A stretch of DNA of 32,564 bases from contig WFUT01000105.1 of NCBI GenBank assembly GCA_015484845.1, positions 1-32,564 on the forward strand. The letters run 5' to 3'. This document shows positions 1 through 32,564 of this stretch, one piece after another. Each line of letters opens with the position of its first letter. The stretch's first letter is position 1. Both the position numbers and the translations under genes were made by a program. Source of the DNA: Desulfobulbaceae bacterium. GTDB lineage: Bacteria; Desulfobacterota; Desulfobulbia; Desulfobulbales; Desulfobulbaceae. The notes below the pieces were generated by a model. That model was not told where the DNA came from. It did no database searches and worked only from the letters and a program-made list of their open reading frames with translations.

Positions 1-48
1 CAGGATACCGACAAAAAAACCGACCCGCAGCAGGGTGGTATCATCCAT
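1..48 (-). CDS. Partial CDS, N-terminus only (MDDTTLLRVGFFVGIL...), probable membrane protein, possibly sterol desaturase-like
   Basis: ATG at 48 on the minus strand, overlapping the stop of the 41..1132 ORF (ATGGATGA arrangement); open to the window edge; hydrophobic N-terminus. Confidence 0.45.
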   Translation of the reverse strand, partial: MDDTTLLRVGFFVGIL

Positions 49-1132
49 CTCTCTCCTCCTCCGGGCCGGTACCGGCGGCCGGTGCGGCAACAGGGGCTGC
101 TTCCCCTGCTCCCCGCCAGGGCAGAGCCACGGCAAACAACATACCGCGCTCCTCTCTTCTCCGGTAACGGAGCGAGCCGCCGTGGGCCTGGACGATCTTG
201 CTGACAATGGCCAGGCCCAGGCCTGTGCCATCCTTTTTCGTGGTCATGAACGGCGTGCAGATCCTGTCCATCTCCTGCTCGTCCACTCCCCTGCCCCGGT
301 CCAGCACCTCGACCACGACCCGGTCTTCCCCGGCATGCAGCGCACTGCGGACCACGACCCTGGAGCCGGCGGCCGAGGCCTCGACGCCGTTGCCGATCAG
401 GTTCAGCAGGGCCTGCTGCAGCCGGTTGCGGTCAAAGAGGATGGAGGGCAGGCGCTCGTCCAGCTCGAGCTCGATCCGGATGCCGGCCGCCGAGGCGGGG
501 CCGGCCGCCACCTCCACGGTCTGCCGGATCAGGTCATTGAGATCGCCGCGCCTGCGATCAAGCCGCAGGGGCCGGGCAAAGGCCAGCATGTCCATGATCA
601 TCAGCTCAAGGCGGTCTGCCTGGCCGATGATGAGCTCCAGTTTCTTTGCCGCATCACTGTCGTCATCGGGGATGCGCCGGCGGAGCTGGCGGGCGAAACC
701 GCCGATGGCGGTGAGCGGGGTCTTCATGTCATGGGCAATGCAGGAGATCCCCTTGCCCATGGCGGCAAGGGAGGCCATCTGCCGCTGCTGCTCCTGGCGG
801 CGGATCTCCTGGTCCCGCATCCGGCCGACCAGGAGGCCGACTGCGAAATAGAGCATGATCTCCAGCAGGTTGCCAAACTCGTGGCCCGTGAAACGATCCG
901 CGCTCAGGAAGACAAAGGGCAGGTAGGCACAGGTTACTGCCAGCGAGGCCAGCAGGCCGCCCCGCAGCCCGAACCAGAACCCGGCCAGGACCACGGGAAG
1001 AAAGTACATCTCCCGGTAGATGACATGCAGGTAGAGCAGGTCCTCCCTGGTCCTGTAGTGGGCCAGGCTGATCAATACGATCAGGAAGACAATGATACCG
1101 CGCCTGTAGGAATCATCTCGCAGCATGGACAA
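41..1132 (-). CDS. Membrane-bound sensor histidine kinase (N-terminal TM helices, HisKA, HATPase_c)
   Basis: TM-rich N-terminus, H-box CIAHDMKTPLTAIGG, N-box NLIGNGVEA, G-boxes DRGRGVDEQE and TKKDGTGLGLAIV. Confidence 0.9.
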   Translation of the reverse strand: MSMLRDDSYRRGIIVFLIVLISLAHYRTREDLLYLHVIYREMYFLPVVLAGFWFGLRGGLLASLAVTCAYLPFVFLSADRFTGHEFGNLLEIMLYFAVGLLVGRMRDQEIRRQEQQRQMASLAAMGKGISCIAHDMKTPLTAIGGFARQLRRRIPDDDSDAAKKLELIIGQADRLELMIMDMLAFARPLRLDRRRGDLNDLIRQTVEVAAGPASAAGIRIELELDERLPSILFDRNRLQQALLNLIGNGVEASAAGSRVVVRSALHAGEDRVVVEVLDRGRGVDEQEMDRICTPFMTTKKDGTGLGLAIVSKIVQAHGGSLRYRRREERGMLFAVALPWRGAGEAAPVAAPAAGTGPEEERDG

Positions 1133-1177
1133 CCGTGACAGCAGCGGGCCGGGACAGGCGTCCTCCGGCCGGTGAAG

Positions 1178-2467
1178 TCATCTTGCGCCTCCCTGCCGGG
1201 CTGCCCCCGGGATGCGGATCGTAAAGGTCGTGCCCTGGCCCGGGGCGGTGTTCACCTCGATGGTCCCCTCGTGCTGCTCGATGATCCGGTGCACGTAGGT
1301 GAGGCCGAGGCCGGTGGAGTGGGTCTTGCTGGTGAAAAAGGGATCAAATATCAGGCCAAGCCGCTCCCCTGGTATGCCGGGGCCGGTATCGCTGATATCA
1401 ATGCGCACGAACTGGCCCTCGGGCTGGATGCTGATCCGGATCCTGCCCTTTCCCGCCAGGGCATCCAGGCTGTTGGCGATCACCTCGTCGAAAACCCGGC
1501 GCATAAGGAGCGGGTCATGCCAGCAGGGCAGCTCGCCCTGTTCCGGCTCCAGGATGAACTCCACGCCGGCGGCCCGCTCCATGGTCCTGGCATGACGCAC
1601 CGCCTGCGCGGCCAGGGCAACGATATCGCCGCGGCCGGGAGAGAAGCTGTCCTGGCGGGCGAACTTTGCAAATTCGCCCACGATCTTCTCCAGCCTGTCC
1701 GTTCCCTGGATGATGAACGCCAGCTTTTTCTCGACCCTGGGATTGCCCTGCAGATCCCTGGCCAGCTGCCGCGCCAGGCCGCCCATGCTCATCACCGGGT
1801 TGCGGATGCTGTGCGCCACGCCCATGGCCATCTCGACGATGGAGGAGATCTTCTCAGACCGGATCAGCTCGGCCTGGGTATGGCGGAGTTCCTCCCTGGT
1901 CATGACCAGTTTCCGGCGCAGCCGTTCGTGCAGGGCGGCGTTCTCCAGGGCAATGGCCGCCTGGCTGGCCAGGGCGCAGAAGACCTCCAGCTCGATCTTC
2001 TCGTACTGCCGCTCGGGCGCGGCGATGAAGATCATGCCGGTCACCCTGCCCTTGGTCTCCATGGGCGCACTGAGCACGGTCTGCAGAAAGGACTGCTCCC
2101 CGGGGGCCAGGGACCGGAAGACCTCGCCGGGCAGGAGCTCCTCCGGACGGATGAAGCCTTCGTGCTGCACCAGGCAGTGGGCGGCGTGCTCAAGGTGGAT
2201 ACTGGAAAACAGGCTGACATCCAGTGGCCAGGTGCCCACGGTGGAGACCTGCTGCATCCGGCCGGTGTCACCGTCGTTGTGGAGCAGCAGGGCGTTGTCA
2301 GCGCCCATGACCCGGGTCACCATGGCCAGGATGGTGTTAATAAGCTGTTCCTTGTCAAGCTCGGAATTGATCAGCTTGGTAACATCATGGAAGGTGAGCA
2401 GCAGGTCGCGGAGGTTCTGGCAGGAGTCCCGGGCCGTGCTGTGATCAGAGAGATAGTTCCTTTTCAT
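1178..2467 (-). CDS. GAF-domain sensor histidine kinase (soluble)
   Basis: GAF-like N-terminus, H-box GVAHSIRNPVMSMGG, G-box DTGPGIPGE and TKTHSTGLGLTYV type motifs. Start moved from 2542 to MKRNYL at 2467, because the longer ORF overlaps the copA 3' end. Confidence 0.88.
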   Translation of the reverse strand: MKRNYLSDHSTARDSCQNLRDLLLTFHDVTKLINSELDKEQLINTILAMVTRVMGADNALLLHNDGDTGRMQQVSTVGTWPLDVSLFSSIHLEHAAHCLVQHEGFIRPEELLPGEVFRSLAPGEQSFLQTVLSAPMETKGRVTGMIFIAAPERQYEKIELEVFCALASQAAIALENAALHERLRRKLVMTREELRHTQAELIRSEKISSIVEMAMGVAHSIRNPVMSMGGLARQLARDLQGNPRVEKKLAFIIQGTDRLEKIVGEFAKFARQDSFSPGRGDIVALAAQAVRHARTMERAAGVEFILEPEQGELPCWHDPLLMRRVFDEVIANSLDALAGKGRIRISIQPEGQFVRIDISDTGPGIPGERLGLIFDPFFTSKTHSTGLGLTYVHRIIEQHEGTIEVNTAPGQGTTFTIRIPGAARQGGAR

Positions 2468-2504
2468 GGGCGAGATACCTGGTCCGGAGTCACCGGGATA
2501 AGGG

Positions 2505-4976
<2,472 letters not shown>

Positions 4977-5065
4977 GGCAACCTCCTTCCGGCAGTAGTG
5001 ACACCTTCCGAAGCATCGGGTAACAGGGGGCGGATCAATCGGACTGCGGGTGCCACCTCGACCTC

Positions 5066-5088
5066 GTGACAGCGCTCCGCGGTGTCAC
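5066..5088. repeat. Hairpin GTGACAGCGC-tcc-GCGGTGTCAC in the merR-copA intergenic region
   Basis: Inverted repeat read directly; one G/G mismatch. Confidence 0.6.
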
Positions 5089-5121
5089 CAGGGGCTGTTG
5101 CCCATTTTCATTGTTGGTCGA

Positions 5122-5136
5122 GCCCGCTGCGCGGGC
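5122..5136. repeat. Hairpin GCCCGC-tgc-GCGGGC in the merR-copA intergenic region
   Basis: Perfect 6-bp inverted repeat with 3-nt loop. Confidence 0.6.
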
Positions 5137-5153
5137 ATGAACCTCTCTCCATC

Positions 5154-5210
5154 CGCGCCCTTGATGCCTCGCATCTCCGGCGATATTGCCAATCGCAGAA
5201 TTGCGGTTTC
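5154..5210 (+). repeat. Dispersed repeat copy A (half element): CGCGCCCTTGATGCCTCGCATCTCCGGCGATATTGCCAATCGCAGAATTGCGGTTTC
   Basis: Near-identical to segments at 6571-6631 (reverse orientation) and 29926-29988. Confidence 0.85.
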
Positions 5211-5637
5211 AATGGTTGCTGCGGTTGTGCTGCGCGTGCTCGCCGCTCAGGGCCTCCAGGATCGGACAGTCGTCCACCGAGCCGTGACCGTCGCATTGTG
5301 CGACCAACTGTTCCAGGCCGGCCTGGATCCTGGTGAGATCCCTGATCCGATGCCTGATCTTGTCGATCTTCTTTGTTGCCCGGGCCTTGATATCCGCCTT
5401 GGTGGCGGCGGGATCACTGCTCAGCACCAGCAGTTCCCCTATCTCGGCCAGGGTGAAGCCCAGCGATTTTGCCCGCCTGATGAAACGGAGACGGAGGGCG
5501 TCATCCTCGCTGTAGAGCCGATAGTTGGACTCGCTCCTGGCCGCGGTCTCGATCAGACCGCACCGTTCATAAAAACGGATGGTGTCGGTGGAGACTCCGA
5601 CCCGTTTCGCCAACTTGCCAATGGTGAGTGTTTCCAT
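5209..5637 (-). CDS. MerR-family heavy-metal-responsive transcriptional regulator (CueR/ZntR/CadR-like)
   Basis: METLTIGKLAKRVGVSTDTIRFYERCGLI HTH; C-terminal metal-loop cysteines CDGHGSVDDCPIL. Start set at the METLTIG Met within the longer ORF. Confidence 0.92.
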   Translation of the reverse strand: METLTIGKLAKRVGVSTDTIRFYERCGLIETAARSESNYRLYSEDDALRLRFIRRAKSLGFTLAEIGELLVLSSDPAATKADIKARATKKIDKIRHRIRDLTRIQAGLEQLVAQCDGHGSVDDCPILEALSGEHAQHNRSNH

Positions 5638-5671
5638 GTCGTCTCCCTGGTGATGTCCTCTTCTGTGGTAT

Positions 5672-5703
5672 ACTCTACACATTGGACCATGGACCATGGT
5701 CAA
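5672..5703 (-). promoter_or_regulatory. Candidate MerR-type promoter/operator of merR-copA: TTGACC-N20-TAGAGT with dyad ACCATGG-T-CCATGGT in the spacer
   Basis: Minus strand TTGACCATGGTCCATGGTCCAATGTGTAGAGT, 35 bp upstream of the merR start; long spacer and central dyad are typical of MerR-family promoters. Confidence 0.65.
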
Positions 5704-5726
5704 GGCTGAAGGGTAAAAAAAGATCG

Positions 5727-5960
5727 TCAGCTCAGGAGATCCCTGAACAGGCTGACCAGGGTACCGATGGGCCCGCCGGTATCCACCGCGCCGGTATAGA
5801 GGGCGATGGCGCTCCACAGGCCCAGCAGTATGCCAACAGCCACCAGCAGGAACAGGAGCACCATGGCAATGGTTTCACCGATGGTGCCGCCCTCGTCCTG
5901 CTCGTCTTCTCTCTGCTGCATCAGAACGGTCTCTTCATGAAACTGAAACAAGGTATTCAT
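5727..5960 (-). CDS. Small single-TM protein (77 aa), paralogue of the next gene
   Basis: MNTLFQFHEE...VGILLGLWSAIALYTGAVDTGGPIGTLVSLFRDLLS; SD GGAGGG before ATG at 5960. Confidence 0.75.
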   Translation of the reverse strand: MNTLFQFHEETVLMQQREDEQDEGGTIGETIAMVLLFLLVAVGILLGLWSAIALYTGAVDTGGPIGTLVSLFRDLLS

Positions 5961-5989
5961 GGCTCCCTCCACCGGACGGTTCCCTTTTC

Positions 5990-6202
5990 CTACATCCCTG
6001 TCACGGCACGGACAAAGTCGGTGAGCAGGGCAAAGGGGCCGCCGCTGGCCACCATGCCGGCGAACAGGGCAACAATGCCCCAGAGGCCGATCAGGATACC
6101 GCCGGCCCCCACCGTGGCCAGGCCGGTCAGGATGGCGATGTCCATTACCGAGGCATCGCGGGGTGCTGTCTTCTCACGTACACGGGTCATTGCTGCTTTC
6201 AT
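5990..6202 (-). CDS. Small single-TM protein (70 aa), paralogue of 5727..5960
   Basis: MKAAMTRVREK...GGILIGLWGIVALFAGMVASGGPFALLTDFVRAVTGM; SD GAGGAAGAG before ATG at 6202 (6232 possible). Confidence 0.75.
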   Translation of the reverse strand: MKAAMTRVREKTAPRDASVMDIAILTGLATVGAGGILIGLWGIVALFAGMVASGGPFALLTDFVRAVTGM

Positions 6203-6260
6203 GATCTCTTCCTCGAAGGTTGGATGTTTCATGTCACTTTGTGGTCTTTACCTGTCACAT

Positions 6261-6276
6261 TTCATGGACCGTGCCA
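6261..6276 (-). promoter_or_regulatory. Candidate sigma-54 -24/-12 promoter TGGCACGGTCCATGAA
   Basis: Perfect TGGCACG -24 block with correct spacing to a TG at -12 (consensus TTGC; C replaced by A). Confidence 0.6.
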
Positions 6277-6371
6277 GGATGAAACAAAACATCAACGCAT
6301 ACATAACACTGTAGGATGAAAGAAAAAATAAACCCTTACCAGGGATTGCCCCCAGGGTGGCATGGCAGGGG

Positions 6372-6388
6372 TATCCAAAAACAGGACA
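6372..6388. promoter_or_regulatory. Candidate activator-binding dyad TATC-N9-GACA (TATCCAAAAACAGGACA)
   Basis: Same TRTCYA-N7-GACAGC pattern as 12958-12974 and 24316-24332; about 96 bp upstream of the 6261-6276 promoter. Confidence 0.5.
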
Positions 6389-6506
6389 GCGGAAAATATC
6401 TCCCGCCCCGGACCGTCTCATTTCAAGACAGCAGCCCGTACCCGGCGCCGCAGGGCGGTGTCGCGGGGTCGGGGTGGCGGCCAGGGGTCCGGGAAAAACC
6501 CGGAGG

Positions 6507-6576
6507 CAGGTTGCCCTTGTGGCGCAGAGCGCCTGTGAGGTGTTGCACCGCAGAGCGGTGCAACAAGAGCAACCTG
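6507..6576. repeat. Nested inverted-repeat element: outer 14-bp arms CAGGTTGCCCTTGT/ACAAGAGCAACCTG enclosing two hairpins with identical CAGAG loops
   Basis: GGCG-CAGAG-CGCC (6521-6533) and TTGCACCG-CAGAG-CGGTGCAA (6543-6563) inside arms that pair 13/14. Confidence 0.75.
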
Positions 6577-6631
6577 AATTCTGCAACTGGCAATATTGCC
6601 GGAGATGCGAGGCAGCAAGGGCGCAGACGTC
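6571..6631 (-). repeat. Dispersed repeat copy B (half element)
   Basis: Reverse complement ACGTCTGCGCCCTTGCTGCCTCGCATCTCCGGCAATATTGCCAGTTGCAGAATTCAGGTT matches copies A and C. Confidence 0.85.
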
Positions 6632-6685
6632 TGGACCAGGGTTTCAGATCGCGGTCCCCTGCGCTCCCGGCCGCCATTTCCGGAG

Positions 6686-6717
6686 AAAAAAAGCCCGGTC
6701 AGCACAGCCGACCGGGC
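6686..6717 (-). terminator. Rho-independent terminator downstream of cusA
   Basis: Minus strand GCCCGGTC-ggctgtgct-GACCGGGC followed by TTTTTTT. Confidence 0.88.
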
Positions 6718-6741
6718 AGGGTGAGAGGGAAACGCAGGTTG

Positions 6742-9700
6742 TCAGGAAACCTGTTTCTGCTTCCTGCTGAGCCGACGTTCCCGGAACTGGAGATACATGC
6801 CGTAGATAATCGGAATGACGAGCAGGCTGAGGATGGTGGCCGTGACCATGCCCCCCACCATGGGGGCGGCGATCCGCCGCATGACCTGTGAGCCGGTACC
6901 GGTGCCGTACATGATGGGCAGCAGGCCGGCAATGGTGGCGGTGGCGGTCATGGCGATGGGCCGAACACGCTCCGAGGTGCCGGTATGGACCGCCTCCATG
7001 ATCTCTCTGCTGTTCAGGCTGCGCCCGCCGACCTCCCGGTGCTTCTTTTCCAGCTCATGGTCGATGAAGGTGAGCACAAGCACACCGATCTCGGACGAGA
7101 CCCCTGCCAGGGCGATGAAGCCCACCACGATGGCCACCGACAGGTTGAAGCCGGAGAACCAGATCAGCCAGATCCCGCCCACCAGGGCAAAGGGAATGGA
7201 GAGCATGACGATAACCGGCTCTGCCAGGTTGCGGAAATTGAAATAGAGCAGCAGGAAGATCGCCACCAGTGTCAGGGGCACCACCAGGCGCAGCCGCTCT
7301 CTGGCCCGCTGCATGTACTCGAACTGGCCGGACCAGGAGAGGGTGTAGCCGGCCGGCAGCTTGAGCTCGCTGGCGATCTTCTTCTTGGCCCGGGCCACAT
7401 AGCCGCCGATGTCCGAGCTGGAGATATCGACATAGATCCAGGCATTGGGCCGCGCGTTTTCGCTCTTGATCACTGGCGCGCCCCGGGCAAGACGGATATC
7501 GGCCACCTGGTTGAGCGGTATCTGCGCCCCGGCCGGCGTGGGCACCAGGGCCCGGCCGATGCTCTGCGGCGAATCCCGCAGGTCACGGGGATAACGGACA
7601 TTGATGGGATAACGCTCAAGACCCTCGATGGTCTCGGAGACGTTCATGCCGCCGATGGCCGACATGATGACATCCTGGACATCGTCCACCGTCAGCCCGT
7701 AGCGGGCCGCCTCCTTCCGGTTGACCCGGATATCGAGGTAGTAGCCACCCACGGCCCGGTCACCGTAGGCCGAGATCGTGCCGGGCAGGGTCTTCATGAT
7801 GTTTTCGATGTCCAGGGAAAGGCGCTGCAGCGTTTTCAGGTCCGGACCGCTGACCTTGATGCCGATGGGCGTCTTGATGCCCGTGGACAGCATGTCGATC
7901 CGCGTCTTGATGGGCATGGTCCAGGCGTTGGCCAGGCCGGGCATGCGCAGTTCCTTGTCCATCTCCTTCATCAGGTCGCTGGTGGTCTTGGAGGGATCAG
8001 GCCACTGGTCCCGGGGTTTCAGCCGGATGGTGGTCTCGATCATGGACAGGGGCGCCGGGTCGGTGGCGGTCTCGGCCCGTCCCACCTTGCCGAACACGGA
8101 CTGCACCTCGGGAAAGGTCTTGATGATCTTGTCGGTCTGCTGCAGGATCTCCTTGGCCTTGGTGATGGAGATGCCGGGGAAGGTGGACGGCATGTAGAGG
8201 ATATCGCCCTCGTCCAGCGGCGGCATGAACTCGGAACCAAGCCGCGACAGGGGGTACCAGGTCGCGGCCACCAGGGCGACGGCGCCGAGCAGGACCAGCC
8301 AGCGCAGCTTGATAAACAGGCGCAGGATGGGGCTGTGGACAAAGATCAGCATCCGGTTGATGGGATTTTTCGCCTCGGCAATGATCTTGCCGCGGATGAA
8401 GTACCCCATCAGGACCGGCACCAGGGTCACGGCCAGGAAGGCGGAAGCGGCCATGGCATAGGTCTTGGTGAAGGCCAGGGGTGAAAACAGCCGCCCCTCC
8501 TGGGCCTGGAGCGTGAAGATGGGCAGGAAGGAGACCGTGATGATGAGCAGGGAGAAGAAGAGCGCCGGTCCCACCTCCCGGGCCGCATCGCCCATGATCC
8601 GCCAGCGGGTGGCGGAGTCGATGACGGTGCCATTTTTTGCCGCCGCCTCCAGGTGCTTGTGCCCGTTCTCGATCATGACGATGGCACCGTCCACCATGGC
8701 GCCGATGGCGATGGCGATGCCGCCCAGCGACATGATGTTGGCGTTGATGCCCTGCAGTTTCATGATGATGAAGGCCATGAGGATGCCCATGGGCAGGCTG
8801 GCGATGGCCACCAGGGCGGAACGGAAATGGAGCAGGAAGACCACGCAGACAATCGAGACAACGATGAACTCCTCGATCAGCTTGCTCTTGATGTTCTCGA
8901 TGGCCCGCTCGATGAGATTGCCACGGTCATAGACCGGCACGATCTCCACCCCCTTGGGCAGTCCCTTTTTCAGCTCTGCCAGCTTGGCGCGCACCGCCTC
9001 GATGGTGGCCAGGGCGTTGTCACCATAGCGCATGATGATCACCCCACCAGCCACCTCGCCCTGACCGTTGAGCTCGGCGACCCCGCGCCGCAGCTCCGGT
9101 CCGAGATGGATGTTGGCCACGTCGCCGAGTCGTATCGGCGTGCCCATCCGGTCGGTTTTGAGGGGAATCTGCTTCAGGTCGTCGATGGAGCGGATATAGC
9201 CCAGGCCGCGCACCATGTACTCGGTCTCGGCCATCTCGATGAGCCGCCCGCCCACGTCACTGTTGGAGCGCTGGATCGCCCGGCGGACCTGCTGGATGGG
9301 GATGTTATAGGTGGCCAGCTTGTCCGGGTCCACCTCGACCTGGTACTGCTTGACATAACCGCCGATGGAGGCCACCTCGGCCACGCCGGGCACGGTCTGC
9401 AGGGGATAACGCAAATACCAGTCCTGGAGCGAACGGAGCTGCGCCAGATCCAGGTTGCCGGTACGGTCGACCAGGGCGTACTCGTAGACCCAGCCGACAC
9501 CGGTGGCATCGGGTCCCAGGGCCGGGGTCACGCCGGGCGGCAGCCGGGAGGAGACATAGTTGAGGGACTCCAGCACCCTGGAGCGGGCCCAGTACATGTC
9601 GGTGCCGTCCTCGAAGATCACGTAGACAAAGGAGAGACCGAAAAAGGAGTACCCCCGCACCACCTTAGATCGCGGCACGGCCAGCATGGCGGTGGTGAGC

Positions 9701-9903
9701 GGATAGGTCACCTGGTCCTCCACCACCTGCGGCGCCTGGCCGGGGTACTCGGTGAAGATGATGACCTGGACGTCGGACAGGTCGGGAATGGCGTCCAGGG
9801 GCGTGTTCTTCAGGGTCCAGATACCGGCGACGGCGATGAGGGCCATGCCGATGAGCACCAGGAACCTGTCCCGGATCGAGAGGTCGATTATCTTCTGTAT
9901 CAT
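6742..9903 (-). CDS. cusA: CusA/CzcA-family heavy-metal RND efflux permease
   Basis: 1053 aa; MIQKIIDLSIRDRFLVLIGMALIAVAGIWTLKNTPLDAIPDLSDVQVIIFTEYPGQAPQVVEDQVTYPLTTAM; AETATDPAPLSMIETTIRLKP and RIDMLSTGIKTPIGIKVSG as in CusA. Confidence 0.95.
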   Translation of the reverse strand: MIQKIIDLSIRDRFLVLIGMALIAVAGIWTLKNTPLDAIPDLSDVQVIIFTEYPGQAPQVVEDQVTYPLTTAMLAVPRSKVVRGYSFFGLSFVYVIFEDGTDMYWARSRVLESLNYVSSRLPPGVTPALGPDATGVGWVYEYALVDRTGNLDLAQLRSLQDWYLRYPLQTVPGVAEVASIGGYVKQYQVEVDPDKLATYNIPIQQVRRAIQRSNSDVGGRLIEMAETEYMVRGLGYIRSIDDLKQIPLKTDRMGTPIRLGDVANIHLGPELRRGVAELNGQGEVAGGVIIMRYGDNALATIEAVRAKLAELKKGLPKGVEIVPVYDRGNLIERAIENIKSKLIEEFIVVSIVCVVFLLHFRSALVAIASLPMGILMAFIIMKLQGINANIMSLGGIAIAIGAMVDGAIVMIENGHKHLEAAAKNGTVIDSATRWRIMGDAAREVGPALFFSLLIITVSFLPIFTLQAQEGRLFSPLAFTKTYAMAASAFLAVTLVPVLMGYFIRGKIIAEAKNPINRMLIFVHSPILRLFIKLRWLVLLGAVALVAATWYPLSRLGSEFMPPLDEGDILYMPSTFPGISITKAKEILQQTDKIIKTFPEVQSVFGKVGRAETATDPAPLSMIETTIRLKPRDQWPDPSKTTSDLMKEMDKELRMPGLANAWTMPIKTRIDMLSTGIKTPIGIKVSGPDLKTLQRLSLDIENIMKTLPGTISAYGDRAVGGYYLDIRVNRKEAARYGLTVDDVQDVIMSAIGGMNVSETIEGLERYPINVRYPRDLRDSPQSIGRALVPTPAGAQIPLNQVADIRLARGAPVIKSENARPNAWIYVDISSSDIGGYVARAKKKIASELKLPAGYTLSWSGQFEYMQRARERLRLVVPLTLVAIFLLLYFNFRNLAEPVIVMLSIPFALVGGIWLIWFSGFNLSVAIVVGFIALAGVSSEIGVLVLTFIDHELEKKHREVGGRSLNSREIMEAVHTGTSERVRPIAMTATATIAGLLPIMYGTGTGSQVMRRIAAPMVGGMVTATILSLLVIPIIYGMYLQFRERRLSRKQKQVS

Positions 9904-9931
9904 TGCAATATTCGCTCCTTACGGCGCAATC

Positions 9932-11344
9932 CTACCTGGTGGTCGGTGTCCTGTCTTTTCCGGTTCCGGTCTTCATGTCCTTCATCGCCTTGCCGTCCTT
10001 CGCATTGTTCGCATTCTTCGCGTCCTTCGCGTCCTTGTTCATGTCCATCTTCATGGCCGGCTTGCCGGCGGCGGCATTGGCCTCCAGCATCTTGGCCGTG
10101 GCCTCCTTGAGCTTGGACTCGGAATCGATCAGGAACTGGGCCGAGGTCACCACGGTCTCGTGTTCCTTGAGGCCGCTGACGATCTCGGTATAGCCGTCGG
10201 CCACGAGGCCGGTGACCACCTTGCGCGGCTCGAAGAGTCCCTCGCCGCGGCGGATGAAGACCAGGGCCTCGGTGCCGGAGCGGACAATGGCCTCGGAGGG
10301 GACGGCCAGCACGTTGTCCCGCCTGGATGCGTGGATGGTGACGCCGGCAAACATGCCGGGCCTGAGCCCGAAGTCCCTGTTCCTGAAGACCAGCCGCACC
10401 TTGACGGTCCGCGTCTCGCCCTCCTCGTAGGGATAGATATAGTCGACCGTGCCGCTGAAGGAGGTTCCGGGCTGGGTGGTCACGGTCATGGTCGCCCTGT
10501 CGCCGGTCCGGATCCAGGGCAGGTCATCCTCGTAGACATCGGCATAGACCCAGACCGTGGACAGGTCCGCGATCCGGTACAGCTCGTCCTTGGGGGTCAG
10601 GTAGTGGCCGGCCCGGATGCCCATGCGGATAACTGTCCCCTGGTAGGGAGAGAGGATGGTGATATCCCGCTTGATCTTGCCGGTCTTCTCCAGGGTGTTG
10701 ATCACCGCATCGGGAATGTCGAAAAACTCGAGCCGGCTCCTGGTCGCCTCCACCAGGCGCTGCGCCCCCTCCCGGATCTCGGCCAGGGAACTCCTGGCAA
10801 GGATCCTGGCATTGGCCAGGGCCAGGAGATATTCCTCCTGGGTGGAGACCAGCTCCGGGGAATAGATGGAAAAGAGCGGCTGTCCCTTTTTCACCTCCTG
10901 GCCGGTCTTGGAGACAAACAGCTTCTCCGCCCAGCCGCTGAACTTGGAGTGGACCATGCTCAGGCTCGCCTCGTTAAAGGCGACCCGGGCCGGGGTCCGC
11001 ACCTCGTGACTCATGGACCGCCTCATGGCCATGGCCGTGCGCACGCCGATCTTCTGGACCATGACCGGGTCGATCTTCACGGTACCCGGGGGGCCCGTGG
11101 TATCATCATCGGCATAGACCGGGATGTAGTCCATGCCCATCTCGTCCTTGGCCGGTACCGGCGAGGTGACGGCCGGGTTCATGGGACTGCGGTAGAAGAG
11201 AGGCTTCTTTTTTTCCTGTGGTGGCTTTTCCCCGGCCGTGGCCGTCCGGATCACCGGGAGACCGCCGACCAGGAAGGTGGGCATGGCCGCGGCCGCGGCC
11301 AGCAACCCGGCAGACAGCAGCAGGGCATGGATTGTTCGTTTCAT
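9932..11344 (-). CDS. cusB: Efflux RND periplasmic adaptor (CusB-like membrane fusion protein)
   Basis: Signal/anchor N-terminus, YRSPMNPAVTSPVPAKDEMGMDYIPVY, HlyD-type fold motifs; 4-bp overlap with the upstream TolC-family gene. Confidence 0.92.
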   Translation of the reverse strand: MKRTIHALLLSAGLLAAAAAMPTFLVGGLPVIRTATAGEKPPQEKKKPLFYRSPMNPAVTSPVPAKDEMGMDYIPVYADDDTTGPPGTVKIDPVMVQKIGVRTAMAMRRSMSHEVRTPARVAFNEASLSMVHSKFSGWAEKLFVSKTGQEVKKGQPLFSIYSPELVSTQEEYLLALANARILARSSLAEIREGAQRLVEATRSRLEFFDIPDAVINTLEKTGKIKRDITILSPYQGTVIRMGIRAGHYLTPKDELYRIADLSTVWVYADVYEDDLPWIRTGDRATMTVTTQPGTSFSGTVDYIYPYEEGETRTVKVRLVFRNRDFGLRPGMFAGVTIHASRRDNVLAVPSEAIVRSGTEALVFIRRGEGLFEPRKVVTGLVADGYTEIVSGLKEHETVVTSAQFLIDSESKLKEATAKMLEANAAAGKPAMKMDMNKDAKDAKNANNAKDGKAMKDMKTGTGKDRTPTTR

Positions 11345-12690
11345 CGCTTTTCTCCCTGGGTAACCTGGACGCCGGTTGCCGCCTCGAGGCCGGCCAGGGC
11401 CTTGAAACCGCCGGTCAGCAGGCGCCAGTAGGTTATCTTGTAATTGTAGAGGGCCAACTGGGCCCGGACCACGTTGAGGAAATCCACCTTGTTGACCTGG
11501 TAGCCCTTGAGCATGGCCGCAGCGGTCTGCTCGGCCTGCGGAATGATGGCGTTCTGGTAGAAGCGGCTCTGCCTGCGGGATGATTCGTATTCACTGAGTT
11601 CGCGCAGCACTTCCGCCGTGACCTGGTCCCTGGTGTCCCGCAGCCGGTGTTCCACGGCCAGGGTCTCGCTGGTCCGCTGGGCAACGGCCCGGTCCTGCTT
11701 GGTGGCGCTCCAGATGGGCAGGTTGAGACTGAGCCTGAACGACGCAAAATCCGCCCGGTCCCTGCCATCCGGCGCATCCTGCCGGTAGCCGTAGGCAGCG
11801 CCGACGGTAAAATCCGGGTAATAGTCCTTGCGGGCCAGCTCGGTCTTCGTGACAGCGGCATCCTTTTCCCTGGCCAGGGCCAGGAGGGCGGGCCGTTCCC
11901 GGAGGGCCTCCTCGAGCAGGGTCTGTTCCGGCGCCACATCCGGCAAAGTGGTGGCAACCTTTGCCGGCAGGGTGATGCAGAACGATGATGGTGCGTCGAT
12001 GAGGGCATTGAGGTCGGCCTTTTTCTTTTTCAGGCTGTTCTCCAGGGCGATCTCGCGGTCCAGGAGCTTGGACAGCTCGAGCTGGGCCAGGAGCACGTCC
12101 TGCTGCAGTCCCTTGCCCACGGCGTACTTGGTGCGGGCAGCGCCGACCGTGGCGCGCAGGAGGTCCTGGTTGTCGCGGACAACACCCAGGGTCTGCTCCA
12201 GGTAGTAGATATCCCACCAGGTATTCTTCACCTTCCTGATGAGCTGCAGCCTGGCCTCGTCCACCTGGCTTGCGGCCGCGTCGGCCAGCGAGGTGGCCGC
12301 CTCTTCGCGCAGCTTCAGCTTGCCGGGAAACGGGAACTTCTGGCTCAGCCCCACCTGCATCTGGGTCATGTTCTCCTGGCCGGCATCAAAGGTGTCCACG
12401 GGCAGGTTCAGGGCGCCCAGCGACAGGACCGGGTCGGGCAGGGAACCGGCCTGGTCGGGCACGGCCGCCAGGGCCTCGTAGCGGGCCTGGATGGCGGAGA
12501 GGCCGGGATTCTTGGCCATGGCGATCTCCACGGCCCGGTCCAGGGACAGTTCCTCGCACTGCCCATTGTCCGCGGCAGGTTGCGTCCGGGCCCAGGCCCC
12601 GGCCACCATGGACAGCAGCAGGGCTGCCGCCAGCAGGACGACCGCGACCGGTATACTTCTGTTACTCGTTCTTTCAGGTTTCCGTATCAC
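11341..12690 (-). CDS. cusC: TolC-family outer membrane efflux protein (CusC-like); GTG start
   Basis: OEP-type repeats; start codon GTG at 12690 with AAGGAGGAG SD. Confidence 0.9.
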   Translation of the reverse strand: MIRKPERTSNRSIPVAVVLLAAALLLSMVAGAWARTQPAADNGQCEELSLDRAVEIAMAKNPGLSAIQARYEALAAVPDQAGSLPDPVLSLGALNLPVDTFDAGQENMTQMQVGLSQKFPFPGKLKLREEAATSLADAAASQVDEARLQLIRKVKNTWWDIYYLEQTLGVVRDNQDLLRATVGAARTKYAVGKGLQQDVLLAQLELSKLLDREIALENSLKKKKADLNALIDAPSSFCITLPAKVATTLPDVAPEQTLLEEALRERPALLALAREKDAAVTKTELARKDYYPDFTVGAAYGYRQDAPDGRDRADFASFRLSLNLPIWSATKQDRAVAQRTSETLAVEHRLRDTRDQVTAEVLRELSEYESSRRQSRFYQNAIIPQAEQTAAAMLKGYQVNKVDFLNVVRAQLALYNYKITYWRLLTGGFKALAGLEAATGVQVTQGEKR

Positions 12691-12740
12691 TCCATGCTCC
12701 TCCTTGTGTTACCACGATGTTCCCTCTGTCTCCCCCACAT

Positions 12741-12756
12741 AGCATGAAGCATGCCT
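12741..12756 (-). promoter_or_regulatory. Candidate sigma-54 -24/-12 promoter AGGCATGCTTCATGCT upstream of cusCBA
   Basis: GGCA and TGCT with exact GG-N10-GC spacing; about 50 bp from the GTG start. Confidence 0.55.
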
Positions 12757-12927
12757 GGTGGTGGGAAACGTGACCGCGAGGCATGCCCCCTGCTCCGGCC
12801 GTCCGGACGAAAACCGCTCCCCGGGCAACCATTCCGGCCAGACGACACAGCCTGAAGCGATGATGCAGACTCCACCCTTGGGGATGGTCCGAAGATACCC
12901 GGCCGGAGATCCGACCGTCCAGGAACA

Positions 12928-12939
12928 GGACACCTGTCC
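12928..12939. promoter_or_regulatory. Short dyad GGACA-CC-TGTCC in the divergent cusC/SHOCT intergenic region
   Basis: Inverted repeat read directly; next to the TGTC-N9-GACA dyad. Confidence 0.35.
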
Positions 12940-12957
12940 CTTTCAAGACCGCCATAG

Positions 12958-12974
12958 TGTCTACTTTATGGACA
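12958..12974. promoter_or_regulatory. Candidate activator-binding dyad TGTC-N9-GACA (TGTCTACTTTATGGACA)
   Basis: Same 17-bp architecture as at 24316-24332; between two divergent sigma-54-like promoters. Confidence 0.5.
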
Positions 12975-13092
12975 GCCAAGGTATGGCGACCTCCTTCCCC
13001 CCGCGCCCGTCTCCATGCCCGGCATGGCACAGGTCGTCGTGGCCACGCCGTTTCCGCACAGTGACGATCACCCGCGGAGAGGGACCGGGGCA

Positions 13093-13122
13093 GACGCCCT
13101 CGCCCGCGTAAGCTCGGGCGTC
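13093..13122. repeat. Hairpin GACGCCC-N16-GGGCGTC
   Basis: Perfect 7-bp inverted repeat upstream of the SHOCT operon. Confidence 0.5.
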
Positions 13123-13219
13123 CCGGCCACATCCTGCCATCGGGAACAGGGGAACGCACGGTGATATATACCCGGCGCGTTATGGCAGGGCCATGCCGGC
13201 GGAAGATGAAGGCCAGGGC

Positions 13220-13235
13220 TGGCATCAAACGTGCA
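13220..13235 (+). promoter_or_regulatory. Candidate sigma-54 -24/-12 promoter TGGCATCAAACGTGCA
   Basis: TGGCA and TGCA with exact spacing, 50 bp upstream of the SHOCT ORF. Confidence 0.6.
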
Positions 13236-13284
13236 AGTTGAAGGGAAACAGGATAAACCTTCCACCCAACAAGGAGAACACACA

Positions 13285-13536
13285 ATGATGCGCTATGGAT
13301 TTCACGGAGGAAGCTGGTTATGCGGCCCCGGGGCCTTTTTTCCCGGACCGCTGGGCTGGGTCATCACCCTGCTCTTCTGGGCCCTGATCATCTACCTGGT
13401 CTTCTGGATATTCAAGACCGTTTTTGCCGGAAAATCCGGCCATGACCCCCGCCCCCTGGACACACTCAAGCAACGGTATGCCCGGGGCGAAATCACTGAG
13501 GACGAATTCAAACGGATGAAGTCCGAACTCTCGTAG
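13285..13536 (+). CDS. Small membrane protein with C-terminal SHOCT domain
   Basis: TM segment then LDTLKQRYARGEITEDEFKRMKSELS, the SHOCT signature; AAGGAG SD. Confidence 0.88.
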   Translation: MMRYGFHGGSWLCGPGAFFPGPLGWVITLLFWALIIYLVFWIFKTVFAGKSGHDPRPLDTLKQRYARGEITEDEFKRMKSELS

Positions 13537-13547
13537 GAGGTGACAAT

Positions 13548-13697
13548 ATGAAACGATTGATCTCGATCCTTCTGTTCCTTGCCCTGGCGGTGATCCTCTC
13601 TGGTTGCGGCCACCACGGAATGCACGGCTGGATGGTGGACAGCGGCCAGCAGGGCAATGGTCATCAGCGGGAGATCCGGGTCGGGAACCCGGCCTGA
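13548..13697 (+). CDS. Small (49 aa) putative lipoprotein, His/Met containing; not in the supplied ORF list
   Basis: TAGGAGG SD then MKRLISILLFLALAVILSGCGHHGMHGWMVDSGQQGNGHQREIRVGNPA*; lipobox LSGC; 11 bp after the SHOCT stop and 9 bp before the next gene. Confidence 0.75.
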   Translation: MKRLISILLFLALAVILSGCGHHGMHGWMVDSGQQGNGHQREIRVGNPA

Positions 13698-13706
13698 GAG
13701 AGCAGC

Positions 13707-14072
13707 ATGTACTGCGACTGGGGTAGTGGCTGGCATGACTCCCCTTACTATTATGGCGGGTTGGCTGCGCTGCTCCTCCTGGTCTGCATCCTTGGCATCG
13801 CAGCCTTTGTATATTGTTATACCAGGAGAAAACGTTGCGCTCAACCACAATGTCCCGCCTGCGGAGGAGCAGTGGAAGAAGTCTTTCTCCGCTGCCCCTT
13901 CTGCGGCACGGCCCTGAAACGCCACTGCCCGGCGTGCCACAGGGTCATTGGCGCGGACTTCCGGTTCTGCCCCTACTGCAGTGCCGCCACCGGCCCGGAC
14001 GCGGCAGACCCTGCCCGGGACGCAACGGTCACCGACCCTGCCCCTGCAACGGGAACGGGCAACCAGGCCTGA
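13707..14072 (+). CDS. Single-TM protein with double zinc-ribbon
   Basis: N-terminal TM followed by CPACGG..CPFCG and CPACHR..CPYCS pairs. Confidence 0.8.
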   Translation: MYCDWGSGWHDSPYYYGGLAALLLLVCILGIAAFVYCYTRRKRCAQPQCPACGGAVEEVFLRCPFCGTALKRHCPACHRVIGADFRFCPYCSAATGPDAADPARDATVTDPAPATGTGNQA

Positions 14073-14289
14073 CCCCGAGCTCGGCTGCCTGTTGCCCCGC
14101 CCGGCGGGGCAGCACACCCCCTGGCATCCTGCGCCATGCAACCCGCGGGATCCAGGGTATACCCTTTTATGCCTGCGGGCATAACAAACCATGAAAACAG
14201 CGGCAACGGGGGGTGGCCCCCATCGACCCCGCCGCAGGCGGAAACCGGGCAGATCCCCGGACCCTGTTTTCTGCAAAGGAGGAATAGTC

Positions 14290-14766
14290 ATGAAAAGGAC
14301 AACAGCACTGATCGCACCACTGCTCACCATCGCCCTGCTCACCGCCCCGGCCATGGCCCAGACCGGCAGGGCCACCCATCCGACCCCGCCACCCCGGCAG
14401 CAGATGCACGCCAATATGATGATGGGAGGCGGTATGGGCATGGGCATGACAGGCATGGGCATGATGGATGGTAACGGGACCGACTGGCGGTCGGAACAGT
14501 GGAATCGTGGCTGCATGGGCATGATGGGCGGCTTCATGATGAGCATCATGACACCGGACCAGCAGCAGCAGTTCCTTGACGCCACCAGGGACCTGCGCCG
14601 GCAGATGCTGGAGCTCCGCTTCACCTACATGGAGACCATGCGCGATCCCAAGGCCACCCCTGCCGACCTGGCCAGGATCGAAAGCAAGATGCTCGATATC
14701 CGCAAGCAGATGATGGCCAAGCTGGAAAAGCTGCTGAACAGGAAGATACCACCGGCAACCAGGTGA
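14290..14766 (+). CDS. Secreted Met-rich periplasmic protein, ZraP/Spy/CnrR-like metal-binding chaperone
   Basis: Signal peptide, MMMGGGMGMGMTGMGMM cluster, helical domain TPDQQQQFLDATRDLRRQMLELRFTYMETMR. Confidence 0.75.
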   Translation: MKRTTALIAPLLTIALLTAPAMAQTGRATHPTPPPRQQMHANMMMGGGMGMGMTGMGMMDGNGTDWRSEQWNRGCMGMMGGFMMSIMTPDQQQQFLDATRDLRRQMLELRFTYMETMRDPKATPADLARIESKMLDIRKQMMAKLEKLLNRKIPPATR

Positions 14767-14957
14767 CAGAAACCCGGCAGACCGGGCTGCCGACAGTACC
14801 ACTGAACCATAACGACCTGGATCCTGCTCTCCACGCCTGCTGCGCCGTCAAGGGGGATGGAAGTGTTTTTTACGCCTCTTGTGTCCCCGATGCCCCGCTT
14901 TGCCGGCAACCGGCCAGGTGCAGGATCCAGGCATGATCTCTCCAGGAGGACAAGACA

Positions 14958-15944
14958 GTGAAACCATCCATGGCAGGCTATGGCCTGCTCCTTGTCACGG
15001 GAATCTTTCTTCTGAGCGGCTGCGGCATGACCGATATCGGCTCCACCATCCGTGGCGATCACTACCTGATGACCGGCGACTACCGTGCCGGCGAGGCAAG
15101 TTTCCGGCAGAGCGTCCGCGAACGCCCCGACAGTGCCGGCAACAACTACTACCTGGGCCGCTTCCTGCTCGCGGAGAACAGGGCGAAACAGGCCCTGCCC
15201 TGGCTGGAAAAGGCGGTCCGCCTGGAGCCGGACAACCCCGACTACCACTTCTGGCTCGGCATGGCCCTGGGCGCCACCGGCAGGAGCAAGGCGGAACGAA
15301 GGCAATATGAACAGGCCCTGGCCCTGAACCCGAAACACCTGCAGTCCCTGATCTACCTGGGCAATGCCGAGCTCAAGCGCGGCCGGTACAGCCGGGCCCT
15401 GGCCCTCTACCGGAAGGCGCTCAAGATCTGGCCCGACAGCCCGACAGCCCTCTACAACCGGGCCCTGATCATGAAGGTCCTGGGCCGAACGCCGGAGGAA
15501 AAAATCGGCTGGCTGCAGTACCTTGACCGCTATCCCTCCGGATCACTGGCCATCCGGGCCACCAACCACCTGAACCGCATCGGTGACTTTTCCTATCGCA
15601 ACCATTATCTCGGCCGCCGGACCCTCACCCTGACCAAGATATGGTTCAGGCCCTTTACCGCCGAGCTGGATCCCTATTCCTACCCGGCCCTGGACCTGGT
15701 GGGCGCCACGGCATCCAACATGAAAAAGGGGACCCTGCAGGTGGTCGTCTTTCAGAAGAACGACCGGGAACTGGCAAAAAAACGGGCCGCAAGCGTGAAG
15801 AAATACCTGCAGAAGAAGTTTCCCCGCCTGCAGGGCCGGAAGATCAGGATCTCCTGGTTTGACCGCAGCGAGGTCTTCACCGTGGACGGCAAGCGGCAGA
15901 AATCCGGGGAATCGGTCCGCTTCTTTCTCACTGGCTGGAAATAG
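14958..15944 (+). CDS. TPR-repeat lipoprotein with C-terminal OmpA/LytR_C-like region; paralogous to the periplasmic part of 16838..17950
   Basis: Lipobox LLSGC, TPR repeats, C-terminal ELAKKRAASVKKYLQKKFPRLQGRKIRISWFDRSEV. Confidence 0.8.
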   Translation: MKPSMAGYGLLLVTGIFLLSGCGMTDIGSTIRGDHYLMTGDYRAGEASFRQSVRERPDSAGNNYYLGRFLLAENRAKQALPWLEKAVRLEPDNPDYHFWLGMALGATGRSKAERRQYEQALALNPKHLQSLIYLGNAELKRGRYSRALALYRKALKIWPDSPTALYNRALIMKVLGRTPEEKIGWLQYLDRYPSGSLAIRATNHLNRIGDFSYRNHYLGRRTLTLTKIWFRPFTAELDPYSYPALDLVGATASNMKKGTLQVVVFQKNDRELAKKRAASVKKYLQKKFPRLQGRKIRISWFDRSEVFTVDGKRQKSGESVRFFLTGWK

Positions 15945-15959
15945 CCCCCATTCATCCTG

Positions 15960-15988
15960 CCCCGGGTCCCTGCCAGGGAGGCCCGGGG
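15960..15988. terminator. Hairpin CCCCGGG..CCCT/AGGG..CCCGGGG between the TPR lipoprotein and the ECF sigma gene (possible terminator, no adjacent U-tract)
   Basis: Inverted repeat read directly; first T-run is about 45 bp downstream. Confidence 0.4.
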
Positions 15989-16234
15989 TCCTGCCATGCG
16001 CCGTTCCGGCCCCATCCGGCGATCCCTGGATATTTTTTTCTCCTGTCATGTGACGTTCCGGGTCTGCCGACGTATATCAGGGTAAACAAGGGAATTCGGA
16101 ATCCGTCCGCTCGAGGACACCGGCCACGACACCGCAGGTGACCGGGACCATGCCACCAGGGCCTGCCAGGGCGAACAGAGGAGGGTACCCGGCCTCCGGC
16201 CATCGTATGGCAGGGCCTGGAATCGACGAACATC

Positions 16235-16786
16235 ATGGATCTCAGCGACGAAGAGCTTGTCAGCCGGGTACTTGCGGGCAGCAGCGAGAGTTTTTCCCTC
16301 CTGGTGCAGCGCTACCAGCGGCCGGTCTACAACCTGATGTACAGGTATACCCGTTCCGGGGAGGAGGCGGCGGATCTCACCCAGGAGGTCTTTCTCCGCG
16401 CCTATGAAAAACTGGACCAGTACCGGGCCGGGCACAGCTTCTTCTCCTGGCTCTATGCCCTGGCCAGCAACCGGGCCGGCGACTGGTACCGGAAGAACGG
16501 CAGGCGCATCCGGAATGAACAACAGATGCGCCTCGAGGGCGATCCTCCCGCACATGTCTCCGGCCAGGAGGAAAAACTGGAGAAACAACAGCAACTGGAG
16601 CTGCTGGAGATCCTGCTGGACCGGTTACCGGTCCGGACCAGGGAGATCCTGCTGCTCCGGTACCGGCAGGAACGACCGGTAAAGGAGATTGCCGCCATCT
16701 TCGACTGCTCGGAGAGTGCGGTCAAGATGCGGATCTCCAGGGGATTGCAACAGCTGCAGGCCATGGTGGCCGAAAACGAATCATGA
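16235..16786 (+). CDS. ECF sigma-70 family RNA polymerase sigma factor
   Basis: Region 2 (LVQRYQRPVYNLMYRYTRSGEEAADLTQEVFLRAYEKLDQYR) and region 4 (LDRLPVRTREILLLRYRQERPVKEIAAIFDCSESAVKMRISRGLQQL). Confidence 0.92.
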   Translation: MDLSDEELVSRVLAGSSESFSLLVQRYQRPVYNLMYRYTRSGEEAADLTQEVFLRAYEKLDQYRAGHSFFSWLYALASNRAGDWYRKNGRRIRNEQQMRLEGDPPAHVSGQEEKLEKQQQLELLEILLDRLPVRTREILLLRYRQERPVKEIAAIFDCSESAVKMRISRGLQQLQAMVAENES

Positions 16787-16837
16787 CATGGGCCCTGCAA
16801 CCCCCCGGGCCGGACGCCGCCAAGGAGCAGGGAGACG

Positions 16838-17950
16838 ATGAAACACGACGAACTGATCGATCTTCTGAAAAAAATCCCAGAACGTGAACCGCCGCCCGAA
16901 CTGCACGGCCGGATCATGCGGGCCGTGCGGGCAAAAGAGCGCACCCGCCTGCAGAGACTGGCAGACCTGTTTTCCGCGCCACTGGTCGTCCGCATCCACC
17001 CCCTGCGCCTGGCGGCCATGGGGTTTGCCTGCACCCTCTTTTTCGCCCTCGGCATCCTGGCAGGCAAAAGCCCGCTCTTCAGCGGCGGGCAGCAGCCGAC
17101 CCTGCCGCAGACGGTCGCGGATGACCGGGCCAACTATTTCATCGGCCGTGCCCTGCTGGCCGCCGGTGATCCGGCCCGGGCCGCCAGGTACCTGTCCAGG
17201 GCGGCGCTGCTGGCCCCGGGCGAGACCAGCTACGAGTTCTGGCAGGGCGTGGCCTACGGCCTTGCCGGCCAGCGGGACAAGGAGCGCAGCAGCTACAACC
17301 AGGTCATCAGCATGCGGCCGGACTACCTGCCTGCCCTGGTCAACCTGGGCCACAACCTGCTGCAGAGCGGCGAGCTCGACAGGGCCCTGGCCCTGTATGA
17401 CAGGGTCCTGCGGCTTGCGCCGGCGAACCGGGAGGCCCTGTACAACCGCGGCCTGGTCTTTCACCTCCAGGGCAGGCGCAGGGCCGAGGCCCGGGCCTGG
17501 AAAAAATTCCTGGCCACCTACCGGACCGGCCGCTGGGCCTTCAGGGCCGTGGCGCATCTCAACAATCTCGGTGACTTCTCCTATCGCGCCGGCCGCATCG
17601 GCCCGCGGAAGATCATCTTCCACCAGGCAGCGCTCCTGGGCAGTGACGCACAGGCCCGCGACCAGGAGATCCGGTTGCTGGCCGGCGAGATCGCCAGGAC
17701 CCCTTCCGGGCCCCTGAACCTGGTTCTCTTCCGGGCCGGCGACCCGGCAGGGGCAAGGAAAACGGCCATCCGTCTGCAGGCACTCTTTGCCAGGCAACTC
17801 AAGGGAAAGAGGGTCAGCGTCTCCTGGTTCGGCCAGCCCGAGAAGGTACACTCTTCCTCGGGAACACAGTATGAACTGAAGAGCGGGTTGCTCCTTTTCA
17901 GCGCACCCGCAACCGGTACCAACATCAGCAGCATGGAGAAAAGGATATGA
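16838..17950 (+). CDS. Putative anti-sigma factor: short cytoplasmic N-terminus, one TM, periplasmic TPR domain and OmpA/LytR_C-like C-terminus
   Basis: Immediately follows the ECF sigma gene; MKHDELIDLLKKIPEREPPPELHGRIMRAVR then a TM (LRLAAMGFACTLFFALGILAG) then TPRs. Confidence 0.7.
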   Translation: MKHDELIDLLKKIPEREPPPELHGRIMRAVRAKERTRLQRLADLFSAPLVVRIHPLRLAAMGFACTLFFALGILAGKSPLFSGGQQPTLPQTVADDRANYFIGRALLAAGDPARAARYLSRAALLAPGETSYEFWQGVAYGLAGQRDKERSSYNQVISMRPDYLPALVNLGHNLLQSGELDRALALYDRVLRLAPANREALYNRGLVFHLQGRRRAEARAWKKFLATYRTGRWAFRAVAHLNNLGDFSYRAGRIGPRKIIFHQAALLGSDAQARDQEIRLLAGEIARTPSGPLNLVLFRAGDPAGARKTAIRLQALFARQLKGKRVSVSWFGQPEKVHSSSGTQYELKSGLLLFSAPATGTNISSMEKRI

Positions 17951-18900
17951 AAACAAAACAGTATGCACGACAACTGGCCCTGGCCATCCTGGCCGGAACC
18001 ATGGCCGTCACACCGGCCCTGGCCGCCTCCCCGGATGACACCGTGACCGAGCAGCCCGCCTTTACCAGCCCGGTCCAGGCGGAGCGTGCCGCCAACCTGG
18101 CCGAACGGGCGGCCATGCAGACCAGCACTGCCCTGCAGAACTCCCTGCACCAGGTCGATGCGGCGGAACAGCGCATGCAGCAGGCCCTGGCCACGGGGAA
18201 CCAGGCCAGGATCACGGCGGCCCGCAGCGCCCTGGAAAGGGCGCAGCAGCAGTACACGCAGCAGTTGTCAGAGATGACCGGCGTCATGACCGACGACATC
18301 GCGAAGATGCGGGAAAACGGCATGGGCTGGGGCCAGATCGCCGCCGAGCTGGGAGTTCATCCCGGAGAGCTTGGCATGGGGCATGATCGGCGCGGCCGGG
18401 ACCAGGGGATGACGTCACAGAACCGTGGCAGGGCCAGGGGCATGCACCGGGGCATTGATCCCGACGAGATGGCCGAGGCAACGGCCCGCGACATGGAAAC
18501 AGGGTGGTCAGGCGGGCATGGCGCTGGCATGGGATCCGGCATGAGCAACGGCATGCAGGGTGGCGGCCATGGCGGGATGATGGGTGGCGCCGTTGGTATG
18601 TCGGGCCGGGGTGACGGACACGGTGGCGGTCCCTCGGGCAGTGAAGGCGGCGGCCACGGCGGCAGTGGTCCCGGCGGCTCCTCCGGCGGCAGCGGCCATG
18701 GCGGCGCCGGTGGTGGCATGGGTGGCGGCATGGGCGGTGGTAGCTCCAGCGGCGGCCATGGCGGTGGCCATGGCGGCGGAGGCATGGGAGACGGCGGCTC
18801 GGGAGGCCACGGTGGCGGTGGAGCCGGCGGCGGCATGGGTGACGGCGGTTCCGGCGGCCACGGCGGTGGCGGCGGCGGTGGCGGTGGCGGCAGACGGTAG
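17947..18900 (+). CDS. Secreted protein with helical N-terminal domain and long Gly/His/Met-rich low-complexity tail
   Basis: Signal peptide (TPALAA), MRENGMGWGQIAAELGVHPGELGMGH motif, GGHGGGMGDGGSGGHGGG tail; 4-bp overlap (ATGA) with the anti-sigma candidate. Confidence 0.8.
   Translation: MKTKQYARQLALAILAGTMAVTPALAASPDDTVTEQPAFTSPVQAERAANLAERAAMQTSTALQNSLHQVDAAEQRMQQALATGNQARITAARSALERAQQQYTQQLSEMTGVMTDDIAKMRENGMGWGQIAAELGVHPGELGMGHDRRGRDQGMTSQNRGRARGMHRGIDPDEMAEATARDMETGWSGGHGAGMGSGMSNGMQGGGHGGMMGGAVGMSGRGDGHGGGPSGSEGGGHGGSGPGGSSGGSGHGGAGGGMGGGMGGGSSSGGHGGGHGGGGMGDGGSGGHGGGGAGGGMGDGGSGGHGGGGGGGGGGRR
18781..18894 (+). repeat. 51-bp in-frame tandem repeat (GMGDGGSGGHGGGGAGG) within the Gly/His-rich tail
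   Basis: Two adjacent copies starting at 18781 and 18832. Confidence 0.75.
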
Positions 18901-18922
18901 ACTTTTCAGATCAGCCGGCCAC

Positions 18923-18962
18923 AAAAGAGCCCGCGGCGTACTTGCCGCGGGCTCTCTTTTTT
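18923..18962. terminator. Strong rho-independent terminator, potentially bidirectional, between convergent genes
   Basis: AAAA-AGAGCCCGCGGC-gtactt-GCCGCGGGCTCT-CTTTTTT. Confidence 0.92.
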
Positions 18963-18975
18963 CTGTCTGCAGCGT

Positions 18976-20610
18976 TTACGGCGTATCCGGTTTTGCAATG
19001 AAGACCGGTGCCCTGCGATAGGACACCCTGTCGCCGTGGCACATCTTGCAGGTGTGATTCTTTTCGATCGTTCCCGGCCCGCCCTTGAAGAACTGGGTCT
19101 CTCCGCCCGTGGAATCCATGACGTTCTGCAGGTCCGGATTGACCCTGCCGCCGGCTCCCTTGAACTGGAAGTTGAACATGGGCACCTTGTCCACCGTGCC
19201 GGGCGTGGAGGTCAGTTCGCCGTGCCTGAGCATGAGGGGATTGGGTGAGCCATGGACATTATGACAGGCCGTGCAGCTCGGCGATGAATCAGGAGTGCCG
19301 TCCCAGTCGGAATCCCAGACCGGGTCATTGCCGTCCGGTCCCCTGCCCCGCAAGTGACGAAGATGTTCGTTGACGACATTGCCATTGGCATCAACATGGT
19401 CGTCATTACGAAAGTTTGTCTGCAGGGGATACTGGAAGAACTCGCCGTCTCCGTAGGCGTCACCGAGTAACTTGTACCGGTCATGGCACTTGAAGCAGAG
19501 AGCGAAATCGTTGTCAGTCCTCGGATGTTCGCCGTTGTCCTTCCCCACGCGGGGGACCTCCATGGCAGGTACGGTCTCCGAGCCGACCTGCACGTCTTTC
19601 AGCCGATAGCCCACAGTATAGTTGTTCAGGTCGGCCCTGTAGGTCCTGGCGATACCGTCGATGTGCAGGTGCTGCGTATCGTGGCAGTTGTCACAGGTAA
19701 TCTTGTGGCCATTGACAAGGTAGCCATAGCTCAGGTTGCTCCTGACCTGGAACTCCCGCAGCGAATCCACCACCAGCGAGGAGGGACGCAGGAAGACCAG
19801 CTTGACATAGCGAATCGGCATGAACTTGTCGAGCCGGTACTCATTCCACCCTGTTTTGGGACCGACTTCCCAGGATGGCCTGGCGAACATGGTCGAGCGA
19901 CCATAGAGGATCCGGGTCCAGGAGGCCTGGTCCGTGCTCCCGTACACCTCAACCAGTACCTGGGAGTCGAGAACCGTGTACAACCGGATATGGCTGATCG
20001 TCCTGGTCGTGCCGAGATCAAAGACCAGGTCAGATGCGGTGGTGAACGGATTGCCGGTGTCGATGTCGCCATCGATCAGGTTTTCCGCGCCCTGGACATC
20101 GCTCTCCACGACGCCGGCCGGGCTCTCCCAGTCACCGACCAGGGTCTTGCCGGCAACATTTGGCGCGGCAACGCCCCGGACCGTGGAATGGCCGTCATCG
20201 TGGCACCCCAGGCACCACAGCTCCTTGCCGGGCTTGAGGGAGCCGTCGGCGTTGTAGATGCTCGAACCCGAGGAACCGGACGACCAGCCCATCCTGGCAA
20301 AGGGAAACCTGCCGCCACTGCTGCCGGACGAGGTGTCGCCATGGCCGGGCCTGTTGGCCCAGGCGCCGACCACGGGATCATAGACGCCGTCGATGGCGCC
20401 ATCGGGACTGTGACAGGGCTCGCAGGCCTTGGGGCTTGGTCGCATGCCCATGCCACCGGTACCGTGGCAATTGAAACAGGTGAGCTTGAAATCCCCCTTT
20501 TCCCCGCCCAGGTGCACGTTGTGAAAGGTGGTGAACGAGGACGCGCCTGCCCCGGCAGCCATGCCGAGCAGGAACGTGGCCCCTGCCGCCGCAATGAGTA
20601 CTTTTTTCAT
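18976..20610 (-). CDS. Secreted multiheme (7 CxxCH) cytochrome c with an inserted discoidin/F5-8C-like domain
   Basis: CFNCH, CEPCH, CLGCH, CDNCH, CFKCH, CTACH, CKMCH; insert NLIDGDIDTGNPFTTASDLVFDLGTTRTISHIRLYTVLDSQVLVEVYGSTDQASWTRI...YVKLVFLRPSSLVVDSLREFQV. Confidence 0.88.
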   Translation of the reverse strand: MKKVLIAAAGATFLLGMAAGAGASSFTTFHNVHLGGEKGDFKLTCFNCHGTGGMGMRPSPKACEPCHSPDGAIDGVYDPVVGAWANRPGHGDTSSGSSGGRFPFARMGWSSGSSGSSIYNADGSLKPGKELWCLGCHDDGHSTVRGVAAPNVAGKTLVGDWESPAGVVESDVQGAENLIDGDIDTGNPFTTASDLVFDLGTTRTISHIRLYTVLDSQVLVEVYGSTDQASWTRILYGRSTMFARPSWEVGPKTGWNEYRLDKFMPIRYVKLVFLRPSSLVVDSLREFQVRSNLSYGYLVNGHKITCDNCHDTQHLHIDGIARTYRADLNNYTVGYRLKDVQVGSETVPAMEVPRVGKDNGEHPRTDNDFALCFKCHDRYKLLGDAYGDGEFFQYPLQTNFRNDDHVDANGNVVNEHLRHLRGRGPDGNDPVWDSDWDGTPDSSPSCTACHNVHGSPNPLMLRHGELTSTPGTVDKVPMFNFQFKGAGGRVNPDLQNVMDSTGGETQFFKGGPGTIEKNHTCKMCHGDRVSYRRAPVFIAKPDTP

Positions 20611-20642
20611 ATGACCTCCTGAGTCCATTGAAAAATATGGAT

Positions 20643-20664
20643 AACGGCCTGACGACAGGCCGTT
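20643..20664. terminator. Hairpin AACGGCCTG-acga-CAGGCCGTT followed by TT, between the response regulator and cytochrome genes
   Basis: Perfect 9-bp stem with 4-nt loop; weak T-run on either strand. Confidence 0.5.
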
Positions 20665-20729
20665 TTGCTAACCTGCGGAAAGGTACCACAATATACAGGA
20701 GGCGGTGCCAGATGGGCAAGGTTATTATT

Positions 20730-22082
<1,353 letters not shown>

Positions 22083-22093
22083 TCCCTGTCCTT

Positions 22094-23854
22094 TTATGTA
22101 GTGCCGTTCGTCATCTTCCTGCGGCCGTCAACCGGCAGGACCACGGTGATGGTGGTGCCCTCGCCCGGCCGCGACTCCACCTCGAAAAAGCCACCGTGCT
22201 GTTCCACTATCTGGTGGCTGACGGCCAGGCCAAGACCGGTTCCCGACTTGCGGGTCGAGAAGAAGGGGTCAAACATCTGCTCCCGCTCTTCCCTGCTCAT
22301 GCCCCTGCCGCTGTCGGCCACGCTGATGCGGACCTCTTCCCTGTCCCGGCGGCAGGAGAGAGTGATCTCCGAGCCGGGGGAGGAGGCGCTGACCGCGTTT
22401 TTCAGGAGGTTCAGGAGCACCTGCAGGAGCAGGTCCGGGTCCGCGCCGACCGGCTCGTCGCACGAGCTTTGCAGCCGCAGCGTGACGGTGTTGCTGGTAA
22501 AGTCATGCTCCAGGAGCCTGGCGGTCTTCTCGAACAGCTCGCCCAGCCGCACCGGCTGCAGTTCCGGCTCCCGGGGACGGGAGAACTGGAGCAGGGCCGA
22601 GATCGAGGCATTGAGCCGGTCCACCTCGCCGATCATCAGCTCGGCATACTCCCGCCCTGCCTCGTCACCGGGCCTGGAGCCGAAGTACTGGGCAAAGCCG
22701 CGCAGCGTGCCCAGGGGATTGCGGATCTCGTGGGCGATTCCCGCCGCCATCCGGCCCAGGGATGCCAGCCGCCGCGACCGTTCGAGTTGCTCTTCCATGG
22801 CCTTGATCTCGCGCAGGTCACGCAGGATCAGGACAGCACCCAGGACCGCATCGTCAGTATCCCGGAGCAGGGAGCTGCTGATCTCCACCGGCACCCGCCT
22901 GCCGTCTTCATGGCAGAACTCGTAGCCCACCGACAGGACCTCCCGGCCCCCGGCAAGGGAGGCAATGGGCCAGTCGGCAAAGAGCTCCTCCAGCCGCCTG
23001 CCCAGCAGCTCCTCCATGGGCCGGCCCATGATGGCCACGGCCCTGGCATTGCAGGAGACGATGCGGCCTTCGGAGTCCAGGGTCACCAGGCCGTCGGGCA
23101 TGGACTCGATGACGTTCCTGGTGTAGAGCTGCATGTTGTGCAGCGTGGTCCGGGTCACCCGCATGCCCTGGTAAAGAAAGAGGAAGTAAAACCCGGCACT
23201 GCCCAGGAGAAAGAGAAGTCCGGCCATGAAGAAGGAGTGACGGATATCCTGCTGCCTGGCCTTGATGAACTCGCCGCTGTGCAGGCCGAGGAAGATGATC
23301 TTGCGGCTCTGCGCCCGGTCGCCGTCCCACCAGGCCATCCCTGACGAGCACTGGCCGTGGCCCATCATGCCGTTCGATGATCCCCGGCCCGGCCCGGCAA
23401 GATGAAACTCCTTGGCTACCTGGAAGATGGGATCCTCGCCCTGCTTTTCGAACATGGTGGTGACCGGTCCGGACGAGGCAAGGATGGTTTTGCAGACCGC
23501 CGGATTCACCAGGGGCAGTGGCCGGCCGGAGCTGGCAATGACCTCCCCCTTTTCGGAGACAATGAGGATGTAGGCGATGCGCTCCGACCTGGCCGTCTCC
23601 CTGACCAGGGTGACGATGGGCGGAGTCTGGCCCATCATCTCGTGCATCATGGTGGTGCGGGCGCCGGCCTCGAAGCTCCGGATGAGCAGCAGTCCCTCGT
23701 CGAGAAGAAAGCTCTCCATGATGTTCTGCTCGCGGGAGAGATTGCGTACCGTGCTCACCACCAGGATGCCGGCAAGCATGAAGGTGGCCAGGAGGATGGC
23801 GAGGCCCAGGCGTGAGAACCTGAAGGGAATGCGTCCGGAAGAAGGTATCTGCAT
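22094..23854 (-). CDS. Two-component sensor histidine kinase with periplasmic sensor and PAS domain (ZraS/HydH-like)
   Basis: Two TM segments flanking a periplasmic domain, PAS, H-box GIAHEIRNPLGTLRGFAQYF, NLLKNAVSA, ADSGRGMS, GTGLGLAVSHQIVEQHGG. Confidence 0.93.
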   Translation of the reverse strand: MQIPSSGRIPFRFSRLGLAILLATFMLAGILVVSTVRNLSREQNIMESFLLDEGLLLIRSFEAGARTTMMHEMMGQTPPIVTLVRETARSERIAYILIVSEKGEVIASSGRPLPLVNPAVCKTILASSGPVTTMFEKQGEDPIFQVAKEFHLAGPGRGSSNGMMGHGQCSSGMAWWDGDRAQSRKIIFLGLHSGEFIKARQQDIRHSFFMAGLLFLLGSAGFYFLFLYQGMRVTRTTLHNMQLYTRNVIESMPDGLVTLDSEGRIVSCNARAVAIMGRPMEELLGRRLEELFADWPIASLAGGREVLSVGYEFCHEDGRRVPVEISSSLLRDTDDAVLGAVLILRDLREIKAMEEQLERSRRLASLGRMAAGIAHEIRNPLGTLRGFAQYFGSRPGDEAGREYAELMIGEVDRLNASISALLQFSRPREPELQPVRLGELFEKTARLLEHDFTSNTVTLRLQSSCDEPVGADPDLLLQVLLNLLKNAVSASSPGSEITLSCRRDREEVRISVADSGRGMSREEREQMFDPFFSTRKSGTGLGLAVSHQIVEQHGGFFEVESRPGEGTTITVVLPVDGRRKMTNGTT

Positions 23855-23893
23855 GGATGAATTTCTGGCACCTGTACCACGGCCGCAGCCGGG

Positions 23894-24109
23894 TTACGGG
23901 AGCACGTGGTGCATCAGCTCCAGTGGGTCTTCAATGCCGGCCAGGCCCAGGTAGGCGGCAACCGACCAGAGCGCGATGGTCACGGTGACCGCGCCGATGG
24001 CCAGGAGCATGGCCAGGGCAAGACGTTCCATCAGGTCGGGCCTGGAACGCTCCCTTTTCCCGGTGGCGGACAGGGCCCTGTTTCGTTTGCTTGTCCGGGT
24101 GGCGATCAT
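23894..24109 (-). CDS. Small single-TM protein (71 aa), first gene of the kinase/regulator operon
   Basis: MIATRTSKRNRALSATGKRERSRPDLMERLALAMLLAIGAVTVTIALWSVAAYLGLAGIEDPLELMHHVLP; TGGAGGGA SD before ATG at 24109. Confidence 0.75.
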   Translation of the reverse strand: MIATRTSKRNRALSATGKRERSRPDLMERLALAMLLAIGAVTVTIALWSVAAYLGLAGIEDPLELMHHVLP

Positions 24110-24188
24110 GATGTTCTCCCTCCAGGATATCCCATTTTCTGTTGCCGTACCAGCATCCTTCATGGATTCTGCCGGGACCGGCCATCAG

Positions 24189-24202
24189 GGACGGATCCGT
24201 CC
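24189..24202. repeat. Perfect 14-bp palindrome GGACGGATCCGTCC in the predicted 5' leader of the kinase/regulator operon
   Basis: Read directly. Confidence 0.6.
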
Positions 24203-24225
24203 GAACCGCCCTGTACCTCCTTTCA

Positions 24226-24241
24226 AGCAATCATCGGGCCA
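24226..24241 (-). promoter_or_regulatory. Sigma-54 -24/-12 promoter TGGCCCGATGATTGCT
   Basis: Differs from TGGCACG-N4-TTGCW at one position, with exact spacing. Confidence 0.78.
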
Positions 24242-24315
24242 CAAAAATCAACATATTGGATTTACATGATTATTATCACCAGGAATGCGCCGGGTGACAA
24301 CAGGAGGGAACGTGC

Positions 24316-24332
24316 TGTCCAGGAATGCGACA
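24316..24332. promoter_or_regulatory. Candidate activator-binding dyad TGTC-N9-GACA (TGTCCAGGAATGCGACA)
   Basis: Shared 17-bp dyad, about 75 bp upstream of the 24226-24241 promoter. Confidence 0.55.
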
Positions 24333-24357
24333 GCCGGGAATCCGGGCAGGAAGCGGT

Positions 24358-25272
24358 CTACATCCCCAGCTCCCGGAGGATGTTTTCGTTTTTGGTCCAC
24401 TTCTTCTTCACCTTGACCCAGAGCCGCAGGCGGACCCGGCAGTCGAGGAGATTCTCGATCTCGGTGGTGGCGCTCCTGCGAATCTCACCGAGCATCCGGC
24501 CGCCCTGGCCGATGATGATCCCCTTCTGCGAGCCCCGCTCGACGATGATGGTGGCGTGGATCTCCACCGGCCTGCCCGCCTCGGCCTCGCGGAAGGAATC
24601 GATCAGTACGGCGGTGGAATAGGGGACCTCCTCCCGGGTGAGGAGGAAGATCTTCTCACGGATGATCTCGGCCACGATGAACCGCTCCGTGGCATCGGTG
24701 GGCAGGTCGGCGGGATAGTACTGCGGCCCCTCGGGGAGCCGCGCCACCACCTCCCGGAGGAGGGCATCCGTGTTGTCACCCTGCAGGGCCGAGATGGGGA
24801 CCACGGCGGCAAAGGGGTGCAGGGAGCGGTACCAGTCGATGAGCGGCAGCAGCTCCTCGGGCCTGAGCAGGTCGATCTTGTTGATGGCCAGGATCGCGGG
24901 GCACTGTACCTTGCCCAGGTATTCCCCGTATTCGCCGCGTTTTTTTTCCAGCCTGCCGGAGGCGCCCACGGTGGCGTCGGCCAGGAACAGGGCCACGTCC
25001 GCCTCGTGCAGGCTCTCCAGGGCGATCCGCACCATCTCCCGGTTGAGCAGTTCCCGCGGCCTGTGCAGGCCCGGGGTGTCGAGCATGATGATCTGGTAAT
25101 CCTGGCCGGTGACAATGCCGGCGATCCGGTTGCGGGTGGTCTGGGGCCGGGGAGTGACAATGGCGATCTTCTGGCCGAGGAAACGGTTGAGCAGGGTCGA
25201 CTTGCCGGCATTGGGCGGCCCGACCATGGCCACCACGCCGGAACGGTGGATCTTTTCACTGGCCTCCGTCAT
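24358..25272 (-). CDS. era: GTPase Era
   Basis: G1 GPPNAGKSTLLN, TTRNRI, DTPGLHRP, NKIDLL; C-terminal KH domain IIVERGSQKGIIIGQGGRMLGEI. Start placed at MTEASEK. Confidence 0.95.
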   Translation of the reverse strand: MTEASEKIHRSGVVAMVGPPNAGKSTLLNRFLGQKIAIVTPRPQTTRNRIAGIVTGQDYQIIMLDTPGLHRPRELLNREMVRIALESLHEADVALFLADATVGASGRLEKKRGEYGEYLGKVQCPAILAINKIDLLRPEELLPLIDWYRSLHPFAAVVPISALQGDNTDALLREVVARLPEGPQYYPADLPTDATERFIVAEIIREKIFLLTREEVPYSTAVLIDSFREAEAGRPVEIHATIIVERGSQKGIIIGQGGRMLGEIRRSATTEIENLLDCRVRLRLWVKVKKKWTKNENILRELGM

Positions 25273-25433
25273 GCCCCTCTCCTCTTTCCTTTCCATCATC
25301 ACCTGATTTTCAATGACAAAGTTGGCCATTGATGCTATCCACTGTAGATTCCGCGGCCTGGACGCCGGACATGACGCAACCGCCGCGGAGCGTAGCTTAC
25401 CATGACAACCAAACTCTGCAATCAATTCCACCG

Positions 25434-27437
25434 ATGATACCACCAGGCAGCCTGATCGAATATATCGAGAGCGGCAGGTTTCTCTGCGCCCTGGTCATGC
25501 AGGATACCGGCAAACGACTGCGCCTGCTCAACCAGAACGGCCGCGAGGTCAATCTGCCCGAATCCAGGGTCCTCATCGCCTCCGGCCAGCGCCATCCCCT
25601 GGACAGCGGCCGCGACGCCCTGCTGGAGATCCTCAGGACCGCGGCGGACAGGAGAAACAGCCTGGCCGGGAGCATCGACCTGGCCGAGGTCTGGGAGCTG
25701 GCCAGCGAAGAGGAGCAGGACGCCTTTCCGGCGGAGTTTCTCGCCGGCCTCCTCTTTGGTGGTGAACTCACCGACGACCAGGTGGCCGCCTTTCTCCGCG
25801 CCGTCTTTGCCGACCGGTTCTATTTCAAGTACAAGAACGGCCTGGTCACGGTCCATACCCCGGAACAGGTGGAACAGCTCCGCCACCAGAGGGAGAAGGA
25901 AAAGGAAAAAGAGGCCATCCTGGAACAGGGCGCCGAGGCCCTGCGCAGGATCATGAACGGCGAGGATATCGACACCGGCCAGTGGCCCGACCGCGACCGC
26001 TGCCTGGCCTGGCTGGAGGAATACGTCCTCTTCGGCAGCGAGGCAACGGAGAGCGATCTCGTCCGGCAACTCCTGAAACGGGCCGGCCTGACCGGGCCCC
26101 ACGACGGCTACCATGTCCTGGTGCAGAGCGGTATATGGGATGCGGACGAGAACATCGCCCTGCGCAGGGCCGAACAGCCGGTGGCCTTTACCGGCGAGTG
26201 CCTGCAGAACGCCGCCGACATCGGGGAGCCGGAGGTGGAGGCCCTCCTGGCCGATACGCGGCGCAAGGACCTGCGCCACCTGGACGTCTTCACCATCGAC
26301 GGCGCCGACACCCGCGACTTCGACGATGCCCTGCACCTGGAACGACTGGACGACGGAACCCTGCGCATCGGCATTCACATCACCGATGTCTCCTCGTTCA
26401 TCTCGCCGCGCGATCCCCTCTTTGCCGAGGCCCAGGAGCGGTGCACCTCGCTCTACTTCCCCGAGGGCCAGGTGCCCATGCTGCCGGAGTCCCTGTCCCA
26501 GGGGGTGTTCAGCCTGATCCAGGGCCGGCCGCGGCCGGTGCTCTCCTTCCTGGTCCGCATGACACCGGAGGGCGAGATCCTGGGCACCAGTCTCACCCCG
26601 GCCGTGGTCACGGTGAAACGGCAGCTCACCTACCAGGCGGTGGACCAGGCCATGGGCACGGACGCCGATCTCACCCTGCTCGATTCCATCTGCGGCATCC
26701 TGCGCCGGAAACGGGCCGAACGGGGGGCGCTCTTTCTCTCCCTGCCCGATGTCAGCATCGACATCAGTGACCGCGATGCGGTCCGGGTCCGGCTCATGCC
26801 GGTGGACACGCCGGCGCGGACCCTGGTCTCGGAGCTGATGATCCTGGCCAACACCATCGCCGCCTCCTACCTGGCCGGCCAGGAGGCGCCGGGCCTGTTC
26901 CGTTCCCAGCCGCCGCCGAAAAAACGGATCATCTCCGGGGTCAGGAACGCGCTCCAGGATATCGCCCGCCAGCGCCGCTTCCTCTCCCGCGGCGAGCTGA
27001 CCGCCCATCCCAAGCCGCACAGCGGCCTGGGCGTGAACTGCTATACCACCGTTACCTCGCCCATCCGCCGCTTCCTGGACCTGGTCATGCAGCACCAGCT
27101 CTCCAGCCTGCTACACGGCCGGGGTATCCTCTTTTCCCTGGGCGAATGCAAGACCTTTGCCGGTATCATCAACCAGAAACTGGGCCGGGCCAACACGGTG
27201 CGCCAGCAACGGCACCGCTACTGGATCCTCAGGTACCTGGAGACTCGGGTCGGCGAGCGGGCCAACGCCCTGGTGGTCAGCCAGGGGCCCAGGCGGATCA
27301 ACCTCCTGCTCACCGACTGCCTCTTTGACATCGACCTGCCGCCCAACCCGGCCTTTCCGGTGGAACCGGGCGACATGGTGCGGGTCAAGATCGCCAGGGT
27401 CAGGCCCCTGGACAACGTGCTGCGGGTGGAATGGTGA
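25434..27437 (+). CDS. RNB-domain exoribonuclease (RNase II/R superfamily)
   Basis: RNB active-site signature [53 protein letters not shown]-terminal S1-like segment. Confidence 0.9.
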
Positions 27438-27449
27438 GGGGAAAAAGGG

Positions 27450-27998
27450 TCAGGCGAAGAGATCGGCGTCCCTGAACAGGGGCGCGGCGCTGTCCTTGGC
27501 CGACAGGGAAGGGGCGGTCTCCAGGGGCCAGTCAATGGCAAGATCGGGATCGTTCCAGATAACGGCGCGCTCGTATTCCGGCGCATAGTAGTCCGTGGTC
27601 AGGTACAGGAACTCGGCCGCCTCGGAGAGGACGACAAAGCCGTGCGCAAACCCCTCCGGGATCCACATCTGGCGCCTGTTTTCCGCTGACAGCTGCCGCC
27701 CCACCCAGCGGCCGAAGGTCGGCGAGGAGCGGCGCAGGTCCACGGCCACGTCAAAGACCGTGCCCAGGATCACCCGCACCAGCTTGCCCTGGGGCTGGCG
27801 GATCTGGTAGTGCAGGCCGCGCAGGACATGGCGACCGGAACGGGAGTGGTTCTCCTGGACAAAACGGGTTGACAGGCCGGTCTTCTCCTCCCAGGTCCGC
27901 TGGTTGAAGCTCTCGAAGAAAAAACCGCGTTCATCGCCGAACACCCTGGGCTCGATGACCAGCACGTCCGGGATCTCTGTGGGCCGAACCTCCATCAC
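27450..27998 (-). CDS. rfbC: dTDP-4-dehydrorhamnose 3,5-epimerase
   Basis: [47 protein letters not shown]. Confidence 0.95.
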
Positions 27999-29071
27999 GC
28001 CTCTCCACCGACGATCTCGCCGTACATCTTTTCGTAATACTGCCGGTAGGAACCGTCCATCACCGACTCCATCCAGTCCCGGTTGGCCAGGTACCAGTCC
28101 ACGGTGGCGTCCATGCCCTGCTCAAAGCTGTAGCGCGGCGTCCAGCCCAGTTCCCGGTCGATCTTGGCGGCGTCGATGGCATAGCGGCGGTCATGGCCCG
28201 GCCGGTCGGCGACAAAGGTGATCAGGGTCCGCCGCGGCTCGCCGGAGGGCAACCGGCCCACCTTGGCATCCACCATGTCGCAGAGCAGCTCCACCACCTC
28301 CAGGTTCTTTTTCTCGTTATGGCCGCCGATGTTGTAGGACTCGCCGCACCGCCCCTTCTCCACCACCCGGACAATGGCCTCGCAGTGGTCGCGCACGTAG
28401 AGCCAGTCGCGGACATTGCCGCCGTCGCCGTACACGGGCAGCGGCCTGCCCTGCAGGCAGTTGTTGAGTACCAGCGGAATCAGTTTTTCGGGAAACTGGT
28501 AGGGACCGTAGTTATTGGAGCAGTTGGTGATCAGGACCGGCAGGCCATAGGTATGAAAATAGGCGCGCGCCAGGTGGTCCGAGGCGGCCTTGGAAGCGGA
28601 ATAGGGGGAACGGGGATCGTAGGGGGTCTGCTCGGTGAAAAAACCGGTCGTCCCCAGCGAGCCATAGACCTCGTCCGTGGAGACATGAAGGAAACGGCAC
28701 TGCTCACTGTTACCTGCCCAGTATTGCCTCGCTGCCTCGAGCAGGGTGAAGGTGCCGGTGATATTGGTACGGATGAACTCGCCGGGACCGGTGATGGAAC
28801 GGTCGACGTGGGACTCGGCGGCAAAGTGGACCACGGTATCGATGCCGTGCCCGGCAAAGAGGTCTTCCACCAGTTGCCGGTCACAGATGTCTCCGCGGAC
28901 AAAGCAATAGGCCGGATGATCGGCCACGTCGCGCAGGCTTTCCAGGTTGCCGGCATAGGTCAGCCGGTCCAGGTTGATCACCTGCCAGTCAGGCCTGGCA
29001 GCCAGGACCAGGTGAATGAAATTTGAACCGATAAAGCCGCAGCCCCCGGTCACAAGGACCGTTCTCTTCAT
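27995..29071 (-). CDS. rfbB: dTDP-glucose 4,6-dehydratase
   Basis: [61 protein letters not shown]; 4-bp overlap with rfbC. Confidence 0.96.
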
Positions 29072-29098
29072 GGCGCTCTCCTGTTGATGTCACGAGGC

Positions 29099-29128
29099 GG
29101 ACAGGGTTCCAGGCCGGGAACCCTGTCC
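29099..29128. repeat. Perfect 12-bp inverted repeat GGACAGGGTTCC-aggccg-GGAACCCTGTCC between the usp gene and rfbB
   Basis: Read directly; no U-tract on either side. Confidence 0.7.
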
Positions 29129-29328
29129 TTCCCGGTCCCGTCTTGTCTTCAGCCGGGACAGGGAAGGTAGATGGAAGACCCTCTCCTGAACCTGCCGGTT
29201 GCAGGAGTTACGGGACCGTGCCCGTGCAGGACTGAGATAAAAAAAAGCGGGGTGCTGCCAGTGCAAGGAGGACAAGACCGGCACCACCCCTTCCCCCCTG
29301 GATTCCAGGGCCCGTGGAGATGATCCGG

Positions 29329-29832
29329 TCAACCGGTATACCGGATGGTCAGAACAGGCTTGGGGCATTTCTGGACCACTCCACGGGCAACGGAACCAAG
29401 CAGGACATCATCGATGATCCCGCGGCCGCGCCGGCCCATGACCACCAGGTCGTAATCACCTTCCGTGGCCTCGGCCAGGATCTCCTTCACGGGATGACCG
29501 ACCCTGACAATGACATTGTTCAGGTCCAGGCGGCAGGCCTCGCTGTCATCGCCATGGACCTCGCTGCAGGCCGACTTGATCTTGTCGACAATGGTCCGGC
29601 GCAGCTCTTCTCCCTTTTCCTTGTTGTATTCCTTCAGGCTCTTGGAAACAAAATCCGTGGCCGCGGCATAGCCCATGGCCAGGGACATCTCTTCCACCAT
29701 GTCCGGCATGACATGCAGGGTGGTGATCGAGGCATCGTAATGATTGGCCAGGCTCATGGCCCAGCCCATGGCGACCTTCGCATTGTCCGAGAGGTCGGTC
29801 GCGTACAGGATCTTCTTGACTTCCGGTAACAT
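29329..29832 (-). CDS. Universal stress protein (UspA family)
   Basis: MLPEVKKILYATDLSDNAKVAMGWAMSLANHYDASITTLHV...DLVVMGRRGRGIIDDVLLGSVARGVVQKCPKPVLTIR. Confidence 0.93.
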   Translation of the reverse strand: MLPEVKKILYATDLSDNAKVAMGWAMSLANHYDASITTLHVMPDMVEEMSLAMGYAAATDFVSKSLKEYNKEKGEELRRTIVDKIKSACSEVHGDDSEACRLDLNNVIVRVGHPVKEILAEATEGDYDLVVMGRRGRGIIDDVLLGSVARGVVQKCPKPVLTIRYTG

Positions 29833-29852
29833 GTATTTCCCCCCTTTTTTCA

Positions 29853-29983
29853 CCTAAATCCTGCCCTTCGGGATTGGCAATTTTACCGAATCTGCTTCGT
29901 TATCAATGGCTTGAAGTATTCGTATACGTCTGCGCCCTTGATGCCTCGCATCTCCGGCAAAATTGCCAATTGCAGGATTTAGG
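29853..29983. repeat. 131-bp imperfect inverted-repeat element (full-length member of the A/B/C dispersed repeat family)
   Basis: Termini CCTAAATCCTGC...GCAGGATTTAGG; subterminal ATTGGCAATTTTACCG...CGGCAAAATTGCCAAT; interior also partly self-complementary. Confidence 0.85.
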
Positions 29984-30062
29984 TTTCAGTTAACTGTCCG
30001 GGCGATGTGCAGATGCCCCCTGCATGGTCGGACCGTGGCCGCTCTCCCTGCGCTCCAAATGG

Positions 30063-30101
30063 CGAAGATCCCCCGATGGCGCAAAGCCACGGGGGATCTT
30101 C
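30063..30101. repeat. Strong hairpin GAAGATCCCCCGATGGC-gcaaa-GCCACGGGGGATCTTC
   Basis: 12-bp plus 4-bp stem with a single bulged A. Confidence 0.85.
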
Positions 30102-30119
30102 CTGCACAATTTCAGAGAT

Positions 30120-30302
30120 ATTCACCCGAAAGAGACTGCCCCTGGTGCAAGGGCAACCCTGTTTTCCGGGGTCGCCAAGGCTGTGGCCTGGATATACGGT
30201 CCAGCCATGCTGATTCACCCGAAAGAGGCTGCCTCTGGTGCAAGGGCAGCCCCGTTTTCCGGGATCGCCGAGGCTGTGGCCTGGATCGGTCCAGCCTTGC
30301 TG
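30120..30302. repeat. Two-copy tandem repeat (93 bp + 90 bp) ATTCACCCGAAAGAG...GGTCCAGCC(A/T)TGCTG
   Basis: Units 30120-30212 and 30213-30302 differ by 7 substitutions and one 3-bp indel. Confidence 0.9.
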
Positions 30303-30348
30303 GTTTGCCTGGATACCTGCCGGCGGGCAGAGGTCCAGTGCGGGACAT

Positions 30349-30534
30349 CTATACCTCGGAGACCGTGATGGCTCCCTCCGGGCAGACCTCGACGCAGGTC
30401 TCGCAACCGAGACACTCGTCCATGTTGACGGGATCGGACTTGCCGTCAACCAGCTCGAGCACCTGGGCGGGGCAGCTGTTCACACACTCTTCACAACCAG
30501 TACATTTGTCCTTGTCCACTTCTACCTGAAACAT
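30349..30534 (-). CDS. Small 2x[4Fe-4S] ferredoxin
   Basis: CTGCEECVNSCP and CLGCETCVEVCP motifs. Confidence 0.95.
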   Translation of the reverse strand: MFQVEVDKDKCTGCEECVNSCPAQVLELVDGKSDPVNMDECLGCETCVEVCPEGAITVSEV

Positions 30535-30694
30535 GTCTTTCTCCTCTTGCTGAAAATTTCGCTGTCCGGAACCGGTTCAACGGATCCAATAATTGACCAG
30601 TGACTGTACCATGAAAACCAGGCCCAGCCAACCTGATATCTGCGCATATAGTAACCACGAAAAAATAGCTGTCAAGTCATCGTGTTCAGTACCA

Positions 30695-31606
30695 TTATGC
30701 GCGGTGCATCCGCAGGGTCCGGCCGGTGTTGCCGACCAGGGTCCCGATCCTGCCGGCCAGGTGCCTGATGGCCCGGGAAGAGGGGGCGTCGGGCCGGGTG
30801 GTGACGGCCAGCTCTCCCCGGGCCAGGGCGCGTGGCAGCTCGGGATCGTAGGGTATCTCGGCAAGCAGCTCCAGCTGCCTTTCCTCGAGGAAGCGGAGGA
30901 CCTGGCCGCGGCCGTCGGCGGAGATATCAGCCCGGTTGAGCACCACGCCCAGGGGCAGGTGAAAGCCCTGCACCACCTCGACCACCCGGCCAAGATCGCT
31001 GAGGGCCGACGGCGTGGGCTCGGTGACCAGGATGACCTGGTCCACACCCTTCAGGGTGGCGATGACCGGGCAGCCGATGCCCGGCGGACCATCGGTGAGG
31101 ATGAGATCCGCCCCGATCTCCCCTGCCTGTTCCCGTGCCCTGCGCTTGACCACGTCGACCAGGCGGCCGGAACTCGACTCGCCGATGCCCAGGCTGCCCG
31201 AGACCACCCGATGGACACCGACCTGCATAATGTCAATTCGGCCGTTGACCACCTGCCGGATCGTGATGGCATCCTCGGGACAGGCAATGGCGCAGGCCCC
31301 GCAGCCCTCGCAGGAATACCTGGCAATGACAGGCCCGGACTCGCCGACAATGGCGCCAAAACGGCAGACATCCCTGCACAGGCCACAGCCGACGCACCGG
31401 TCCCGGTCGATAAAGGCCTTTTCAGAGGCCGAGACCGGGCTGCTGTCGACCAGGCCGGCGCCGAGAACCAGGTGCAGGTTGGGGGCGTCAACGTCGGTAT
31501 CGGCCAGGACCATGGTTTGGTCCTGGCCAAGCAGTGTCCCCAGGGCGGCGGTGAGCGACGACTTGCCAACGCCGCCCTTGCCGCTCAGAATAACGATTTC
31601 CTTCAT
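30695..31606 (-). CDS. MinD/Mrp-type P-loop ATPase with inserted 2x[4Fe-4S] ferredoxin domain
   Basis: SGKGGVGKSSLTAAL deviant Walker A; CVGCGLCRDVCR and CEGCGACAIACP. Confidence 0.93.
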   Translation of the reverse strand: MKEIVILSGKGGVGKSSLTAALGTLLGQDQTMVLADTDVDAPNLHLVLGAGLVDSSPVSASEKAFIDRDRCVGCGLCRDVCRFGAIVGESGPVIARYSCEGCGACAIACPEDAITIRQVVNGRIDIMQVGVHRVVSGSLGIGESSSGRLVDVVKRRAREQAGEIGADLILTDGPPGIGCPVIATLKGVDQVILVTEPTPSALSDLGRVVEVVQGFHLPLGVVLNRADISADGRGQVLRFLEERQLELLAEIPYDPELPRALARGELAVTTRPDAPSSRAIRHLAGRIGTLVGNTGRTLRMHRA

Positions 31607-32532
31607 GAGATATACTCCCCGCGTATGCTGCGGGCAATGGCGGTAAAGGTCATTGCGGCAGGGGACTGCGGGTGCATGGTCACCACCGGCACCCCCTGGA
31701 CATAGCTGTCAAGAAGCTGCGGGTCAAGCTGCAGGCCCGTGCCGATCTCCATCCCGTGCCGGGTCGCCACGTCGGCGATCTCGTCCACCCTGCCCGGCAG
31801 ATCAGACCGGTTGACGAACACCGTGCCCCTGAGCCTGAACATCTCCAGCAAGGACAGGATCAGGTCCAGGTCGTGACTGCCCAGGGGCGTGGGCTCGGTG
31901 ACCGCGATGGCCAGCGCCACACCCTTCAGGGCCTCGATGACATTGCAGTGGATGCCCGGCGCGGTATCTATGACGATGATATCGAACCATTCCGCCTCGG
32001 CCGCCACCCGCTCCTTGAGCCTGCGGACCACCAGGGTTCCCTCCTCCAGGCCGGGATCCAGCCTGCCGGTGTAGAGGGTCAGCCCCCTGGCCTCGCTCTT
32101 CCAGGTGGAGCCGATCCGGCGATGGGCCCTGTCGATGGCACCGGCGGGACAGACCAGGAAACAGGCCTCGCAGCCGTTGCACTCGCCCATGAGCACGATC
32201 TTTCCCGCCTCGGGCCGGAAGAGGCTGTGCATCCGGCAGGCGGCCAGGCACTGGCCGCAGTCGGTGCATTTATCCGCGAGGAAAACCGGCCTGGTCACGG
32301 TGACCGGCTCCTCTCCTGCCAGGGAATACCCAAGGAGGATGGCGGCGTTGGGGGTATCGACATCACAGTCGACAAGGGCGACACGCAGCCCCAGGCCGGC
32401 CAGGGCCGTGGCCAGGTTGACCGCCACCGTGGTCTTGCCGACACCGCCCTTGCCGCCGGTGACCCCGATCATGGGCGTGGCAAAGGAGTTGTGGTGGAAA
32501 TCCTCGATGATCTCCGGTTCCAGTTCCGCCAT
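31603..32532 (-). CDS. MinD/Mrp-type P-loop ATPase with inserted 2x[4Fe-4S] ferredoxin domain (paralogue of the adjacent gene)
   Basis: TGGKGGVGKTTVAVNLA; CTDCGQCLAACR and CNGCEACFLVCP; overlaps the next gene by 4 bp. Start at MAELEPE (32532) preferred over 32553. Confidence 0.9.
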   Translation of the reverse strand: MAELEPEIIEDFHHNSFATPMIGVTGGKGGVGKTTVAVNLATALAGLGLRVALVDCDVDTPNAAILLGYSLAGEEPVTVTRPVFLADKCTDCGQCLAACRMHSLFRPEAGKIVLMGECNGCEACFLVCPAGAIDRAHRRIGSTWKSEARGLTLYTGRLDPGLEEGTLVVRRLKERVAAEAEWFDIIVIDTAPGIHCNVIEALKGVALAIAVTEPTPLGSHDLDLILSLLEMFRLRGTVFVNRSDLPGRVDEIADVATRHGMEIGTGLQLDPQLLDSYVQGVPVVTMHPQSPAAMTFTAIARSIRGEYIS

Positions 32533-32564
32533 CACCGCCGCCCCCGCCCGCACTGTCCCTGTCC

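Follow-up and report, generated by a model that had tools for sequence, protein, structure and literature searches.

A predicted bidirectional sigma-54 control region between cusCBA and a divergent SHOCT-protein operon in a Desulfobulbaceae bacterium

In E. coli, CusR is an OmpR-family regulator. In the Desulfobulbaceae contig described here, as in the CusRS-CusCFBA system, a two-component system is tied to a homologous Cu/Ag RND pump, but the linked regulator is of the NtrC type and is accompanied by sigma-54 boxes. The window that we analysed is one whole contig (G000:C105; 32,564 bp) from a 3.38-Mb draft genome.

The pump is encoded on the minus strand by cusA (6742-9903; Cu/Ag RND pump), cusB (9932-11344; adaptor) and cusC (11341-12690; outer-membrane channel). 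CusA exceeded the TIGR00914 cut-off and matched E. coli CusA over its full length. In the alignment to E. coli CusA (3t51_A), the three methionines of the metal site, M573/M623/M672, are kept (residues counted by eye). CusB exceeded the cut-off of the RND adaptor family and fell below that of the CusB model; CusC had TolC-family matches and has orthologs in other genera. The divergent plus-strand operon encodes a SHOCT-domain small membrane protein (13285-13536; PF09851 above cut-off), a 49-aa lipoprotein with the lipobox LSGC in its translation (13548-13697) and a membrane-anchored double zinc ribbon protein (13707-14072; PF12773 above cut-off). A plus-strand gene for a Met-rich, ZraP/Spy-like periplasmic protein (14290-14766), with weak LTXXQ and Metal_resist matches only, is probably part of this operon; in other genera, ZraP-like genes are grouped with SHOCT and zinc ribbon genes.

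The two-component system is encoded by a minus-strand operon that starts with a gene for a small membrane protein (23894-24163; an ORF conserved in G005 and G006), followed by those for a ZraS/AtoS-like membrane sensor kinase (22094-23854) and the NtrC-type response regulator that we propose as the activator (20730-22082). The regulator exceeded the cut-offs of PF00072 (Response_reg), PF00158 (Sigma54_activat) and PF02954 (HTH_8), corresponding to a receiver, an AAA+ sigma-54 domain and a Fis-type HTH. The N-terminal part of the kinase, which is presumably periplasmic, contains a conserved EAGARTTMMHxMMG stretch. The genome has one match to rpoN and encodes ~24 full sigma-54 activators.

The original prediction placed two outward-facing −24/−12 boxes with exact GG-N10-GC spacing between cusC and the SHOCT gene, and both are there: AGGCATGCTTCATGCT at 12741-12756 (minus), the candidate cusCBA promoter, and TGGCATCAAACGTGCA at 13220-13235 (plus), the candidate promoter of the SHOCT operon. 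Each combines this core with conserved flanks and a position at the start of an operon. Between them are two 17-mers predicted to be activator sites: site 1, CGTCCAGGAACAGGACA (12916-12932), and site 2, TGTCTACTTTATGGACA (12958-12974). The counterpart of site 1 in G006 is TGTCCAGAAAAAGGACA. Site 2 had been noted as a dyad with the architecture of 24316-24332, and that architecture was indeed found at both positions. The spacing of the two 17-mers is 42 bp, or four helical turns. Promoters of this class have paired activator sites 100-300 bp upstream; the tandem 17-mers lie at 176 and 218 bp from the cusC box and at 262 and 304 bp from the SHOCT box.

As motifs alone, the boxes are not significant, since TGGCAY-N6-TGCW with one mismatch occurred at 11 sites in the window vs 10.5 expected; significance from match counts was dropped because the counts equal chance. 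Such counts would suit a reading in which the boxes are fortuitous and a sigma-70 promoter, controlled by a regulator of the MerR/CueR or OmpR/CusR type, drives cusCBA, as would the presence of a CueR-like MerR protein encoded at 5209-5817 (TIGR02044, 128 bits vs a cut-off of 147). However, no sigma-70-like promoter was found in the cusC-SHOCT region. The genome has three strong OmpR-family matches, none of them in the window or on C222, the contig that carries the best cusC paralog; the linkage of an OmpR-family regulator to the pump that characterizes CusRS-type systems was thus not seen on these contigs, in keeping with the earlier proposal that the pump is not controlled through a CusR-type regulator. 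Together with the conservation of the boxes within the genus and their statistics outside it, described below, these results render the sigma-70 reading most improbable. For the 17-mers, TGTC-N9-GACA occurred 3 times in the window vs 0.46 expected.

The locus is also carried by two congeners, Desulfobulbus sp. HyVt-437 (G005; L002) and a Desulfobulbaceae genome (G006; L003/L081). Among the three genomes of the genus, 28% of the columns of the cusC-SHOCT intergenic region are identical, and the L003 region has ~300 extra bases. We scanned the three-congener alignment with 535 sliding 16-bp windows. The SHOCT box was the most conserved block of the region (14/16 columns invariant), and the cusC box was among the best 16-bp blocks, with 13/16 columns invariant vs the 28% background. 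Site 2 had 14 invariant columns of 17 (best 16-bp window, 13/16), and site 1 was also in the top conserved blocks. Alignment of relatives had been suggested as a check on the region, and both boxes and site 2 emerged from it as the most conserved blocks. A further dyad that had been singled out, GGACA-CC-TGTCC (GGACACCTGTCC, at 12928-12939), is present between the boxes but is not conserved in the two congeners: 7/12 columns are kept and the dyad is broken in L002 and L003. We rejected it as an operator. The conserved unit at this position is site 1, the right half of which is the GGACA that makes up the left half of the dyad. Overall, the predicted control region stands above chance through its conservation and joint architecture.

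A 17-mer rule was derived from the window and L003 and then tried on other genera, using 25 loci (297 kb) chosen by protein similarity only. In these loci, 24 site-box pairs in the activating orientation were found at 85-160 bp, and first-order Markov shuffles yielded a mean of 0.2 pairs and a maximum of 2. Pairs in the wrong orientation were absent at 85-160 bp, with one at 160-180 bp. The distances from 17-mer to box fell into two clusters, 111-116 and 145-159 bp upstream, and the boxes with 17-mers precede SHOCT, zinc-ribbon, cusC, copA, ZraP-type and kinase genes. Several site-box matches came from genomes that lack the regulator; located in genes, they appear to be fortuitous and were set aside.

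Matrices were trained on 39 out-of-genus boxes and 46 out-of-genus 17-mers, then applied to the window. The training boxes, none of which came from the window's genus, had been picked by their nearness to a site and by a first matrix that approximated the published consensus. Of the ~65,000 positions in the window, the four best boxes were at 12741 (cusC; score 20.6), 6261 (17.6), 24226 (14.8) and 13220 (SHOCT; 11.5). The five best 17-mers were at 6414 (20.96), 12958 (20.95), 6372 (18.6), 24316 (13.4) and 12916 (13.2). With the trained matrix, a candidate box at 12779-12794 (plus) reached a score of only 6.0. Of the three TGTC-N9-GACA matches, the last, at 29144, scored 5.4, had no box and was treated as chance.

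The tandem sites could serve cusC only, the SHOCT box being separate, weak or differently activated. Within the genus, the distances from the cusC box to the sites are near constant (161-176 and 203-218 bp), whereas the distance from the SHOCT box to its nearest site is 125, 262 or 347 bp. In the window, this box, at 262 bp from its nearest site, is also the weakest of the four. Nevertheless, the SHOCT box is the block of the region that the genus has conserved best, no other site is nearer to it, and SHOCT genes in other genera have the same 17-mer at 111-155 bp. Moreover, enhancer-bound activators generally act across hundreds of bases. We therefore regard service to cusC only as quite improbable and favour sites shared by both promoters. 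The shared divergent arrangement recurs in G097, G100 and G102. Divergent boxes flank the tandem sites of G097 and G100, with distances of 177/220 and 180/222 bp to one box and of 115/158 and 117/159 bp to the other; the closer boxes face a sensor-fragment-cusCBA cluster and copA. In G102, tandem sites separate the kinase-regulator operon from SHOCT (116/158 and 122/164 bp). The predicted arrangement in the window is one instance of a recurring plan.

Orthologs of the regulator encoded at 20730-22082 (65-92% identical) occur in 67 of the 258 genomes of the order; in other genera, those beside cusCBA or SHOCT/zinc-ribbon/ZraP genes are 70-83% identical. The cusCBA genes adjoin the ortholog in G008, in the order kinase-regulator-cusCBA, and in G009, G010 and G011, where the regulator adjoins cusC. 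SHOCT/zinc-ribbon/ZraP genes adjoin it in G001, G097, G100 and G234, SHOCT in G102 and a weakly similar ZraP-type gene in G045. Loci in which the ortholog stands beside such targets mostly have the same site and spacing, and sites with a box also precede the kinase operons of G011, G044, G072 and G175. The exact tandem-site pattern was found in 15 of the 258 genomes (reversed control, 0), of which 13 have a regulator ortholog (Fisher p = 6e-7, a value that overstates independence because the cells are related genomes). In G235, the fourteenth of the 15, the ortholog is cut at a contig end beside the sites. Outside the order, the phylum sample held one further match to the tandem motif. An exact tandem match is absent in 54 of the 67 genomes with the regulator, for which the strictness of the pattern may be the reason.

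With so many sigma-54 activators in the genome, the promoters and 17-mers could be real and yet be bound by a different one; consistent with this, no ortholog of the proposed regulator was detected in G012 and G116, which have the motif. G012 is a draft genome in which a close cusC is also missing, so its regulator region may be unassembled. The repeated linkage of the regulator to the targets, the site in its own promoter and its co-occurrence with the motif all argue against another activator, which we judge to be unlikely. The conservation and linkage strongly support, in silico, the original prediction that the local NtrC-type regulator activates cusCBA and the SHOCT operon together.

The promoter of the kinase-regulator operon is predicted to consist of the box TGGCCCGATGATTGCT at 24226-24241 (minus), which aligned in three congeners, and the activator site TGTCCAGGAATGCGACA at 24316-24332. 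This box had been overlooked, as had a third promoter region at 6261-6430. In the latter, a −24/−12-like box, TGGCACGGTCCATGAA (6261-6276, minus), has GA in place of GC at −12 and is partly conserved in G006. It is directed toward a small membrane protein gene (5990-6232, minus; G006 ortholog 84.8% identical) near the MerR and copA genes. The predicted activator sites TATCCAAAAACAGGACA (6372-6388) and CGTCTCATTTCAAGACA (6414-6430) are spaced 42 bp apart, and both are conserved in G006. Boxes with TGA, TGT or TGG for TGC at −12 were seen in small-gene and sensor-fragment promoters of the genus (6261-6276; L080:12339; L080:4837); apart from this deviation, they match strongly and have tandem sites at the usual distance. 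The CueR-like MerR gene stands beside copA (2505-4976), which may be under two regulators in the window.

Contig C218, found by motif search alone, has sites at 8254 and 8298 and a box at 8410 (TGGCACGTTGCGTGCT), followed by a gene for a periplasmic ZraP-type protein (PF13801, 46 bits vs a cut-off of 29). A ZraP-type gene is the classic target of ZraR-type regulators, and these sites and box predict the same here. On contig C96, a DUF4118-type sensor fragment is preceded by tandem sites. Exact TGTCY-N7-GGACA matches in the rest of the genome mostly fall within long reading frames and have no box.

These results are consistent with the hypothesis, to which we assign a probability of roughly 0.83, that 12741-13235 is a bidirectional sigma-54 control region with shared tandem sites, activated by the regulator encoded at 20730-22082. 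In the proposed mechanism, the kinase would respond to a signal in the periplasm, for which excess Cu(I) or Ag(I) is the likeliest candidate, and phosphorylate the regulator. The less likely signals are those of ZraS, Zn or general envelope stress. The active regulator would bind the tandem TGYCY-N7-RGACA sites and contact RNA polymerase-sigma-54 waiting at the two outward-facing promoters, of which 12741-12756 would drive cusCBA and 13220-13235 the SHOCT, lipoprotein and zinc-ribbon genes, with the ZraP-like gene probably included. Further targets of this regulator would be its own operon (24226-24332), the 6261-6430 promoter region and the unlinked ZraP-type gene on C218.

The solved structure most closely related to the regulator is that of ZraR. 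In E. coli, the spacer that separates the divergent zraP and zraSR is bound by ZraR (PMC8249747), which has few direct targets besides zraP and zraSR (PMC7657598). The system described here likewise pairs a membrane kinase with an NtrC-type regulator, is predicted to be autoregulated and has a ZraP-type gene among its predicted targets. By contrast, the Cus pump, SHOCT and zinc-ribbon proteins and probably copA are members of its predicted regulon, and its likely signal is Cu/Ag rather than Zn. Because the curated ZraR and ZraS cut-offs were missed (513 vs 760 and 300 vs 479, respectively), it is not a ZraSR equivalog, although it would work like ZraSR and CorSR.

According to passages of the report on CorSR of Myxococcus xanthus (PMC3707914), this system comprises a sigma-54-type response regulator and a periplasm-facing kinase, and is needed for the copper induction of a CopA-containing operon with putative sigma-54 promoters. 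Here, too, an NtrC-type regulator is linked to copper genes with sigma-54 boxes, and promoters of copA and cusCBA have sites in several genera. Unlike the predicted regulon, the CorSR-controlled operon in those passages contains a multicopper oxidase but lacks a Cus pump; the same passages describe neither a tandem operator nor a shared divergent enhancer (PMC3707914). The CorSR kinase has a HAMP domain (PMC3707914), whereas the kinase in the window has PAS. Desulfovibrio vulgaris is a sulfate reducer that, like the genome studied here, has many sigma-54 activators (PMC4641369). The words copper, heavy metal and efflux are absent from the main text of the paper on its sigma-54 regulome, which therefore appears to describe no such regulon (PMC4641369). 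In the open-licence literature, we found no paper describing an NtrC-type regulator of cusCBA. What is new is the Cus pump as a member of a predicted sigma-54 regulon, and on this account we count the system as a new variation on ZraSR and CorSR.

More broadly, we think it probable that the order Desulfobulbales has a Cu/Ag envelope regulon in which one family of sigma-54 activators, using a 17-bp tandem operator of its own, stands in for CusSR. Such a regulon would unite the Cus pump, CopA, ZraP-type, SHOCT and zinc-ribbon proteins and sensor fragments apparently lacking the ATPase domain, its enhancer pairs being repeatedly shared by divergent promoters. The predictions provide a concrete operator sequence and geometry, with targets across many genomes, and suggest that SHOCT, zinc-ribbon and small membrane proteins as yet without a name act in Cu/Ag or envelope stress. 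They also imply that a Cus pump can stand under a class of regulator entirely different from that of E. coli.

The DUF4118-type sensor fragment looks like a recurrent regulon member. Such fragments occur at G000:C96:3568-4300 (L170) and L080:4086-4802, with similar ones in L144, L174, L177 and L186. They resemble the N-terminal half of the kinase encoded at 41-1132 and are often behind tandem 17-mers and a box. Tandem 17-mers also precede a conserved small lipoprotein-like gene at G000:C199:23811-23871 (L184:3812-3871) and G006:C185:12373-12431 (L183:4374-4432), with no −24/−12 box at the usual distance. In the window, a −24/−12-like sequence, AGGCATGATCTCTCCA (14929-14944; score 9.8), lies just upstream of a gene at 14958 for a TPR/OmpA lipoprotein, and no 17-mer is close by. 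Finally, the segment 16235-18900 contains genes for a sigma-factor-like protein, which from its sequence we take to be of the ECF type, a TPR membrane protein and a protein whose long tail is rich in Gly and His; these genes stay near the same cluster in G006 and G011.

Follow-up and report, generated by a model that had tools for sequence, protein, structure and literature searches.

We consider it quite probable that an autoregulated sigma-54 operon is controlled from the segment 24226-24332, through a copper/silver-sensing ZraSR-type system that would drive metal efflux. The segment belongs to a stretch of 32,564 nucleotides from a Desulfobulbaceae bacterium, which was analyzed as a whole and is called the window here. 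The initial annotation had proposed a sigma-54 promoter and a 17-bp dyad at this place, used by the adjacent regulator for its own expression. The same upstream activating sequence (UAS) was found to mark copper-export genes nearby and in related species. Thus the earlier guess looks right and extends to a copper/silver regulon. Beyond what had been proposed, this regulon likely takes in cusCBA and copA of the same window, with a role in copper/silver handling. The sites, their spacing, conservation, co-occurrence and gene content rest on sequence comparison, and from these we infer regulator binding, sigma-54 dependence, the role of IHF and the identity of the metal. The features are collected in Table 1.

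Table 1. Regulatory elements, operon genes and proposed target genes in the window
Feature	Position	Strand	Remarks
Putative sigma-54 -24/-12 promoter TGGCCCGATGATTGCT	24226..24241	-	Predicted start near 24215; counterparts in L039 (7595) and L040 (7459)
IHF consensus match AATCAACATATTG (WATCAA-N4-TTR)	24246..24258	+	Perfect; between UAS and promoter
Sigma-70-like site TTGTCA-N17-GATAAT	24272..24300	-	10/12 match; possible basal promoter
Degenerate half UAS copy CGGCGCATTCCTGGTGA	24276..24292	-	Shares GCATTCCTGG with the UAS; 40 bp downstream of it
Enhancer (UAS) dyad TGTC-N9-GACA	24316..24332	.	Proposed binding site of the 20730..22082 regulator; family motif TGTCY-N7-RGACA
71-aa single-TM small membrane protein	23894..24109	-	Leads the operon; two relatives among the small proteins of the window
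ZraS-type sensor kinase	22094..23854	-	Periplasmic MMHEMMG and MMGHGQC motifs, PAS, HisKA, HATPase
ZraR/NtrC-type response regulator	20730..22082	-	REC, sigma-54 AAA+, Fis HTH; 51% to E. coli ZraR
UAS pair, 42 bp apart	12916..12974	.	Between divergent cusC and SHOCT-protein operons; conserved in L119
Sigma-54-like AGGCATGCTTCATGCT before cusC	12741..12756	-	176 bp from proximal UAS; kept as AGGCATGTTTCATGCT in L119
Sigma-54-like TGGCATCAAACGTGCA before SHOCT-protein operon	13220..13235	+	Kept as TGGCATCAACTGTGCA in L119
CusC/TolC-type outer membrane protein	11341..12690	-	
CusB-type adaptor	9932..11344	-	
CusA/CzcA heavy-metal RND pump	6742..9903	-	
SHOCT membrane protein	13285..13536	+	Homologues directly after UAS pair and sigma-54 site in L044, L050, L144
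Double zinc-ribbon membrane protein	13707..14072	+	Homologues after UAS pair and sigma-54 site in L053, L055, L057
Met-rich secreted protein	14290..14766	+	LTXXQ/ZraP-like, but match weak (Pfam cut-off not reached)
UAS pair, 42 bp apart	6372..6430	.	Upstream of small-membrane-protein/MerR/copA run
Sigma-54-like TGGCACGGTCCATGAA	6261..6276	-	Proximal UAS at 112 bp; perfect -24, but GA for GC in a degenerate -12
80-aa small membrane protein	5990..6232	-	Related to the 71-aa protein
81-aa small membrane protein	5727..5972	-	Related to the 71-aa protein
CopA-type Cu+ P-type ATPase	2505..4976	-	YHS and heavy-metal-binding domains

The predicted promoter lies to the base where it had been placed, on the minus strand from 24241 to 24226. 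TGGCCCGATGATTGCT deviates from TGGCACG-N4-TTGCW at one position, a C instead of A in the -24 box, and its GG and GC are 10 bp apart as sigma-54 -24/-12 sites require. No other site in the 32.5-kb window combines an intact GG/GC with two or fewer mismatches. The distance to the 71-aa ORF (start 24109), estimated before as about 120 bp, was measured as 117 bp. The dyad TGTCGCATTCCTGGACA (minus strand, 24332-24316), expected about 75 bp further upstream, is separated from TGGCCCGATGATTGCT by 74 bp and is a perfect TGTC-N9-GACA. As a putative operator the dyad stands. The form TRTCYA-N7-GACAGC claimed for it does not, and was refined to the 17-bp TGTCY-N7-RGACA. The genome also encodes rpoN (TIGR02395, 456.5 bits).

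Scans of the single genome were evaluated as well. The -24/-12 pattern with at most one mismatch gave 32 matches, versus 26 with the reversed control. This is not discriminating, and the scan was dropped as evidence. The exact dyad occurred at 105 places, many of them coding (e.g. C13:2384 inside an ORF). A loose dyad combined with a sigma-54 site resulted in 60 matches (9 in the control), mostly in apparent coding DNA, and was likewise set aside as evidence on its own. Since the -24/-12 frequency is near that of the control and loose dyad-promoter combinations are common, the promoter case was settled by comparison between genomes. Single-genome statistics are no proof of a promoter; it is the conservation of the sequence that confirms the observation as real.

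In two genomes of the same genus, the same operon with the same small gene is preceded by a UAS and a -24/-12 site at a spacing of 102 bp (TGTCCTGTTTCTGGACA and TGGCCCGCGTCTTGCA in L039, TGTCTTCTTTCTGGGCA and TGGGCCGATAATTGCA in L040), compared with 91 bp in the window. Both elements are kept there though the flanks have changed. The gene era is located upstream of the operon in the window. L040 lacks era at this position, thus conservation of dyad and promoter is not a by-product of era. At more distant Desulfobulbales loci the dyad is usually paired, with copies 41-45 bp apart; a second full dyad at this distance is absent before the 71-aa/kinase/regulator operon, which has a single dyad. 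A sigma-54 site (at most two mismatches) followed 17 of 65 directed dyad pairs, versus 0.34 expected. Measured from where the proximal dyad begins, all 17 sites fell at 102-105 or 112-115 bp (Rayleigh p ~1e-5). Six further loci had spacings of 102, 102, 113, 114, 115 and 115 bp and one more had 177 bp, two of these further loci being near-identical to ones already counted. Because only two main spacings occur, distances of 91, 102 and 113 bp correspond to whole helical turns. By this comparison the window spacing of 91 bp is one turn shorter, which places the UAS in predicted helical register with the promoter.

The same comparison bears on the sigma-70-like site at 24300-24272, from which the operon might mainly be transcribed, the -24/-12 match then being incidental. 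With a 10/12 match and an optimal spacer (0.2 such sites expected in 800 bp) this site is not negligible. However, the matching regions of L039 and L040 lack such a site while keeping the sigma-54 site and the dyad, and a sigma-70 main promoter would leave the family-wide spacing register unexplained. We therefore regard it as very unlikely to be the main promoter. Both promoters may work, and the sigma-70-like site may be a source of basal expression beside induced transcription from the sigma-54 site. A 14-bp perfect palindrome (GGACGGATCCGTCC) was observed at 24189-24202, where the 5' leader of the operon is predicted; it was not seen in the leaders of L039 or L040. Rfam families were not found in the window.

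The sigma-54 promoter with an enhancer dyad is further supported by the DNA between the two elements. A perfect IHF consensus was present in 4 of 27 dyad-promoter gaps, that of the window included, whereas 0.17 were expected from shuffles. These perfect sites lie at an offset of 71-74 from the dyad. Enhancer, bend site and promoter together form the classic NtrC/NifA layout. The curated cut-off for IHF-alpha was passed by no protein of the genome; only HU/IHF relatives pass. The proposed reading is backed by conservation in the genus, fixed helical spacing, the intervening IHF site, rpoN in the genome, and the co-occurrence and linkage of dyad and kinase. Points against it are the single dyad and the -24 mismatch of this promoter, the nearby sigma-70-like site, the lack of an IHF-alpha match and, as described below, the genomes with dyad pairs but no kinase match and the weak sites at cus and copA.

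Within the operon there are gaps of 39 bp before the kinase and 11 bp before the regulator. The kinase aligned with E. coli ZraS over residues 27-240 including the periplasmic region (21%, E 8e-8). Orthologues of its sensor region were found in Desulfobulbaceae. Two motifs are widely conserved, namely RSFEAGARTTMMHEMMG and a further MMG motif. The best match of the regulator among solved structures was ZraR (1ojl). Both proteins score below the respective equivalog cut-offs, the regulator with 513 versus 760 for the NCBIfam ZraR model and the kinase below that for ZraS.

A strict dyad pair was detected in 22 of 263 genomes of the class, and 18 of these 22 have the kinase against a background of 77/263 (P = 1.4e-7). 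Within the family alone, pair and kinase co-occurred in 8/8 (P = 1.4e-6); both P values ignore shared ancestry, which inflates them. The reversed control pattern gave 3 matches in total. Four genomes with a dyad pair had no kinase match at E <= 1e-20. In many genomes the pair lies near the kinase on the same contig, in G240 0.5 kb directly upstream. G065 and G054 contain tandem repeats that resemble the pair; these were excluded from the counts. The one in G065 (C201:33435-33566) is built of TGTCTCGCATTGAGACACGAGCT units resembling the dyad motif.

These data also bear on whether the dyad of a genuine sigma-54 promoter is bound by another NtrC-type activator, the neighboring regulator having other targets. 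The genome holds more than 20 NtrC-type activators, and GlrR of enterobacteria uses similar TGTC-N10-GACA sites (PMC4987338), so half-sites of this kind do not single out one regulator. Against this stand the co-occurrence and linkage of the dyad with the 20730-22082 regulator and its kinase. In addition, the recognition helix LGIARQTLLNKIKEY is nearly invariant among orthologues of the regulator and unlike those of the other readable NtrC-type activators of the same genome. Binding by a different activator thus has little probability, and the comparative evidence favors autoregulation by the adjacent NtrC/ZraR-type regulator, as we infer in agreement with the initial annotation.

Besides the single dyad before its own operon, the regulator would have two UAS pairs in the window, at the cus and copA genes. 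The sigma-54-like sites there are weak, with three mismatches at cus and GA for GC at the -12 position at copA. On other contigs of the same genome, dyad pairs precede a DUF4118-HisKA protein and a Metal_resist-family protein; the latter has a spacing of 112 bp and is matched by counterparts in both genomes of the same genus. In relatives, dyad pairs were found before copA, multicopper oxidase, SHOCT, zinc-ribbon and Met-rich proteins; copper detoxification genes with sigma-54 sites include a multicopper oxidase (L145) and copA (L152). At ~5090-5300 and 6440-6650 of the window, spurious ORFs have peptide stretches in common, which suggests a dispersed intergenic DNA repeat.

In the proposed mechanism, the ZraS-type kinase would sense a metal in the periplasm, most likely Cu(I)/Ag(I), via its conserved Met/His residues and phosphorylate the ZraR-type regulator. 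The regulator would bind the dyad at 24316-24332, and a bend in the AT-rich DNA at 24246-24258 would be introduced by IHF or a protein of the HU family. RNA polymerase-sigma54 waiting at 24241-24226 could then be opened by the regulator ATPase, and transcription would start near 24215. Via paired dyads, the same regulator would activate cusCBA, the divergent SHOCT/Met-rich-protein operon and the small-protein/copA run, and elsewhere in the genome the genes for the Metal_resist and DUF4118-HisKA proteins.

The downstream gene content (cus/cop genes, multicopper oxidase, Met-rich proteins) points to Cu(I)/Ag(I) as the signal. The same circuit could instead respond to zinc or general envelope stress as in ZraSR, and the alignment of the sensor domain with ZraS and the ZraP-like proteins among the targets are in line with this. 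We consider such a signal unlikely, since the targets are CusCBA, a CopA-type ATPase and multicopper oxidase, and since the sensor retains the Met-rich MMHEMMG. Motifs of this type are typical of Cu(I)/Ag(I) sites.

Two kinds of membrane protein recur behind the dyads. Small single-TM proteins of 71-81 aa with a shared LWS...GP motif and no Pfam match are repeatedly the first gene (window 5727-6232 and 23894-24109; L110, L111). A membrane protein of ~220 aa with DUF4118 and HisKA follows dyad pairs in five genomes (L159, which is C96 of the own genome, L108, L112, L120 and L122). The scan of a full-length copy revealed no HATPase domain, thus this protein is kinase-like without a catalytic domain. 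By analogy to ZraP, which is thought to damp ZraS, we tentatively suggest that the small proteins (71, 80 and 81 aa; 73-75 aa in G042 and G011) and the ATPase-less protein with its DHp (HisKA) domain might tune the kinase as a membrane feedback.

Among known systems, E. coli CusSR has CusCBA efflux as its output, the same as proposed here. CusR is an OmpR-type, sigma-70 regulator, whereas the regulator at 20730-22082 carries a sigma-54 AAA+ domain. Our data suggest that ZraS-type sensors can drive Cus/Cop-type efflux, which in E. coli is the job of an OmpR-type regulator.

ZraPSR of E. coli and Salmonella is alike in its ZraS-type sensor with a periplasmic Met/His/Cys region, its ZraR-type regulator (51% identity), sigma-54 promoters, autoregulation (proposed here) and a periplasmic metal-binding target protein. 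The system described here differs: its kinase has a PAS domain, small membrane proteins belong to it, and its targets are proposed to be cusCBA and copA. A divergent zraP beside the kinase was not found; era lies upstream, Met-rich proteins are encoded elsewhere in the cluster, and a ZraP-like protein with a UAS and a sigma-54 site is located on another contig. The E. coli zraP-zraS region has sigma-54 sites on both strands and a GAGTAAAAATGACTCGC inverted repeat instead of the dyad. TGTC-N9-GACA is absent from this intergenic region, and by this comparison the operator of the window is not of the E. coli ZraR type. A 2016 review listed the binding site of ZraR as not known.

That a copper regulator can be of the sigma-54 type has an experimental precedent in CorSR of Myxococcus xanthus. 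According to the excerpted text of PMC3707914, it has a sigma-54-type response regulator, a copper-induced operon with CopA and multicopper oxidase, and a place in an operon under its own regulation. It differs in that CorS has HAMP and one TM, with no PAS reported in that text, and in that curA is without cusCBA; an operator is not given in these excerpts. Since ZraPSR and CorSR work in the same way, the kind of system is already known. The nearest published operator that we met is TGTC-N10-GACA of GlrR/QseF, likewise an NtrC-type response regulator acting with sigma-54 (PMC4987338). However, its spacer is one base longer, and GlrR/QseF targets the glmY sRNA rather than metal resistance. The excerpts of two papers on D. 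vulgaris regulators (PMC4641369, PMC3333781) contained no copper or TGTC matches, and a search of the open-access literature revealed no such operator or copper/silver sigma-54 regulon for Desulfobulbales. As far as this literature goes, neither the operator with its paired, phased dyads nor the Cus/Cop regulon has been described in this order. A single promoter guess is thereby turned into a testable regulon. It has a proposed operator, TGTCY-N7-RGACA, which usually occurs in pairs helically phased with -24/-12, and a list of genes under proposed copper/silver control by sigma-54.

Further genes lie around the cluster. A plus-strand run adjoining cus (16235-18900) encodes an ECF sigma factor, a TPR/anti-sigma-like protein and a Gly/His-rich secreted protein. 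In L043, coding DNA with a Gly-rich stretch of this sort was observed before the kinase. Downstream of the regulator, a multiheme c-type cytochrome with an F5/8-type C domain is encoded at 18976-20628, and a hairpin (AACGGCCTG...CAGGCCGTT) lies between these two genes.
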